This document shows, piece after piece, positions 1-64,000 of a DNA stretch of 64,000 bases. The notes under the pieces are model-generated. The model did no database searches. It was given only the letters and a program-made list of their open reading frames with translations, and was not told where the DNA came from. Position 1 is the stretch's first letter; each line of letters starts with the position of its first letter. Source of the stretch: Candidatus Fluviicola riflensis (GTDB lineage: Bacteria > Bacteroidota > Bacteroidia > Flavobacteriales_D > Crocinitomicaceae); the NCBI GenBank assembly GCA_002243285.1, contig CP022585.1:186001-250000 (forward strand), read 5' to 3'. The translations under genes and the position numbers were made by a program.

Positions 1-1082
1 CCGGAACAGACAGTACGAATGTTGTTTTATGTGCAGCGCTTTTCAAAGCCGAAAAACGTATTGTTTGCATCGGAGATCCAGTCGACTTTACCGATATTTC
101 GTTTCACGGCGTTACCGATCGTTTGTGGAACTTTGAAGGTGGAAACGCCTCGGATTTAACTACGGAAGTTACTTCTGTTACATACGCAGCAGAAGGAACC
201 TACGATGTCACGTTGGAAGTCAGTAATGGTACCGACACGGTTGAATTGACACTCACAGATTATATTACCGTCATTCCGGCAACGGGCGCATTAAATGGGT
301 TAACCGAAGATTTCGAATCGGAACCGTCATTTTACGGAAAATGGTTTCTGGAAGAAGGTGCAGCGTTGAATGACTGGGAATTTGCTTCAACCGGTTTTGC
401 CAGCGATAGGTCATTTACTATCGACAACTTCAATTCTGAAGAAAATGCCACATTCGGTTTTTATTCCAAGCCGATTGATGCGAGCGGACTCACAACTTTT
501 GCCATCTCATTCGATTGGGCGTATGCGCAACGAACCGACAACGACGCCGACATTTTCCGGATTTCCATTTCCAATAACTGTGGCGATAGCTGGTCTGTTA
601 AGAAAAACTACAGCGGACTTTCAACCTTACCAAGCATTGCCGATACGTTAATTACACCATTCACACCGGCCGATCTCACCGAGTGGAACAGCGATACCGT
701 TTTCATCAACGGGGCTGCCAATCTCACCGATCACTTAATGGTGAAATTCTCCTTTTTAAGTAGCGGTGGCAACAATTTCTACCTTGATAATATTCGAATG
801 GGACATCCGTCGGTTTTGGGGTTGGATGATCAGGCGGTAATTCAATTACACGTATTCCCGAATCCCTCACAGGACCAAACCACTGTTAGGTGGGAAGAAT
901 CGGCTGAAATCGAAGAAATCATGCTCATTGACGCTGCCGGACAGTTAGTAAAACATATGGTGATTGACCACCAGCAATCGGAAGTCAACCTCGATTTATC
1001 TGATATTGCAGCCGGTTATTATACGATTGTTGCACAAGGAAAATCGGGCCAGGTGCGATTGCCACATTTGGTGGTGCGTTAG
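1..1082 (+). CDS. C-terminal part of a secreted PKD-domain protein with T9SS type A sorting domain (5' end outside window)
   Basis: The reading frame is already open at position 3, so the true start lies upstream of the window. About the first 90 visible residues form a PKD-like beta domain (VCIGDPVDFTD, then WNFEGG and a GTYDVTLEVSNG strand). A 150-residue jelly-roll-like region follows (DFESEP through NNFYLDNIRMG). The last 80 residues are a T9SS type A sorting domain: VFPNPSQDQTTV, then AAGQLVK and a LSDIAAGYYTIVAQG segment ending in VVR. Known family behaviour: such C-terminal domains send proteins through the type IX system to the cell surface or medium. This architecture is common behind M43-type metalloproteases and other secreted enzymes of this phylum, but any catalytic domain is outside the window, so no activity is assigned. 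Confidence 0.85.
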   Translation, partial: GTDSTNVVLCAALFKAEKRIVCIGDPVDFTDISFHGVTDRLWNFEGGNASDLTTEVTSVTYAAEGTYDVTLEVSNGTDTVELTLTDYITVIPATGALNGLTEDFESEPSFYGKWFLEEGAALNDWEFASTGFASDRSFTIDNFNSEENATFGFYSKPIDASGLTTFAISFDWAYAQRTDNDADIFRISISNNCGDSWSVKKNYSGLSTLPSIADTLITPFTPADLTEWNSDTVFINGAANLTDHLMVKFSFLSSGGNNFYLDNIRMGHPSVLGLDDQAVIQLHVFPNPSQDQTTVRWEESAEIEEIMLIDAAGQLVKHMVIDHQQSEVNLDLSDIAAGYYTIVAQGKSGQVRLPHLVVR

Positions 1083-1121
1083 AAAAAATGGTGTGAGTAC
1101 ATTTTTTTAAGGTTATCAACA

Positions 1122-1150
1122 TTGATTGTTGAAAAAGATTGCTATCTTTG
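1122..1150 (+). promoter_or_regulatory. Bacteroidota-type promoter for rplU-rpmA
   Basis: A TTG at 1122-1124 stands 18 bp before TATCTTTG at 1143-1150, an exact match to the Bacteroidota -7 consensus TAnnTTTG. Transcription would start near 1156, about 26 bp before the rplU ATG. This is the best promoter seen in the window. Confidence 0.7.
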
Positions 1151-1181
1151 CCCTCCAATTTAATAATTAAAAATAACTGTT

Positions 1182-1493
1182 ATGTACGCAATAGTAGAGA
1201 TAGCAGGGCAGCAATTCAAAGTGCAAAAAGACCAAAAGATCTATGTACACCGTTTGAATGCCGAAGCAGGAGCAAAACTTGATTTTGATCGTGTGATGTT
1301 GGTAGACAACGGAGGAAAAGTGACAATTGGCGCCCCGGCTATAGATGGAGCTTCGGTTTCAGCAGAAGTAAATGGACACGTGAAAGGTGATACCGTAATC
1401 ATTTTCCGCAAAAAACGCAGAAAAGGTTACCAAAAACAAAACGGTCACCGTCAATCATTTACAAGTTTGACAATTACAGGTATTAAAGCATAA
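1182..1493 (+). CDS. rplU: 50S ribosomal protein L21
   Basis: This 103-residue protein has the normal L21 length. It opens with [15 protein letters not shown] and carries the L21 signature near the C-terminus ([18 protein letters not shown]). L21 binds 23S rRNA in the large ribosomal subunit. rpmA follows after 46 bp, the usual rplU-rpmA pair, and a consensus promoter lies just upstream. Confidence 0.97.
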
Positions 1494-1539
1494 ATCGCCT
1501 TCGTTGGCCTTTTGGCTGGCAGGATAAAAATAAAAGAAC

Positions 1540-1809
1540 ATGGCACATAAAAAAGGAGTCGGTAGTTCCAAAAACGGTCGTGAATCGGAAAGCAAACGTT
1601 TGGGAGTTAAAATCTTCGGCGGACAATCTGCTATTTCCGGTAACATTATTGTTCGTCAACGTGGTACTCAACACCACCCTGGAAACAATGTAGGTATTGG
1701 AAAAGACCACACATTGTTTGCTTTAACTGACGGTTTGGTAGAATTCCGTAAGAAAAAAGATAATCGTTCGTTTGTATCGGTAGTTCCATTTGCGACTGCT
1801 GAGGCTTAA
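1540..1809 (+). CDS. rpmA: 50S ribosomal protein L27
   Basis: The 89-residue protein begins [16 protein letters not shown] and contains the L27 core [15 protein letters not shown] followed by KDHTLFAL. L27 reaches towards the peptidyl-transferase centre of the ribosome. There is no cleavable N-terminal extension of the Firmicutes type. It is co-transcribed with rplU, and a strong intrinsic terminator starts 22 bp after the stop codon. Confidence 0.97.
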
Positions 1810-1831
1810 TCGAATTGAAATAATTTAGAAT

Positions 1832-1865
1832 GGGCGAACAGCATTAGTTGTTCGCCCTTTTTTTA
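1832..1865 (+). terminator. Intrinsic terminator after rplU-rpmA
   Basis: A perfect 9 bp stem (GGGCGAACA at 1832-1840 pairing with TGTTCGCCC at 1849-1857) with an 8-base loop is followed by a run of seven T. Confidence 0.9.
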
Positions 1866-1922
1866 TTTTCGGGCTGAATTCCGATAATCCGGAATCCCGA
1901 CAGACTATTAAAAGTTATTGTT

Positions 1923-3194
1923 ATGCTGGAAATGACACGCATCCGCGCAGAGCGGAACGAAATTATAGACGGACTTAAAAAACGCAACATCGACGTTACG
2001 GAAACCATCGATGATGTTTTGGAAAAAGATCAGCAGTGGCGTGCTGCCAAAACAAGCATGGAATCGATTACTTCCGAACTGAATAAAATTGCCAAGGAAA
2101 TCGGTGATTTGTTCCGTCAGGGAAAAGCTGCCGAAGCCGAAACCGCTAAAACAAAAACGGCCGAACTCAAACAGGAAGAAGCTGCATTGAAAACACAGGT
2201 CGATGAATTGGAACAAGCGATTACCGAATTGCTGTACCAAATTCCGAACGTACCGAATGCGTTGGTGAAAGCCGGTAAAAACGAAGAAGACAACGAAACG
2301 GTTGAAGAAGTCGGTACACGCAAACCCTTGCATGAAGATGCCGTTCCACATTGGGAGTTAACCAAACAATACAACCTCATTGATTTTGAATTAGGTGTAA
2401 AAGTAACAGGAGCCGGTTTCCCGATTTACCGCGGAAAAGGTGCCAAATTGCAACGCGCACTTATCCAGTTTTTCCTGGATGAAGCCGAAAAAGCCGGTTA
2501 CGAAGAATTTATCGTTCCTCACGTGGTAAATGAAGCCAGTGCTTACGGAACAGGTCAATTACCTGATAAAGAAGGACAGATGTACTACATTCAGGAAGAT
2601 GATTTGTACATGATTCCGACAGCTGAAGTGCCGTTGACCAACATTTACCGCGATGTGATTTTACCGGACGAAAATTTCTCTGTCAAACTCACAGGTTACA
2701 CGCCGTGTTTCCGAAGAGAAGCAGGAAGTTACGGAGCACATGTACGCGGATTGAACCGTTTACATCAATTTGATAAAGTAGAAATTGTGCGCATCGAACA
2801 CCCGGACAATACCGAAAAAGCACTTGCCGAGATGATCGATCACGTGAAAGGTTTGTTGGCGAAATTAGGCTTGCACTACCGCGTTTTGCGTCTGTGTGGT
2901 GGAGATACCGGTTTTGCCTCTGCAATGACGTACGATTTTGAGGTGTATTCTGCCGCGCAGGAAAAATGGCTCGAAGTAAGTTCTTGCTCACGTTTCGATA
3001 CTTTCCAGGCAAATCGTTTGAAATTGCGCTTTAAAACAGCCGATAAGAAAAATCAATTGGTGCATACCCTTAACGGAAGTGCACTTGCATTGCCAAGAAT
3101 CATGGCTGCGTTGATGGAAAATCACCAAACACCCGAAGGAATTGAGATCCCGGAATGTTTGCATAAATACCTTTCATTTACACGAATTGATTAA
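1923..3194 (+). CDS. serS: Seryl-tRNA synthetase
   Basis: The 423-residue length is standard for bacterial SerRS, which charges tRNA-Ser (and tRNA-Sec where present) with serine in the cytoplasm. Residues 1-110 are the charged two-helix coiled-coil arm that grips the long variable arm of tRNA-Ser. The class II catalytic core follows, with motif 2 (CFRREAGSYG) and motif 3 (LNGSALALPRIMAALMENHQ). The ATG at 1923 gives the full-length arm. The gene stands alone between two intrinsic terminators. Confidence 0.97.
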   Translation: MLEMTRIRAERNEIIDGLKKRNIDVTETIDDVLEKDQQWRAAKTSMESITSELNKIAKEIGDLFRQGKAAEAETAKTKTAELKQEEAALKTQVDELEQAITELLYQIPNVPNALVKAGKNEEDNETVEEVGTRKPLHEDAVPHWELTKQYNLIDFELGVKVTGAGFPIYRGKGAKLQRALIQFFLDEAEKAGYEEFIVPHVVNEASAYGTGQLPDKEGQMYYIQEDDLYMIPTAEVPLTNIYRDVILPDENFSVKLTGYTPCFRREAGSYGAHVRGLNRLHQFDKVEIVRIEHPDNTEKALAEMIDHVKGLLAKLGLHYRVLRLCGGDTGFASAMTYDFEVYSAAQEKWLEVSSCSRFDTFQANRLKLRFKTADKKNQLVHTLNGSALALPRIMAALMENHQTPEGIEIPECLHKYLSFTRID

Positions 3195-3214
3195 CTGAAT
3201 ATACGTTCCCATTA

Positions 3215-3251
3215 AAAAGCCCGTTTTCTGCAGAAAACGGGCTTTTATTTT
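3215..3251 (+). terminator. Intrinsic terminator after serS
   Basis: A perfect 32 bp palindrome (3215-3246; AAAAGCCCGTTTTCTG and its complement) begins 20 bp after the serS stop and continues into a T-rich tract. Confidence 0.9.
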
Positions 3252-3603
3252 TGATGTGACCACTTATTTCAGCAAAAAAACCACTTATCATATCATTTAT
3301 CCGATTGTCAATCACATGAATTCTACTTAAAAAGTAGATTTTTCAGGCATTATTTATTCGATAATACAGATCAAATGATCAATCATCTGACGATTTTGTT
3401 CATTTGGCCGAGCCGTTTTTGCACGTTCAGAAACCAACAACGCTTCGATGGACAATCCTAAATAAACGATCAATCTGTTGTTTAAACAATCAATCCTGAC
3501 TTTCGGTACTAGTAGAAAACGTTTTTAACGCGTTTTATAGTTAAAGTGATGTTTTGGAGAATAGACAGGGTTTCTCTACCTTATTACGTCTAAACTGTAT
3601 CTT
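3252..3603. other. Intergenic region before the 1047-residue surface protein
   Basis: No gene is seen in these 350 bp. A small stem-loop (TCTACTT at 3322-3328 pairing with AAGTAGA at 3332-3338, followed by ATTTTT) resembles a weak terminator. The 12 bp palindrome TTGTTTAAACAA lies near 3480. A possible promoter is listed separately. Confidence 0.5.
3554..3584 (+). promoter_or_regulatory. Possible promoter of the type B surface-protein gene
   Basis: TTG at 3554-3556 and TACCTTAT at 3577-3584 are 20 bp apart. The -7 box matches four of the six fixed positions of TAnnTTTG. The start codon is 20 bp downstream. The match is weak. Confidence 0.3.
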
Positions 3604-6600
3604 ATGAAAAAACTCTCCTCTACCACAAAAAAAGCAGCAATGCTTGTGCTTTTTTTTCTCGCGTTCCAGTTTGATTTAGCAGCTCAATATTGCGATTCGA
3701 TCACGCCATCCTTTAACGTTGATCTGACTGCGGCACCTTATATGACCTGGCTGAGTCCGGATACTGACAGAGATGGTTTCTGTTGCGGCGCAAGCAGCCC
3801 GGATAAATGTTTGGAATTCATCATTACGTTACATCCCAATTCGGCGGCCGTTGTTTTTAATATCGCTTCGGGTGCAGTTCCGCCGGGTGCTTTGTTTTAC
3901 CAGGTAGATTGTGGCCCGCTGACTCCGGTGGGTTCCCCGATTTGTCTTTTGGGTACCGGGCCCTTTCATTTAACATTTTGTAAACCGGGAAATAACACAA
4001 ATACGTTCTCAATTGAAACGATTCCAAATCCAATTTTCGGACCTAATTTGTTGTTGGGTGATGGATGCAGCGGTGAACTAGCCGTTCAGTTTTACGATGA
4101 AACGACGGTTACCTGGAATAGTATCAACCCGGGAGCGGTTGGTGATTTTAACGGGTTACTTTCATGTTCAATAGGTTGCGACACAGCTACCGTTATCAAC
4201 AATGCTTCTTTGCCCGCGCAGGTAGATTATCTGGTATGTGGAATGGGCCAAAACGGTTGCACAACCGATCCTATTTGTGATACAATGATTGTTCAATTTA
4301 CACCACCTTTGCAAGTTTCGATTGCAGCGCCAGACACTGTTTTATGTCCGAACGAAACTTCTGTAGCCGCTTCGGTAATTATTTCCGGCGGAACACCCCC
4401 TTACGCAATCAGTTGGTCAAACGGAGCAACCACTTCAAGTACGACTCTTGCTGTCGGATTGAATACAGTAACCGTAACAGATGCAGCCAATTGTATCGTG
4501 GTTTCAGATCAGGTAACGATCCTGCAATTGTTGCCGATCACTGTGGATGCAGGTCCGCCAGCAGATGCTTGTGCGAATTATATCGGTGCAATCACATTAA
4601 ATGGTTCGTCTATCAATGCAGAAGGAGTGATCTGGTCAGGCGGTTTGGGAACATTTGTCCCGAATAATATGGCTGCGATTGTCGATTATATTCCCGATTC
4701 TACCGAATTATCCCCTGGTAGTCTCACTCTTACTATTTCCAGCACCAATTCCTTAGGTTGCCCAAATGCATCCGATGCTGTTGATATTACATTCAATCCC
4801 GTAGCGCAAACCGTCGATTTACAATTGACAAACGTTTCCTGCTTTGGTGCCGCTGATGGCACTGTTGCGATAATGGTAACCGGGCCTCAGGCACCATTTA
4901 CCTATTCATTTGACGGTGGAGCTTATACGTCAGTTTCCAGTTACGCTGGGTTAACTCCCGGCACGCATACCGTAGCTGTTTTGAGCAGCTTGGGCTGCGA
5001 CTCATTGATTACCTTTTTAATTACCGAGCCCGAACAACTATTGGCTGATATCATAGCTATAACGAATGTTTCCTGTTTCGGCGGAACAAACGGGATGGCG
5101 GAGATCCAGGCGAATGGGGGAACCGTCCCTTATACTTATTTGTGGAACACAACACCAGTTCAAACATCAACGCTCGCCAATAATTTACCAGCAGGTCCTT
5201 ATACAGTTCAGGTAACAGATGCCAATAATTGTTTGTTTGCGTTAAATGTCTCCATTACGGAGCCCCAGGAGCTTGTTGTTTTGTTCAATACCGTTCCTCC
5301 GAGTTGTTATGGATTGGCCAACGGAGCTATTTCAGGAATAGTTTCTGGCGGAACCGTTCCTTATTCTTATAACTGGAGTACCGGATCTACTGCAACATCC
5401 ATTTATTCAGTCGGTGCAGGTTTTTATTCATTAACAATTACCGATGCTAACGGTTGCATCCAAAATGCGGATGAGTTAGTCGCAGAACCACCATTACTGG
5501 AAATTTCGATGAATCCCGATACGATTGTTTGTCCGGGAACCTCACAGCTCTTAACAGCTTTGGTTCAAGGCGGAACAGGCACGTACACTTACAACTGGTC
5601 ACCTGATCCCGGTGTAGCTGCATCCATAAGCGTGTCACCGGTTATCAACACTACCTATACGTGTGTAGTTCAGGATAATAATGGCTGCACCGTTTCTGCA
5701 AGTTCCACGATCAGTGTTTTTAATTTAAACCAAAGTGATCTTACAGCTGGTATCTCGCAGGACTCTATCTGTTTGCACGATTCCGCCATGGTTTCTGCTG
5801 CCTATTTGGGAATAGACCCTACAGTTGTGCTTGTTTGGGATTTTTGTCCTGGTTGCTCTGCCAACACAGTTGTTTTCCCAACCACCAATTCGAGCTATAC
5901 TGTTACGGCAACGAATCAATGCGGACAACAGATTTCAGAAACGCTATCCATCGTTGTGGTTCCACCGCCTGCAGTTGAATTATTGCCAACACTGGCAAGC
6001 GTTTGTCCCGGTGAATATTTTTCGGTGACCAACCAGGCTGCAAACAATCCAAACTGGAGTTATTCCTGGGATTTTGGTGATGGTGAAACGTCCACTGATA
6101 TGGCCGGGATTCATTCCTATGATTCACCTGGAGTTTACAACATCAGTTTGACCGTTGTCAATTCATTTGGTTGCCAATCCGATTCGGCTGCAACAACAAC
6201 CATTACGGTAAACCCGTCCGCAGTGGCATTTTTTACACCAAGCTCATACGTTGAAACGACGTTAGATCCGGATTTTACCTTCCTGAATCAATCGGAGAAT
6301 GCAAATACGTATACATGGAATTTTGGTGACGGTGAAACGAGTAATGCGATCAGTCCCAATCATCTGTATGAAGGTTACGGAGTATTCACAGTTACGTTGA
6401 ATGCAAACAATGAATTTAATTGTCCGGGCCAGTACCAGGTCGATATTGAAATTAAACCCTCGTTTAATGTTTATATCCCAAATGCATTCACACCCGATGG
6501 AGATACACACAATCAGGTGTTTTACGTGCAGGGATACGGTATCAAGGAAGATGGATTTGAGTTGAGTATTTTTGACCGCTGGGGCGAAATCATATTTCAC

Positions 6601-6747
6601 ACCAATGATCTGGCACAGGGCTGGGACGGAACCTATAAAGGAGATACAGACCAGGTTCAGGATGGTGTTTATACCTGGGTGATTCAATTCAAGGATTTGA
6701 CTGATATGAAACATCAAATGAACGGACATGTGAGTTTGCTGAGATAA
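3604..6747 (+). CDS. Large secreted surface protein with SprB-like repeats, PKD domains and T9SS type B sorting domain
   Basis: The protein has 1047 residues. Residues 1-27 form a signal peptide (AAMLVLFFLAFQFDLAAQ). Roughly residues 220-630 hold repeated SprB/adhesin-like units of about 80 residues, each marked by VSCFG or PSCYG, SGGTVPYSYNWSTG-like strands, and TDANNC or TDANGC. Two PKD domains follow (WDFGDGETS and WNFGDGETS, about residues 815-950). The last 95 residues are a gliding-motility/T9SS type B domain: YIPNAFTPDGD, IFDRWGEIIFHTND, GWDGTYKG, QDGVYTW. Family knowledge: such proteins are exported by the type IX system and act as adhesins or gliding-associated filaments. The binding target cannot be told from sequence. 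The many cysteines in the first 200 residues suggest disulfides. Confidence 0.88.
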   Translation: MKKLSSTTKKAAMLVLFFLAFQFDLAAQYCDSITPSFNVDLTAAPYMTWLSPDTDRDGFCCGASSPDKCLEFIITLHPNSAAVVFNIASGAVPPGALFYQVDCGPLTPVGSPICLLGTGPFHLTFCKPGNNTNTFSIETIPNPIFGPNLLLGDGCSGELAVQFYDETTVTWNSINPGAVGDFNGLLSCSIGCDTATVINNASLPAQVDYLVCGMGQNGCTTDPICDTMIVQFTPPLQVSIAAPDTVLCPNETSVAASVIISGGTPPYAISWSNGATTSSTTLAVGLNTVTVTDAANCIVVSDQVTILQLLPITVDAGPPADACANYIGAITLNGSSINAEGVIWSGGLGTFVPNNMAAIVDYIPDSTELSPGSLTLTISSTNSLGCPNASDAVDITFNPVAQTVDLQLTNVSCFGAADGTVAIMVTGPQAPFTYSFDGGAYTSVSSYAGLTPGTHTVAVLSSLGCDSLITFLITEPEQLLADIIAITNVSCFGGTNGMAEIQANGGTVPYTYLWNTTPVQTSTLANNLPAGPYTVQVTDANNCLFALNVSITEPQELVVLFNTVPPSCYGLANGAISGIVSGGTVPYSYNWSTGSTATSIYSVGAGFYSLTITDANGCIQNADELVAEPPLLEISMNPDTIVCPGTSQLLTALVQGGTGTYTYNWSPDPGVAASISVSPVINTTYTCVVQDNNGCTVSASSTISVFNLNQSDLTAGISQDSICLHDSAMVSAAYLGIDPTVVLVWDFCPGCSANTVVFPTTNSSYTVTATNQCGQQISETLSIVVVPPPAVELLPTLASVCPGEYFSVTNQAANNPNWSYSWDFGDGETSTDMAGIHSYDSPGVYNISLTVVNSFGCQSDSAATTTITVNPSAVAFFTPSSYVETTLDPDFTFLNQSENANTYTWNFGDGETSNAISPNHLYEGYGVFTVTLNANNEFNCPGQYQVDIEIKPSFNVYIPNAFTPDGDTHNQVFYVQGYGIKEDGFELSIFDRWGEIIFHTNDLAQGWDGTYKGDTDQVQDGVYTWVIQFKDLTDMKHQMNGHVSLLR

Positions 6748-6823
6748 TTTCCAAAGACTTTTTCAATCATTCTCTGATTGAGTGAGTTCATGCGGTATGG
6801 CAAAATATCATTACTTTTCATCT

Positions 6824-7375
6824 ATGAAATGGTGTGCCGTTTGTTTCGTGGTAATGATCTTCGTGCTCTCGTCAGCTTGTTCGGGTAAAAAAGCTGAATA
6901 CATTGCTGAGTTGGAACAACTGAAACGGACTTCGGATTCGGTTGCATTCGATTTGAAAAACATCAATGTGTACGAGCTGAAAGCGCTCTTGACCCAATCC
7001 GGCGAAGGGCTGGAGAGCATGCGACAATCAATTGGGAATGATGACACACTTGACCTGGAGTTTGCGCGCATGCTTGAAAGATATTATCTGGCTTACCGTG
7101 ATCTCGAAATACTCAAACAGGAAATTGATCTTTGCAAAGCGGGTAATAAAATAGCAGACGAACGAATTCGGTTATTCAAAAAAGACATTGAATTTGATTC
7201 GGGCGATCGGACTGATTACGAAAAAAATATCAGGACTGAAACCCGCGAATTAACAAAGATTCGCAACCATAGTATCGAATTAAAACGTAGATTCGAGAAA
7301 GCGAAATCGGCTATTGAACAATTTCAACCTGAAATCGAACGTTATCTCCAACAAAATGTACCTTCGTCACCATGA
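6824..7375 (+). CDS. Putative coiled-coil lipoprotein
   Basis: The chosen start at 6824 gives a hydrophobic leader (MKWCAVCFVVMIFVLSSAC) with a lipobox-like LSSAC; starts at 6782 or 6797 only add a polar tail before it. The mature 160 residues are highly charged and predicted helical (heptad-like stretches such as RIRLFKKDIEFDSGD and RELTKIRNHSIELKRRFEKAK). No known family is recognised. The stop overlaps the ATG of the next gene by 4 bp (ATGA), so the two are translationally coupled. The TPR partner is also exported, which suggests a two-component periplasmic or outer-membrane assembly. That pairing is inference. Confidence 0.7.
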   Translation: MKWCAVCFVVMIFVLSSACSGKKAEYIAELEQLKRTSDSVAFDLKNINVYELKALLTQSGEGLESMRQSIGNDDTLDLEFARMLERYYLAYRDLEILKQEIDLCKAGNKIADERIRLFKKDIEFDSGDRTDYEKNIRTETRELTKIRNHSIELKRRFEKAKSAIEQFQPEIERYLQQNVPSSP

Positions 7376-9204
7376 AGTCTTTCATCGTATTATGCCTGTT
7401 TATTGTTAGTGCCTTCCAGGTTTCGGCCCAGGAAAGTACCGATCAGCAATTGGCCAATTTATATTACAATAACGGTGAGTACGCAAAAGCCCTGGAGTAT
7501 TTCGAAAAGCTGGTCAATAAACAAAGCACCAAGTTCGATTTGCTGCGCTATGCCGAATGCCTTGAAAAAACCGATAATCTCAAAGAGGCCGAAAAAGTCC
7601 TGAAAAAAGCCAGAACGCAGTTTCCAACCGATATGGAGTTGCCCATTTTACTGGGAGAATTTTATGAGCGAACCGACCATGTCGATCAGGCGAATAAATT
7701 GTACAACGAACTCATAAAAACCGCCTCCACAAGCGGCTACCGGGTGGTGGAATTATACGATGTTTTCCGCAAGAAAGGAAAAACCGAAACGGCGCTCAAA
7801 ACCCTTGAAGCAGGTCGGAAAGAACTCAAGAAAAGTTATCCGCTGCAATTGCAGTTTGCCGAAGTTTATGGTCTACTGGGACGTACCGATGATATGGTAG
7901 ACGAATACTTTGCCATGCTGGATGAATTTCCAAACTATCGTGGCGGCATTGAAGCCAGTTTGTCGAAGCAGATTGATTTTGTGAACGACGAAACGGGCAT
8001 TTATGGCAAACTCAAAGAGAAATTACTGCAACGCATTCAGAAAAAACCCGGGGAAACCATCTACGCCGAAATGCTGATTTGGTTGTTCGTTCAGAAAAAA
8101 GAATTCAAAAGTGCGCTGGTTCAAGCACAAGCGTTGGACAAACGTGAAAAAGGACAAGGAACACGCGTGATGGAACTCGGAGAAACCTGTCTGCAAAACG
8201 GCGATTATGCCACCGCCCGCGCTGCGTACAAATACGTGATCGAGCTGGGAGATATGGAACCGAATTTTTTCCGCGCTTACGCTGCTTTGCTCAACGTACG
8301 TTTCAGAGAAATTACGTACGAGAAAAGATTCAATGAAGCCGATATTGCTGCTGCAATAAACGAATACAGAAGTGCCATTAAGATTGTCGGCTGGAACCGC
8401 AATTCGGTGCGTATAGCGCGTGAACTGGCAATCATTCAGGCTTATTATGGAAACGATGCAACTTCTGCGGCGCAGTTGCTTGACAGTTGCTTGGCGATGT
8501 CCGGTTTGACCGATATGCAAAAAGCTGAAGTCAAAATGAGCCTGGCCGATGTGTTGGTGCTGCAAAACGACATTTGGCAGGCTTCGCTATATTACATGCA
8601 GATCGACAAAGAGTTTAAGTATGAAACCGTGGGCCACGAAGCGAAATTCAAAAACGCCCGCATTTTCTATTACGACGGTGATTTTCTTTTCGCGCAATCG
8701 CAACTTGATGTACTGAAACAATCGACTTCCAAGCTCATTGCCAACGATGCCATGAAATTATCGATCCTCATTACCGACAATTTAGGGCTCGATAGTAACT
8801 ATACCGCAATGAATCTGTTTGCCAAAGCAGATCTTTTGCTCGAGCAACATCAATTCTCCGCTGCGTTTAAGCTCTATGACACGATCAATGAAGCATTTCC
8901 TTACCACGGGCTTGCTGATGAGATTTATCTTCGTAAAGCGCAAGCTATGCAGCAACAGGGCAAATGGGAAGAAGCGGTGGTTTACCTTGAAAAAATCGTT
9001 TCGCAGCATGGTGAAGATATCCTGGCTGACGATGCTGTTTTCCAGTTGGGTGAAATCTACGAGAAACACTTAAACAATCCCGAGAAAGCAGCTGAGTACT
9101 ACAAAAAGATTTTGTTCGAATTCAAAGGGAGCCTTTTGACGGTTGAAGCGAGAAAACGCTTCCGTACGTTGCGTGGTGATGCGGCGGTGGAAGAGGACAT
9201 CTAA
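7372..9204 (+). CDS. Exported tetratricopeptide-repeat protein
   Basis: The 610-residue protein starts with a signal peptide (MKSFIVLCLFIVSAFQVSAQ), followed by TPR-like helical pairs along nearly its full length. Clear units include QQLANLYYNNGEYAKALEYF, CLEKTDNLKEAEKVLKKA, LGEFYERTDHVDQANKLYN and, near the end, FQLGEIYEKHLNNPEKAAEYY. TPR arrays are protein-protein scaffolds, and no enzymatic domain is visible. It overlaps the preceding lipoprotein gene by 4 bp. The 3' end is followed immediately by an AT-rich inverted repeat. The precise role is unknown. Confidence 0.85.
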   Translation: MKSFIVLCLFIVSAFQVSAQESTDQQLANLYYNNGEYAKALEYFEKLVNKQSTKFDLLRYAECLEKTDNLKEAEKVLKKARTQFPTDMELPILLGEFYERTDHVDQANKLYNELIKTASTSGYRVVELYDVFRKKGKTETALKTLEAGRKELKKSYPLQLQFAEVYGLLGRTDDMVDEYFAMLDEFPNYRGGIEASLSKQIDFVNDETGIYGKLKEKLLQRIQKKPGETIYAEMLIWLFVQKKEFKSALVQAQALDKREKGQGTRVMELGETCLQNGDYATARAAYKYVIELGDMEPNFFRAYAALLNVRFREITYEKRFNEADIAAAINEYRSAIKIVGWNRNSVRIARELAIIQAYYGNDATSAAQLLDSCLAMSGLTDMQKAEVKMSLADVLVLQNDIWQASLYYMQIDKEFKYETVGHEAKFKNARIFYYDGDFLFAQSQLDVLKQSTSKLIANDAMKLSILITDNLGLDSNYTAMNLFAKADLLLEQHQFSAAFKLYDTINEAFPYHGLADEIYLRKAQAMQQQGKWEEAVVYLEKIVSQHGEDILADDAVFQLGEIYEKHLNNPEKAAEYYKKILFEFKGSLLTVEARKRFRTLRGDAAVEEDI

Positions 9205-9205
9205 C

Positions 9206-9323
9206 GAATGTTGAATTTTTAATGCTGAATGTTTAATTGGGGGTTCCGAAAAAAGTAAGATGACCATCCTTTCTAAGCAGATCACATAATTAAACATTCA
9301 ACATTCAGCATTCAAAATTAAAA
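9206..9323. repeat. AT-rich imperfect inverted repeat, copy A
   Basis: The left arm (9206-9238, built from GAATGTTGAAT, AATGCTGAAT and GTTTAATT) is repeated in inverted order in the right arm (9288-9320, AATTAAACATTCAACATTC and relatives), around a 50 bp spacer. It lies between convergent genes, and the right arm runs into the stop codon of the minus-strand gene. Related elements are at 10227-10348, 32051-32203 and 50680-50718. Confidence 0.7.
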
Positions 9324-10175
9324 TACGACTCCAAACTTCAACGACCTTTGCGTCATTCCATCACCAATCTGACATTCATACCCCAGGTTAACGAACTTCC
9401 AGCGGAACTCAAGTCCTATAATTCCACGTAGTGAGAGGCTGTTTTCGTTTTTCAGATCAACATCTGACGTTATTTCTCTTCCGTGGTTCCAATTGGTGGA
9501 CAATCCGGCGTAAGGCATCAACACTCCGAATAACTTTTTACTGGCCAATACTTCCAATCCGGTCGATGAAATATTAAAATCCTTAATTGAAGCGTCCATT
9601 GCATAACTGGCGCGTGCAGCAACTGCCCAGCCTTTTTCCGTATTGTTCAACAACACATACTTGCTTTCGAAACCGAGAAATCCATAATTAGCGCCAAATG
9701 GTTTGGCCGACGTATAATAGATTCCGGCGTCCCAGCGATCAGAAATCCCGATTCGAAAGCGGATCCCGGGAACGGAAAGCCGTCCGCTTGCTCCTGTGAG
9801 ATAATGGGTAGAATCGGGATGATGAAATGTATTGTTCCAGGCACCGCTTTCCTGGTCAACGTGAAACGAATTGTTTTCGAGGTGTAAAGCCCAGTTTCCT
9901 TTCCCCAATGATTGTGCAGCTGCAAGCGGTTCAAGATAAATCGCATTTCCAACTTCACGTGTCGCTCTTGCCCATTCCTGTTGAGTCAGATTTGGTGACA
10001 GATCGAAGTCACACATTCCAAGGCTTGGTTTTACATTGAGTGTTACATCAGGATGATCATCACCGTGCTTTTCCTGCTGAGAGAATGCCGTATTCGCGCA
10101 GGAAGTAGTAATTGCCAAACTAATAAAGACAATTGAGTGGAATGAAAATTTGGGAGTTTGTGAATGTGTTGTCAT
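9318..10175 (-). CDS. Putative outer-membrane beta-barrel protein
   Basis: The 285-residue protein has an N-terminal signal sequence (FHSIVFISLAITTSCANTAFSQ), although the first 11 residues may be non-native if a later start is used. The rest alternates short amphipathic strands with aromatic girdles (WALHLENNSFHV, RWDAGIYYTSAKPFGANYGF, LEFRWKFVNLGYEC) and ends in a terminal phenylalanine (LKFGVVF), as in outer-membrane barrels recognised by the BAM complex. No specific family is recognised; a transporter or structural role are both possible. Its stop codon lies in the arm of an AT-rich repeat. Confidence 0.6.
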   Translation of the reverse strand: MTTHSQTPKFSFHSIVFISLAITTSCANTAFSQQEKHGDDHPDVTLNVKPSLGMCDFDLSPNLTQQEWARATREVGNAIYLEPLAAAQSLGKGNWALHLENNSFHVDQESGAWNNTFHHPDSTHYLTGASGRLSVPGIRFRIGISDRWDAGIYYTSAKPFGANYGFLGFESKYVLLNNTEKGWAVAARASYAMDASIKDFNISSTGLEVLASKKLFGVLMPYAGLSTNWNHGREITSDVDLKNENSLSLRGIIGLEFRWKFVNLGYECQIGDGMTQRSLKFGVVF

Positions 10176-10226
10176 GATATCAATTTATCATAAGACAACT
10201 GACAAACGGAGTACCCTTATTCTTGG

Positions 10227-10348
10227 CTAATTAATTTTGAATGTTTAATTCTTAATGTTGAATGAGAAGATCAATTGAGAACTGAGATCAAGGTAACTTA
10301 CCTGAAACTCAATTAAGCATTCAACATTAAAAATTCAAAATCAATTAG
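10227..10348. repeat. AT-rich imperfect inverted repeat, copy B
   Basis: The left arm 10227-10265 (CTAATTAATTTTGAATG, then TTAATGTTGAATG) matches the reverse complement of the right arm 10308-10348 (CTAATTGATTTTGAATT, then TTAATGTTGAATG), with a gap, around a 42 bp spacer. As in copy A, the outer edge of the right arm contains the stop codon of the neighbouring minus-strand gene (10345-10347). Confidence 0.7.
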
Positions 10349-10722
10349 AGGTTCCACTTCTCCTTAAACAACTCCATTTTCGGATTGTCCTTCAAGCCTT
10401 CTGAACCAAGGAACAAAACGTGTTTGCATTGTGTGCGCTCGAAGAAAAGAGAAAGGTGAGAGATAGCTACGTTCATGGTACCACTCATGTCAATCTTGTG
10501 CATAGCTACCTGACGTTTGTCAAAAAGGTCACGTAATTCAGCAACAGGCCTATCGAAATTGTGGTTCTCATGAAAAATAACGACTGCGTCGATACGTTCA
10601 ACGATATCTGGTGATTCGTCAAACGATTCTACTGTAAATCCGCGATCAACCAACCAATTGCGCATGTCTGCAGCGAAGGCCGATTTCTCAGGTGTGTATA
10701 TTGTTTTTATATGCGTTGTCAT
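10345..10722 (-). CDS. Small conserved-looking protein of unknown function
   Basis: This 125-residue soluble protein begins MTTHIKTIYTPEKSAFA. A longer reading from 10752 is possible, but a consensus -7 box at 10750-10757 overlaps that start, so the ATG at 10722 is preferred. The predicted pattern is alternating strands and helices (TIYTPE, GFTVESFD, DAVVIFHENHNF, QVAMHKIDMSG, KHVLFLGSE), like a small Rossmann or flavodoxin-type fold. No nucleotide-binding motif or known family is recognised. It lies downstream of the arginine decarboxylase gene on the same strand with its own promoter signal. Confidence 0.65.
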   Translation of the reverse strand: MTTHIKTIYTPEKSAFAADMRNWLVDRGFTVESFDESPDIVERIDAVVIFHENHNFDRPVAELRDLFDKRQVAMHKIDMSGTMNVAISHLSLFFERTQCKHVLFLGSEGLKDNPKMELFKEKWNL

Positions 10723-10749
10723 GCCGGTGGCAATTTGTAACAGGGATGC

Positions 10750-10757
10750 CAAAAGTA
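10750..10757 (-). promoter_or_regulatory. -7 promoter box for the 125-residue protein
   Basis: On the minus strand the sequence reads TACTTTTG, matching TAnnTTTG exactly. No TTG is found at the usual -33 distance. Transcription would start near 10744, leaving a leader of about 21 bases before the ATG at 10722. Confidence 0.45.
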
Positions 10758-10816
10758 CTTCTTTCTTTACGTTTCCCTGTAGAAATTGTGAATAATTTAT
10801 TAACTAAATTGGAATC

Positions 10817-12214
10817 TCACTGATAGCCAAGGATTCGGAGGTAATCTTCTGCCGTTTGTTCTTCCGAAAACAGCTCCGTTTGGATTTTTCCCTGATCATC
10901 CCGCTGAATCAGCACATGTTTCGGTTCCGGAATAAGGCAATGTTTAAGTCCGCCAAACCCTCCGATTGTTTCCTGATAAGCGCCTGTGTTGAAAAATCCG
11001 ATAAAAAGTGGATTATTCTTATCAAACTTCGGCAGGTAAATCGCATTGGAATGTTGCTCTGAATTGTAATAATCGTCGCTGTCGCAGGTCAAACCACCCA
11101 AAAGAACACGCTCGTAATCATCGTTCCAGCGATTGATTGGGAGCATAATGAAACGCTGATTGATCGCCCACGTATCCGGAAGATTGGTCATAAACGAACT
11201 GTCGATCATGTTCCATTTCTCACGGTCGTTTTGTTGTTTCTGGTGCAATACGCTGAAAATAGCACCACCGCTTTCACCAACAGTAAATGACCCGAATTCG
11301 GTGAAAATATTCGGCTCCGGAATATCGTTGTCGCTGCACACGCGTTTTACCTGCATCAGGATCTCACGCACCATGTAAGCGTAATCAAAATCGAAAGCCA
11401 ATGATTTTTTGATCGGGAATCCGCCGCCAATGTTCAGTGAATCGAGGGTCGGACATACTTTTTTTAAGTCGGAATAGATCCGCAAACACTTCGTCAACTC
11501 ATTCCAGTAATACGATGTATCGTTGATGCCGGTATTGATGAAAAAGTGAAGCATTTTGATCTGCACGCGCGGATTATCCTGGATAAACGCTTTGTAAAAT
11601 GGTACGATTTCACGGTAACGAATGCCGAGGCGCGAGGTATAGAACTCAAATTTCGGTTCCTCTTCTGATGCAATCCTGATCCCGATTTTGATATCGTTGC
11701 TTTCGCAGGCCGCCAGGATTTCGTGAATCTCGGTTGTATTATCCACCACCGGAATCACTTCCACTTTCTCGCTGTCAATCAGCGTTGCGATGTTTTTGAT
11801 GTATTGTGGTGGTTTAAAGCCATTGCAGATCACAAAACTCCCTTCTTTCAGTTTGCCTGTTTCCAGGAGTTTGTTCACAATGTCAATATCAAAAGCCGAA
11901 GAAGTTTCGATGTGAACGTCGTTTTTGAGCACTTCATCCAGTACGAATGAAAAATGCGAACTTTTGGTACAATAAGAGTAAAAATAAGAACCGGAATACC
12001 CGAGGTTGTTCATGGCTTCCCTGAACCAGCCCTTGGCACGTTGAATGTTATTTGAAACCTGTGGAAGGTAGTTGAATTTAAGCGGCGTGCCGTACTCTTC
12101 AATCAAACGCATCAAATCGATACCGTGGAAGATCAGCCTGTCTTCGCGTAAGTTGAATTCATCTTGCGGAAAATCAAAGGTTTGATCTATAAGGTCAATG
12201 TACTTGGTTCTCAT
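10817..12214 (-). CDS. speA: Arginine decarboxylase (fold type III, PLP-dependent)
   Basis: The 465-residue protein belongs to the alanine-racemase-fold decarboxylases, in the short form typical of Bacteroidota. The PLP lysine is in YSYCTKSSH (Lys84). The PLP-phosphate glycine loop is LNIGGGFP, and the C-terminal active-site CDSDDYY motif is present. It converts arginine to agmatine for polyamine synthesis in the cytoplasm. Assignment to arginine rather than diaminopimelate or carboxynorspermidine rests on overall family resemblance and is less certain than the enzyme class. No agmatinase gene is adjacent here. Confidence 0.82.
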   Translation of the reverse strand: MRTKYIDLIDQTFDFPQDEFNLREDRLIFHGIDLMRLIEEYGTPLKFNYLPQVSNNIQRAKGWFREAMNNLGYSGSYFYSYCTKSSHFSFVLDEVLKNDVHIETSSAFDIDIVNKLLETGKLKEGSFVICNGFKPPQYIKNIATLIDSEKVEVIPVVDNTTEIHEILAACESNDIKIGIRIASEEEPKFEFYTSRLGIRYREIVPFYKAFIQDNPRVQIKMLHFFINTGINDTSYYWNELTKCLRIYSDLKKVCPTLDSLNIGGGFPIKKSLAFDFDYAYMVREILMQVKRVCSDNDIPEPNIFTEFGSFTVGESGGAIFSVLHQKQQNDREKWNMIDSSFMTNLPDTWAINQRFIMLPINRWNDDYERVLLGGLTCDSDDYYNSEQHSNAIYLPKFDKNNPLFIGFFNTGAYQETIGGFGGLKHCLIPEPKHVLIQRDDQGKIQTELFSEEQTAEDYLRILGYQ

Positions 12215-12268
12215 TCTTTTTCAGTCGTTCTTTCTCTTTTAAAGGCTTGCCAGCTTGGTAAACCGATG

Positions 12269-12276
12269 CAAATGTA
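12269..12276 (-). promoter_or_regulatory. -7 promoter box for the arginine decarboxylase gene
   Basis: On the minus strand the bases read TACATTTG, an exact TAnnTTTG match about 55 bp upstream of the start codon. No good -33 TTG was found. Confidence 0.4.
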
Positions 12277-12414
12277 CGGGAAAGTAAAGCAGGTTGATGT
12301 AGGTGAGTAGTTTTATTCGTGAAAGAGTGTGAAATATTAGGGGAATTGAAGACTTAAGTATTTATTCTGTGTTTTCTTATGTGAACTAAAATATTTCTAG
12401 AAGATTAACTAAAT

Positions 12415-15400
12415 TTGATAGAATTAATTAAAGTTTTAATCTTGCTACTATTCATAAAATTTGTTCGTCCAAAATGGACATTGAAACTTTCAAGATGGTT
12501 TCTTGAGAAGAGAATTAAATTCACGGATTCACTTTTATTAGACTTAAGAAAAACGGAGGATCGCTTAAAGGAAAAACAAAATCCTTCGTGGAATGCGACT
12601 AAGGATATGTATGAGGATATGACCGCTTACAATGGTGATAATCAATATGACAAAATCGCATTAGAAGCACTCCAATGGGCAGTGTCTAATCCTAGTATTA
12701 GGAATATTGCGGTAACAGGACCTTATGGTTCAGGGAAAAGTACAGTTTTATATCATTTTGAAAAGGACAATCCGAATTATAACTATTTAAATGTTTCATT
12801 GTCGACTTTCAGGGATGAACCGTTTTTAAGGTCTAATTCAGATGATTTAAAATGGACCGAATACCTGCAGCAAATAGAGTTTAGTATTTTACAGCAGTTA
12901 GCATATAAAGAGAAGTGGAAACGTAGTAAGAACTCAGGGTTCAAGAAAATAATTCACTTAAGTCGGTTAAAAAGAATATGGTATTCCATTATCTTACTTT
13001 TGGGGATATATTCATTCTTATTAGTGTTTTACCCGGAAATGCTTGTAGGATTATTTCCACCATCAAAAGATGGTAAAATTGAGTACTTAGATACGAAGTC
13101 AATTTCAATAATAGCATTTATCTTGTCTTTCATTTTTTCAGTATGGATTCTATCGAAAATACTGGGCATATATTCTAATTCAAGGATTCAAAAATTAAAA
13201 TTCAAGGATGGAGAAATAGAATTGGGAGATAACTTATCAAACTCACTATTGAATCATTTTCTTTCAGAGATAATCTACTATTTCGAAGTTTCCGGTTGTA
13301 ATTTGGTGTTTTTTGAAGATTTAGACAGATTCAAAAATTCCGACACGATATTTGAAAAATTGCGTGAGATCAATTTATTGTTGAATCAGGCCAAACAGCT
13401 TAAAGGTAGGCGAATTGTGTTTGTTTATGCGATAAAAGATGAAGTATTTAGTGAGAAGAACAGAACAAAATTTTTCGATTTTATTATTCCGGTAATGCCG
13501 TTTATTGATGGAAAGAATTCAGAGGTGTTTTTAATGAATAGACTTCAAGGAATTAAACCAAAACTCATAAGTGATATTTCGTTTTATATAGACGATATGA
13601 GGTTACTCAAAAACATCTGCAATGAGTTTAAAATTTTTGAAAAGAGGCTGCAATCAATGTATGAAGATTTGAGTAATGATCTCCAGGAAGTGTTTGATAA
13701 TGAGCAGTTGTTGGCATTGGTTACATTTAAAAATATCTCACCAAGTAAATTTTCGGAGCTATATCAAAAACCTGAAAACAACTTATTATACAATGAATTT
13801 TATTTAAACAGACTAGGGTATAATCAGAAATCAATTAGTATAACTGCGGAAAGAATAAGTGTAATGAGAGAACTAGCTGACATAGGAGAAGAATATGATA
13901 AAGAAGAGCTTGTAAACCTCGAAAATCAGTTATTGAAAATACCTGAAATGGAACTTGCAACATTGCTTCAAATGTTTGATATTCAATTATTATTCAGTAG
14001 TAATGCGGAAGAAGAGGACAAAGATCTTTCGATCAATAAATTGATGAACCTATTGATTCGGAACGGGTTTATCAAAGAGAATTATGAAAGTTATATTTCG
14101 TTGTTTCAAAGTAAAGATGGCTATCTCTCACAAAACGATAAAATATTTATTGATAGTGTAAAACAAAGGAGACCATTAGACTTTAAGATGCGCATTGATA
14201 ATCCTGTTACGGTAATTGAAAAATTGAAGTATGACCCAAGTCTGTTCAAACACTCATCCGCATTTAATTACTATTTGATTGAATTTATATTGTCAATAAG
14301 ATCAGAGTACAGACGACACCTAAATAATTTGTTTGGTCAATTTGCAAGTGAAACAACTCGTACAATTGAACTTTTTGACTATTATATTGAAAACGGACAA
14401 GAATCTAATCAAGCTAGGTTTTTTACTGGTCTAATTAAACTTTGGCCAAATGCATGGCTCTTTATTATGAATAATTCGAATTATTCTATTCAACAAAAAG
14501 ATGATTTGTTGATCAAATTTATTCGCTTTGGGGGCCTGAGGGATTTGGAGGTAATGAAAGCAGAACTTTCAGATTATATCAATAGGCACCATAATTTTAT
14601 TGATTTGATTGATGAATTAACTATTGAAAATGCACAGATTCTTATTGCAAAACTTGGAGTCAAAATTCGAAAAATAAGTAATTCAAACATTCGAACAGAT
14701 TTTTTTCAATTTGTGCTTGATAACAATTGTTATCAAATAAATGAAAGGAATATAAAGTTCTTAGTAAATAATCTAGGTAAACAAGAGAAGCAAAACATAG
14801 ATGATACAAAAGTTCCAAATTATACTAGGATTCTCCAATCAAGAATTGAGTCGTTGATTGAGTATATTGGAAATAACATGGAAGACTATTTGGAAAGGGT
14901 TTTATTTAAAGCCAAGAATAGTGAGGAGGAAGAAGAAGAATCTATAATATGGCTATTAAATGATGAAGATCTGTCAGATGAATTAAAAGAAAAAATAGTT
15001 AATAATTTATCCTTTGAACTTGAAGATATAACTGAGGTTGAAAATCCAGAATTTTGGCACCATTTGTTTCAGAACAATAAGGTGGAGCCCAATTGGTTGA
15101 ATGTTTACAATTATTACTCTGAGAAGGATTTTGCTATTGATGAATACTTGCTTGAGTTTCTTAATACGGAAAAAAACTATTTGGCTCTTTCTGAAACTGA
15201 ATTGACTAAGGAAATAATAACCGAAGAAGAGCTGTTTAAAATTATGAAATCCTTGATTCTGTGTAATGATTTGAGTAACGAGAGCTATTCTAAACTACAG
15301 AAGAGTATAATATATTTCTATCCTCACCTTGAATTGACAAATCTGCAAAAGGATAAAGTACAAATTTTAATCGCTAACAGGCGATTCAATTTAACAAAAC

Positions 15401-15945
15401 AAATATTCGCTCAAATAAAACAAATTTTTGAATTGCAAATCGGACTTCTTGAAAGCAGGCAGTCAGACATCATTGAAAAATTTGATGAACTAAATTTTGA
15501 TTTGAACGATACTATTGCCATTCTTGAATCTAAGACGATTGATTTTAACATAAAGGAATTACTGCTATTGAAAATCAGCCCAAATTTTTATTTGATTAGC
15601 AAAAGATTTGCAAATATTGCAGCACAATTGATTTTTAAATCAGAAAAGATATTTGAGTTATCAATAGATGTTATTTGTGAATTAATAAAGCATACAACGA
15701 CTGAAAAAGAAAGGGTTGTACTGTTCAATAGATATGCAGAGAAGTACGATGAAACCCAAATTAGAGAGATGCTAAATGCTGTTGGGAATAAATTCGAAAA
15801 GATGAATGAATCAAGCGCTTTTGGTTGGGAAATTCCTAATACGGATGAAAATCGTCAACTTGTTGAGTTTCTTGTTGAGAATTATTTTTTGAGTCCTAAT
15901 AGTAAACCTAAGCGAAACGGAAAAAAGATTAAGATTTATAAATAG
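12415..15945 (+). CDS. YobI-like membrane-associated P-loop NTPase, possible anti-phage or conflict protein
   Basis: The 1176-residue protein has a hydrophobic N-terminus (5-17), then Walker A GPYGSGKST (102-110, Lys108) and Walker B LVFFEDLDRF (297-306, Asp302, with a following Asp-Arg). Two transmembrane segments (about 189-213 and 229-252) are inserted between the Walker motifs. The remaining 800 residues are charged and predicted helical, with no recognised domain. This arrangement resembles the YobI-type STAND/KAP-like NTPases found in bacterial conflict systems. The function is therefore inferred. The start is a TTG, the only initiator early in the frame that keeps the N-terminal hydrophobic stretch. 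The gene is visibly more AT-rich than its neighbours and stands alone on its strand, which suggests horizontal transfer. Confidence 0.75.
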   Translation: MIELIKVLILLLFIKFVRPKWTLKLSRWFLEKRIKFTDSLLLDLRKTEDRLKEKQNPSWNATKDMYEDMTAYNGDNQYDKIALEALQWAVSNPSIRNIAVTGPYGSGKSTVLYHFEKDNPNYNYLNVSLSTFRDEPFLRSNSDDLKWTEYLQQIEFSILQQLAYKEKWKRSKNSGFKKIIHLSRLKRIWYSIILLLGIYSFLLVFYPEMLVGLFPPSKDGKIEYLDTKSISIIAFILSFIFSVWILSKILGIYSNSRIQKLKFKDGEIELGDNLSNSLLNHFLSEIIYYFEVSGCNLVFFEDLDRFKNSDTIFEKLREINLLLNQAKQLKGRRIVFVYAIKDEVFSEKNRTKFFDFIIPVMPFIDGKNSEVFLMNRLQGIKPKLISDISFYIDDMRLLKNICNEFKIFEKRLQSMYEDLSNDLQEVFDNEQLLALVTFKNISPSKFSELYQKPENNLLYNEFYLNRLGYNQKSISITAERISVMRELADIGEEYDKEELVNLENQLLKIPEMELATLLQMFDIQLLFSSNAEEEDKDLSINKLMNLLIRNGFIKENYESYISLFQSKDGYLSQNDKIFIDSVKQRRPLDFKMRIDNPVTVIEKLKYDPSLFKHSSAFNYYLIEFILSIRSEYRRHLNNLFGQFASETTRTIELFDYYIENGQESNQARFFTGLIKLWPNAWLFIMNNSNYSIQQKDDLLIKFIRFGGLRDLEVMKAELSDYINRHHNFIDLIDELTIENAQILIAKLGVKIRKISNSNIRTDFFQFVLDNNCYQINERNIKFLVNNLGKQEKQNIDDTKVPNYTRILQSRIESLIEYIGNNMEDYLERVLFKAKNSEEEEEESIIWLLNDEDLSDELKEKIVNNLSFELEDITEVENPEFWHHLFQNNKVEPNWLNVYNYYSEKDFAIDEYLLEFLNTEKNYLALSETELTKEIITEEELFKIMKSLILCNDLSNESYSKLQKSIIYFYPHLELTNLQKDKVQILIANRRFNLTKQIFAQIKQIFELQIGLLESRQSDIIEKFDELNFDLNDTIAILESKTIDFNIKELLLLKISPNFYLISKRFANIAAQLIFKSEKIFELSIDVICELIKHTTTEKERVVLFNRYAEKYDETQIREMLNAVGNKFEKMNESSAFGWEIPNTDENRQLVEFLVENYFLSPNSKPKRNGKKIKIYK

Positions 15946-15947
15946 TA

Positions 15948-15978
15948 AACCCCCACAATCTTCTCAATTGCAGGGGTT
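15948..15978. terminator. Stem-loop between convergent genes
   Basis: AACCCC at 15948-15953 pairs with GGGGTT at 15973-15978, and an inner CAAT/ATTG pair gives an interrupted stem. It sits directly after the YobI-like stop codon and before the stop of the convergent macroglobulin gene. There is no clear T run, so termination is only likely. Confidence 0.4.
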
Positions 15979-15986
15979 CCGCCAAA

Positions 15987-18900
15987 CTACGTTTGCTTCA
16001 CAACCTCGACCCATTTGCCGGGAGCGCTGGCATTGATGAGGTGGTTGTACATCGCGTCGGAGTAGGTGGTGGGCAGGTAGAAACGACCGAGATAGGTGGC
16101 ATTGAGTCGTATCGTAAACGTTTTGCTTTCGTTGGGTTCCAGATCGTAATAGGTATACACGCGGTCGTCGCGGATGTCCATGTAACGTGCCATGGAAAAA
16201 ATACCGACGTCGTCCATGCGGGAATTATGAATCTCCCATCCGCTCGGGAAGATCTGTGTGAGCGCCATTTCGCGGTAGACACCTTTTTTACCCGGATTGG
16301 TGATCGTTACTTCAACCAGGAAATCAGTTCCCTGTGGCAATTTGTCGGGTTTGATGTCTTTGCCATTTGAATCCCGGAATTTCAGGCTCATTTTCAGGTT
16401 GTTCGATGCTGTTTTGCTTTCACCTTTCAGCGGAACGCCCTGGACCATAACCTTCACGTACAATGGAAATTTCCCAGTGTTTTTGCAACGGAAACTGGCC
16501 CGTTTCGCGAAGTCTTTTTCGCGGTAACGAATAGGCGTAATCGTTTTTCCGGAAGCGATTTTCTGCGCTGTTCCACCGTTGAGTTGGTACGTACAATTCA
16601 CCCCGCTTCCGTTTTTCACACCGGCATACTCGCACATGGCCAATAAGCTGTAAGCGGTTTCCTGCGTACTCATCCACGCGTCGGAATTAAGCTTTTGAGC
16701 CAGTTTTTCTGCCACAGCGCTTGCTTTGGTGGTGCGGTTACTCAAACTCAATACTTCCAGGATCATGGCCTGATCGCGGACTTCGCTGCCGTAACTGTCA
16801 GATAATTCACGATAAGTTGAAACGGTAAGCGGCAATGGATCAATCAACTGCCTGGCAACTTCCTGCTGGCCGACCAGCTGGTACGCTGCCGCCAATCGCC
16901 ATTTGGCGGCCACACTCAGGTTTTTGGTTTCGCGCAAACGGTTCATGGCGCCCAATTCCTGTTTTTTGCCCAGGGCGAGTACAAATAAACGATAGGCCTG
17001 TGTGTGCATTTCCGAAGAGTTTTGTGCTGTAGCTGACGGGTCAAAATCCCGTGCAACCTGCTGCTGATAAGCCAGCCAACGACTTTTCATATTCCCCGGC
17101 AGGTGATAGCCCTGCTGCTCGGCTTCGAGCATAAAATGTCCGGCGTAGTTGGTTCCCCATTCATTTTCAGAGCTTTCACCCGGCCAGTAGGAAAATCCGC
17201 CGTTGGTGGTTTGGAAAAATTGTAAACGCTTCAATCCCGCAGTGACATTGGCCGAAGTGCGTGTTTGCTGATCGGTGTTCAGATCCATCAGGTTATCGAC
17301 GTACAGTTGTGGAAACACGGCCGATGTGGTTTGCTCAATGCATCCGTGCGGGTATTCGATCAGGTAATTCAGGCGTTTTTCCAACCCGATGGAAGGAATA
17401 CTACTGAACTCAATGGTCGCCTGGTTGGTTCCCGAAAGTCCCTTGAATTGCAATTCGGTATCCCAGCTTTTTCCGGGCTGAAGGGTCATTTCCTGGCCTT
17501 CAAACACAATCGGATTGGCCGGACGAACATCCAGTTCTATTTCCTCTACCGCTTTTTCACTGCCGCAGGTGGCGGTTATTTTCACTTTCGCGATGCCTAC
17601 TTTTTCGGAAACCTGGAGCTTAAAATGCAACATGTTGTCACCCGGTTCGGTGAAGGAAATGGATTGGGTTCTGCTGCCGTCGATGCTTAGAAAATCGTTG
17701 ACTTCAACCGTCACTTTTACATCCTTGATGTGTTTTTCCATCGCGAAAACGGTTACCGGAAGTTGTACCGTTTCACCAGGTCCGAGCACGCGCGGAAGAG
17801 AACTCAACACCATCAACGGTTTTTTCACCGCGACTGCTTTCTCGGCATTTCCATAAGCGCCGTCTTGTTGTGCAACCACCATTACGCGCACCGATCCCAC
17901 GTAATTCGGAATATCAATGGTGTGATTTCCGGTTTGACCGGCTTCTACTACAAACGGACCTAAATGCGTGACTACAGGTTTAAACCGATTGGCTTTCGGG
18001 CCTTTGCTGCCGTCCAGGTCGCCGTCGCCGCCAACGCTGAGCAGCTTGTCAATTTTCCCGGCATAAGCGCCGATCACGTGGTCGTAAATATCCCAGGTGG
18101 TGACACCCAGCGCTTCTTTTGCGTAAAAAGTGGTCCACGGTTGTGGTGTTTTAAATGCCGTGAGGTCGAGCAAACCTTCATCCACAATCGCAAGTGTATA
18201 GGTCATTTTCCGGCCGTTTTGTTCTTTGATTTTGATCGATGTTTTGGTTTCCGGGCGAACCTGATCTGCCATCACAATTTCAGGATGCAAGTGCGTGTTC
18301 GGATCATCGACCATCACCGGAACAATGCCGTACATGCGAATCGGTAAGTCATTTTGCGTGGAAGCATGTGGTTGAATCATCGTCACGTGAATAAAGGCAT
18401 TGGGCGACATATCGGCTGTTGCTTCGAAGGAATGAACGGTTTCGCCTTTCACGGTATTGATCCAGAATTTCTTCACCACTTTGCGGCTGGTTTCCACGCT
18501 GATGAGTGCGCGTCCGTTCGACGGAGAAGGAATAGAAACCTTGATTTGCTCACCTTTGGTATAATTCTGCTTATCGCATGAAAAACTGAGCATATTTGCG
18601 CGTTCGTTGTCGCGGTGATTACCACGGCTTTGGTACGGGTAATCGATTGTGATAATTTCACCTGTTTGATGCTGGCTGTTTAAATCGGTAGCCGTGATCA
18701 GGTAACGTCCGTAGTCAGGCGATTTTACCTTGAAGTGGAAATTCGCTTTTCCGTTTTTGGTTGAAACGGTGGTGTCTTTCACCACGATTGTTCCGGTTCG
18801 CGCCATGTAATCCGAGAGTTTTTCGTCGTCTTTTTCATACCACCAGCGCCATTCGAGTTTGTAGATTTTCACCTGGATTTTGTCTGCTTTGGCAGCTTTT

Positions 18901-21560
18901 CCGTCCTCAGTAAGCGCTACTAAATCGAAGGTGTGCCGCTGATCGGTTTCCAGGGTTCCGTCCATGTGCACGTTGACGGGTTTTCGTAAACCAATGTAGG
19001 TTTCAAACGGTGAATAATTGATACTGCTGCGATCGATACTGAAATCGCCACCGGCTTCGTAAACTTTGGTAATGTAATGCGCGCGAAGCATGCCAGGAGC
19101 GGTGGTTCCCACCTCGAGTTTGGTCTTGATCCAGGATTCGCCTTTATCGTTGAGGTAGCCGTCGTGAATCAATTCCATATCGGTATGACAGGTGCGAATC
19201 GGCGAGTCGAAGGTAAAGTCTTTATAATCAGTAAAAGAAGTTTCCAGCTGACTCACTTTCACCGAAACGGTCGCCCGTAGTTTTTTGGCAATCGCGCCAT
19301 GAAGCCATTTCACTGCCAGTTTTGTGCTGTCGCGCGCCAATTGGTTGTCTACATTCATCAGAATTTTCAGACGATTGGGCTTGATGGTTTCGATCCGCAG
19401 GTTTTTAGTGTAGGTACGATTTCCGACTGTTACCGAAGCGGTGTAATTACCCGTTGGTGCTTCTGCTGAAGTCGCCGTGCGAAAATCGTACATGCCGTTG
19501 ACGTGTTTCACCCGCGATTGCTCGTCGACGACCTGTCCGTTCGGATCCTGCAGCTGGAATCCTACCGGATGATTGGGTGGAAGCTTCTTCAGTAAATCCT
19601 GCAAAACAAATGTCAGGTAAAGTGAATCGCCGGGTCGCCAGACACCACGTTCGCCGTAGATATAACCTTTCACACCGTTTTGCAGTTCTTCGCCTTCAAT
19701 ATCAAATTCACTGAGCGAGTTGGAATAACCGTCACCCAGTTTCATATACCCGCGCTGATCGCCGCGTTTGGTAATCATCAGGAAAGGTTTTTCTTTCAGG
19801 CGAACTTCGAGCATTCCATTTCCGTCGGTTGTTCCCTGGGCGATTACTTGTTTGGTAAAATCGTAAAACGTGACCTGCGCTCCGGAAACAGGTGCTGTTG
19901 TGAGCATATCGCTGACAAATGTGTGCGACAGGTGATCTTCGTCGAGTTTGAAAATGGTTCCCAAATCAGAAGCAAGAATGTTGCGGCTCACTGCTTTTCC
20001 GTAGTAATAATCGTCTTCGCAGGGTGACGAATCATCACTGTAGTAAGACCAATCTTCATAGCCACCGTCGAAACCGTATCCGTGCCAGTTTTCTTCCGAC
20101 CATTCGGGATCGTTGCCTTCTTCGTATTCCGTTGCAACTATTTCGGTTTCTTCTGTCTCTGGAGATTCCACCGGACAATCACAAACCGTGTATTCTTTTT
20201 GAAATTTAATGCTCACGCGGTAAATGGAACCGGGATCGGTTTTGATGAATTTATTGAGGTCGATGACGTGCGTGTTCCATTGCTTCAGGTTCATGCTTTT
20301 ATCATAATCCAGGGCAATTTTCTTCTCAGCGATCACTTTCCCGAAACGTGTTAATCCATCGTCGCCATCCAGGTCATTGATCTGTAAAAAGTGGTGAATA
20401 TTGTTCTCATAAATCTTTATAATGCGTACATCCACCCCTTTCAGGCTCACGGTTTCGAATGGAAAAATAAGTCCTTGTGAGTTCGGTAAAATACTTCCGT
20501 TGCCTTTGATCCGCACCAGCGGTTTTGGTTCCCTGAATTCCAGTTTTGTGGAATAAGGTTTCAGCATCTGGTAACCCATAACGTTTCGCAAACCGTCGCT
20601 GATGTGTAACGTATGCTCGCCGACAAACCGGTTGGGAAGGTAAACGGTAACCAAACTTCCGGTCACATTAAATGTAAGATTGTCAATGCCATCGATGGTC
20701 ACAATCCCGTTGAGGTCCTGCGAAGCGAGAATGGGTTCACTGAAATCGATTTCCACGTATTGATCCCCTTCGTCGATGACTTTAACATTATTGGCCGCGA
20801 AATCGCCCAAAGCCGGAATAATAATTTCTTCTTTTCCGCGACTCATAGCATTGACCGGTGCACCATTCCAGGTTACAATGATTTTCCCTTCTTCTTTTTT
20901 CCGGAGAATACTGTCGACTCGAAAAGAGTAGCTATTGTCTTCGTAAGACTTTTCCAGGGTAAACGGCAATTCTTTTCCGTTTTGTGTAATTTGAAGTGTC
21001 TTGTGTAGTAAAGCCGAGTCTTCATAATCGCTGGTACTGATCTCGCCATACAAACGTTTCCATTGCGAATTGTAATCATCAATAGAGGTAAGTCCACCAA
21101 TATTTACCATCAATTTCTGCTCGTAGGTCGCAAACTGAAAGTGAAATTCTTCATAACCGTCTTTCACCTGTACCAATTTTTCCAAATCAAAATAAACATT
21201 GTAGAATTGATTTACGGGCAATGCTTCATCGGGGATAAATTCGATCGAATGCTCATCTGTCCAGACTGCATGGCCTTTGATTTCCGGTTCAAACGTAAAG
21301 ATGTCTTTCAAAATTGTTGCATCCGGTGTACCAAATTCATTGTTCCGGATTGTAGCCAATACATCTTCAGCCAGCACATCCTGCAATTCCACACGAATGT
21401 GGTTTTTACGCGAACGCATTCCGGAAGAATAAGCCGAGATGTATTCATTAAAAGCCGGATCGACTTTCACCAATTCAGGTTTCCCCGAGCCGCAACCGCT
21501 GAGGAAAAGGATAAGAGAAGTAATGAGTGTAATGCACGAGGAGTAAGCAAACGTTTTCAT
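15987..21560 (-). CDS. Bacterial alpha-2-macroglobulin family lipoprotein
   Basis: The 1857-residue protein starts with a lipoprotein signal (ITLITSLILFLSGC, lipidation at Cys23). It has the macroglobulin beta domains, with MG2-like segments such as VKGYIYGERGVWRPGDSLYL and the A2M core near LAIVDEGLLDLTAF. The thioester site CIEQ (Cys about 1407, in YPHGCIEQTT) is intact and sits in the alpha-helical TED domain. Known role: these periplasmic protease traps cross-link attacking proteases through the thioester and protect the envelope. Many family members pair with the peptidoglycan synthase PBP1C, but no pbpC is next to this gene. An Asp/Glu/Tyr-rich insert at about 470-520 is unusual. Confidence 0.9.
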   Translation of the reverse strand: MKTFAYSSCITLITSLILFLSGCGSGKPELVKVDPAFNEYISAYSSGMRSRKNHIRVELQDVLAEDVLATIRNNEFGTPDATILKDIFTFEPEIKGHAVWTDEHSIEFIPDEALPVNQFYNVYFDLEKLVQVKDGYEEFHFQFATYEQKLMVNIGGLTSIDDYNSQWKRLYGEISTSDYEDSALLHKTLQITQNGKELPFTLEKSYEDNSYSFRVDSILRKKEEGKIIVTWNGAPVNAMSRGKEEIIIPALGDFAANNVKVIDEGDQYVEIDFSEPILASQDLNGIVTIDGIDNLTFNVTGSLVTVYLPNRFVGEHTLHISDGLRNVMGYQMLKPYSTKLEFREPKPLVRIKGNGSILPNSQGLIFPFETVSLKGVDVRIIKIYENNIHHFLQINDLDGDDGLTRFGKVIAEKKIALDYDKSMNLKQWNTHVIDLNKFIKTDPGSIYRVSIKFQKEYTVCDCPVESPETEETEIVATEYEEGNDPEWSEENWHGYGFDGGYEDWSYYSDDSSPCEDDYYYGKAVSRNILASDLGTIFKLDEDHLSHTFVSDMLTTAPVSGAQVTFYDFTKQVIAQGTTDGNGMLEVRLKEKPFLMITKRGDQRGYMKLGDGYSNSLSEFDIEGEELQNGVKGYIYGERGVWRPGDSLYLTFVLQDLLKKLPPNHPVGFQLQDPNGQVVDEQSRVKHVNGMYDFRTATSAEAPTGNYTASVTVGNRTYTKNLRIETIKPNRLKILMNVDNQLARDSTKLAVKWLHGAIAKKLRATVSVKVSQLETSFTDYKDFTFDSPIRTCHTDMELIHDGYLNDKGESWIKTKLEVGTTAPGMLRAHYITKVYEAGGDFSIDRSSINYSPFETYIGLRKPVNVHMDGTLETDQRHTFDLVALTEDGKAAKADKIQVKIYKLEWRWWYEKDDEKLSDYMARTGTIVVKDTTVSTKNGKANFHFKVKSPDYGRYLITATDLNSQHQTGEIITIDYPYQSRGNHRDNERANMLSFSCDKQNYTKGEQIKVSIPSPSNGRALISVETSRKVVKKFWINTVKGETVHSFEATADMSPNAFIHVTMIQPHASTQNDLPIRMYGIVPVMVDDPNTHLHPEIVMADQVRPETKTSIKIKEQNGRKMTYTLAIVDEGLLDLTAFKTPQPWTTFYAKEALGVTTWDIYDHVIGAYAGKIDKLLSVGGDGDLDGSKGPKANRFKPVVTHLGPFVVEAGQTGNHTIDIPNYVGSVRVMVVAQQDGAYGNAEKAVAVKKPLMVLSSLPRVLGPGETVQLPVTVFAMEKHIKDVKVTVEVNDFLSIDGSRTQSISFTEPGDNMLHFKLQVSEKVGIAKVKITATCGSEKAVEEIELDVRPANPIVFEGQEMTLQPGKSWDTELQFKGLSGTNQATIEFSSIPSIGLEKRLNYLIEYPHGCIEQTTSAVFPQLYVDNLMDLNTDQQTRTSANVTAGLKRLQFFQTTNGGFSYWPGESSENEWGTNYAGHFMLEAEQQGYHLPGNMKSRWLAYQQQVARDFDPSATAQNSSEMHTQAYRLFVLALGKKQELGAMNRLRETKNLSVAAKWRLAAAYQLVGQQEVARQLIDPLPLTVSTYRELSDSYGSEVRDQAMILEVLSLSNRTTKASAVAEKLAQKLNSDAWMSTQETAYSLLAMCEYAGVKNGSGVNCTYQLNGGTAQKIASGKTITPIRYREKDFAKRASFRCKNTGKFPLYVKVMVQGVPLKGESKTASNNLKMSLKFRDSNGKDIKPDKLPQGTDFLVEVTITNPGKKGVYREMALTQIFPSGWEIHNSRMDDVGIFSMARYMDIRDDRVYTYYDLEPNESKTFTIRLNATYLGRFYLPTTYSDAMYNHLINASAPGKWVEVVKQT

Positions 21561-21927
21561 AGTTTTCGGATAAATGACTAACCAAAAGTGTCTGAAAGAA
21601 TGCGATTGAAACGGGTAGTTTTATAACGCGCGATTGCTGACTTATTAAGTGTGGGGATTTGGTGATTATTTGATTTTTACTGAAAGTAGCTGATTTCCTC
21701 CAGTACCGGGAGATGTGATTGCGCTGTTATCGAATCCCCGGCGACCAAAAGGAAATCACCATCCGATTCCAACTGCCACGCCAGAAATAAAGAAAGTTGC
21801 TAAACCAACCTAAAATATTCGTGTTTGCAATAAAAAAGCAACCCGATTGCAACACTAAAAACTTTCTTTACTCTTTGCGTGACAGGGAGAAACGGAATCT
21901 ACTCTCACTTTATGATCATCTGATTTT
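21561..21927. other. Intergenic region without recognised feature
   Basis: These 367 bp lie between two minus-strand genes. No open frame, strong hairpin or consensus promoter is seen. The sequence CACTTTTG, read on the minus strand near 21585, is one base from a -7 box for the macroglobulin gene. Confidence 0.5.
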
Positions 21928-22629
21928 TTAGTACATGGTGCCGTTCCTACCGAAGGAAGAACTGTCGAAAACCGTTAATCCACTTGTTTCGTCAAAACGC
22001 CAGTAACCGATCAAGCCTGTTTCGTTACCAACCAGTTTCTGGCACATATTTTCGCGAATTTCAGTCATCGTAAGTGTCCGGTTCCACAAGCGTACTTCAT
22101 CCATTTGTCCTGTCCATGGGAAACCCGACGCCGGATAACTTCCCGTACATCCGATCTGAAAACGATTGGAAAGGCTGCTCAGAGAAGCAAAGGCCGAAGC
22201 CGAGATGTCGGTGCTGGCTTTCAATTCGCCATTCACATACAATTGCATAAAACCGTCGCGGTCATACACACCTGCAATGTGTACCCAGGTATTGTTGGGG
22301 CAGCTGTTCCAGGTGGCATACTGATTGACATTGTTGCCGTTGTGGAAAATGATGGAAATCTGCGATGGTCCGGGGTAATTGTAAATTGCGTAGAAATACG
22401 GTGTCGCTCCACCAGGAACCCAGTTACCGCAAATTCCGGAGGGCTGTGTGGTGGATGTTTGAAAGAGATAAGTCCACACCTCGAAAGAAAAATCGGTGGT
22501 TCCCAACGGAATGGGTCCGCAGTCGATGTAATCATTGACACCGTTCAATTCGACATTGTGACCGGCTCCCTGAGCCATAATCGGTTCGGCCATGGCAAGA
22601 ATTGCCAGAGAAATAACATACTTTTTCAT
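21928..22629 (-). CDS. Secreted LamG-like jelly-roll protein, possibly truncated
   Basis: The 233-residue protein has a signal peptide (MKKYVISLAILAMAEPIMAQ) and a single LamG/concanavalin-like domain: VELNGVNDYIDCG, FSFEVWTYLFQ, WVHIAGVYDRDGFMQLYVNG, QMDEVRLWNRTLTMTEIREN, GLIGYWRFDETSG. Such domains bind glycans or proteins at the surface. The reading frame stops at FGRNGTMY, just where the last strand of this fold and usually a sorting domain would follow. No T9SS domain is present. It lies 9 bp downstream of the T9SS protein gene on the same strand, so the two are probably co-transcribed. Confidence 0.75.
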   Translation of the reverse strand: MKKYVISLAILAMAEPIMAQGAGHNVELNGVNDYIDCGPIPLGTTDFSFEVWTYLFQTSTTQPSGICGNWVPGGATPYFYAIYNYPGPSQISIIFHNGNNVNQYATWNSCPNNTWVHIAGVYDRDGFMQLYVNGELKASTDISASAFASLSSLSNRFQIGCTGSYPASGFPWTGQMDEVRLWNRTLTMTEIRENMCQKLVGNETGLIGYWRFDETSGLTVFDSSSFGRNGTMY

Positions 22630-22638
22630 AGAAAACTG

Positions 22639-23835
22639 TTAATGCAGTAGTGCAATTTTGGTTTGAAGGATGGTGGTGCATTTTTCGGGATCTTTGGTCT
22701 CCATTTCCCGTAGACTCAGGAAGTACATCCCATCAGGTAATTCGTGGGTGTTGAGCGATATACAACTTCCGGCCATTTGCGGATCGATTGAAAATGAACT
22801 GATTAGTTGCCCCATTTCATTACTGATCTCGATTAAAACGGGTGAAGAAATTTTCTCGTAGAAATAAATGTTGATCACTTCTCCGGCCGGATTGGGAAAG
22901 ACCATTGCCCTGCTGGCAGCAAATGTACGTACCAGTGTTTGTGGTGGGAAAACGTTGATCAATCCATCTTTATCGACCATCTTCAGACGGTAATACATCA
23001 TGGCACCGACCGCATTCTCATCCATTACCGAATAGTGAGAAGGGCCTTCTGTGTTTCCAGTCGCGGGTTGGTGATAAAGTTTTTCCCACACATCGGCATC
23101 AGTCGATTTTTCTAAGCTGAAGTAATCCGTATTGTGCTCCGACTCGGTAGTCCATTTAATTTGTGACTTGTTGGAAGCCTCATCCATCCATTCTACTGTC
23201 ATGGCCGAAAGTTCAACAGGAAGAATAGTAATGGAATAATGGTCTAGAATGAATTCTTTTCTGTCTGTAAACGTCAACCGCCACACCGAATCACCAATCG
23301 GATAAAAGGTAGCATTCGCATCACTCCATGCCAGACAGGTAATCTCAGCATTGGTGTTGCGCTTAAACATCGCCATTAACGGTTCCAGAAATGGCGTGAA
23401 ATATGGATTTCCACCATAGTAATAAGAGACATTGTATTGGGTGGAAGGCGGATCGGTAAACACACCGAAATACCGGTCAGAGGCTGCTGAAGGTAATCCA
23501 CAAGTCACGTTGGGCAATGCATCTACCCGGTATAAATGAAAATAGGATGGCGAACCGGTTACACCCGAAATCCTGACACTATCTTGTAGCAACGGATGTT
23601 TTAAGGTCATTGACTGACTTGGAAGCATGCCGCCGAACGGATAAATCATGATGGATGTGTCGCCTATGGGAGCGCCTGACATTCGCCTGATTGGTGCCGC
23701 TCCTATTGTTTGTGAATTTGCCATTTCCGTGCAAAGAATACAACCCGTTGCGAGTAATAAATAGACAATTATCCAACGATCTATTCCTGGCTTTTGGGAA
23801 TCCGCGGAAGGCGTTTTTTTTGGTCTGTGATCCAT
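22639..23835 (-). CDS. Secreted protein with T9SS type A sorting domain
   Basis: The 398-residue protein has a hydrophobic N-terminal segment (WIIVYLLLATGCILCTEMANS) preceded by 20 polar residues. The N-terminal 190 residues resemble no known domain. Residues 205-300 form a fibronectin-like module common in these proteins (LPVELSAMTVEW, SQIKWTTESEHNTDYFSLEKS). The last 85 residues are a type A sorting domain (MVFPNPAGEVINIYF, NEMGQLISSF, LPDGMYFLSL). It is probably exported to the surface by the type IX system. It forms a likely operon with the LamG gene. Confidence 0.75.
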   Translation of the reverse strand: MDHRPKKTPSADSQKPGIDRWIIVYLLLATGCILCTEMANSQTIGAAPIRRMSGAPIGDTSIMIYPFGGMLPSQSMTLKHPLLQDSVRISGVTGSPSYFHLYRVDALPNVTCGLPSAASDRYFGVFTDPPSTQYNVSYYYGGNPYFTPFLEPLMAMFKRNTNAEITCLAWSDANATFYPIGDSVWRLTFTDRKEFILDHYSITILPVELSAMTVEWMDEASNKSQIKWTTESEHNTDYFSLEKSTDADVWEKLYHQPATGNTEGPSHYSVMDENAVGAMMYYRLKMVDKDGLINVFPPQTLVRTFAASRAMVFPNPAGEVINIYFYEKISSPVLIEISNEMGQLISSFSIDPQMAGSCISLNTHELPDGMYFLSLREMETKDPEKCTTILQTKIALLH

Positions 23836-23950
23836 AAATATATTCTTTAGTTTTGTTTTTTAACTTTTCTACAGTTTTTTAACACATTGCAAATAAAGAA
23901 TACATTCTATTAATAATCAAGTAGTTACATAAAAGTGCCTAAGTATCTAA

Positions 23951-24343
23951 ATGGAAACTAATATGGAAAAAACAGTGTTTTTTTATGACGAACAAAAATT
24001 AAAATGTCCTGTTACGGCAGCCCTTGAAGTGATGGGAGGCAAGTGGAAACCAATTATTTTAGTCGTTTTGTCAGAAGGTCCACACCGTTTTGGTGAGATC
24101 AGGAAGCGCATTCCGAAGATTTCTCAGAAAATCCTGACCCAAATGTTGCGTGAATTGGAGCAGGATAAATTGGTTAGCAGAAAAATTTACAATGTCATTC
24201 CGCCAAAAGTGGAATACAGGCTCACCGAACTGGGAAATTGCCTGGAACCAATCATTGATCAGGTTTATCAATGGGGAGTCAAATACACGGTGTCTAATGT
24301 GCCGATCCCAATTATTTCCGGCGAAAAAGAATTGCCGAATTAA
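23951..24343 (+). CDS. HxlR-family winged-helix transcriptional regulator
   Basis: The 130-residue protein carries the HxlR signature CPVTAALEVMGGKWKPIIL, then the recognition region HRFGEIRKRIPKISQKILTQ and a wing (PPKVEYRLTELG). Family members are small dimeric DNA-binding proteins that often respond to electrophiles or redox signals and usually control an adjacent gene. The divergent neighbour here is the T9SS protein gene 115 bp away, so control of that pair is possible but unproven. A second ATG at 23963 could also be the start. Confidence 0.9.
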   Translation: METNMEKTVFFYDEQKLKCPVTAALEVMGGKWKPIILVVLSEGPHRFGEIRKRIPKISQKILTQMLRELEQDKLVSRKIYNVIPPKVEYRLTELGNCLEPIIDQVYQWGVKYTVSNVPIPIISGEKELPN

Positions 24344-24431
24344 GAAACGCAACTTAAATCACCGACTGCTTAAACCGACCGATCCACGAACTCACGTTAA
24401 AATAAGTTTTATTGATTTTTTTTGCGGGGGA

Positions 24432-26144
24432 TTAGATCTTCCCCAACAACCCTTTCGCGCGTTCAAACAATGCAGCGGTATCGAGTTCTGTGCCACCGAA
24501 TCCGTAACGGAAATGGTCACAAATCTCAATCACTTCCCGCAAGTTGTGAGCCGTGTCGGCGTCTTTATCAGCCAGCAAAGCCAACGCTTTTTCACGGGTC
24601 AGGAATTCCTGGCGGAACTGTTTCTCCAAGCGCTGAATAATTGCTTTCGGCAATACGATAGCAAATTGATTGTTGTCACCGATTGCTCCCTGAGTGATTT
24701 TCCAGAAATCGGTTTGTTCGGCTACAGGAGCAGGAATTAACGGAGCGGTTTTACCAGCCGTTTTCTCATCTTCCTTGCGTTTGCGTTTCCCCATAAAAAG
24801 GAACAACAACAAGCCAAGGAGACAAACCGGTGTAGCAATACCGACGATCAATGTGGTATTTGATCCTTCTTTTTCCCCGGCATTTTTTCGTGTACCTTGT
24901 CTCATTTCCGGACCAACGTGCGCAGGCGTATCTTGTGAATGATCTGCAATTGGCTGGAAGGAAGCATCTTTTTCCACATCCAATGAAAAGGGTTGGGCAC
25001 GAACAGTTACATATTTTTCCAGTTCAGGATCAAAATACGAAATGGCCTGCGCGTCAAAATCTACTTTTCCGCTGCTTCCGATCTGAATATTGTAAAGAAA
25101 GGTCATGGTTCCTTCAACACCTTCTTCGGTAAACTGGAATTCTTCTTTACGTTCAGGGTCGCCATAAACCACACAACCGTTTGGTAAATTCAGTACCGGC
25201 GGATTGATATTGTGAAGATTTCCCAAACCGGAAACAACCAGCGTAAGAGAAAAGACATCGCCTTGTTTGAGTTTGGTTTTGCCCAATAATTGGTCGAGCT
25301 TAAACTGGCCCACACCACCGATAAATGTTTTCGGAGCACCGTCCGGCAAAGGTTTCACATTCAGCACCGCCGAAGATGATTTGAATGAAATAGTTTTATC
25401 GAAAAATGCTGTGTGACAGCGCAGGGACATTTCAAACGGACGGATTTTGCATTTTCCAGTCGAAATCGGGAAAATCAACTGCTTTCCGTAGTCGAACGTC
25501 AGCATATTTTTGCCGTTGTACTTGGTTTCTTCCACCACCTGACGCTGATTCTGGAACACGTGTTCTTCAGCATTTTTATCGGCCTCAAACGGTTTATATC
25601 CTTCCAGGAAATAAATATTATAGCGCGAAAAAACCTTGGCTTTCAGCAGCACGCATTCGCCTTCGTAAACGGTGGTTTTCTTCGCCTGGATTACTCCGAA
25701 AATCGGGTCTTTGGAATTGTAGCCGAGGTTTTCTTCATCGTCTTCATTTTCCGCAGAAATTTTCAGGGTTATTTTGTTCGATTTGTAGGTCTTGCCACGA
25801 TAATCAACCGTAGCGTAAAACGTATGTGTTCCTTCTTTGCGGAATGATCCGCTTTGTTGAACATAATAATAGGTTTTGATTTTTCCGGAAGAAGGATCAA
25901 GCTTCTGCTCCATACCATTCATGAGTCCGTAATCAACTGAAAATTCAACCGGGAAATCAACTTTTACCGTACCGTTGAGATTGGTAGTAACCGTAATGGT
26001 AACAGACTCTTCGGGCGCGATATTTTTGTCACTCACCGTAAGCGATACCATCGGTTTCTGCGCAAACAGACATGTTCCAAATGCGGGAAACAAGCATGCT
26101 AAGAGTAGCGCTAACCTACCAGTCTTTTTTTGCTTTTGATCCAT
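24432..26144 (-). CDS. batD: BatD-like membrane-anchored protein of the aerotolerance operon
   Basis: From the ATG at 26144 (570 residues), which has an AAGGA just upstream, the protein has a signal peptide (LALLLACLFPAFGTCLFAQ). An alternative ATG at 26165 adds seven residues. Repeated beta-sandwich domains follow (VSLTVSDKNIAPEESVTITV, GVIQAKKTTVYEGECVLLKA, VFSLTLVVSGLGNLHNINPP). A transmembrane helix near residue 430 (LIVGIATPVCLLGLLLFLF) leads to a cytoplasmic helical tail. This is the BatD architecture. BatD works with the VWA proteins BatA and BatB at the inner membrane in stress tolerance; the molecular task is not established. The start overlaps the end of batC by about 29 bp. Confidence 0.88.
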   Translation of the reverse strand: MDQKQKKTGRLALLLACLFPAFGTCLFAQKPMVSLTVSDKNIAPEESVTITVTTNLNGTVKVDFPVEFSVDYGLMNGMEQKLDPSSGKIKTYYYVQQSGSFRKEGTHTFYATVDYRGKTYKSNKITLKISAENEDDEENLGYNSKDPIFGVIQAKKTTVYEGECVLLKAKVFSRYNIYFLEGYKPFEADKNAEEHVFQNQRQVVEETKYNGKNMLTFDYGKQLIFPISTGKCKIRPFEMSLRCHTAFFDKTISFKSSSAVLNVKPLPDGAPKTFIGGVGQFKLDQLLGKTKLKQGDVFSLTLVVSGLGNLHNINPPVLNLPNGCVVYGDPERKEEFQFTEEGVEGTMTFLYNIQIGSSGKVDFDAQAISYFDPELEKYVTVRAQPFSLDVEKDASFQPIADHSQDTPAHVGPEMRQGTRKNAGEKEGSNTTLIVGIATPVCLLGLLLFLFMGKRKRKEDEKTAGKTAPLIPAPVAEQTDFWKITQGAIGDNNQFAIVLPKAIIQRLEKQFRQEFLTREKALALLADKDADTAHNLREVIEICDHFRYGFGGTELDTAALFERAKGLLGKI

Positions 26145-26883
26145 TTGTTTTTCCTTTCGATCCATCCAATCGTTTCTTCGCGTCCATTTCCTGTCGCATC
26201 AATTCATCAAGCTTACGCTCGGTTTGTTTATCTGCCAGTTTTTGTTCTTTGCCTGCACTTCCGGATTGTGGTTTGGCGTCGCTGTTTCCAGGCTTGTCTT
26301 GACCATTTTGCGGTTGTTTCGGTTTGTTGTTATTTTGGCCCTGTTCTCCTTGTTTGGGTTTCTCTCCACCTTCATTCGGTTTGCTGTCTCCCGGATCTTT
26401 AGGGTCGTTTTGTTCTTGTTCCTGTTGTTTTTTCTTTTCCTGTTCTTCTTGTTCTTTTTTCAATCGTTTGGCTTCTGCCAGTTGCTGACGTGCCTTTTCA
26501 TTTTCAGGATTCAGTCTCAGCGCTTCTTTAAACGATTCTTCGGCACCACCGTAATCCTTTAGTTTCATGCGCGAATTTCCCACGTTGTGATAAGCCGAAG
26601 CTTTTCGCTTGGTGTTGGTCTGTTTACCTGCAGCTGTTCTGAAAGCTTCTTCCGCTTCCTTGTACTTTCCTGCGCGGTACGCCGATTGACCTTTCTCCTC
26701 TGACAAATCTACGTCATTTGGCGCTAACCGGTCTGCTGATTTATAATACTTTAACGCTTCTTTGTAATCGCCTTTTTTGTAGAGCTCACGCGCACGGTTC
26801 AACGTATCACGCCATTCCTGCGCCATTCCTGTATTGGAAGCCGCTGCCACTATCAAAAAGCAAAGCAAAACAAGTGTTTTCAT
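26116..26883 (-). CDS. batC: BatC, TPR protein of the aerotolerance operon
   Basis: The 255-residue protein starts at the ATG at 26883, which overlaps the batB stop as ATGA; an upstream reading to 26937 would lie inside batB and is rejected. A signal peptide (MKTLVLLCFLIVAAASNTGMAQ) precedes about three TPR units (RARELYKKGDYKEALKYYKS, AYRAGKYKEAEEAFRTAA, YHNVGNSRMKLKDYGGAEES). Next come a Lys/Glu/Gln-rich coiled coil and a low-complexity linker rich in Lys, Pro, Gln, Gly and Asn (about 140-210). The TPR part probably docks other Bat proteins in the periplasm. Confidence 0.88.
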   Translation of the reverse strand: MKTLVLLCFLIVAAASNTGMAQEWRDTLNRARELYKKGDYKEALKYYKSADRLAPNDVDLSEEKGQSAYRAGKYKEAEEAFRTAAGKQTNTKRKASAYHNVGNSRMKLKDYGGAEESFKEALRLNPENEKARQQLAEAKRLKKEQEEQEKKKQQEQEQNDPKDPGDSKPNEGGEKPKQGEQGQNNNKPKQPQNGQDKPGNSDAKPQSGSAGKEQKLADKQTERKLDELMRQEMDAKKRLDGSKGKTNGSKAKKDW

Positions 26884-28007
26884 GACTGTGAACGATTTAC
26901 GAGAAATGGGACAAAAAGATACCCTAAAAAGCAACAAAAAGCAATTATGAGCGGAATCTGGTAATAATTACGCTGAACAGTAAATTCCATATTTTTCACC
27001 GTTTTACTTTTCACCGAAGATAAATCGTTTGCTACGGCAGTCATATCCGGGTAAGCCGAATTAGCAAAATGCAACGCACTTCCGGTAGCATTTGCCATGC
27101 GTTTTAATCCGCTGACATCCAATTTGGAAACCACGGCACCACCACCATCGCGTTTGTAACCGAGGGTCGGATCTTTCGGGTCGTTGGGAATCAATCCGCC
27201 TTGTTCGGTACCAATGCCGAAATAAGTCAGATCGATGTCTTTTTCTACAATTTTGGTAACTTGCTCGCGCCACAATTGCTCGTGATCTTCACCGTCGGTA
27301 ATCACCAAAACCGCATGGCCCGATTCACTGTCCATAAATTGAATCTGGGCCATTTCAAGCGCAGCTCCGATATTGGTTCCCTGATTGGAAATCATGTCTG
27401 TTTCAATCTCCTGCACGAACATTTTAGCAGCACCATAATCCATCGTCAACGGCAATTGCGTATAAGCTTCGTTGGCAAAAATGACCACCGAAACGCGTTC
27501 TCCTTTCAAGCTGTTAAGCAATTGCATCACGCCGCGTTTGGCAACCGTAAGGCGCGATGAAGTAGCGTCCATATCAATTGTGTTCATAGAAGATGAAACA
27601 TCCAGGCAAATCACCAAATCCAGCACGCGTTTGGAGCCTTTTACCTTGCGGTTTCCCATTACAGGTTGCACTAGTGCGATTACGAGGAAAAAAAGAATGT
27701 TGCGAACGAAGAAATATTGTAGAAAATAACGCAGCGGGTGGAATGTCACCCAAAGCATACGTGTTCTGCCCATTCCGCGGTAGTTGTCGTGCAACTCACT
27801 TTTCCATTGCCAGCGTTTTAGATATGCCAGTAAAATCAAAGGGATGAACAGCAACATCCAAAAAAATCCGGGATGCAGAAACTGAAAATTAGCTCCTGCC
27901 ATTTCAAACGAACCATACAACAAACCGGCAATCGCCCAGAAAGCAATTTCTGCGATGAGCGTCCAAATGACCAGTTTTCGGAATACGTCGCTGTACTGCT
28001 TAGTCAT
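26880..28007 (-). CDS. batB: BatB, membrane VWA-domain protein
   Basis: The 375-residue protein has three hydrophobic segments near the N-terminus (about 12-31, 48-62 and 100-116), a von Willebrand A domain and a C-terminal membrane helix (IPLIIAFCCFLGYLFVPFLV). The metal-ion-dependent adhesion site is complete: DVSSSM (136-141), a threonine in NQGTNIG, and the aspartate in VITDGED. VWA proteins of this type act with MoxR AAA ATPases. The gene overlaps batA by 8 bp and batC by 4 bp. Confidence 0.92.
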   Translation of the reverse strand: MTKQYSDVFRKLVIWTLIAEIAFWAIAGLLYGSFEMAGANFQFLHPGFFWMLLFIPLILLAYLKRWQWKSELHDNYRGMGRTRMLWVTFHPLRYFLQYFFVRNILFFLVIALVQPVMGNRKVKGSKRVLDLVICLDVSSSMNTIDMDATSSRLTVAKRGVMQLLNSLKGERVSVVIFANEAYTQLPLTMDYGAAKMFVQEIETDMISNQGTNIGAALEMAQIQFMDSESGHAVLVITDGEDHEQLWREQVTKIVEKDIDLTYFGIGTEQGGLIPNDPKDPTLGYKRDGGGAVVSKLDVSGLKRMANATGSALHFANSAYPDMTAVANDLSSVKSKTVKNMEFTVQRNYYQIPLIIAFCCFLGYLFVPFLVNRSQS

Positions 28008-29028
28008 CGAGTTTGAATTTTACTGCGTTGAGTGTCCAGGCGCCAATTAAGGCTAAAATGGCCCATAAAATGAACGGAACAATCGTAACGGGTGGTTCGG
28101 CGCCAAAATGCGTGTCTTCCATTTTACGCTTTTCCAGTTTATCTATTTCGCCGTATATGGTTGATAAACTGTGCTCATCTGTTGCACGAAAGTATTTCCC
28201 GCCGGTTTCGTCAGCAATAGCTTTCAACGTGGCTTCGTCGATTTCTACGGGTAAACTTTCGTACGAAATCCCATACGGAGTCATTACCGGAGTAGGAGCT
28301 GTACTACGCGAACCGACGCCAATGGTATACACCCGGCATTTTTTCTCACGCGCCAGTTCGGCGGCTTCCATCGGTTCGATAGTACCTGCGTTGCTGCTGC
28401 CATCAGTGAGTAAAATAATGACTTTCGACTTCAGGCTATCGCTGCGCAAACGCGTTACAGCAACTCCCAAACCGTTTCCGACTGCCGTTCCAGGTTCCAG
28501 AAAACCTGGTTGTATTTCCGCAATTTGCTTTTTGAGCATCGGGTAATCCAACGTGGCCGGACAAGCGGTGTAAGCTTCACCTTCGTAAACCACCAAACCA
28601 ACGCGGTCGCCTTTTCGGGTGTCTACAAACTGCTGCGCGACCGATTTGGCAGCTTCCAGTCTGTTGGGTTGAAAATCCTGAGCCAGCATCGATCCCGAAG
28701 CATCAATTGATAAAATAATGTCAATTCCGTTTTTGTAGTCGATTTTCGGCGGATCATAACCCGAATGATAGGGTTTACACATCGCAACAACCATGCAGGA
28801 AACGGCGAAAATTTGCAGGAAAGCAATTCCCCAACGGAAATAACGAACCCAGTTTGTGCCGAGCGAATGTTGTTCTTCCTCCGAGCGCGAAAAGCGTAAA
28901 TGACCGGAATGATTGCGCGTGAGGTAATAATGAACAATGAAAATAACAGGCACGGCAAGCAGCAACCACAGCCATTCGGGGGCGTAGAAATCGTATTGCC
29001 AAATCGCTATGTTCCAGTATCTACTCAT
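28000..29028 (-). CDS. batA: BatA, membrane VWA-domain protein
   Basis: The 342-residue protein has N-terminal membrane helices (LWLLLAVPVIFIVHYYL and FLQIFAVSCMVVAMC), a VWA domain and a C-terminal helix (VPFILWAILALIGAWTL). The MIDAS motif DASGSM is at 109-114, with the matching threonine in PGTAVGNG and LLTDGSS. It is a paralogue of BatB, which follows with an 8 bp overlap, and the two probably form a membrane pair. Confidence 0.92.
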   Translation of the reverse strand: MSRYWNIAIWQYDFYAPEWLWLLLAVPVIFIVHYYLTRNHSGHLRFSRSEEEQHSLGTNWVRYFRWGIAFLQIFAVSCMVVAMCKPYHSGYDPPKIDYKNGIDIILSIDASGSMLAQDFQPNRLEAAKSVAQQFVDTRKGDRVGLVVYEGEAYTACPATLDYPMLKKQIAEIQPGFLEPGTAVGNGLGVAVTRLRSDSLKSKVIILLTDGSSNAGTIEPMEAAELAREKKCRVYTIGVGSRSTAPTPVMTPYGISYESLPVEIDEATLKAIADETGGKYFRATDEHSLSTIYGEIDKLEKRKMEDTHFGAEPPVTIVPFILWAILALIGAWTLNAVKFKLDD

Positions 29029-29935
29029 CGATCAATTCCAGCGGACTTAATTCCAGGATTAATTGTTCCATATAATTCATTCCCAGCACAATGCTTTCCT
29101 CGTCGGGAACGCCCAACGCAAATTTCACAATATCAGAATCTTGCAGCAACAGACGAATTCGCTCTAACGTCGGCTCGGGAATCTGTTTGGCACGAAGCAA
29201 AGTAATGGTTTCAAAGGTTGTCCGCTCCATGAGGTTTAATCCGTAACGGGCGCTTAAAAATGATCGTAGTAAAAACGAAAATTCAATATAATGACGGTTA
29301 ATATCGCCCTTTTTCCAGTATGCTTCCTTGCGCAAAGCATCCAAACCGAGTAACGATCTGTCTTTCAGCGAAAGCACCCGAACAACAGGTTTATTGTTGC
29401 GTTTGCGAATCCATAAAACAATGAAAATCGCCAATGGAATGAGTAAAGTCCACCACCAATCTTTTAACCAGCGCCAGTAGTCGGTTTCGATGACCACAGG
29501 CACTTCATCCAGTTCATCACCGATTTTTTTCTTTTCGAAGGAGACCGTGAGCAATGCAGGCTGAGCGCTGTAAACTGAATCCTGGAGCGCGATCTGAACA
29601 GTCGGGAAAATATAAACGCCCGTATCCCAGGCAGTAACGGTGTAGCGACCTTCCCAGATTCGCTGGCCGTTCTTTTTATACATTGTGTCTTTAAAACTCC
29701 CGATAATTTCCAGCGTTCCGTCTGTTGTGAGAGAAGAAGAATCGTTTTTGATCTCACATGGAATTTCACCCGAATAAGACTTAAAATCGACGTTCTTCGG
29801 TGCTTTTTTCAGTTGAATGGTCAAAACGACCTGCTCACCGATTTCACAATTGCTGGCGCTCCACCACGTGCGTAATTCCTGTCCGGACAATTGTCCTGAA
29901 ACCATCAATACCGCTATGTAGAACGTGAATTTCAT
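29021..29935 (-). CDS. Bat-operon membrane protein with periplasmic beta domain
   Basis: The start at 29935 overlaps the stop of the DUF58 gene as ATGA; the longer reading to 29998 lies inside that gene and is rejected. The 304-residue protein has a signal peptide (MKFTFYIAVLMVSGQLSGQE) and a beta-sandwich region resembling the N-terminal part of BatD (EIGEQVVLTIQLKKAPKNVD). One membrane helix follows (WWWTLLIPLAIFIVLWI), then a cytoplasmic helical domain. Position and topology resemble DUF4381-type proteins between DUF58 and BatA in other MoxR operons, but the family is not confirmed. Confidence 0.75.
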   Translation of the reverse strand: MKFTFYIAVLMVSGQLSGQELRTWWSASNCEIGEQVVLTIQLKKAPKNVDFKSYSGEIPCEIKNDSSSLTTDGTLEIIGSFKDTMYKKNGQRIWEGRYTVTAWDTGVYIFPTVQIALQDSVYSAQPALLTVSFEKKKIGDELDEVPVVIETDYWRWLKDWWWTLLIPLAIFIVLWIRKRNNKPVVRVLSLKDRSLLGLDALRKEAYWKKGDINRHYIEFSFLLRSFLSARYGLNLMERTTFETITLLRAKQIPEPTLERIRLLLQDSDIVKFALGVPDEESIVLGMNYMEQLILELSPLELIDE

Positions 29936-30801
29936 TTTCGTTGTTTGAACAAATGCATGAGCGGCATAAAAATGGAATTTCCACCTTTCAAAACACAAGT
30001 ATCAATGCCGAGTGAGTCGAAGATTTCCTTGTTGACTTCTTTACGTTTTTGCTGACGCTGAGCGTACTCGTGGCGCACATTAGCAGAAGAAGTATCCACC
30101 CAGGTCGTGCGGCCGGTTTCAGCATTGATCCACTGCACAAAACCAACATCCGGCAAACTGCTTTCACCTTCGTCCTCCAATTGCAAAGCCACTAAATCGT
30201 GTTTGCGCGAAAGTGTTACCAAACCATCTTTAATACTTGGCACATCCATGAAATCGCTGATGAGAAAACAGATACAGCGTTTTTTGTGCACGTTTACAGC
30301 ATATTTCATTCCGGCGTTCAGATCGGTCATCGCCTGATTTGGCTTAAAATAGATCAGCGCTTTCATCATGGCATAAACATGCTTCACACCTTTTTCAGCA
30401 GGAATGTATTTTTCCACTTTATCAGTGACGAAAATTGCGCCGACTTTATCATTTTTCTTCGCGGCTGAAAAAGCCAGGGTCGCTGCAGCTTCAACAGCTG
30501 TTGTAAATTTCGAATCATCAGTTTGTCCGAAATACATAGAACCCGAAAGGTCAATAATCAAAAGAACCGTGAGTTCGCGTTCCTCTTCAAAAATCTTCAC
30601 GTACGGTTCCTGAAAACGGGCCGTTACATTCCAGTCAATGCTTCGAACATCATCACCGAACTGGTAATTACGTACTTCACTAAACGACATACCACGTCCT
30701 TTAAACGCAGACTGGTATTCGCCCGAGAAGACCTGTTGGGTCAAGCCGCGAGTTTTCAGTTCTATGGTACGAACCCGTTTGAGTAAAGCCTGATGGTCCA
30801 T
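29932..30801 (-). CDS. DUF58 (VWA-like) protein of the MoxR operon
   Basis: The 289-residue protein carries the DUF58 signature RNYQFGDDVRSIDWNVTAR (44-62), followed by a VWA-like fold with a DLSGSM metal site (84-89) and CFLISDFMD. There is no signal peptide or membrane helix, so it acts in the cytoplasm. DUF58 proteins nearly always accompany MoxR ATPases and are thought to hand substrates or metal cofactors to them. It starts 5 bp after the moxR stop codon. Confidence 0.92.
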   Translation of the reverse strand: MDHQALLKRVRTIELKTRGLTQQVFSGEYQSAFKGRGMSFSEVRNYQFGDDVRSIDWNVTARFQEPYVKIFEEERELTVLLIIDLSGSMYFGQTDDSKFTTAVEAAATLAFSAAKKNDKVGAIFVTDKVEKYIPAEKGVKHVYAMMKALIYFKPNQAMTDLNAGMKYAVNVHKKRCICFLISDFMDVPSIKDGLVTLSRKHDLVALQLEDEGESSLPDVGFVQWINAETGRTTWVDTSSANVRHEYAQRQQKRKEVNKEIFDSLGIDTCVLKGGNSIFMPLMHLFKQRK

Positions 30802-30806
30802 AAGAA

Positions 30807-31823
30807 TCAGGGAACTTCGACCCGTTGGATCAATTGTTCGATCACTTTTTCAGCAGTCACACCGTCGGCTTCAGCCTCATACGTCAACCCGATCCGGTGA
30901 CGCAACACGTCCATACTAATGGCGCGTACATCCTCCGGAATTACAAAAGCGCGTCTTTCCAGGAAAGCATGTGCTTTGGCGGCTAATGCCAGATTAATAG
31001 TAGCACGAGGCGAACCTCCGTACGAAATGTATTTGGCCAATTGTCCGAGTCCGGCAACTTCAGGATTGCGTGAAGCAGCCACAATATCCACGATGTAGCG
31101 TTCTATTTTTTCATCCAGGTAAATCGAACGAGCCAGTTGTTTTCCTTTGATGATATCATCGGGGTGAATGCACGGCGAAACGGTCGCCAAACCTTCGGCC
31201 CGCACGTTGCTACGCAAAATCAGTTGTTCTTCCTGTTTCGACGGATAGCCCATGCTTACTTTCAGCATGAATCGGTCAACCTGTGCTTCCGGAAGCGGAT
31301 ACGTTCCTTCCTGTTCGATCGGATTTTGAGTTGCCATTACTAAAAACGGTTTCGGCAGTGCATAAGTCGTATCACCAATTGTAATCTGGCGTTCCTGCAT
31401 GGCTTCAAGCAATGCCGACTGCACTTTTGCAGGTGCGCGGTTGATTTCATCAGCTAACACAAAATTGGCGAAGATCGGCCCTTTTTTTACGGCAAACTGT
31501 TCTGCTTTTTGCTGATAGATCATGGTTCCCGTTACATCCGCAGGTAACAAATCGGGTGTAAACTGAATGCGTGAAAAATCGGCTGAGATCGCTTGTGAAA
31601 GTGTTTTAATCGCTAGTGTTTTTGCCAATCCGGGTACACCTTCCAATAGCACGTGACCATCAGCCAAAAGTGCGAGTAACAGGTTTTTCACCATCGCATC
31701 CTGACCAACTATGACTTTAGCGATTTCCTGACGTAAAAGTTCGAATTTGGCAGCTTCCTCCTTAATGGAAACCGAAAGCATTTGCAATTGTTCAGACGGA
31801 GTTAGTGCTGATGAATCTAACAT
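30807..31823 (-). CDS. moxR: MoxR-family AAA+ ATPase
   Basis: The 338-residue protein has Walker A GVPGLAKT (62-69), Walker B FVLADE (121-126), sensor 1 in VMATQNPIEQEGTYPLPEAQ, the arginine-finger region (DRFMLKVSMGYP) and a C-terminal lid with sensor 2 (GGSPRATINLALAAKAHA). MoxR ATPases act as chaperones that mature or insert cofactors into partner proteins, working with VWA proteins. It is the first gene of the seven-gene minus-strand operon ending with batD. Confidence 0.95.
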   Translation of the reverse strand: MLDSSALTPSEQLQMLSVSIKEEAAKFELLRQEIAKVIVGQDAMVKNLLLALLADGHVLLEGVPGLAKTLAIKTLSQAISADFSRIQFTPDLLPADVTGTMIYQQKAEQFAVKKGPIFANFVLADEINRAPAKVQSALLEAMQERQITIGDTTYALPKPFLVMATQNPIEQEGTYPLPEAQVDRFMLKVSMGYPSKQEEQLILRSNVRAEGLATVSPCIHPDDIIKGKQLARSIYLDEKIERYIVDIVAASRNPEVAGLGQLAKYISYGGSPRATINLALAAKAHAFLERRAFVIPEDVRAISMDVLRHRIGLTYEAEADGVTAEKVIEQLIQRVEVP

Positions 31824-32050
31824 AGTTTTTTGCCGTTTAAATACAGTTTTTGAGAACCGGGAATCCCAGTAACAACCGGGAGGGAGTTTTCGGTTCTAAT
31901 ATATTGCTTTCTGCCACAACGACATGACATTCATTCACAAAATATGTGAAACCCATTAGAGTCGATTATCGTAGCAAGCAGAGCAATAGTCGGCAAAGGT
32001 GTAAAAGAAAGAATTCACAACCTGTTAATTTTTGTTAAGTCGTCTTTTGA

Positions 32051-32203
32051 GATGTTTGATTTTTGATGATGGCTGTTTGATTAGCCCTTCGTACTAAACT
32101 AAACGATCTTTCTTCTTTTCCGGGGATTTTAAACTCTTTTTCGAGAACTTTCATCAAACATTCAAAATCCAACATCAAAAATCCAGCATTCAACATCAAA
32201 ATC
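32051..32203. repeat. AT-rich imperfect inverted repeat, copy C, in the moxR upstream region
   Basis: The 412 bp between moxR and the next gene hold a left arm (32051-32082, GATGTTTGATTTTTGATGAT and GTTTGATT) and an inverted right arm (32152-32203, with CATCAAACATTCAAAATCC and AACATCAAAATC). The composition resembles copies A and B. The rest of this gap (31824-32050) shows only a weak AGAACCG/CGGTTCT dyad at 31853-31897 and no clear promoter. Confidence 0.55.
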
Positions 32204-32235
32204 TTATATTCATCCTTTTTTTAACTTTCACCGCT

Positions 32236-32598
32236 ATGGAAGAGCACAAGTGCCTGGAATGCGGGCAAAAATTATCCGGAAGAAAAGATCAGAAATTCTG
32301 TTCCGATTATTGCCGCAACACGTTTAATAATCGTCTCAATGAAGACGCCACCAGTTACGTGCGCCGGATCAACAATATTTTACGCAAAAACCGACGAATT
32401 CTGGTCGCACTTAATCCATCCGGAAAACGAACCGTAGATGCCATCACCCTCGCCGAAGAAGGATTTAACTTCCATTATTTCACTAACATCTACCAAACCC
32501 AAAAAGGGAGCACCTATTATTTCTGCTACGATCAGGGCTACATGCGGGTCGAAAATGATCAATATGTGTTGGTGCAGAAACAGGATTATGTGAAATGA
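32236..32598 (+). CDS. Small zinc-ribbon protein
   Basis: The 120-residue protein opens with a CxxC...CxxxC zinc ribbon (CLECGQKLSGRKDQKFCSDY, then CRNTFNNR) of the kind grouped as DUF2116-like. A basic helical segment (RRINNILRKNRRILVAL) and a small beta-rich C-terminal half (YQTQKGSTYYFCYDQGYMRV) follow. Such ribbons usually contact nucleic acid or ribosomal proteins; the actual role is unknown. The stop codon lies 8 bp before the structured non-coding element. Confidence 0.8.
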   Translation: MEEHKCLECGQKLSGRKDQKFCSDYCRNTFNNRLNEDATSYVRRINNILRKNRRILVALNPSGKRTVDAITLAEEGFNFHYFTNIYQTQKGSTYYFCYDQGYMRVENDQYVLVQKQDYVK

Positions 32599-32605
32599 TT
32601 TCATT

Positions 32606-33080
32606 CCACTTTTTTCCAAAGCAAAAAAAGTGGAGCAAAAATGCTTTAGCGCCATTCCAAGCCGCTCGTCAAAAATGGCTTTATTCTGTGTTTTTAAGTC
32701 AAAAGTGGCAGATCGGGATCTGAAACGCAAGCGCTTTTGACAAAACACAACGAACAGCCATTTTTTTGACTTCGCTTCCTTGAATGGCGCGTCGTTCGCA
32801 ACCTCACCTTTTGGTAAGGATTTCAGATTTTGGTGACGGAGTAAAACCGACCATTAGAAAAGGTACTCCAAAATGGCATTAAGTAACGATCGTCAGAGAA
32901 CAAGGTGAAGTTAAGCGTGATCAAGACCCTGTTTGAGCTCAGTCATCGATTATCCGCGAAGAGGGTAATCGTCGATGACGTTTGCGAGTTGGGTTGAGAT
33001 AGCTTAACAAGCCAGAGTTCTCAAGATCGGGACTTACAGCCTTGATTTTTTGTCTACTTTTTTATCAAGAAAAAAGTAGA
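32606..33080. repeat. Structured non-coding element bounded by similar hairpins
   Basis: No credible gene lies in these 475 bp. Each end carries a hairpin of the same design: CCACTTTTTT (32606-32615) with AAAAAAGTGG (32624-32633), and TCTACTTTTTT (33053-33063) with AAAAAAGTAGA (33070-33080). Inside is a long imperfect stem, 32649-32695 against 32742-32790, sharing GCGCCATTC, TCAAAAA-TGGCT and GTGTTTT blocks. It encloses GTCAAAAG/CTTTTGAC and the dyad AGATCGGGATCT. A second nested stem pairs 32910-32929 with 32991-33008 around a GTCATCGA/TCGATGAC hairpin (32942-32979). It may be a non-autonomous repeat or a structured RNA. Confidence 0.6.
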
Positions 33081-33103
33081 GGAGCTTTAAAAATAAAGGT
33101 CAT

Positions 33104-33138
33104 AAAAAAACCCAAACACCTACTACAATGTTTGGGTT
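33104..33138 (-). terminator. Intrinsic terminator of the small RNA candidate
   Basis: AACCCAAACA (minus strand, 33138-33129) pairs perfectly with TGTTTGGGTT (33118-33109) around a 10-base loop. Seven T then follow on the minus strand (33110-33104). Confidence 0.8.
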
Positions 33139-33191
33139 ACATCATTTCATTTGGCAATTGTACAAATCAAATGATGAGCTGCTCTACTAAC
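33104..33191 (-). ncRNA. Candidate small RNA of about 88 nt with tRNA-like 5' end
   Basis: On the minus strand an exact -7 box (TACTTTTG, 33197-33204) is followed by a 5' segment resembling a tRNA D-arm (AGTTAGTAGAGCAGCTCAT). Next comes a 14 bp hairpin with one mismatch (33163-33176 pairing with 33140-33153), then a perfect 10 bp terminator stem and a run of seven T. Promoter box, internal hairpin and terminator within 100 bp form a complete small-RNA transcription unit. The D-arm likeness suggests descent from a tRNA gene, perhaps threonine type, but no acceptor stem or T-arm is present. The -33 TTG is not convincing. Confidence 0.6.
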
Positions 33192-33196
33192 TGCTA

Positions 33197-33204
33197 CAAA
33201 AGTA
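33197..33204 (-). promoter_or_regulatory. -7 box of the small RNA candidate
   Basis: The minus strand reads TACTTTTG, an exact TAnnTTTG match. The start site would fall near 33190. The nearest upstream TTG is too close (about 12 bp) to be a normal -33 element. Confidence 0.5.
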
Positions 33205-33590
33205 TTGATTTGTTTCAATCTCAGGCCTTTTGAAACCAAAAAAAATAGTTTTATTGAGTAAACGGTGTGTTTTCCCTATTGAAAAGACTACCTCAGTGAT
33301 TCTTCATGATTCAAATGCGTTGACACACCTTCGGCTTTTAAGTTTTAATAACACTGCATTTCGTTGTCGAAGGTTGAATTTTAGTAACTTCAAAGGTGTT
33401 TGTTGCATGCAAACAGGATGAGTAATTCATCGTATTGAAACCCTTTCTGCCCAAAGGGCTTAATCCAAAGAAGAAAACGGGTTTCGGATCGATAAAATCA
33501 AGACTATATGGAATTATTCTAAATAACCCTGTTTTGCCCGTGCTTACCGTTAAAATATATTAAATTCGCGGGTCTAAAAAATGGTAGATT
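33205..33590. other. Upstream region of the nuo operon
   Basis: No gene is seen in these 386 bp. Small dyads occur: GATGA/TCATC at 33418-33432, and GAAACCC/GGGTTTC at 33437-33485, enclosing CCCTTT/AAAGGG. The latter may fold in the nuo leader transcript. Confidence 0.45.
33534..33568 (+). promoter_or_regulatory. Possible nuo operon promoter
   Basis: TTG at 33534-33536 precedes TAAATTCG (33561-33568), one base from TAnnTTTG, with a rather long spacer of 24 bp. The nuoA ATG is 23 bp further on. This is the best candidate seen, but it is not strong. Confidence 0.35.
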
Positions 33591-33956
33591 ATGTCCTCTC
33601 CAAATGATTACATTCCGATACTCATACAAGCCGTTGTAGCACTGGGCTTTGTGGTAACGGTTCTTGTGGTGACTCATATCCTTGGTCCTAAGCTAAAAGG
33701 CAAGAAAAAAGATGCAAACTGGGAATGTGGAATCGAAGAAGTAGGAAACGCACGTTTCCCGGTTTCCATTCGGTATTTCATGACGGCAATTCTCTTCGTG
33801 TTATTCGACGTTGAGGTCATTTTCTTCTACCCATACGCCGTAAACTTCCGTGATTTGGAACTGGATGGCTTGTGGGCAGTAATGATATTTGTCGGGTTAT
33901 TCCTCACCGGATTTTTCTACGTACTCAAGAAAGGAGCTTTAGAATGGGAAAAGTAG
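33591..33956 (+). CDS. nuoA: NADH-quinone oxidoreductase subunit A
   Basis: The 121-residue membrane subunit of complex I has three membrane helices and the conserved NuoA motifs WECGIEEVGNARFPVSIRYF and LFDVEVIFFYPYA. It contributes to the quinone-site region where the membrane arm meets the peripheral arm. It is the first gene of the 14-gene nuo operon and overlaps nuoB by 13 bp. Confidence 0.95.
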   Translation: MSSPNDYIPILIQAVVALGFVVTVLVVTHILGPKLKGKKKDANWECGIEEVGNARFPVSIRYFMTAILFVLFDVEVIFFYPYAVNFRDLELDGLWAVMIFVGLFLTGFFYVLKKGALEWEK

Positions 33957-34495
33957 AAGTTATTAATGGCGTCGAGACGTTCAACGGAGAAGGTTTCCAG
34001 TTGGCGATGCTCGATAAAGTGATCGCAGCAGCGCGCGCCAATTCGGTGTGGCCGCTTCCGTTCGCTACCTCATGCTGTGGAATTGAGTACATGGCAACAA
34101 TGGGAACCAATTACGATGTCGCCCGTTTCGGAATGGAGCGTATGTCGTTTTCGCCGCGCCAGGCCGATTTGCTGATCGTGGCCGGAACTATTTCAAAGAA
34201 ACTGGCACCTATCCTGAAACAAGTGTATGAGCAAATGGCCGAACCGAAATGGGTTTTGTCTGTTGGTGCTTGTGCTTCTTCAGGTGGCATTTTCGATACA
34301 TACTCCGTATTACAAGGTATTGACCGCGTGATTCCTGTAGATGTTTACGTACCTGGTTGTCCGCCGCGTCCGGAACAGATCATCGAAGGAATTATGAACG
34401 TGCACCGTTTGGTGAAACACGAATCATTGCGTCGCCGGTATTCGGATGAATACAAACATTTGCTGACCAAATACAACCTGAACGAAGATGAGTAA
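33944..34495 (+). CDS. nuoB: NADH-quinone oxidoreductase subunit B
   Basis: The 183-residue subunit starts at the ATG at 33944 (MGKVEVINGVETF); a longer frame from 33872 lies inside nuoA. It holds the terminal N2 [4Fe-4S] cluster, with the double cysteine in PFATSCCGIEYM, plus VGACASSGG and YVPGCPPRPEQ. N2 passes electrons to quinone. Confidence 0.96.
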   Translation: MGKVEVINGVETFNGEGFQLAMLDKVIAAARANSVWPLPFATSCCGIEYMATMGTNYDVARFGMERMSFSPRQADLLIVAGTISKKLAPILKQVYEQMAEPKWVLSVGACASSGGIFDTYSVLQGIDRVIPVDVYVPGCPPRPEQIIEGIMNVHRLVKHESLRRRYSDEYKHLLTKYNLNEDE

Positions 34496-34997
34496 TCCCA
34501 TCACGAGCGACTTGCTCTTACAACGTCTGCAGGAACGTTTCGGTGAAGCGATTCTACAGCACGAATCACCTTACGATTTATTGACGGTTGAAGTCACACC
34601 TTCTTCCGCGCACGATATTATTAAGTGGCTGAAAGAAGACAATGAACTGGCGCTTTCATTCCTCACATTGCTTGGAGCGGTGCATTATCCCGATCAAACA
34701 GGTCGCGAAATGGCTGTGGTTTACCACTTGCATTCATTGGTTCACAATGTGCGTTTGCGTTTGAAAGCATTTTTGCCGATTGAAGATCCGAGTATTGCCA
34801 CCATTACCGATATTTATATAGGTGCCAATTGGCAGGAACGCGAAACCTTCGATTTTTTCGGGGTGAAATTCGTAGGACATCCGAACCTGGTGCGTATTCT
34901 CAATGAAGATTCCATGGATTATCATCCGATGCGTAAAGAATACCAGTTGGAAGATGCTACACGTGAAGATAAAGATGATCGCTTCTTCGGAAGGTAA
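34488..34997 (+). CDS. nuoC: NADH-quinone oxidoreductase subunit C
   Basis: This 169-residue hydrophilic subunit of the connecting module has the signature VYHLHSLVHNVRLRLKAFLP and the strongly conserved WQERETFDFFGVKFVGHPNL. It is separate from NuoD, unlike the fused NuoCD of enterobacteria. It overlaps nuoB by 8 bp and precedes nuoD by 11 bp. Confidence 0.95.
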   Translation: MSNPITSDLLLQRLQERFGEAILQHESPYDLLTVEVTPSSAHDIIKWLKEDNELALSFLTLLGAVHYPDQTGREMAVVYHLHSLVHNVRLRLKAFLPIEDPSIATITDIYIGANWQERETFDFFGVKFVGHPNLVRILNEDSMDYHPMRKEYQLEDATREDKDDRFFGR

Positions 34998-35008
34998 AAA
35001 CGGGAGTT

Positions 35009-36232
35009 ATGAGCGATATTGAACAAATAAAAAAGCAAAGCCTCTTTTCCAACGATACCATCGACGGAGAAATTGCTACGCTGAACTTAGGGCCTACACA
35101 CCCGGCAACACACGGTATTTTTCAAAACGTACTGAAAGTTGACGGTGAGAAAATCCTTTCATCCGAACAAACGGTAGGTTACATTCACCGTGCGTTTGAA
35201 AAACTGGCAGAACGCCGCCCGTATAATCAGATTACACCGATCACCGACCGTTTGAACTATTGTTCTTCACCAATCAATAACCTAGGTTGGGACATGACGG
35301 TTGAAAAACTCATCGGTGCCAGTGTTCCGAAACGCGTTGATTACATGCGCGTGATCATTATGGAGCTGGCGCGGATTGCCGATCACTTGGTGTGTAACTC
35401 GGTAATTGGAGTAGATACCGGAGCATTGACAGGATTTACCTACATGTTCCAACAGCGTGAAGCGATCTACGAACTATTCGAGGAAGTTTGCGGTGCACGT
35501 TTGACGACTAACATTGGCCGCATTGGCGGATTTGAACGCGATTTTTCACCGGTGTTCCACGAGAAACTAAAGAAATTCCTAAAAGAATTCCCGAAACATT
35601 TCAACGAATTCGACAGCTTGCTTTCGCGTAACCGCATTTTTATGGACCGTACCATCGGTGGTGGCCCAATTTCGGGCGAACGCGCTCTGGACTACGGTTT
35701 CACAGGTCCGAACCTGCGTGCTGCCGGCGTTGATTATGATGTGCGGGCAATGAACCCGTATTCTTCTTATGAAGATTTCGATTTCATCATTCCGGTTGGA
35801 ACACAAGGCGATACCTACGACCGTTTCCAGGTTCGTCAGGAAGAAATTCGCCAGAGTTTGGCCATCATCCACCAAGCTTACAACAATCTTCCAGAGGGAG
35901 ATTATTACTCGAAAGACATTCCCGAATTCTACCTTCCTGCAAAAGAAGATGTATACACCAAAATGGAAGCATTGATCTATCACTTTAAAATTGTGATGGG
36001 CGAAATTCCTGTTCCCGTTGGTGAAGTTTACCATAGCGTTGAAGGCGGAAACGGTGAATTAGGATATTATTTAATCAGTGATGGCGGACGCACTCCTTAC
36101 CGTTTGCAGTTCCGTCGACCTTGTTTCATTTATTACCAGGCATATCCGGAAATGATTACCGGACAAACCATCTCGGATGCAGTATTGACATTGAGTAGTT
36201 TGAATGTGATTGCCGGAGAATTGGACGCATAA
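35009..36232 (+). CDS. nuoD: NADH-quinone oxidoreductase subunit D
   Basis: The 407-residue 49-kDa-type subunit lines the quinone pocket with NuoB. Conserved stretches include LNLGPTHPATHGIFQNVLKV (quinone-pocket histidines), GYIHRAFEKLAE, TDRLNYCSS and the C-terminal RRPCFIYYQAYPEMITGQ. Its length is standard for an unfused NuoD. Confidence 0.96.
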   Translation: MSDIEQIKKQSLFSNDTIDGEIATLNLGPTHPATHGIFQNVLKVDGEKILSSEQTVGYIHRAFEKLAERRPYNQITPITDRLNYCSSPINNLGWDMTVEKLIGASVPKRVDYMRVIIMELARIADHLVCNSVIGVDTGALTGFTYMFQQREAIYELFEEVCGARLTTNIGRIGGFERDFSPVFHEKLKKFLKEFPKHFNEFDSLLSRNRIFMDRTIGGGPISGERALDYGFTGPNLRAAGVDYDVRAMNPYSSYEDFDFIIPVGTQGDTYDRFQVRQEEIRQSLAIIHQAYNNLPEGDYYSKDIPEFYLPAKEDVYTKMEALIYHFKIVMGEIPVPVGEVYHSVEGGNGELGYYLISDGGRTPYRLQFRRPCFIYYQAYPEMITGQTISDAVLTLSSLNVIAGELDA

Positions 36233-36233
36233 G

Positions 36234-36782
36234 ATGAGCATAAAGATAACAAACGGAAATGCAGCCGATGAGGTAGCACCGCAGTTCAGCGCCGAACGGA
36301 TGGTTGAGGTACAGCGTATCATCAATCAATATCCTGAAGGCAAACACAAAAGTGCGTTGATGCGCATTCTGCACATGGCCGAAGAAGATTTTGGCGGATG
36401 GTTGAGCGTGCCTACGATGAATTACGTAGCCGGGATTCTCAATATTCAGCCGATCGAAGTATATGAGGTAGCCACGTTTTACACAATGTTCAACATTGAA
36501 AAACCGGGCAAAGTGGTATTGGAAGTTTGCCGTACCGGGCCTTGCATGCTGGTTGGAAGCGACAACATTATTGATCACCTCAAGCAAAAACTGGGCGTGG
36601 AAGTTGGCGGAACTTCGGCTGACGGTATGTTTACGTTGAAAACAGCAGAGTGCCTTGGCGCATGCGGTTACGGACCGATGTTGCAGTGTGGAAAACACTA
36701 CCACGAGCATTTGACGATTGAGAAAGTCGACGCATTACTGGAAACTTTCCGGAAAGAACATTCAACTTCATCGAACAACTAA
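36234..36782 (+). CDS. nuoE: NADH-quinone oxidoreductase subunit E
   Basis: From the ATG just after the nuoD stop (36234) the protein has 182 residues; a start at 36210 would overlap nuoD. It has the thioredoxin-like 24-kDa fold with the N1a [2Fe-2S] ligands in CRTGPCMLVG and CLGACGYGPMLQ. It works beside NuoF in the NADH-oxidising tip. Confidence 0.95.
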   Translation: MSIKITNGNAADEVAPQFSAERMVEVQRIINQYPEGKHKSALMRILHMAEEDFGGWLSVPTMNYVAGILNIQPIEVYEVATFYTMFNIEKPGKVVLEVCRTGPCMLVGSDNIIDHLKQKLGVEVGGTSADGMFTLKTAECLGACGYGPMLQCGKHYHEHLTIEKVDALLETFRKEHSTSSNN

Positions 36783-36784
36783 AG

Positions 36785-38128
36785 ATGGGAAGAAAGCTGT
36801 TATTGGAACACATTGATGTTCCTGGAATTGAAACTTACGAGGTATATCGCAAAACAGGTGGTTACCGATCTGTGGAAAAGGCATTGAAAACCATGTCGCC
36901 GCAAAATGTAGTCGAAGAAGTACAAGCTTCAGGACTACGTGGACGTGGTGGCGCCGGTTTCCCAACAGGAATGAAATGGTCGTTCCTCGCAAAACCCGAA
37001 GGTGTGCCACGTTATTTGCTATGCAACGCTGACGAAAGTGAGCCGGGTACGTTCAAAGACCGTTACCTGATGGAGAAAATTCCTCACCTTTTGGTAGAAG
37101 GAATGATCACTTCCAGCTACGCACTTGGGTGTAACCAATCGTACATCTACATCCGTGGTGAATACATGTGGGTGTTGGAAATCTTGGAAAAAGCAATCGC
37201 CGAAGCTTACGCAAACGGCTGGTTGGGAAAAAATATTTTAGGTTCGGGTTACGACCTTGACCTTTCCGTCGCTCCGGGTGGTGGTGCCTACATTTGTGGT
37301 GAAGAAACGGCCCTGATCGAATCCTTGGAAGGTAAACGTGGAAACCCGCGTATCAAACCACCATTTCCGGCTGTAAAAGGTTTGTGGGGATGTCCGACAG
37401 TTGTAAACAATGTTGAAACCATTGCTGCGGTAGTTCCTATCATAAATGATGGCGGCGCGGAATATGCCAAAATCGGGATCGGGAAAAGTACGGGAACCAA
37501 ACTCATCTCCGCTTGCGGAAACCTGGTAAAACCGGGCGTTTATGAACTGGATTTAGGTGTTTCGGTTGAAGAATTTATCTACTCCGACGAATGGTGCGGT
37601 GGTATTGCCAATGGCAAGAAACTGAAAGCTTGCGTTCCGGGCGGTTCTTCCGTTCCTATTTTACCTGCCAACCTGGTTTGTAAAACAGCCGAAGGAACTG
37701 ATCGTTTGATGACCTACGAAAGTTTGGCCGAAGGCGGTTTCGCATCGGGTTCCATGCTGGGATCAGGTGGTTTTATCGTATTCGACGAAGATCAGTGTAT
37801 TGTTCGCAACACCTGGAATTTTGCCCGTTTCTACGCTCACGAATCGTGCGGTCAATGTTCACCTTGCCGTGAAGGTACAGGCTGGATGGAAAAAGTACTG
37901 CACCGTTTGGAATACGGCCATGGTAACCTGCGCGACATCGATTTATTAGCAGAAATCAATAAGAAAATAGAAGGAAATACCATTTGTCCGTTGGGTGATG
38001 CAGCAGCATGGCCGGTAGCAGCGGCAATCCGTCATTTCCGTGAAGAATTTGAATGGCACGTGACCAATCCCGACGAAGCGCAAAAACGCAACTTCGGTAT
38101 TGCATCGGCTCATGTACCTTTAGTATAA
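36785..38128 (+). CDS. nuoF: NADH-quinone oxidoreductase subunit F
   Basis: The 447-residue catalytic subunit binds NADH and FMN through GLRGRGGAGFPTGMKW and GGGAYICGEETALIESLEGK, and holds the N3 [4Fe-4S] cluster in ESCGQCSPCREGTGW with a fourth cysteine in GNTICPLGD. It oxidises NADH and passes electrons to the iron-sulfur chain. Confidence 0.97.
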   Translation: MGRKLLLEHIDVPGIETYEVYRKTGGYRSVEKALKTMSPQNVVEEVQASGLRGRGGAGFPTGMKWSFLAKPEGVPRYLLCNADESEPGTFKDRYLMEKIPHLLVEGMITSSYALGCNQSYIYIRGEYMWVLEILEKAIAEAYANGWLGKNILGSGYDLDLSVAPGGGAYICGEETALIESLEGKRGNPRIKPPFPAVKGLWGCPTVVNNVETIAAVVPIINDGGAEYAKIGIGKSTGTKLISACGNLVKPGVYELDLGVSVEEFIYSDEWCGGIANGKKLKACVPGGSSVPILPANLVCKTAEGTDRLMTYESLAEGGFASGSMLGSGGFIVFDEDQCIVRNTWNFARFYAHESCGQCSPCREGTGWMEKVLHRLEYGHGNLRDIDLLAEINKKIEGNTICPLGDAAAWPVAAAIRHFREEFEWHVTNPDEAQKRNFGIASAHVPLV

Positions 38129-38142
38129 GTAAACCATTTGTT

Positions 38143-39117
38143 ATGGTAAAAGTTATCGTTGACGATATTGAAGTAGAAGTAGAACCGGGAACAACCATTC
38201 TCAATGCCGCACGTAAGATCGGTGGTGATGTGGTTCCTCCTGCGATGTGTTATTATAGCAAGCTGGAAGGCAGCGGTGGAAAATGCCGTACCTGTCTGGT
38301 GGAAGTAGCCGCAGGTTCGACAGCCGATCCGCGCCCGATGCCCAAATTGGTGGCTTCGTGTTCTACGCCCGTGCAAGACGGAATGGTGATCAAAAACAAG
38401 ACCAGCGAACGCGTGCATGAAAATCGCGGAGCCGTTACTGAGTTTTTGCTCATCAATCACCCGTTGGATTGCCCGATTTGCGACCAAGCCGGTGAATGTC
38501 ACCTGCAGGATCTTGGATTTGAGCATGGTAAAGCAGGAACACGTTACGAAGAAGAACGCCGTACCTACGATCCGATTGATATCGGTGACAAGATCAAGTT
38601 GCACATGAATCGTTGCATCTTGTGCTACCGTTGTGTATATGTGGCCAATCAATTGACCGATAAACGCGTTCACGGGATCATGCACAGAGGTGAACATGCC
38701 GAAATCAGCACCTACATCGAGCAGGCAATCGACAACGATTTCTCCGGAAACGTGATTGATGTGTGTCCGGTTGGAGCGTTGACTGACAAAACATTCCGCT
38801 TTAAAAGCCGCGTGTGGTTCCTGAAACCAATGAACGCTTCGTGTGAATGTACCAAATGTGCCGGAAAAGCGGTGGTTTGGATGTTCGGAAACGAAATCAT
38901 GCGTGTTACAGGCCGCAAAGACCAATATGGTGAAATTGAAGATATCGACGGGAAAACCGCATGGATCTGCAACGACTGCCGCTTCGAGAAAAAAGACGTC
39001 AGTCTGTGGAACATTGAAGGTCCGCGTGTAATTAACCGCCACTCGGTGATTTCACAAAATCAATACCTTCAAAACGATCCGAAACGAGATGCTAAGAAAC
39101 TAACGGGAACGAAATAA
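38143..39117 (+). CDS. nuoG: NADH-quinone oxidoreductase subunit G, short form
   Basis: Starting at MVKVIVDDIEVEVEPG (38143), the protein has 324 residues. It keeps the N-terminal electron-transfer part: N1b ligands in MCYYSKLEG and KCRTCLVE, the His-Cys N5 site HPLDCPICDQAGECHLQ, N4 ligands CILCYRC and DVCPVGALT, and a further cysteine group CECTKC...CNDC like the start of the molybdopterin-type domain. The large C-terminal domain of usual NuoG (700-900 residues) is absent, and nuoH starts 2 bp later with no leftover sequence. This short form seems normal for flavobacterial complex I. Confidence 0.9.
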   Translation: MVKVIVDDIEVEVEPGTTILNAARKIGGDVVPPAMCYYSKLEGSGGKCRTCLVEVAAGSTADPRPMPKLVASCSTPVQDGMVIKNKTSERVHENRGAVTEFLLINHPLDCPICDQAGECHLQDLGFEHGKAGTRYEEERRTYDPIDIGDKIKLHMNRCILCYRCVYVANQLTDKRVHGIMHRGEHAEISTYIEQAIDNDFSGNVIDVCPVGALTDKTFRFKSRVWFLKPMNASCECTKCAGKAVVWMFGNEIMRVTGRKDQYGEIEDIDGKTAWICNDCRFEKKDVSLWNIEGPRVINRHSVISQNQYLQNDPKRDAKKLTGTK

Positions 39118-39118
39118 G

Positions 39119-40219
39119 ATGTTAGAGAAAATCATATTAATAGTCGCGTTGTTCAGTGTTACCTTGCTGATTGCAACGTATTTGACCCTCGCTGAACGTA
39201 AAGTAGCTGCTTGGTTGCAAGACCGCATCGGGCCTGACAGAGCAGGGCCGTGGGGACTTTTACAGCCATTGGCCGATGCCGGAAAAATGTTCTTTAAGGA
39301 AGATTTTATTCCAACCAACGCTGATAAATGGTTATTCATTATCGGGCCCGGAATCGCTATGTTTACCGCATTATTGACCGGATCGGTGATTCCATGGGGA
39401 CCTGATTTACAGGTATTCGGCGAAACAGTTGAATTACAGGTTGCTAATGTCGACGTCGGCATTTTGTTCATCATGGGAATCGTTTCCATCGGTGTATACG
39501 GCATCATGATCGGTGGCTGGGCTTCCAACAACAAATTTTCCTTATTTGGAGCTATTCGTGCGAGTTCGCAAATGATTTCCTACGAATTGGCAATGGGAAT
39601 CTCCATCATTACCATCGTGATGATGAGCGGAAGTTTGAACCTGCGCGATATCGTTGAAGACCAGCACGGATTTAACTGGTATGCGTGGAAACAACCGTTG
39701 TGCTTTGTGGTATTCTTCGTTTGCGCTATGGCCGAATGTAACCGTGCTCCGTTCGATTTACCGGAATGTGAATCGGAATTGATCGGTGGTTATCATACCG
39801 AATATGGTTCCATGAAACTCGGATTCTTCCTTTTTGCCGAATACATTAACATGTTTATTTCCTGTGCCGTGATTTCTGCCGTATTCTTTGGTGGTTACAA
39901 CTTCCCGGGTATGGATTATTTTTCAGGTAATACACTCGCTATTCTCGGAACATTGGTATTCTTCGGAAAAACCTTCCTCTTCATCTTTGTATTCATGTGG
40001 ATTCGCTGGACATTACCGCGTTTCCGTTACGATCAATTGATGCACCTTGGCTGGAAAAAACTGATTCCGATTGCATTGATAAACATGTTGGTGACAGGAA
40101 TCATCATCGCTGCCGTTTCAGGTTGGTTTAACGGTGAAAAACCGAAAACTGACGAGCCGATGAAGGTGAAAACAGAACAACCCGACAAACGATTGTCGAT
40201 GAACGCAAACACTCATTAG
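39119..40219 (+). CDS. nuoH: NADH-quinone oxidoreductase subunit H
   Basis: The 366-residue membrane subunit has about eight to nine helices. Family motifs are LAERKVAAWLQDRIGPDRAG, ICAMAECNRAPFDLPECESE (here CAMAECNRAPFDLPE) and YNFPGMDYFSG. It couples quinone reduction to the proton-pumping arm. A 25-residue charged C-terminal tail is extra to the usual core. Confidence 0.96.
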   Translation: MLEKIILIVALFSVTLLIATYLTLAERKVAAWLQDRIGPDRAGPWGLLQPLADAGKMFFKEDFIPTNADKWLFIIGPGIAMFTALLTGSVIPWGPDLQVFGETVELQVANVDVGILFIMGIVSIGVYGIMIGGWASNNKFSLFGAIRASSQMISYELAMGISIITIVMMSGSLNLRDIVEDQHGFNWYAWKQPLCFVVFFVCAMAECNRAPFDLPECESELIGGYHTEYGSMKLGFFLFAEYINMFISCAVISAVFFGGYNFPGMDYFSGNTLAILGTLVFFGKTFLFIFVFMWIRWTLPRFRYDQLMHLGWKKLIPIALINMLVTGIIIAAVSGWFNGEKPKTDEPMKVKTEQPDKRLSMNANTH

Positions 40220-40240
40220 AACAACACATTTCGAATAGAT

Positions 40241-40786
40241 ATGGAGAGTTTATCAAATCGCAAAAAAGTAGTTTCCGACAAGAAGATGACCTTCTGGGAA
40301 AGTATTTATTTGCCCGCCGTTTTGGGAGGAATGTGGATTACATTCAAACATTTGTTCCGAAAACACAATGTGACGAAGTATCCCGAAGAGACACGCGAGT
40401 TCGCTCCGGTTTACAGAGGTCAGCACGTATTGAAACGCGACGAAGAAGGTCGTGAAAACTGTACTGCCTGTGGATTGTGCGCTGTTGCCTGCCCGGCAGA
40501 AGCCATTACGATGGTAGCCGCCGAGCGCAAAAAAGGCGAAGAACATTTATACCGCGAAGAAAAATACGCTTCCACGTACGAGATCAATATGCTGCGCTGT
40601 ATCTTCTGCGGATTGTGCGAAGAAGCATGTCCGAAAGAAGCAATTTTCCTTACTGATCGTATCGTTCCGACCTATTTCGAGCGCGACAATTTCATCTATG
40701 GAAAAGATAAACTGGTGGAAAAAGTAGATGAGCGCATCGATATTTCCAAACGTCAATTAACCGGAAAACGCCCGAAAAACTCATGA
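40241..40786 (+). CDS. nuoI: NADH-quinone oxidoreductase subunit I
   Basis: The 181-residue ferredoxin-like subunit holds clusters N6a and N6b in two motifs, CTACGLCAVACPAEAI and CIFCGLCEEACPKEAI. These join the NuoG chain to N2. It overlaps nuoJ by 4 bp. Confidence 0.96.
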   Translation: MESLSNRKKVVSDKKMTFWESIYLPAVLGGMWITFKHLFRKHNVTKYPEETREFAPVYRGQHVLKRDEEGRENCTACGLCAVACPAEAITMVAAERKKGEEHLYREEKYASTYEINMLRCIFCGLCEEACPKEAIFLTDRIVPTYFERDNFIYGKDKLVEKVDERIDISKRQLTGKRPKNS

Positions 40787-41301
40787 GTACAGAATTAATC
40801 ATTGCAACTGTATTGGGAGGTTTAACGATCGGTTCGGCGCTGATGGTGGTTTTGAGCCATCATCCCGTAAGAAGCGTATTGTACCTCATTGTTACTTTCT
40901 TTCTCATTACAGCCAACTACGTATTAATGAATGCGCAGTTTATTGCTATCGTAAACATCATTGTTTATGCCGGAGCAATCATGGTATTATTCCTCTTTGT
41001 ATTAATGCTGCTCAACCTGAGTAAGGAAGATGAACCCCGGAGTTCGCTCTTTATGAAAGTGGCAGCCGCTATGGCCGCCGGAGTCTTGTTCCTGGTGTTG
41101 TTTGCCGCGCTGAAAGATGCAGCTATTGTTGCACCACAGCTGGCCGCACCTCACGATGAGTCGATGGGATTGGTGAAAAATCTCGGCCATTTACTCTTTA
41201 CGAAATACGTGCTTCCGTTCGAAATTTCTTCTATCCTGTTCATCGCAGCAATGGTAGGAGCAGTTCTTCTGGCGAAACGCGATAAACAAATTATAGAATA
41301 A
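40783..41301 (+). CDS. nuoJ: NADH-quinone oxidoreductase subunit J
   Basis: The 172-residue membrane subunit has five predicted helices and the conserved [18 protein letters not shown] segment containing the pi-bulge helix important for coupling. It starts at the ATGA overlap with nuoI. Confidence 0.95.
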
Positions 41302-41303
41302 CC

Positions 41304-41633
41304 ATGGTATTAGCTACGATTTTCGAATCCGGAGTAGGTATTAAATTCTACATGCTTTTGGCGACAGCGTTGTTTGTCATCGGGGCGTTTGGAGTTCTTT
41401 ACCGAAAAAATGCAATTATCCTGCTGATGTGCATCGAATTGATGCTGAACGCAGCGAATTTATTGCTGGTGGCCTTTTCAACCTATTTTGGAAAAGCCGA
41501 TGGACAGTTGTTTGTGTTTTTCATCATGGTGGTTGCGGCCGCTGAAGCCACGGTTGGTTTATCCATCCTGGTACTGGTTTTCCGCAATGCACGCTCGGTG
41601 GATATCCGTTTGTTTAACAAATTAAAAGATTAA
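41304..41633 (+). CDS. nuoK: NADH-quinone oxidoreductase subunit K
   Basis: The 109-residue, three-helix membrane subunit has the family motifs [15 protein letters not shown] (with the essential glutamate) and [13 protein letters not shown] (second glutamate), both in the proton path. Confidence 0.95.
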
Positions 41634-41635
41634 GC

Positions 41636-43546
41636 ATGTCGGTAGCACAATTAGTTCCCCTGATTATTCTGCTTCCTTTAATTGGAGCATTGATCAACGG
41701 TACCGTAGGTAAAAACCTTCCAAAAGCAGTTGTCGGCGCTATCGCCACAGGTGTAATGGCCCTTTCGTTCGGATTGGCATTGATGGTTTTTTCGCAACTG
41801 GATAAAGCCGTTGAAATAGATTTATTCACCATGCTGAAGACGGAAACGTTTTCGCTGCATGCACGTTTATTAGCCGATAACCTTTCGGTGTGGATGACGC
41901 TGATCGTAACAGGAGTCGGTACGCTGATTCACCTGTTCTCGATGGGTTACATGAAACATGATGCCGGTTATTATAAGTTTTTTGTTTACCTCAACCTCTT
42001 CATCTTCGCGATGTTGATCCTCGTACTTGGAAGCAACTATTTCATGTTGTTCTTCGGTTGGGAAGGTGTGGGAATCTGCTCTTACTTGCTGATCGGTTTC
42101 TGGTACGGCGATTTCAAAAACACAGTAGCAGCGCGTAAAGCGTTCATCATGAATCGAATCGGCGATCTTGGATTGCTAATCGGTTTGTTCCTGTTGTTGT
42201 TCAACTTCGGAACACTCGAGTACAGCGAATTGTCAGCCGCCATTATCGGTAGTAAAGTCGATTTGAGCACAATCTTATGTGGAGTAACCCTTTGTCTATT
42301 CATCGGAGCTACCGGTAAATCGGCGCAGATTCCGTTGTTTACATGGCTTCCAGACGCAATGGCAGGACCAACTCCGGTTTCGGCATTGATCCACGCCGCA
42401 ACGATGGTAACTGCAGGTATTTTCCTCGTTGTACGTTCCAATTACATGTTCGAACTGGCACCGATGACGCAGGATATTATGCTTTACATCGGTTTGGCAA
42501 CTTCGATTGTAGCAGCGATCATTGCCATGCGTCAAAACGACATCAAAAAAGTGCTGGCTTATTCAACCGTTTCTCAATTGGGAATGTTGTTTGTGGCTTT
42601 GGGAATGGGCGCTTACACAGCCGCTATGTTCCACGTTACAACACACGCCTTCTTTAAAGCCTTGTTGTTCCTCGGTTCCGGAAGTGTAATCCACGCCATG
42701 TCAGATGAGCAGGATATTCGCCAAATGGGTGGTTTACGCAAGAAAATTCCGGTAACACATATTACGTTCTTAATCGGAACATTGGCGATCTCAGGATTCC
42801 CGCTGCTTTCGGGTTTTTATTCAAAAGACGAGATCATCGCACATGCATTCACACACGGAACCTGGTTATATGTTGCCTTGATGGCGAGTGCAGCTTTGAC
42901 AGCCGTTTATATGTTCCGGTTGTACTTTGTGACTTTCCACGGTTCGTTCCGCGGAACACATGACCAGGAACATCATTTACATGAAGGTCCTCCTTCAATG
43001 ACACTTCCGCTGATCATATTGGCAATTCTTTCCGTTTTCGGCGGAATTCTGAACCTACCGGGAGTTTGGCTGCACGACATGGCACATTGGATGTCACATC
43101 ATTTCGAACACAATGTTGCCGGATTGAACCTGATCAAACACACCGCTCCCGAAGGAAATATGGCCTTGATGCTGATGATCGCTGCTTCGGTAATGTCGCT
43201 GGTGATCCTGGTGGTTTGCTGGCTGGTTTACGGTAAGAAAAACAGCGTTCCGGTTGCCGATGCACAATTGAAAGGCTGGGAAAAATGGTCGGCGAATAAA
43301 TTGTACTTCGACGAGTTGTACAACTTCCTGTTCGTTCGTCCTACAGAATGGCTTTCCGAAAAAGGATCACATTACTTTGAAGGTATGTTTCTGCACCGCT
43401 CGGTTGTTGGCGTAGGTCAGTTGATCGGCAAATCAGGTGATCTGGTACGCAAATGGCAAACGGGTCGCACCGATAGCTACATTTTATGGATGGTCTTTGG
43501 ACTGATCGGTTTAGTTGTTTATTTCCTCATCTACAAATACTATTAA
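41636..43546 (+). CDS. nuoL: NADH-quinone oxidoreductase subunit L
   Basis: The 636-residue antiporter-like subunit at the far end of the membrane arm has some 15-16 helices. Conserved segments are FFGWEGVGICSYLLIGFWY, ATGKSAQIPLFTWLPDAMAG, TPVSALIHAATMVTAG and STVSQLGMLFVALG, with the proton-path lysines. The amphipathic lateral helix region at the C-terminus is present. Confidence 0.97.
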   Translation: MSVAQLVPLIILLPLIGALINGTVGKNLPKAVVGAIATGVMALSFGLALMVFSQLDKAVEIDLFTMLKTETFSLHARLLADNLSVWMTLIVTGVGTLIHLFSMGYMKHDAGYYKFFVYLNLFIFAMLILVLGSNYFMLFFGWEGVGICSYLLIGFWYGDFKNTVAARKAFIMNRIGDLGLLIGLFLLLFNFGTLEYSELSAAIIGSKVDLSTILCGVTLCLFIGATGKSAQIPLFTWLPDAMAGPTPVSALIHAATMVTAGIFLVVRSNYMFELAPMTQDIMLYIGLATSIVAAIIAMRQNDIKKVLAYSTVSQLGMLFVALGMGAYTAAMFHVTTHAFFKALLFLGSGSVIHAMSDEQDIRQMGGLRKKIPVTHITFLIGTLAISGFPLLSGFYSKDEIIAHAFTHGTWLYVALMASAALTAVYMFRLYFVTFHGSFRGTHDQEHHLHEGPPSMTLPLIILAILSVFGGILNLPGVWLHDMAHWMSHHFEHNVAGLNLIKHTAPEGNMALMLMIAASVMSLVILVVCWLVYGKKNSVPVADAQLKGWEKWSANKLYFDELYNFLFVRPTEWLSEKGSHYFEGMFLHRSVVGVGQLIGKSGDLVRKWQTGRTDSYILWMVFGLIGLVVYFLIYKYY

Positions 43547-43547
43547 G

Positions 43548-44993
43548 TTGGAACTGTTACTATTTATACTTCCGGTTTTCTTTGCGCTTTCCGTACTGGT
43601 GATGCCGCAGAGTTTTGTCCGCACTTATGGTTTGCTGGGCGGCCTCGCTACGTTGGTGCTCACAGTGGTGCTTATGGCAAACTTCGATCCTGCTGCGGGA
43701 ATGCACAGCTTTGTTTCACAGGAATGGATTCCGGCTTATGGCATCACGCTCAATTTCGGTTACGACGGCATTTCCCTGATGATGCTCTTGCTTACAACAG
43801 TGTTAGTACCGTTGATTTTGCTCAGTAATTTCGGACGCGAACTTTCGTCGAACAGATTGTTTACCAGTATGGTATTCCTGATGCAATTCGGTTTGATCGG
43901 TGTGTTTATTTCACTTGATGGAATTTGGTTCTACATCTTCTGGGAAATCACGCTTATCCCGATTTTCCTGATCGCTTACTGGTTCGGCGAACCTGAACGC
44001 AAAGCAGCTTTGATGAAATTCTTCATGTACACATTCTTCGGATCATTGTTCATGCTGGCTTCGTTGATCGGTTTAAAATCATTTGCCGCAAGTTTTGCCA
44101 TCGAAGATTTGAAAGCGGTTGAACTCGCTCCTGAAGTAGCGGTTTGGTTGCTGGGCGGATTCTTCCTGGCGTTCGCGATTAAAGTTCCGATTTTCCCATT
44201 CCATACCTGGCAGCCTTCAACGTATTCCAAAGCGCCAATGGCCGGAACCATGTTGTTATCGGGAATCATGCTGAAAATGGCCCTTTACGGAATGCTGCGC
44301 TGGATGTTGCCGTTGTTTCCCGAAGCATTGGACTGCGTAACATTACCGATTATTGTTTTAGGAACAATAGGAGTAGTGTACGGAGCAATTCTGGCGATCA
44401 AACAGGATGACATGAAACGCCTGTTTGCCTTCGCGTCGATCTCACACGTCGGGTTGATTGCTGCGGGAATCATGACTGCCGATAAGGATACAATTTCAGG
44501 TAGTGTACTTCAAATGATCAATCACGGTTTGGTCGCAGTGGGTTTATTCCTTGCTGCCGATGTGATTGAACGACGGTTGGGAACACGCAGTTTACGGGAG
44601 TTGGGCGGAATAGCCAAACAAGCACCGAAATTTGCGTTTTGGTTTGCTGCCTTGGCATTTGCTTCGGTTTCCGTACCGTTTACAAGCGGTTTTGTGGGCG
44701 AGTTTTTATTGTTGAAAGGATTGTTCTCGTTTGATTGGGTGATCGGTATTGTGGCAGGATCTACGTTGATTCTAGGTGCCGTTTATACTTTCCGTGCTTA
44801 CCAGTTGAGCATGTACGGACCGGTAAAAACAAGCGCTTTTACCGATTTATCAATAAGCGAACTGATCGTTTTTGCAGTGATCATCATCGCAGTTGTGTTC
44901 CTTGGTGTTTACCCGAAAGCTGTAATCGATTTCGTGGAACCAAGTGTTACCGACTTGTTAGCTAGTATTAAACAAACTCCTTTAGTGCCATAA
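43548..44993 (+). CDS. nuoM: NADH-quinone oxidoreductase subunit M
   Basis: The antiporter-like subunit has 481 residues if translation starts at the TTG one base after the nuoL stop, giving MELLLFILPVFFALS. The only earlier in-frame initiator (TTG 43515) would lie inside nuoL. Motifs include IFWEITLIPIFLIAYWFG, KVPIFPFHTWQPSTYSKAP and FASISHVGLIAAG, with the conserved glutamate and lysines of the proton channel. Confidence 0.95.
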   Translation: MELLLFILPVFFALSVLVMPQSFVRTYGLLGGLATLVLTVVLMANFDPAAGMHSFVSQEWIPAYGITLNFGYDGISLMMLLLTTVLVPLILLSNFGRELSSNRLFTSMVFLMQFGLIGVFISLDGIWFYIFWEITLIPIFLIAYWFGEPERKAALMKFFMYTFFGSLFMLASLIGLKSFAASFAIEDLKAVELAPEVAVWLLGGFFLAFAIKVPIFPFHTWQPSTYSKAPMAGTMLLSGIMLKMALYGMLRWMLPLFPEALDCVTLPIIVLGTIGVVYGAILAIKQDDMKRLFAFASISHVGLIAAGIMTADKDTISGSVLQMINHGLVAVGLFLAADVIERRLGTRSLRELGGIAKQAPKFAFWFAALAFASVSVPFTSGFVGEFLLLKGLFSFDWVIGIVAGSTLILGAVYTFRAYQLSMYGPVKTSAFTDLSISELIVFAVIIIAVVFLGVYPKAVIDFVEPSVTDLLASIKQTPLVP

Positions 44994-44994
44994 G

Positions 44995-46368
44995 ATGGAT
45001 GCATTAATAGTCATATTTGTAAGTGGATTGATTTCCATTTTTGCCGCTTTTGCGAAGAAACCTGTAGTGGTGCTTTTGGGTGCCAGTGGTGGTTTGATGC
45101 TGGCAATCGGTTTGATGATCAATCAGTTGGTTACAGGCCATTCTTGCGTGAATATCAGCTACGAAGGATTGAATTTCGATCCGATCTCGCTGATCTTTAG
45201 CCTTGCGTTGTCGGTGTTTACGTTATTGATCATTTCAGTGGGATACGAACGTTTTAAAGAAGAACCCGAGCATACAGGTGAATACATCGGTTTATTGGTG
45301 TTCTCGTTGTGCGGAGCGGTGATTATGACGGCTTTTACCGACATGTTCATGTTCTTCCTCGGATTGGAAATCCTTTCGATTCCGATCTACGTAATGGCCG
45401 GTAGCCGCAAGAGCGATGTACGTTCCAATGAAGCTTCCCTGAAGTATTTCCTCATGGGAGCATTTGCCACAGGTTTGCTATTGTTTGGAATTGCGTGGGT
45501 TTACGGAGCTACTGAAAGCTTTACTATTGAAGGAATCTCGGCTGCCGTTATGAACGGAGACGTTGCCGGCAACCCGATTTTATTGGTCGGAATCTTATTG
45601 ATCTTGAGCTCTTTTGTTTTTAAAGTTGGAGCTGCACCATTTCACTTCTGGAGTCCGGATGTGTACGACGGAGCGCCGCACGCCGTGACAGGTTTCATGG
45701 CTTCGGTCGTAAAAATGGCTGCTTTTGCTGCATTCCTGAAATTATTCTCTGGTTGTTTCGGCGGAAGCGATTTGCGCGATTTCTGGGCGCCTGCATTGGC
45801 TGTTCTGGCGGTAATCACCTTGTTTGTAGGTAACTTATCGGCGTTACGCCAGGTTCGCCTAAAACGACTGTTGGCTTTCTCGAGTATTACACACGTTGGT
45901 TACACGTTGTTGGTGATTGTGAGTAATAATGAAATGGCAACATTCGATCTGTGGTTTTACATGGCAGCTTACGGATTCTCTATCATCGCGATTATCACTG
46001 TTGGTTTGGTAGTGAATGACGCTGAAGATCGAATAGAAGCTTTGAAAGGTTTGGGGAAACGCAATCCGCTACTGGCAATTGTTGCGGTTGTTTCGATTCT
46101 TTCACTGGCCGGAATTCCGCCAACAGCCGGTTTCTTCGGTAAATACATGGTGTTTTCGCACGCGTGGAACGACTGGTGGTGGTTAGTGATTATCGCTTTG
46201 ATCAACTCAGCAATCAGTATTTACTATTACCTGCGCATGTTAGGCACGGTTGTTAGTGCGGAAGAAACGCCCGGAGAAAAGATTAAGGTAAGTCCGCTCA
46301 CTACAGCGGTATTATTGATCTGTTTGGCCGGAATGTTGGGATTGAGTGTTGTGCCAACATTCTTATGA
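44995..46368 (+). CDS. nuoN: NADH-quinone oxidoreductase subunit N
   Basis: The 457-residue antiporter-like subunit closes the operon. Typical stretches are FFLGLEILSIPIYVMAG, KVGAAPFHFWSPDVYDGAPH and AFSSITHVGYTLLV, then SLAGIPPTAGFFGKY. With it all 14 complex I subunits are present in the standard A-N order. Confidence 0.96.
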   Translation: MDALIVIFVSGLISIFAAFAKKPVVVLLGASGGLMLAIGLMINQLVTGHSCVNISYEGLNFDPISLIFSLALSVFTLLIISVGYERFKEEPEHTGEYIGLLVFSLCGAVIMTAFTDMFMFFLGLEILSIPIYVMAGSRKSDVRSNEASLKYFLMGAFATGLLLFGIAWVYGATESFTIEGISAAVMNGDVAGNPILLVGILLILSSFVFKVGAAPFHFWSPDVYDGAPHAVTGFMASVVKMAAFAAFLKLFSGCFGGSDLRDFWAPALAVLAVITLFVGNLSALRQVRLKRLLAFSSITHVGYTLLVIVSNNEMATFDLWFYMAAYGFSIIAIITVGLVVNDAEDRIEALKGLGKRNPLLAIVAVVSILSLAGIPPTAGFFGKYMVFSHAWNDWWWLVIIALINSAISIYYYLRMLGTVVSAEETPGEKIKVSPLTTAVLLICLAGMLGLSVVPTFL

Positions 46369-46417
46369 ACTAAGAGCAGCTTTACAACTCACTACTTATG
46401 AGAAAACCACTTCAAGA

Positions 46418-47329
46418 ATGAATGGTATGATAAAATATGGAGTAGTGTCGCTGTTTACGGGTTTGTTCGGTTTTCTGAATGCCCAATTGCTGGATAATTC
46501 GCAGGGGAAGGCGTTTACGGAATACCCGTTCTTCAATACCCGGTTTATCAAAGCCAGCAAAATCAAGGAAATCAAAGGATCATATACCTTTAAAAAGCAA
46601 GGCGATATTATGCGTCAAACAGATTATGTCTATGTTTTTTCCTTTGATACGTTGGGTCAGTTGACACGTCATTATGAAACAGCTGCAGGTGACATTGTGA
46701 ATGACACCGTGGTGCGTTATTACACTTACGATGGTTCCGGAAATTTGCTAAGCCTTCGTATTAATGAGAAGCGTGGCTTCATGACTACATATTACACATA
46801 CGATGATCAAAACCGTGTAGTGAAAGAAGAAGTATGGCGTGATATCGATACGTTGCATAGTTTGCTCGCTCCGGATATTGAACGCTCAATCCTGTGGAAT
46901 TCGGAAACGATGACGTATGAAGAATATCCTTCGCAACTTAAGAGGAAACGCTTCAATAGTTATGGAAATCAATACTTTGAAAACACAACTACTTTTGATA
47001 GCCTCGGTTATTTGGTTTCGACACATGATCTCTACACCATTACCCGTGATCAGTATACAACTAAATATACTTACGCCAACAAAGGCTGGATTGATCGCAT
47101 GCAAGTTGTGCACAATATCGATTCTATTCCGCTTTCGGAAATGGTGTTTGCGTATGATCAGTACGGAAATTTAACTTCCAAACAGGAATACAAGAATGGT
47201 GTTTTCACGACTGAATACCAGGTAATTTACAGTGGCGATACCGGAATGTTATCTTCAGTGCTGATTCGCGAAGTCAGTTCCAATTTTATTTCGATTATTC
47301 GTTTTGCAGAACCGGTTTTTTGGGAGTAA
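46418..47329 (+). CDS. Exported protein with YD/RHS-like strand repeats
   Basis: Starting from the ATG at 46418 (or 46427), the 303-residue protein has a signal peptide (MIKYGVVSLFTGLFGFLNAQ). Its body shows repeated YD-type units (YYTYDGSGNLLSLRINEKRG, YYTYDDQNRVVKEEVW, FDSLGYLVSTHDLY, FAYDQYGNLTSKQEY) like those in RHS proteins, but much shorter and without a toxin domain. No sorting domain follows. It lies 50 bp after nuoN on the same strand, but a link to complex I is not evident. Function unknown. Confidence 0.75.
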   Translation: MNGMIKYGVVSLFTGLFGFLNAQLLDNSQGKAFTEYPFFNTRFIKASKIKEIKGSYTFKKQGDIMRQTDYVYVFSFDTLGQLTRHYETAAGDIVNDTVVRYYTYDGSGNLLSLRINEKRGFMTTYYTYDDQNRVVKEEVWRDIDTLHSLLAPDIERSILWNSETMTYEEYPSQLKRKRFNSYGNQYFENTTTFDSLGYLVSTHDLYTITRDQYTTKYTYANKGWIDRMQVVHNIDSIPLSEMVFAYDQYGNLTSKQEYKNGVFTTEYQVIYSGDTGMLSSVLIREVSSNFISIIRFAEPVFWE

Positions 47330-47417
47330 AAGACGGTCGGTTTTTGGGAAACATCTTTTAGACTATAGGCTTGTATGTAAGCACTTGAAAATCAACAGTT
47401 ATATTTTTTAGATTGGT

Positions 47418-47467
47418 ATTCGGGAATTCGGGTGTTCGGGATATCCCGAACACCCGAATTCCCGAAT
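47418..47467. repeat. Perfect 50 bp palindrome between convergent genes
   Basis: The 25-base arms 47418-47442 and 47443-47467 are exact reverse complements with no spacer. Each arm contains repeated ATTCGGG or TTCGGG units. It lies between the YD-like gene and the convergent TauE-like gene. There is no T run on either side, so an ordinary terminator is unlikely; an extragenic palindromic repeat is more likely. Confidence 0.85.
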
Positions 47468-47526
47468 TTCATTTCAGATTTTTCAGTTTCCGAAGAAATT
47501 CCCTCGAATTTTGAACCACAAACACA

Positions 47527-48300
47527 TCAAACAATCCCAACTGCAAGCAAACACCCAAACACAATCAGCAAACACGCCACGCCGACTCTTAAGGTTCCAA
47601 GGGTCATCTTTTTCAACAACTTATTTCCCGCAAAAGCACCTGCAAATGCCGAAAGAGTTGCGGCAAGAAGTAGCGTAAAATCAAAACGCTCGTGTTGTTG
47701 AATAATGGGGGGGATATAAACGATCAACCGTGCAGTATCGATCAGACAGGCAATGATAACACCCGTTGCGATGAAGGATTCTTTTCCAAGGCCGGCACGC
47801 AGTAGAAATACACTTCTCAATGCTCCCTGATTACCCGAAAGTCCGCCGAAAAAGCCGCTTAACACACCACCGATTGGCAGGTATTTGCGATCTAATTCCA
47901 ACTTTGAAAGTGCAGGAATCAGTTCAAACAATGCAAAGAAAACAAGCAGGAAACCAATAATAAGTTTCACCCATTCAACTATAAATAAGTGTCCGAATAA
48001 TTGGTAATCGCCCAAGGGTTCAATAGTTGCAAGAAACTTCAGTAACCAGGCTCCCAGAAGGGCAAATACAATGGCAGGAAGCCCAAAACGAAGTGCAATG
48101 GGCCAGTTCACGTGTTTGCCCAGCAACAAAAACTTGAACCCGTTGTTGAGAAAATGCACAATGGCTGTGAGCAGAATAGCAATCTCGATCGGGAAAAACA
48201 GCGCGAATACAGGAACGAGAATAGTGCCAAGTCCGAAACCGGAAAAGAGTGTAAGTCCAGAACCAATTAGTGCAGCTGTGCAAATCAACAGGTAATCCAT
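47527..48300 (-). CDS. TauE/SafE-family membrane permease
   Basis: The 257-residue protein has about eight membrane helices in two related halves. The family glycine/asparagine motif is visible twice: GFGLGTILVPVFALFFPIEI and GGVLSGFFGGLSGNQGALRS. Members export sulfite, sulfoacetate or related organosulfur anions; the substrate cannot be set from sequence. A -7 box and leader lie just upstream. Confidence 0.9.
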   Translation of the reverse strand: MDYLLICTAALIGSGLTLFSGFGLGTILVPVFALFFPIEIAILLTAIVHFLNNGFKFLLLGKHVNWPIALRFGLPAIVFALLGAWLLKFLATIEPLGDYQLFGHLFIVEWVKLIIGFLLVFFALFELIPALSKLELDRKYLPIGGVLSGFFGGLSGNQGALRSVFLLRAGLGKESFIATGVIIACLIDTARLIVYIPPIIQQHERFDFTLLLAATLSAFAGAFAGNKLLKKMTLGTLRVGVACLLIVFGCLLAVGIV

Positions 48301-48320
48301 CAGTGATGTTGTTTGAATGC

Positions 48321-48328
48321 CAAAAGTA
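48321..48328 (-). promoter_or_regulatory. -7 box of the TauE/SafE gene
   Basis: The minus strand reads TACTTTTG, an exact TAnnTTTG match 20 bp upstream of the start codon. No -33 TTG at normal spacing is seen. Confidence 0.45.
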
Positions 48329-48348
48329 GAAAATCCGTTTCAGGGTAA

Positions 48349-48376
48349 CAAAAAAAGCTACCGGTTTACCGATAGC
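48349..48376 (-). terminator. Intrinsic terminator after the PpiD-like gene
   Basis: On the minus strand an 8 bp stem with one G-T pair (GCTATCGG, loop TAAA, CCGGTAGC) is followed by seven T, 25 bp after the stop codon. Confidence 0.85.
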
Positions 48377-48400
48377 TTTTCATTAAAATATCATTAACAA

Positions 48401-50608
48401 TTAACGCGTCGCGCCAATCATTCTAAGTGCACGGTTATCCAACACTTCTGCACGTTTCTGCAATGCAGATACAAGCGTAGATTGCATACTTCCGCGTGCT
48501 TGTGCCAACATTTGTTTGCGTTCTTCTTCGTAATTGGTTGCATCAGCCGGTGCTTTGATCGTTTTGTTCAAACGAATCACATACACACCTGCATTACCGA
48601 TCAATGGTTTTGTAGTTTCACCGTCTTTCAAACCGCTGAACAATGAACCGACAACCTCAGGTTCGTAACCACCACCCTGAATACTTGGGCTTGCAAATGT
48701 AATTTCTGCAGAAGTTACCTGCACATTTCCTTTTTTGGCAAGTTTTTCCAGGTTACGTACTTTACCGATCTGAGCAATGTATTTCTTTGCTTTTTTATCC
48801 TTGATAGCTTCCAAACGCATTGTTGTATATGCATCTTCGTAAGTAGGAGCTCCTTTTTCTTCACGAATAGAAGAGATCATCGCAATGATGTAACGTCCTT
48901 CATCAATGATCGGTGATGAACACATCATTCCAACTTCTGCATCCGGATCATAAGCCAAACCTAAGATCTTTTGCTCGGCATTTTTCGTGTTGAATCCTGT
49001 TACTTTCGGACTTTCATCCAAAATACGTACCGGACGTGCAAAATAACCATCACGACGTGCAAGTGTATCAAACAAGCTCAGTTTCGCCATAATATCCGTT
49101 TTCGCAGCGATTTTTGCCTGGTACTTGTAAAGTAGATTGTACGATTTATCGCTTAGATTTCTCTTCGTTTCTTCAGAAGGCAACAATGTTTGTTCGATCA
49201 CTGCCAGCAATGGAATTTTCGCGTCTTTCTTGTCCAACACTTCAATGATGTGGAACCCGAAATCAGATTGCACCACTCCGATTTTACCAACAGGATTGGC
49301 AATTACGAAATCAGAGAATTCAGGAACGAACTCATCTTTTGCGAATTCATATTTTCCGCCTTTTTGTTTGGAACCTTCATCTGTTGAATAGGTCATTACA
49401 AATTCATCGAAGCGCGCTTTGTCGGCATTCAATAGTGTAGCCAAACTATCAGCGATCTTTTTCTGAGCGGCCGAACCTGCTTTATCCGTTTTAGTTGCCG
49501 GAAGAAGGATGTGGCGTGCAGTCAATGCCTGTGTGTTGAAGCCAAGAACTTTCGCCAAGTAGGTTTTACCCTGGCTGTCATAAGGACCAACTACCTGGCC
49601 TACACTTGAAGCTCTGAACACTGTATCCATATAAGCAGGGTAAGTCAAACCTTTCGCGTTCGGATCGCTGTCCATTCTGTATGGATTGGCTACTTTGTTA
49701 TAACGTGTAGCAGTTTGCGTGTTTTTGATCACGAAATTAGAATCGTCAGCAGTAGCTGCAAACTCTCTTTTAAGTTCCTTCAACCCTCCGTAGAATGTAT
49801 TTGAATCCTTTTTTGAAGGCTGAATGGTAATGTCGAAGTATTTTACATCGCGCCCTGCCATTACTTCATATTTCTTCTCGTCTTTGTGAGCGTCGTAAAA
49901 AGCACGGATTTCACTTTCTTTAATGTGAACATCTTCGTCCTGAATGTCACGGAAATTGCGGAGAATAAACGAAACGGATTTAATTTCCTTTTTCGCTTTG
50001 TATTCTTCTTTTGCCTCCAATTTGGTTACATAAACCGTTTGACCGATTAACTGCATGTATTTTTCCTGCATACGTTGCTTTCGCAAACCGTCTTTGGTAT
50101 CTTTCCATTGGTTGATTTCTTCAGGATCTTTGGAGTTTTCTTTTCCTTCGATGAATTTGTCCAACGCAGCAGAATTAAACTGGCCGGTCAATGAATCTGC
50201 AAACGAACGGGCAATATCAGGAAGCAACGGGAAACCGTCTTCACCATAAAGGTAAGCGTCCAATTCCTGGTCACTTACTTCTATTCCCAATGCGTCGTAT
50301 TCTTTTTGCAAAAGCATTTCGCTTACTGTACCAGCCCATGCGCGATCTGCACTTTGTTCGCGGTCACGATCCGTGTATTCACGTCCTTGCTGCTGATACT
50401 GCATCATGTCTTGTTGCTCTGCAAGCTTGAGATTACGATCATAAATTGCAGGATCTACATCTTCACCACCAACCGTTCCAAGCGGAAGCTGACCGGATCC
50501 CGGATCACATTTCTGAAGTCCGGAGAAAATGAATGTCAACAATGCAAGACCAACAAACCCTACTAGTAAGTAACGTCCTTTTTCTTGTATTTTACCAATA
50601 ATTGCCAT
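48401..50608 (-). CDS. PpiD/SurA-like membrane-anchored peptidyl-prolyl isomerase
   Basis: The 735-residue protein has an N-terminal signal anchor (YLLVGFVGLALLTFIFSGL). A long SurA-N-like helical region follows (DREQSADRAWAGTVSEMLLQ, EYDALGIEVSDQELDAYLYG). A parvulin domain near residues 365-460 has ARHILLP, FDEFVMTYSTDEGSKQKGGK and GKIGVVQSDFGFHIIEVLDK. A second helical/parvulin-like part lies near the C-terminus (NAGVYVIRLNKT). This layout matches PpiD-type periplasmic chaperones that help newly exported outer-membrane proteins. The gene stands alone with its own terminator. Confidence 0.9.
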   Translation of the reverse strand: MAIIGKIQEKGRYLLVGFVGLALLTFIFSGLQKCDPGSGQLPLGTVGGEDVDPAIYDRNLKLAEQQDMMQYQQQGREYTDRDREQSADRAWAGTVSEMLLQKEYDALGIEVSDQELDAYLYGEDGFPLLPDIARSFADSLTGQFNSAALDKFIEGKENSKDPEEINQWKDTKDGLRKQRMQEKYMQLIGQTVYVTKLEAKEEYKAKKEIKSVSFILRNFRDIQDEDVHIKESEIRAFYDAHKDEKKYEVMAGRDVKYFDITIQPSKKDSNTFYGGLKELKREFAATADDSNFVIKNTQTATRYNKVANPYRMDSDPNAKGLTYPAYMDTVFRASSVGQVVGPYDSQGKTYLAKVLGFNTQALTARHILLPATKTDKAGSAAQKKIADSLATLLNADKARFDEFVMTYSTDEGSKQKGGKYEFAKDEFVPEFSDFVIANPVGKIGVVQSDFGFHIIEVLDKKDAKIPLLAVIEQTLLPSEETKRNLSDKSYNLLYKYQAKIAAKTDIMAKLSLFDTLARRDGYFARPVRILDESPKVTGFNTKNAEQKILGLAYDPDAEVGMMCSSPIIDEGRYIIAMISSIREEKGAPTYEDAYTTMRLEAIKDKKAKKYIAQIGKVRNLEKLAKKGNVQVTSAEITFASPSIQGGGYEPEVVGSLFSGLKDGETTKPLIGNAGVYVIRLNKTIKAPADATNYEEERKQMLAQARGSMQSTLVSALQKRAEVLDNRALRMIGATR

Positions 50609-50679
50609 GTTATGCTATTCTTATTTAAGGGTGCGAATATAATCAGTTGGGGCGACTTTTAAAAGTTTCGTACACAATT

Positions 50680-50718
50680 TGATGTTTAATTATTGATTAT
50701 GAATGTTGAATTATGAAG
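50680..50718. repeat. AT-rich repeat, copy D (mainly one arm)
   Basis: In the 269 bp between the divergent PpiD-like and msrA genes, GATGTTTAATTATTGATT and GAATGTTGAATTATGAAG repeat the vocabulary of copies A to C. An inverted partner at about 50753-50780 is poor. TATATTCG read on the minus strand near 50635 could be a -7 variant for the PpiD-like gene. Confidence 0.45.
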
Positions 50719-50877
50719 TTGCTGCCTACCTGAAGACCTGAATTCGTATCCAAAACTTCAATAAAACACTCAAATTTGAAGCACCGTGCCCGCCTTTGGC
50801 GTGATTAAAAATTCTTAAAAAAAGAGCAGTTTGAAATCCATTTTAACCTCCCGAACGTTAGTAAAGAAAACAAGATC

Positions 50878-51531
50878 ATGAAACAAGGAGTTCTTTTTAT
50901 CGGAATAGTGTTACTCGGTTTAACAGCATGTGCTCAAACCCCGAAAACCAATGCAAACATAGCGGACGACAAACCCACTCAAAAGGAAATGGACACGTTA
51001 CAAAAAGCGTATTTCGCCAGCGGTTGTTTTTGGTGCGTTGAAGGTGTCTTTGAATCGGTTGATGGTGTACGCGAAGTGGTTTCCGGTTACACGGGCGGTC
51101 AAACCAAAGATCCGACTTATGAAGAAGTTTGTACAGGAAGGACCGGACATGCCGAATCGGTGGAAGTTTTCTACGATTCGACCAAAGTATCGTACCAAAC
51201 ATTGTTAATGGTGTTTTTCGGTTCGCACGATCCGTCGACTAAAAACCGTCAGGGACCCGATGGCGGAACTCAATACCGGTCAGCGATTTTTTACACGAAT
51301 GTAGCTGAACGTGAAGCCGCCAAGCATTACATCGATTCGTTGCTCGACAATCGCTTGTATCCTGTTGTAACAACGGAAGTGAGCCCGTTAACGACATTTT
51401 ACCAGGCAGAAATCTATCACCAGAATTACGAATGCAATAATCCGAACAATCCTTATGTGCAGAATGTGTCTGTTCCGCGGATCAATAAATTCAAAGCGGC
51501 TTATCCGACGCTGTTGAAGAAGGAAGATTAG
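50878..51531 (+). CDS. msrA: Peptide methionine-(S)-S-oxide reductase, lipoprotein form
   Basis: The 217-residue protein has the MsrA active site GCFWC (in FASGCFWCVEGVF) and the conserved stretches YTGGQTKDPTYEEVCTGRTG, HDPSTKNRQGPDGGTQYRSA and EIYHQNYE. Its reaction repairs methionine S-sulfoxide in proteins. The first 18 residues (MKQGVLFIGIVLLGLTAC) form a lipoprotein signal with lipobox LTAC, so it probably works in the periplasm or at a membrane surface rather than in the cytoplasm. No msrB gene is adjacent. Confidence 0.95.
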   Translation: MKQGVLFIGIVLLGLTACAQTPKTNANIADDKPTQKEMDTLQKAYFASGCFWCVEGVFESVDGVREVVSGYTGGQTKDPTYEEVCTGRTGHAESVEVFYDSTKVSYQTLLMVFFGSHDPSTKNRQGPDGGTQYRSAIFYTNVAEREAAKHYIDSLLDNRLYPVVTTEVSPLTTFYQAEIYHQNYECNNPNNPYVQNVSVPRINKFKAAYPTLLKKED

Positions 51532-51540
51532 TGTGGTTTA

Positions 51541-51569
51541 GTAAGGGCGAGTCGCGACTCGTCCCTTAC
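51541..51569. terminator. Long GC-rich hairpin between convergent genes
   Basis: GTAAGGGCGAGTCG (51541-51554) pairs with CGACTCGTCCCTTAC (51555-51569) with a single bulged base and almost no loop. It starts 9 bp after the msrA stop and reaches the stop codon of the convergent gene. It probably terminates both, though there is no T run. Confidence 0.55.
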
Positions 51570-53533
51570 TACAACACTTTTGAAATAACTTCTGTCAGAG
51601 TATCCATCTTCGGCCAGCACATTCCATTTCCGCACACCACCAATCCATCTTCACCAGCCGGTTCGTAAACCAGCACCACTTGTGGTGAAATCAACTTCAA
51701 TAAATCCTGTTTCGCAGATTCGCCAATGCTTCCCTGCACTTTTACACTGTAGCGTGGCCGTAAAAAACGTTGAAGCAGTAATGCCCAGTTCGAGTAGCCG
51801 GAGCCGTAATGTTCCATTCCATCGAGCATATTCTGTAATTGCTGATGCGCTGTTTGGCGCCAATCTTCGCGCTCGAGCAGTAAACTCAGTGTCAGTAAAT
51901 TGTTGGCCATTACGCCGTTGGAAGCCGGAGTGACATTGTCGTTCAGTTCCATTTTTCGTGCAATGAGATCATGCGATTCAGGTGTGAAAAAGAACATACC
52001 CGAAGTTTCGTCAAAAAAGTCATTAAGCGTATATTCGTTAAGAGCGGTCGCTTTTTCCAGCCATTCGATATGACCGGTAACCTGGTACAATTGTATAAAT
52101 GCTTCAATCGTAAAGGCATAATCATCCAGGAATCCGGAAATGAACGATTTTCCATTCTGACGGGTGTGCCACAAGTGATTGTTGTCATAAATCTGGAATC
52201 GGCAAATCCATTCGCCGATTTTGGTCGCCATGGACAGAAAAGCCGGATCGCTCAACGCAATATATGCATCCAGTAAACCGGTCACAGTCATTGCGTTCCA
52301 GGCAGTCAGACATTTTGTGTCGGTTGCCGGAGCGATGCGTCTTTTGCGTTCGGCAAACAACAGTTCGTTGCACGTTTGAATTTTCTCAAGAGTAACGGTT
52401 GGATGAGTAACACAGAATTTTTCCAACGAAACATCCCGCAGTAAAATCCATTGATCGTGTTCCCAGAATCCTTTATTGCGCGGATTATACAATTCCAGGT
52501 ACCATTTTGCGTCATTACCGACAATGGATTTGATTTCATTGGGTGTCCACACATAATATTTCCCTTCAATACCTTCGCTATCGGCATCTTGTGCGGCAAA
52601 TAAACCGCCTTCTTCGCCCTGCATTTCGCGTTCCAGCCATCCAAGTGTGCTGTCGAGCACCCATTTGTATTCCGGTTGCGGATCGTAGCGATAAGCCTGT
52701 GCGTACAACGACAAAAGCTGGCCGTTATCGTAAAGCATTTTCTCAAAGTGTGGCACTTTCCAAAGCATATCCACCGAATAGCGCGAAAAACCGCCTCCAA
52801 GCTGATCGTAAATACCACCGCGCGCCATTTTCTCCAGTGTCAGTTTCACATGTGCCTGAATAGCTTCATGTTGTTGCCACTCACTATAATGCAACAAGAA
52901 AAGGTAATTATTTGGGAGTGGAAATTTAGGCGCACGTGTCGGCCCGCCTTCCATCGTATCCATTTGCGGCAGCCATCTTCGAACCAACTCAGGAAGTTTG
53001 TCTTCCGGGAAATCGGTAATCGGTGTTGCCTGTCCAATCAATTCGCTTTGCTGAATACCTTCAGTGAGTTGAGTGGCATATTCCGTTACCTTTTCCGGTT
53101 CTTCGGTAAACATGTGCTGCAAACTGCGCAAAACATGCATCCATTGTTCTTTCGGAAAGTAAGTGCCGCCGTAAATAGGTTGTCCATTTGGCAATGTAAA
53201 ACAGTTCAGTGGCCAGCCTCCGCGCTGCGTCATGAGTTGAACGGCATTCATGTAGACCTGATCCACATCGGGGCGCTCCTCGCGATCGACTTTGATGCAG
53301 ACGAAAAATTTATTCATCAATGCCGCTACTTCTTCATCTTCAAAGCATTCGTGTTCCATCACATGACACCAATGGCAAGCCGAATAACCAACCGAAACCA
53401 ATACCAGCTTATTTTCCGCTTTCGCCTGTTCAAAAACGCCGGGTGACCACGAAACCCAGTTTACCGGATTGTGGGCGTGTTGTAACAGATACAAACTCGA
53501 CTCTTGAGCTAAAGCGTTGGTGTATTTTTCCAT
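51569..53533 (-). CDS. DUF255 thioredoxin-fold / (alpha/alpha)6 protein (YyaL/SPATA20 family)
   Basis: The 654-residue protein shows the family order: N-terminal thioredoxin-like domain with the CHWC pair (Cys53-Cys56, in [15 protein letters not shown]), then [20 protein letters not shown] and [20 protein letters not shown]. An alpha-helical barrel follows ([53 protein letters not shown]). It is cytoplasmic with no signal peptide. The biochemical role is not established; redox or glycan-related functions have been proposed for the family. A decayed second copy of its first 12 codons lies at 55068-55103, beyond the next upstream gene. Confidence 0.9.
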
Positions 53534-53557
53534 TTTAGAGACACTTATAAGGCTGAT

Positions 53558-55000
53558 TTATTCTCTGGAGTATATATAGACGAAGCTTCCAAGCGATTGA
53601 AAATAGTTGATTATTTTCATGGTTTCAGTCTTCGTTTTATAGTAGGTAATAAGTACTTTATTGTCACTTATTTTGACATCAATGTTTGGGTTGTTTTTTA
53701 TCTCCCAAGCATTTAAATCAGGAAAATTATACTCTCCATTATGGGTTAAATAATTCATGTTTGAAGCAAAGAACGCTGTTGGAATAAATAGATTTGATGG
53801 CGCTAATAATTCATTAAACGCATTGTTTTCAATTGAATAATGATGAAACTCGTAGTCTTCAAATCCATTTCTATTTATGTAGGTGTAAATAAAGTCCCTC
53901 TTGTTTTCGTCGAAAAAAGGAGTTGGAGGAAATGAAAGTGTTTTCTCACTCAACCCACTTGGTTTTTTTAAAGTGTTCATTGATAGAGTCTTTAAACTTA
54001 GATTTTCCGAGGTTTCGTTTGAGAGAGTTGTATTTGTACTAAAGAAACTAATTTCATTATTGTCATTTTTCGTACCCCAAATAAACAATTCTCCCTTTAG
54101 GTAATGATAAGCGAAATAACAACCAAGGTCAGAAACTACCATGTAATTGGTTTTTACTTGTTGATAGAATCTCCAATCATTTCTTACTTGAACTCCGGAT
54201 TTGAATGAATAAGACGTTGGGCTATTACTCTGATAAATAAAATCTTTTTTAGTTTGGATTAAGGGTAGATTTAGATGATGTTCGCTTTTAACTAACTTAT
54301 TCGATAAATCATATTTTGTAACTAGAAATTCATACCCTTTGCTTTCCGATTTGATCCAAGTACCATAGACTAATTCATTTTTATCGTTTGCAATGTAACG
54401 CGGTTTAGATTTAACCCCACTATTCCATTCTTTAACTAATAATTTTGAATTAGGTAAGTCAACTACTTTGTAGTTCAATGACTCATCTATTTCAACCAGA
54501 TAATAATTGAATTCCAGATCAATTTTTTCATTCTTTTTTTGGAAAACCAAGTAAAATTTATCGTTAGAAACAAAACTAAAATAGGTTTGAATAAGATCTT
54601 TCTTCTCCTGAATAGGAAACAATTCGTTGTATGAGATCTCTTTTTTACTAATAGTTCCTTCCAAATCAATTTGGCCAATCTCTAGTGTGTTGATTTTATT
54701 ATTAAAAAATGCGTAGTACGCAAAATTCGAATGCTCGTCTGCTGCAAAAACATCCTCAAAAAAATAATCCTCTACCCATTCATTATCAAATGTTTGGAGC
54801 TTGGGGATGCTTTTAGACCAAAGTTGATGTTGTTTTTGATCAAAGAGTGTGATAACATCGCCTTCGTCTGATTTTTCTGATTTGGAATGATTTAGAAAAG
54901 CTTCTCCAAAAAGAAAGTTTTTTGACATTACGATAGTCTGACTTAATCCGACAGAAAGGTTTAGTAGCAGTAAAAAGGTGACTAAGCAAACTGATCTCAT
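53558..55000 (-). CDS. AT-rich secreted protein of unknown function
   Basis: The ATG at 55000 gives a 480-residue protein with a clear signal peptide (MRSVCLVTFLLLLNLSVGLS). The longer reading to 55195 begins with sequence that belongs to a gene remnant and is rejected. The mature part is rich in Asn, Lys, Phe and Tyr, with many short predicted strands (KFYLVFQKKNEKIDLEFNYY, YIANDKNELVYGTWI), as in a beta-propeller or other all-beta fold. No family is recognised. Base composition is visibly more AT-rich than its neighbours. It sits between the DUF255 gene and a decayed copy of that gene's start, which points to a recent insertion. Confidence 0.7.
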   Translation of the reverse strand: MRSVCLVTFLLLLNLSVGLSQTIVMSKNFLFGEAFLNHSKSEKSDEGDVITLFDQKQHQLWSKSIPKLQTFDNEWVEDYFFEDVFAADEHSNFAYYAFFNNKINTLEIGQIDLEGTISKKEISYNELFPIQEKKDLIQTYFSFVSNDKFYLVFQKKNEKIDLEFNYYLVEIDESLNYKVVDLPNSKLLVKEWNSGVKSKPRYIANDKNELVYGTWIKSESKGYEFLVTKYDLSNKLVKSEHHLNLPLIQTKKDFIYQSNSPTSYSFKSGVQVRNDWRFYQQVKTNYMVVSDLGCYFAYHYLKGELFIWGTKNDNNEISFFSTNTTLSNETSENLSLKTLSMNTLKKPSGLSEKTLSFPPTPFFDENKRDFIYTYINRNGFEDYEFHHYSIENNAFNELLAPSNLFIPTAFFASNMNYLTHNGEYNFPDLNAWEIKNNPNIDVKISDNKVLITYYKTKTETMKIINYFQSLGSFVYIYSRE

Positions 55001-55067
55001 TGATAGGTTTTTAACGTTAAGCGCCAAAGTTACTCTTTCTACAGTATTCTTAGTACTTAAAACAACT

Positions 55068-55103
55068 CTATTCCTGTGCAAATACGTTGGTGTACTTTTC
55101 CAT
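55068..55103 (-). pseudogene. Diverged remnant of the DUF255 gene start
   Basis: Read on the minus strand, these 36 bases encode MEKYTNVFAQE followed by a stop; the intact gene starts [13 protein letters not shown]. Most differences are at third codon positions (AAA/AAG, CAA/CAG, GAG/GAA), so this is a diverged homologue rather than a recent direct copy. A TACCTTTG box lies a few bases upstream of the remnant ATG, so the former promoter region may also survive here. Confidence 0.65.
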
Positions 55104-55109
55104 GAATCA

Positions 55110-55270
55110 AAGGTAGCTAAGAACTTTGTGAATTTGATGGAGTTATTGAGAAGAGAGCTGGCGAACCAGAGAATTGGGGAACTGGGCGAGTTCAATCCTA
55201 AAACCTCAATTCCCTGTAATTCCAGTTCCCTGACATATTATTCGCCAACTCCAATTTATTATTCGTGATT
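55110..55270. repeat. Imperfect inverted-repeat region upstream of the SGNH cluster
   Basis: Left-hand segments such as GAGCTGGCGAACCAGAGAAT and GGGGAACTGGGCGAG are loosely mirrored by CCAGTTCCCTGACATATTAT and TTCGCCAACTCC. The pairing is interrupted and the boundaries are uncertain. No gene is seen in this stretch apart from the remnant beside it. Confidence 0.4.
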
Positions 55271-55290
55271 CCTATTTCCCAATTTCACAT

Positions 55291-55298
55291 TACCTTTG
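55291..55298 (+). promoter_or_regulatory. -7 box upstream of the SGNH/MBOAT cluster
   Basis: TACCTTTG matches TAnnTTTG exactly, 22 bp before the GTG start at 55320. A start at the TTG at 55308 would leave almost no leader, which favours the GTG. No -33 TTG at the right distance is seen. Confidence 0.5.
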
Positions 55299-55319
55299 TC
55301 GCCATAGTTGATTTTTCCA

Positions 55320-56795
55320 GTGAAAGAATTAAAACCTGTTCACGTCCTGTTGTTTACAGTTGGCGTATTTGCTTTATTGGCCCCGTTGGCATGGTTGGTT
55401 GAAGATGACAGCTTCAAAGTAGCCGATATCCCCGTGCGGTTTATTAGTGCCGAACAGTTGCTTCATCCCAAAAAACCGATAAAAAAGGATATCACCAATA
55501 TTGTGGCGCTGGTAGATACTTCTGCTATCCTGGAAGAACCGAAAGATCCCGGAAAGAAACACTCATACTCTTCCGATGGCCGGATGGGCGCTCCGTCAGG
55601 AGGTGAACTTTCAGGTGAATCTTCTACAATTATTCATTACGATGAAAGCGGAAAACGCGGCTTGTATGCTTTTTTTGAGAAACTGGAAGCAGCATCGAAC
55701 GGAAAGAAAAAAGTCCGCATTTTGCATTACGGTGACTCCCAGATCGAAGGTGACCGGATGACCTCTTATATTCGTCAGCGTTTACAAAGTCAGTTTGGCG
55801 GTAACGGCCCGGGAATGATTCCGGCAATGAATGTTTATAATACTCAAACCTTTAAACAGACGTATTCGGAGAATTTTACACGTTACACCGCATTCGGTGG
55901 AGCAAAATTGAAATCACGCCGTTACGGTTCCATGAATACCGCAGCACGTTTTACGCCTGAATACGATAGTACACAAATGGCGCAAATGACCACCATCAAA
56001 GAAGCATTTATCGAAATTGAACCGTCGAAAAGTGCTTACGAACGTGCCAAATCATACAACAATGTCAAATTGTATTACACAAGCTGTGTGAAACCGTGTT
56101 CCATCAAAATTTACCAGAACGGTAATGTGATTCACGAAGACAGTTTGATCAACGATGGTCGTTACCATGTGTTGCCGTTATCATTCCCTGGTAATCCCGG
56201 AAAACTGAAATATGTATTCTCCGCGGCTGTTAGTCCTACGATTATCGGGTTTTCTCTGGAAGGCGATTTTGGTGTGCAGGTCGACAATATCGGGATGCGC
56301 GGATCGAGTGGTACGTTTTTTGGAAAGATCGATCAGCCCACAGCGGCTAAAATGTACGATGATTTGAATGTGGAAATGGTGATCATGCAATTTGGAGGAA
56401 ACAGTGTTCCTTACCTGAAAGATTCAAGCGGAGTGCGCAACTTCGCCCGTAATTTCAAAGGACAATTGCAAACACTCAAAAAATTACGTCCGTCGGCATC
56501 TGTCATGGTGATTGGCCCGAGTGATATGTCAACTTCCAGTGCCAATGGTTTTGTAACGTATCGCATGCTGCCGTATTTGGTGGATGAAATGCGAAAAGCG
56601 GCAAAAGATGTCGGTGCCTGTTATTGGGATTTGTACCGAGCAATGGGTGGTTACAATTCTATGCCCAGCTGGGTAGAGAAGGGATTGGCCGGAAGAGATT
56701 ATATCCACTTCACACCGAAAGGAGCAAGTATTGCATCGCAACTCTTTTTTGATGCATTCGCCGCCGAATTCGTAAAGTGGAAACAAGGGAACTAG
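55320..56795 (+). CDS. Membrane-anchored SGNH-fold hydrolase/acyltransferase
   Basis: From the GTG at 55320 the protein has 491 residues (495 from TTG 55308). An N-terminal signal anchor (VLLFTVGVFALLAPLAWLV) places the rest in the periplasm. The SGNH blocks are visible: block I ILHYGDSQIEGDR (catalytic Ser), block III MQFGGNSVPYL (Gly, Asn), and block V DYIHFTPKGA (Asp and His). A beta-sandwich insertion sits between blocks I and III. The family includes glycan O-acetyl esterases and transferases such as AlgX-type proteins. With a second SGNH gene and an MBOAT gene following, it is probably part of an O-acetylation module. The glycan is unknown. Confidence 0.82.
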   Translation: MKELKPVHVLLFTVGVFALLAPLAWLVEDDSFKVADIPVRFISAEQLLHPKKPIKKDITNIVALVDTSAILEEPKDPGKKHSYSSDGRMGAPSGGELSGESSTIIHYDESGKRGLYAFFEKLEAASNGKKKVRILHYGDSQIEGDRMTSYIRQRLQSQFGGNGPGMIPAMNVYNTQTFKQTYSENFTRYTAFGGAKLKSRRYGSMNTAARFTPEYDSTQMAQMTTIKEAFIEIEPSKSAYERAKSYNNVKLYYTSCVKPCSIKIYQNGNVIHEDSLINDGRYHVLPLSFPGNPGKLKYVFSAAVSPTIIGFSLEGDFGVQVDNIGMRGSSGTFFGKIDQPTAAKMYDDLNVEMVIMQFGGNSVPYLKDSSGVRNFARNFKGQLQTLKKLRPSASVMVIGPSDMSTSSANGFVTYRMLPYLVDEMRKAAKDVGACYWDLYRAMGGYNSMPSWVEKGLAGRDYIHFTPKGASIASQLFFDAFAAEFVKWKQGN

Positions 56796-56806
56796 TATTC
56801 CTTCTA

Positions 56807-58147
56807 ATGAATCAGCACAATTGGAAATATAGCATGAAGATTTTTGGACAAATAACGGTTGTTGTAGCATTAGTGGTAGCGTGTACAGCGCGATCACAAC
56901 CGTCTGATTCCGGCCCGAAGGATTCGCTGCACACCCATTTTCATCCGGCTTTTCTCACAATTGATACAGCCTTGCACGATGCTTATCCCTTTATTAATTT
57001 CTCCGCTAATTGTTTCCGGTTCTACACGCCCGAAAGTCCGAACTGGGAGAAGTTTTACAACGATTTGGGCAACATGGTCAACTTCAAAGACCGCAAGCTG
57101 AATTTTTACCACATTGGTGGATCGCATGTGCAGGCAGATATATACACACATGATATTCGCACGTATCTGCAAACCCGCTGGAGCGATCTTCCGGGCGAAC
57201 GTGGTTTGGTGTTCCCGTTCGATCTTGCGCGCACCAACAATCCGTGGAATTACGTATTTACTTCGCCTAATTCATGGCGCAGTTATAAAAGCGTTTCTCT
57301 GTCCAAACCTGAAGGCATTGATTTTGGGATTTTGGGAGCCGTTGTCGAATGCTCGGATTCAATCATCGAAATCAAATTTCGCTACGATAAAACAGACGTA
57401 AAACCAGGTTTTACACGCCTGCGGATTTACCACAATAAAGGCGAGTTTCCGTTCGACCTGCATTATGGTGCGGCAGAAATTCTGATCGTGGATAAATACC
57501 ACAACGCCACCCTCGGTTATACCGAAGCCGTTTTCACGGATGATGTGGATACATTTAACCTGCAATTTACCCGTAATAAGCCCGGTCCGTATGGCTTGCA
57601 ATTACACGCGGTACAGCTTTCAAACGCGCATCCCGGAGTTTCCTACACAGCAATCGGGATCAATGGCGCAGGATTGTATACCTACCTTGCCAATCGCAAT
57701 TTCGAAGAACAACTCAAGGAATCGCCACCTGATTTTTTTGCCTTTTCCGTTGGGACCAACGACGCGAACGTACCTTATGCCTCTTTTAACCCGGAAACTT
57801 TTAAACGCAATCTCGAACAGATGATTCAGAAAGTATTGCGTGCCAACCCGGATTGTGCCATTTTGCTCACCGTACCGAATGATGCGGCTTACAGAAAACG
57901 TTATACCAACGCCAATGTAGCCCGTGAGCGTGATGTTATGATTGAATTGGCCCGTAAATACGAATGTCCCATTTGGGATTTTTACGGTATTATGGGCGAG
58001 TTAGGGTCTTCAAAGACATGGATGTTAAAAGGATTGATGCAAGGCGACATGGTGCATTTCACTTCGGTTGGTTACCACCTAAAAGCGAGCCTGTTTGAAG
58101 ATGCCTGGGAAAAATGGTTGCAGCAAATGGAATTACGAAACCACTAA
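56807..58147 (+). CDS. Second SGNH-fold protein, probable lipoprotein
   Basis: The ATG at 56807 lies 11 bp after the previous stop; the ATG at 56834 gives a cleaner leader MKIFGQITVVVALVVAC with a VVAC lipobox. The protein (446 or 437 residues) has block I FYHIGGSHVQADI, where the usual Asp before Ser is replaced by Gly, block III FSVGTNDANVP, and block V GDMVHFTSVGYH. It is a distant paralogue of the preceding protein, with the same insertion between blocks. The altered block I may mean transfer rather than hydrolysis, or a different substrate; this is inference. Confidence 0.8.
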   Translation: MNQHNWKYSMKIFGQITVVVALVVACTARSQPSDSGPKDSLHTHFHPAFLTIDTALHDAYPFINFSANCFRFYTPESPNWEKFYNDLGNMVNFKDRKLNFYHIGGSHVQADIYTHDIRTYLQTRWSDLPGERGLVFPFDLARTNNPWNYVFTSPNSWRSYKSVSLSKPEGIDFGILGAVVECSDSIIEIKFRYDKTDVKPGFTRLRIYHNKGEFPFDLHYGAAEILIVDKYHNATLGYTEAVFTDDVDTFNLQFTRNKPGPYGLQLHAVQLSNAHPGVSYTAIGINGAGLYTYLANRNFEEQLKESPPDFFAFSVGTNDANVPYASFNPETFKRNLEQMIQKVLRANPDCAILLTVPNDAAYRKRYTNANVARERDVMIELARKYECPIWDFYGIMGELGSSKTWMLKGLMQGDMVHFTSVGYHLKASLFEDAWEKWLQQMELRNH

Positions 58148-58167
58148 ATTAAAGAAGTCAGGGAAGA

Positions 58168-60027
58168 ATGTTACAAATACAATGGTATAACATCAGTTAC
58201 TGGGGGATAGAGCGCCTTCAAAAAATCTTTAGTTTCGAAGCAACGGATTCGATGGTATTCAACCGCCTCGATTTTTGGCTGTTCTTCATTTTCATCATGA
58301 TCTTCTTCACGATGTTGCACAAACACCAATTGGTACGCAGCATGTTCATTACGGTTGTAAGTTTGTTTTTGTATTATAAAACTTCGGGCTTATTCGTACT
58401 TCTCCTGGCACTTTCCATCGTCGTGAATTATGTATTGGGAAGGCGTATTTTCAACGCTCCGTCAGACCTGAGGCGTAAATGGATCATAGCCTTTTCCGCA
58501 ACATTCAACGTACTTTTGCTAGGATACTTCAAATATGGCCTCTTTTTCACCGAATCGTTTAACAAGTTATTTCACACCGATTTTGAAGCATTCAACATGT
58601 TTGCACAATGGGGGAATGGCTTTTTCGGAGACCACACATTTGAAACAATGATTCTGCTCCCGGCCGGAGTAAGTTTCTTCACTTTTCAATCCATTAGTTA
58701 CGTTGTAGATATTTACCGGAAAGAAATTACACCGGTGAAAAATTTCTGGGATTACGCGTTTTACGTGACCTATTTCCCGCACGTAATCATGGGACCGATC
58801 GTTCGTGCCCGCGATTTCATTCCGCAAATCTACAAACCATTCCAACTCAATAAACAGGTCTTCGGTGAATCTGTTTTTCTTATCATGAAAGGTTTGTTCA
58901 AGAAGATCGTTCTGGCTGATTTTATCGCTGTACATTTTATTGATAAAGTAGTTGATTCGCCTGAAGCTTATCCAGGATTTGTGAGCATTCTCGCAATGTG
59001 GGGTTATTCGTTGCAGATTTACGGCGATTTCTCGGGTTATACCGACATTGCAATCGGAATCTCACGGCTTATGGGCTTTGAGTTATTACCCAACTTTAAT
59101 TCGCCCTACAAAGCCAATAGTGTGGCCGATTTCTGGCGGCGATGGCACAAGTCGCTCGGTGCATGGTTGCGCGATTACCTCTACATCCCGCTCGGCGGAA
59201 ACAAGAAAGGAAGTATCGGGACCTACATCGCCATTCTGATCATTTTCATTTACATGATTTTTATCACCGGCTGGTACGACCTGGTTTTCATCTACCTCGG
59301 ACTCATGGCAGTAGTTGCCACAGGTGTTTCCATGAACAAGGAAGCCAACTACATTCTGAAAGGATTTACGATGGCGTATGCCATTGCTTTTGTAATCGGC
59401 GTTACCTGGATTTGCTTCCTGGGTTGGTACGATCCGATTACTATTGCCGTTTACCTTGGATCGCTCGCATTGTATGCCATGCTGATGTTGTTCAGCAAAA
59501 GTTTTTCTTCACTCATGAACCGCGATTTGAACCTACTGATCACGATGGTGGTGGGCGGTTTGTGGCACGGTGCTACGCAAAACTTTATGATTTGGGGAGC
59601 CATGAATGGTCTGGCGCTTGTCGTTTACAATTACTGGAAGAAAATTTCTCCTTACGAAAAAAGCAACTGGCTCCTGGTGCATTTCTGGAAAGTATTCCTC
59701 ACCTTTAATTTCATCACATTCACACGGATCTGGTTCCGACTGAAAGAAGACGGAAAACCAAATGCGATGCTGGATCACATTTACAATCACTTTAATTTCG
59801 ATTGGACAAAATTGTGGGCAGTCTTGTGGAATTTCGGGCCGGTATTCATTGTTATCGGTGTAGGCTTTTTCTTACATTGGATCCCGCAACGCTGGAAAGA
59901 CGCCGGAATTGCGGTTTTCGCCAAAACACCGATGGTCGTGCAATTGATGATGGTAGCTATTTCCGTTGTATTGATGTACCAGGCTGTTTCGGGTGAATTC
60001 AAAGCCTTTGTTTATTTGGAATTCTAA
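58168..60027 (+). CDS. MBOAT-family membrane O-acyltransferase (AlgI-like)
   Basis: The 619-residue polytopic protein carries the AlgI/DltB motifs: GVSFFTFQSISYVVDIYR, YSLQIYGDFSGYTDIAIGIS, DFWRRWHKSLGAWLRDYLYI and the catalytic histidine in VVGGLWHGATQNFMIWGAMN. It is about 100 residues longer than typical AlgI because of an extra pair of helices near 370-430. Known chemistry: such proteins pass acetyl groups from the cytoplasm across the membrane to periplasmic SGNH partners. The two preceding genes supply such partners. It overlaps lipB by one base (TAATG). Confidence 0.92.
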   Translation: MLQIQWYNISYWGIERLQKIFSFEATDSMVFNRLDFWLFFIFIMIFFTMLHKHQLVRSMFITVVSLFLYYKTSGLFVLLLALSIVVNYVLGRRIFNAPSDLRRKWIIAFSATFNVLLLGYFKYGLFFTESFNKLFHTDFEAFNMFAQWGNGFFGDHTFETMILLPAGVSFFTFQSISYVVDIYRKEITPVKNFWDYAFYVTYFPHVIMGPIVRARDFIPQIYKPFQLNKQVFGESVFLIMKGLFKKIVLADFIAVHFIDKVVDSPEAYPGFVSILAMWGYSLQIYGDFSGYTDIAIGISRLMGFELLPNFNSPYKANSVADFWRRWHKSLGAWLRDYLYIPLGGNKKGSIGTYIAILIIFIYMIFITGWYDLVFIYLGLMAVVATGVSMNKEANYILKGFTMAYAIAFVIGVTWICFLGWYDPITIAVYLGSLALYAMLMLFSKSFSSLMNRDLNLLITMVVGGLWHGATQNFMIWGAMNGLALVVYNYWKKISPYEKSNWLLVHFWKVFLTFNFITFTRIWFRLKEDGKPNAMLDHIYNHFNFDWTKLWAVLWNFGPVFIVIGVGFFLHWIPQRWKDAGIAVFAKTPMVVQLMMVAISVVLMYQAVSGEFKAFVYLEF

Positions 60028-60728
60028 TGGGAAAGACGGTTCGGTTTGAGGATTTGGGATTGATGGATTACCAGCAGGCATGGGACTATCAGGAATCTTT
60101 ATTTGCCGAATCCATCGCTCTGAAAATCGAACACCGCAACGGAACTTCCACTACCGAAACGACCAATCATTTGTTGTTTGTAGAACATCCGCATGTGTAT
60201 ACGCTTGGCAAAAGCGGAAGTACTGACAACTTGTTGCTCGATGAAAAAGGTTTGGAAGAACATCACGCGACATATTACAAGATCAATCGCGGTGGTGATA
60301 TAACCTATCATGGCCCCGGGCAATTGGTCGGCTACCCGATTTTCGATCTCGACCACTTTTTCACTGATATTCACAAATACATGCGTTTTCTGGAAGAAGC
60401 TGTTATTCAGACTCTTGCGGTTTACGGGATCAAAGGCGAGCGCTCACAAGGATTTACCGGTGTTTGGATTGATCCTGAATTGCCTTCCGCACGAAAAATT
60501 TGCGCTATGGGCGTGAAATGCTCACGTTGGGTTACGATGCATGGGATCGGATTCAACGTCAATACCGATTTGTCTTATTTTTCTCACATTGTGCCTTGCG
60601 GAATTGAAGATAAAGCTGTAACTTCAATGCAACACGAGTTGGGAAGAGCACTTGATCTGGATGAGGTAAAAGCCGTTCTGAAAGTGAAATTGGCGGAACA
60701 GTTCGGTTATACCTACACACATGAGTAA
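60027..60728 (+). CDS. lipB: Octanoyl-[acyl-carrier-protein]:protein octanoyltransferase
   Basis: The 233-residue protein has the LipB signature RGGDITYHGPGQLVGYPI and the catalytic Cys/Lys region KICAMGVKCSRWVTMHG. It moves octanoate from ACP onto lipoyl domains of 2-oxoacid dehydrogenases in the cytoplasm, ahead of LipA. No lipA gene is in the window. It is embedded in the same run as the MBOAT gene and overlaps the next gene by 8 bp. Confidence 0.95.
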   Translation: MGKTVRFEDLGLMDYQQAWDYQESLFAESIALKIEHRNGTSTTETTNHLLFVEHPHVYTLGKSGSTDNLLLDEKGLEEHHATYYKINRGGDITYHGPGQLVGYPIFDLDHFFTDIHKYMRFLEEAVIQTLAVYGIKGERSQGFTGVWIDPELPSARKICAMGVKCSRWVTMHGIGFNVNTDLSYFSHIVPCGIEDKAVTSMQHELGRALDLDEVKAVLKVKLAEQFGYTYTHE

Positions 60729-61974
60729 TAAAAAGGGAAGAGGCCGGCTCAGAAAATTGTTTCGCGTCATTCTGGGAACTGTATTGGTCCTCATCGTATC
60801 ACTAAACATCTTCATTCTGCTAAGCGGCAGGTTTTACCTCTACAAAGGCATTTATTCCACGTATTTATCGGGTGAATCGTCACCGACCATTTACGACAAG
60901 GATATCTTCTATTCTTCAACGCTCAGTGCGCCTGCTGTACATCAGCCGTGGGCGATGCATCCCAAGCGGAACGACCTTAAAATTCCTGCAAAGTACCGGT
61001 CGTACTTGGAATCATACGAAACCAAATCGTTCCTGGTGTTTAGGAATGACAGCCTGATTTTTGAAGAATATTGGGGTGAGCACAATTCCAAAACAGTTTC
61101 CAATTCCTTTTCTGCCGCCAAAACAATGGTGAGTATGTTGGTCGGAATCGCTGTAGAAGAAGGCAAGATCAAGAGTTTGGATGATCCGGTTTCCAATTAC
61201 CTCCCCGCATTTTCTGGTAAAGGCAAAGAAAAGATAACCATCCGGCATTTGCTCATGATGGCTTCCGGATTGGATTGGGGTGAAAGCGGTGTGAATCCAT
61301 TATCCGAAAATGCCGAATCGTATTACGGAAGCGATTTGTGGGGTCTGGTAAATCGCCAACAAGTTGTGGGGAAACCCGGTGAAGCATTTGTTTACCAAAG
61401 CGGTAATTCGCAATTGCTGGCGTACATTGTCGAAAAAGCGACAGGAAAAGATTTGACCCGCTACGCCGATGAAAAATTGTGGAAGCCCATGGGAGCGGAA
61501 GCAGACGCGTTCTGGAGTCTGGATAAGGAAAACGGCGATGAAAAAGCATTCTGCTGTTTGTACAGTACCTCTCGCGATTTTGCCCGTTTGGGAGTTTTGC
61601 TGGCCAACAACGGAAAATGGAAAGACAAACAGCTCATTCCTGAATGGTATTTCAAAGAAATGGTGGCAAACCCTGAAATGAAAACCGAAGAAGGCGTTCC
61701 GAATACGCGATATGGCTTGCATATCTGGACCTTTCTCGGATACACCGACCCGGTGTATTATTGTCGCGGAATTCACGGGCAGTACATCATCGCTATTCCG
61801 GCAAAAAACCTGGTAATCGTACGTACCGGAAACCGGCGTGCCGACAATTTTGAGATTCCCGAATCGAAAAAAGGTGACAAAGCCTACCGCGAGAAATACG
61901 GTCCCTATTTGGGGCACCCAACCGATTTGTTCCAATACATCAGTTTGGGTAAAAAATTGGAATCACAATTGTGA
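60721..61974 (+). CDS. Serine hydrolase of the class C beta-lactamase family
   Basis: The 417-residue protein has an N-terminal signal anchor (VILGTVLVLIVSLNIFILLS). The three family motifs are visible: SxxK as SAAK (in NSFSAAKTMVSM), a YxxGN as YQSGN, and HxG as HGQ (in CRGIHGQYIIAIP). Members include esterases, D-aminopeptidases and peptidoglycan hydrolases as well as beta-lactamases, so antibiotic resistance should not be assumed. It probably faces the periplasm and belongs to the transcription unit of lipB and the MBOAT gene. Confidence 0.88.
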   Translation: MSNKKGRGRLRKLFRVILGTVLVLIVSLNIFILLSGRFYLYKGIYSTYLSGESSPTIYDKDIFYSSTLSAPAVHQPWAMHPKRNDLKIPAKYRSYLESYETKSFLVFRNDSLIFEEYWGEHNSKTVSNSFSAAKTMVSMLVGIAVEEGKIKSLDDPVSNYLPAFSGKGKEKITIRHLLMMASGLDWGESGVNPLSENAESYYGSDLWGLVNRQQVVGKPGEAFVYQSGNSQLLAYIVEKATGKDLTRYADEKLWKPMGAEADAFWSLDKENGDEKAFCCLYSTSRDFARLGVLLANNGKWKDKQLIPEWYFKEMVANPEMKTEEGVPNTRYGLHIWTFLGYTDPVYYCRGIHGQYIIAIPAKNLVIVRTGNRRADNFEIPESKKGDKAYREKYGPYLGHPTDLFQYISLGKKLESQL

Positions 61975-61979
61975 TGCGG

Positions 61980-61999
61980 GGGTGGGATTTATCCCACCC
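61980..61999 (+). terminator. Hairpin after the serine hydrolase gene
   Basis: GGGTGGGAT (61980-61988) and ATCCCACCC (61991-61999) form a perfect 9 bp stem with a two-base loop, 5 bp after the stop codon. No T run follows, so it may be an mRNA 3'-end stabiliser or repetitive hairpin rather than a true terminator. Confidence 0.55.
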
Positions 62000-62069
62000 T
62001 ATTGCTGTCTCATATTAAAATCAAAAATCTCTTCGTAATTTCGCGCACTGATTTCCAAAGATCAAAGCA

Positions 62070-62480
62070 ATGCGTGAAGAATTGAAAGGCCCCAAAGTAG
62101 AAAATGTGCGAGTAGTAATTGTACCCGAAAAGAATCCCGAAGGTGGCATACAACATTACGTCTACCTGTTGAACCTGCGCGAAGATATCATGGAAGGGAT
62201 CATCATCACAAGCAAAGGCTACGGAACCAATGTCGAAACCGGTGAGTCGGTAAAAACATCAACGTTGCGTCATTCTTTGGAAGTGTTGCTACCCGACGAA
62301 GCGGCTAAAATCGAACCGATCATGGAAGAAGTATTTGGCCTCACCAATGAATACTGGGTTAGCTTTTGGGCCGAAGATGTGATGTACGACAAAAAGTTCA
62401 TTTTCTTACCTGAAACCATCAATGAAAAAAATTACACCGATATCCCGAAATTGGGAGTAAAAGGTGTGATGGTAGGATAA
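62070..62480 (+). CDS. Conserved-looking cytoplasmic protein of unknown function
   Basis: The 136-residue acidic protein (MREELKGPKVENVRVVIVPE) shows no signal peptide or membrane helix. Mixed strands and helices are expected (QHYVYLLNLREDIMEGIIIT, LRHSLEVLLPDEAAKIEPIM, EYWVSFWAEDVMYDKKFIFL). No motif or family is recognised. It has a likely -7 variant TAATTTCG at 62036-62043 and a strong bidirectional terminator after it, so it appears to be an independent gene. Confidence 0.8.
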   Translation: MREELKGPKVENVRVVIVPEKNPEGGIQHYVYLLNLREDIMEGIIITSKGYGTNVETGESVKTSTLRHSLEVLLPDEAAKIEPIMEEVFGLTNEYWVSFWAEDVMYDKKFIFLPETINEKNYTDIPKLGVKGVMVG

Positions 62481-62492
62481 TATTGATCAAAA

Positions 62493-62528
62493 AAAGTGTG
62501 GTAGCGATTTATCGCTACCACACTTTTG
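62493..62528. terminator. Bidirectional intrinsic terminator
   Basis: A perfect 17 bp stem (AAAAGTGTGGTAGCGAT at 62493-62509 and its complement at 62512-62528) with a TT loop carries A and T runs at its two ends. It sits between convergent genes and can serve both. Confidence 0.9.
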
Positions 62529-62550
62529 CTTTATAACATTTTGGATTTTC

Positions 62551-63711
62551 TTACAGAGTTCCGCGCTTGGCCTGTTCGCGCTCAATCGATTCAAACAAAG
62601 CTTTGAAATTCCCCGCACCGAATCCGCGTGCACCCATTCGCTGAATGATCTCAAAGAACAAGGTTGGTCGGTCTTCAACTGGCTTGGTGAAAATTTGCAG
62701 CAAATAACCTTCTTCATCGGCATCGATCATAATGGCCAGTTTTTGCAGGTCCGCGATGTTTTCATGCATCATCGACATGTGTTCACCCAATCGCTCGGGA
62801 ATGGCATCGTAATACGCCTGTGGTGGCGCTGACAGGAATTCGATTCCTCGCTCGCGCAAAGCAGTAACTGTTGAAATAATATCATCGGTTGCAATCGCGA
62901 TGTGCTGCACACCCGGTCCTTCATAAAAATCAAGGTATTCTTCAATTTGTGATCGTTTTTTACCTTCTGCCGGTTCGTTGATCGGGAATTTGATGCGACC
63001 GTTTCCGTTGCTCATTACCTTACTCATCAGGGCAGAGTATTCGGTGTGGATTTGTTTGTCATCAAACGAAAGGAAATTCACAAATCCCATCACGTCTTCG
63101 TACCATTTCACCCAGGTATTCATTTCGCCCCAGCCAACGTTTCCAACCATATGGTCAACAAACTTCAAACCGATTGGCTCCGGGTTGTAATCCGATTCCC
63201 ATTTCTGGAAGCCCGGCATAAACAAACCATTGTAGTTTTTGCGTTCAACAAACATGTGAACGGTCTCACCATAGGTGTAAATTCCGGCGCGAACCACTTC
63301 TCCGTGTTCGTCCTTTTCAACCGTAGGTTCCATGTAAGAACGGGCGCCACGTTTGGTGGTTTCTTCCCACGCACTGCGGGCATCTTCTACCCAAAGAGCA
63401 ATTACTTTCACCCCGTCACCGTGCTTTTTCACGTGTTCCCCGATAGGAGAATCGCTGGTTAAAGCCGTAGTCAAAACCAAACGGATTTTGTCTTGTTTCA
63501 ACACGTAAGATGCGCGGTCTTTCATGCCTGTTTCCAATCCGGCATAAGCAAATGATTGAAAACCGAAAGCCGTTTTGTAAAAATGTGCCGCTTGTTTGGC
63601 ATTTCCTACGTAAAATTCAATGTAGTCGGTTCCCAATAACGGAAGGAAATCCTGCGCTCCTTCAAAAATCTTCTCCAAACCGTATTCTACATTCTTAACT
63701 TCTTTACTCAT
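62551..63711 (-). CDS. hpd: 4-hydroxyphenylpyruvate dioxygenase
   Basis: The 386-residue protein is an HPPD of two vicinal-oxygen-chelate domains. The Fe(II) ligands are seen as the His in KFVDHMVGNV, the His in GPGVQHIAIATDD and the Glu in TLFFEIIQRMG. The C-terminus GFGAGNFKALFESIEREQ, ending RGTL, matches the family closely. It converts 4-hydroxyphenylpyruvate to homogentisate in tyrosine degradation. hmgA, which uses the product, is 27 bp upstream in the same operon. Confidence 0.96.
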   Translation of the reverse strand: MSKEVKNVEYGLEKIFEGAQDFLPLLGTDYIEFYVGNAKQAAHFYKTAFGFQSFAYAGLETGMKDRASYVLKQDKIRLVLTTALTSDSPIGEHVKKHGDGVKVIALWVEDARSAWEETTKRGARSYMEPTVEKDEHGEVVRAGIYTYGETVHMFVERKNYNGLFMPGFQKWESDYNPEPIGLKFVDHMVGNVGWGEMNTWVKWYEDVMGFVNFLSFDDKQIHTEYSALMSKVMSNGNGRIKFPINEPAEGKKRSQIEEYLDFYEGPGVQHIAIATDDIISTVTALRERGIEFLSAPPQAYYDAIPERLGEHMSMMHENIADLQKLAIMIDADEEGYLLQIFTKPVEDRPTLFFEIIQRMGARGFGAGNFKALFESIEREQAKRGTL

Positions 63712-63738
63712 ATCTTTAAGTATAATGTGCTTGATTAA

Positions 63739-64000
63739 TTATTTTTCCAGCCAGCTGTAAGCATAGCTGTCATCTTGCATGTCGATGGCTGCCTGCGTGA
63801 GTTTTAACGGACGGAATGTATCCACCATTACCGCCAGTTCGGCAGTTTCTTTCTGACCGATACTGCGTTCGTAAGCTCCCGGGTGCGGACCGTGTGGAAT
63901 TCCTCCCGGATGAAGGGAAATGTATCCTTTTTCAACATGATTACGGCTCATGAAATCACCGTCAACATAATACAATACTTCATCCGAATCGATGTTGGAA
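63739..64000 (-). CDS. hmgA: Homogentisate 1,2-dioxygenase, C-terminal part (gene continues outside window)
   Basis: Only the last 86 or so residues are in the window; the frame stays open to position 64000 and its 5' end lies beyond. The visible part has the typical end of HGO: DSDEVLYYVDGDFMSR, GYISLHPGGIPHGPHPGAYE and AVMVDTFRPLKLT, including iron-ligand histidines of the HPGG...HGPHPG region. It opens the homogentisate ring to maleylacetoacetate and precedes hpd in a two-gene or larger operon. Confidence 0.94.
   Translation of the reverse strand, partial: SNIDSDEVLYYVDGDFMSRNHVEKGYISLHPGGIPHGPHPGAYERSIGQKETAELAVMVDTFRPLKLTQAAIDMQDDSYAYSWLEK

Follow-up and report, generated by a model that had tools for sequence, protein, structure and literature searches.

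A putative small RNA gene with an invariant 5' end and two conserved hairpins, divergent from nuoA in Candidatus Fluviicola riflensis

What is known about small RNAs of the Bacteroidota that could guide the reading of a compact intergenic locus? To our knowledge, few such RNAs have been described from the lineage of Candidatus Fluviicola riflensis; a literature search by title and start of the abstract returned nothing on the RNA discussed here, and nothing for Crocinitomicaceae combined with sRNA. Flavo-1, a flavobacterial RNA of unknown function, is not matched by our locus, either at the gathering score or in a permissive scan. The best guide is GibS of Bacteroides thetaiotaomicron which, in the cited part of its description (PMC7366714), is an RNA of ~145 nt reported as conserved within Bacteroides, whose conserved single-stranded 5' seed pairs with translation start regions; the same part notes that Bacteroides has no obvious Hfq or ProQ and that no chaperone is known. 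The RNA predicted here, encoded in a window of 64,000 nucleotides (genome G000), shares with GibS, as portrayed there, the intergenic location, the conserved 5' part, the hairpins and the intrinsic terminator. However, it is shorter, at ~89 nt, it has a candidate target only, and the two are likened by description, not by sequence. Rfp18 of Flavobacterium psychrophilum, according to the cited sections of its report (PMC9723704), is likewise a structured small RNA from a bacterium with TAnnTTTG promoters and is conserved in several species, as is the case here. Its pairing, though, is predicted for a third stem-loop, whereas the present RNA has two, and this likeness, too, is one of description and not of sequence (PMC9723704, same sections).

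Our analysis suggests that the locus is probably a stand-alone gene for a trans-acting antisense small RNA of ~89 nt, with its own TAnnTTTG promoter and a seed at its very 5' end. Read along the minus strand, the box TACTTTTG is followed by TAGC, AGTTAGTAGAGCAGCT, hairpin 1, the terminator hairpin and a T run that extends to 33104, with box, hairpin 1 and intrinsic terminator all inside ~100 bp (Table 1). The initial annotation had described an exact TAnnTTTG box, a 14 bp hairpin with one mismatch and a perfect 10 bp terminator stem with seven T, and all of these are present: the arms of hairpin 1 (33176-33163 and 33153-33140) form 13 pairs interrupted by a single G.G mismatch between 33168 and 33148, and the terminator stem (33138-33127 with 33120-33109) consists of 10 perfect pairs plus two U.G, two T of the T7 run (33110-33104) also belonging to the 10-pair stem. 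Its further statement, that there is no open frame, holds for the minus strand, where no ORF of at least 60 aa overlaps the RNA, but not for the plus strand, where a mechanical 63-aa TTG frame does; the frames within the RNA are, by eye, ATG-AAA-TGA and ATG-ATG-TAA only. In Flavobacterium psychrophilum, the box has been mapped at -12 to -5 (PMC9723704, cited sections). With this placement the start site would fall on A33192, as we infer, giving an RNA of ~89 nt with AGUUAGUAG as its 5' end, which in G000 continues as AGCAGC.

Table 1. Features of the predicted RNA locus, in window positions
Feature	Position	Strand	Basis
-7 box TACTTTTG, exact TAnnTTTG	33204-33197	minus	sequence; G010 and G005 copies; sigma-A consensus of Flavobacterium psychrophilum (PMC9723704, cited sections)
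Putative promoter region, -38 to -1	33193..33230	minus	78.9% identity with G010, 58.3% in the 60 bp beyond it
Predicted small RNA gene, ~89 nt, predicted +1 = A33192	33104..33192	minus	G000/G010 identity, G005 covariation
Proposed seed AGUUAGUAG, invariant 5' end	33184..33192	minus	same in G000, G010 and G005; 4 bases 3' of TTTG
Hairpin 1, conserved G.G mismatch	33140..33176	minus	13 pairs, 5 with both partners changed in G005
Intrinsic terminator hairpin and T run	33104..33138	minus	6/12 pairs changed on both sides in G005, model-fitted alignment

The case for a gene is carried by comparison with relatives. A blastn search among the 14 genomes of the genus returned one clear homologue, in G010, preceded by an exact TAnnTTTG box (TAAATTTG). 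The two RNAs are 97.8% identical (87 of 89 ungapped columns; two more columns hold gaps), whereas identity is 58.3% over the 60 bp that follow upstream and 65.0-69.2% downstream, and the RNA is better kept even than the neighbouring coding DNA, the identity of the nuo DNA at 33591-37495 being 90.6%. When the 1500 bp before nuoA were scanned for the box in all 14 genomes, a third homologue came to light, in G005, where TAATTTTG (again an exact TAnnTTTG) is followed by TTCC, AGTTAGTAG, a hairpin and a terminator; this box lies ~170 bp from the nuoA start, and the RNA reads away from the gene. The G005 and G000 RNAs are 59.6% identical, and their nuoABC DNA 75.6%. Common to all three homologues are TTTG followed after four bases by AGTTAGTAG, the invariant AGUUAGUAG, and hairpin 1 with its G.G mismatch.

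It is this divergent third copy that gives access to covariation, which the initial annotation had named as a check. In a model-fitted alignment, which leans towards structure, both stems are kept, 98.7% of the pair cells hold standard pairs, and changes on both sides are seen in 11 of 25 pairs, a number reached in none of 500 shuffles and dropping to 0-4 when the partner is slid by 1-3 bases. In a MAFFT alignment, which is not structure-fitted, 5 of the 13 pairs of hairpin 1 are changed on both sides (2 of 500 shuffles are as high), and the terminator is misaligned and has no such pairs. Compensatory changes were found, then, all of them in one comparison, that of G005 with the pair G000/G010, and they do not represent several independent events. 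At the level of sequence, the predicted gene, its structure and its conserved 5' element are well supported, and conservation and covariation both agree with the earlier suggestion of an independent small regulatory RNA gene, which would be transcribed as outlined below. Beside the G005 locus we observed, by eye, a tandem array of related lipoprotein-like genes (L199 4575-7826).

How widely is the RNA distributed? Of 399 sampled genomes of the order, three, namely G000, G010 and G005, contain an exact TAnnTTTG-N4-AGTTAGTAG; as the reversed control pattern is commoner (16 of 399), this count means little by itself, and it is the location of the three that is telling. In a DNA search of 99 genomes (its own and 98 relatives), all match at E <= 10, with G010 as the only clear homologue; the next best match, in G034 (E 5e-7), falls within an 893-aa ORF and was not retained. 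Model R1, applied to the 14 genus genomes, is confident only for G000 and G010 and misses the G005 copy. Over 240 genomes of the family, it matched 11 further genomes with E up to 0.5, none of them with a box four bases 5' of AGTTAGTAG, and these were discarded, L104 and L105 being judged from alignments only. Model R2 recovers G000, G005 and G010 from the same 240 genomes at E <= 2e-16, and six weaker matches (E 0.0019-0.08), all without AGTTAGTAG at the 5' end, were discarded. At E <= 0.1, R2 finds no copy in the remaining 11 of the 14 genomes of the genus, two of these having a completeness of only 83-84%. Among 80 NuoA loci of other organisms there is one TTTG-N3-6-GTTAGTA (L119); it sits at a junction that runs antisense to two long open frames, ~4.3 kb away from nuoA, has no R2 match and was set aside. 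In a tree of nuoABC, G000 and G010 are sisters and G005 stands apart, beside G011 with low support (0.378). Thus, either the RNA gene has long been present in the genus, with frequent losses, or it has moved.

What could such an RNA do? Box and spacing are kept in the three genomes, which suggests that the box is the RNA's own, putative promoter. Leftward transcription would start from it and end at the intrinsic terminator; the seed AGUUAGUAG would then pair with translation start regions of mRNAs, leading to their block or destabilisation, and the mismatched hairpin and the terminator would stabilise the RNA. We take AGUUAGUAG to be the seed by analogy with the 5' seed of GibS, and we infer transcription, the exact 5' end and the antisense mechanism alike. 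Compact, supported by covariation, and with a start site predicted and a seed explicitly proposed, the RNA could serve as a small testable case of seed regulation; the general picture is unchanged, and capture of a tRNA, the unusual part of the initial proposal, is unsupported.

As a target of the seed in G000 and G010, the start region of a choice-of-anchor L gene is a weak candidate, and we consider its role doubtful. The gene (L256; C1:3495311-3496834, minus strand, in G000) codes for a secreted protein of the choice-of-anchor L type (NF038133, E 8.2e-53). Its first 24 coding bases include, close behind the start codon, CTCTACTAAC, a 10-nt perfect complement of RNA bases 2-11, with a duplex energy of -16.4 kcal/mol. 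From -25 to +27, a 53-nt run is identical between G000 and G010 amid differing surroundings; such runs are not unique, a 47-base identical run being found deeper in the same gene. In same-genus genomes without the RNA, the complement is missing from 9 of 9 relatives of the gene, which are distant (55-65% protein identity). At E <= 1e-30 the gene has no match in G005, and it therefore cannot explain the conservation of the seed there.

Searched with the 14-mer complement at up to 2 mismatches, G000 yields 11 non-self sites, and two of the 11 are at a sense start (L256 at +10, L240 at -21), a further one at +36 not being counted as such. In G010, where 18 of 20 sites were examined, there are again two, the L256 counterpart and L239 at +8; a frame of 57 codons in L263, which runs antisense to a long ORF, is left out of this count. 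As a hand estimate predicts ~0.3 sense-start sites in G000, we regard the target evidence as weak. Stronger duplexes are formed by L240 in G000 (-17.1 kcal/mol) and by L239, in G010 only (-21.8), neither of which was seen to be common to both genomes; we favour L256, since both genomes retain its site. Exact 9-mer complements fall at a sense start in none of 7 non-self cases in G000, in 1 of 8 in G005, and in 1 of the 13 examined out of 17 in G010. Within the window, the best pairing among the 55 ORFs of at least 150 codons, a set that leaves out the shorter nuoA, is -13.5, and that of the nuo genes -12.7. The fullest version of the proposal, an undescribed sRNA family of the genus with nine invariant 5'-terminal bases as seed and ~60% identity in the remainder, which represses a choice-of-anchor L surface protein in two species via 10 nt just inside the start codon, is in our estimation unlikely as a whole. 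The complement of the seed, CTACTAACT, is itself rare, occurring 8, 9 and 18 times in G000, G005 and G010 against 82, 71 and 69 times for the reversed 9-mer; CTA codons and stops in its frames, that is codon usage, may explain this, and we claim no avoidance.

Instead of mRNAs, a protein could be the main partner, with the mismatched hairpin and UAGUAG binding an RNA-binding protein that is thereby titrated or recruited. Consistent with this are the retention of hairpin 1 and its G.G mismatch in 3 of 3 homologues, and UAGUAG near the 5' end, with GUAGUAGG appearing again, in G000 and G010, within the terminator hairpin. However, the second GUAGUAGG copy is missing in G005, and what all three homologues keep unchanged is the 5' end, as a seed predicts, which makes a primary role in protein binding rather unlikely.

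A seed-bearing RNA of its own also has to be weighed against a longer transcript, for which the genomic setting is informative. The divergent position upstream of nuo, as initially annotated, is confirmed: all three copies read away from nuoA, those of G000 and G005 from directly upstream of it. The G010 copy is 3.9 kb from nuoA, beyond an intervening 1188-aa ORF (L042 4123-7689) for a delta-60-repeat protein with a T9SS sorting tail, which G000 does not have there. With this ORF between RNA and nuoA, the G010 copy escaped a script that searched the nearest 700 bp upstream of nuoA for hairpins followed by T runs and that, over both strands of the 14 genomes, picked out G000 and G005 only. The predicted RNA start in G010 lies ~115 bp past the stop codon of the ORF, on the same strand, as would fit a longer transcript from upstream whose 3' end and terminator the hairpins would be, with no separate gene. 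Yet G000 and G005 have no same-strand ORF of at least 80 aa between RNA and nuoA, and the box with its spacing to AGTTAGTAG is kept in 3 of 3 copies, so we consider this origin improbable.

Could hairpin and terminator have arisen by chance in drifting spacer DNA? A 91-nt stretch of the G000 sequence folds with -28.5 kcal/mol (z -4.2), none of 200 shuffles being equally stable, and the G005 RNA reaches z -8.4. Folding the 89-nt form leaves the 5' end unpaired, but a short, weak helix covers part of it in the 91-nt and G005 folds. Both strands of 32000-34500 contain two terminators, this RNA's included, against a shuffle mean of 3.1, and a promoter scan of the region performs no better than on shuffles. 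Thus, the anatomy alone is not decisive, and comparison is; with the RNA conserved well beyond its flanks and its stems covarying, a chance origin is very improbable.

The least probable reading of all is that the RNA descends from a captured tRNA-Thr gene that was then reshaped, as the initial annotation had surmised from a D-arm-like segment, or that the RNA mimics a tRNA D-arm. The stretch, AGTTAGTAGAGCAGCTCAT, is indeed present on the minus strand, and among the 30 tRNAs compared (those with loci, of at least 32 tRNA matches in G000) the best is a tRNA-Thr (L057, anticodon TGT by eye) with a local score of 16, reached by none of 1000 random 40-mers of the window. However, a step-10 scan of the window against the tRNAs, all taken in sense, finds six distinct places at 16, the RNA locus among them, and the score declines to 13 in G010 and 10 in G005. 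A relic likeness should be common to the homologues and is not, and TGTAGC, one part of the match, stands upstream of where the RNA is predicted to start; capture was therefore rejected, and the likeness appears accidental. A 17-mer around the stretch has 8 genome matches at up to 3 mismatches, itself included, against 17 for its reverse. ARAGORN detects no tRNA in the 64 kb window, and Rfam 15, which had been suggested as a check, finds 0 families there at or above the gathering score, RF00005 and Flavo-1 included; neither tRNA nor Flavo-1 is among the 17 sub-threshold matches, mostly to eukaryotic snoRNA and miRNA models, of a permissive scan of 451 bp.

The DNA around the RNA gene holds further conserved elements. 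Upstream of nuoA, a palindrome-like site at 33504-33526, TTATTTAGAATAATTCCATAT (CTATTTAGATTTAATCTAAAT in other species), recurs by eye ~65-90 bp from the gene in 13 of the 14 same-genus genomes, all but G011, and is possibly the nuo operator. A further block, GGTCGAAGAAAAG..TTTGTAGAGCGATGATAAAG, conserved by eye ~100-170 bp upstream of nuoA, is found in G001, G002, G003, G006-G009, G012 and G013, genomes without the small RNA, and is perhaps a nuo leader or promoter. Outside the RNA gene, the spacer at 32606-32799 has inverted arms and 94.3% ungapped identity to G010 amid poorly conserved DNA, and is a possible structured repeat. The spacer at 32874-33090, just 3' of the terminator, has in a search of selected loci a 225 bp, 78.7% match elsewhere in the same genome (L006), and may be a dispersed repeat.
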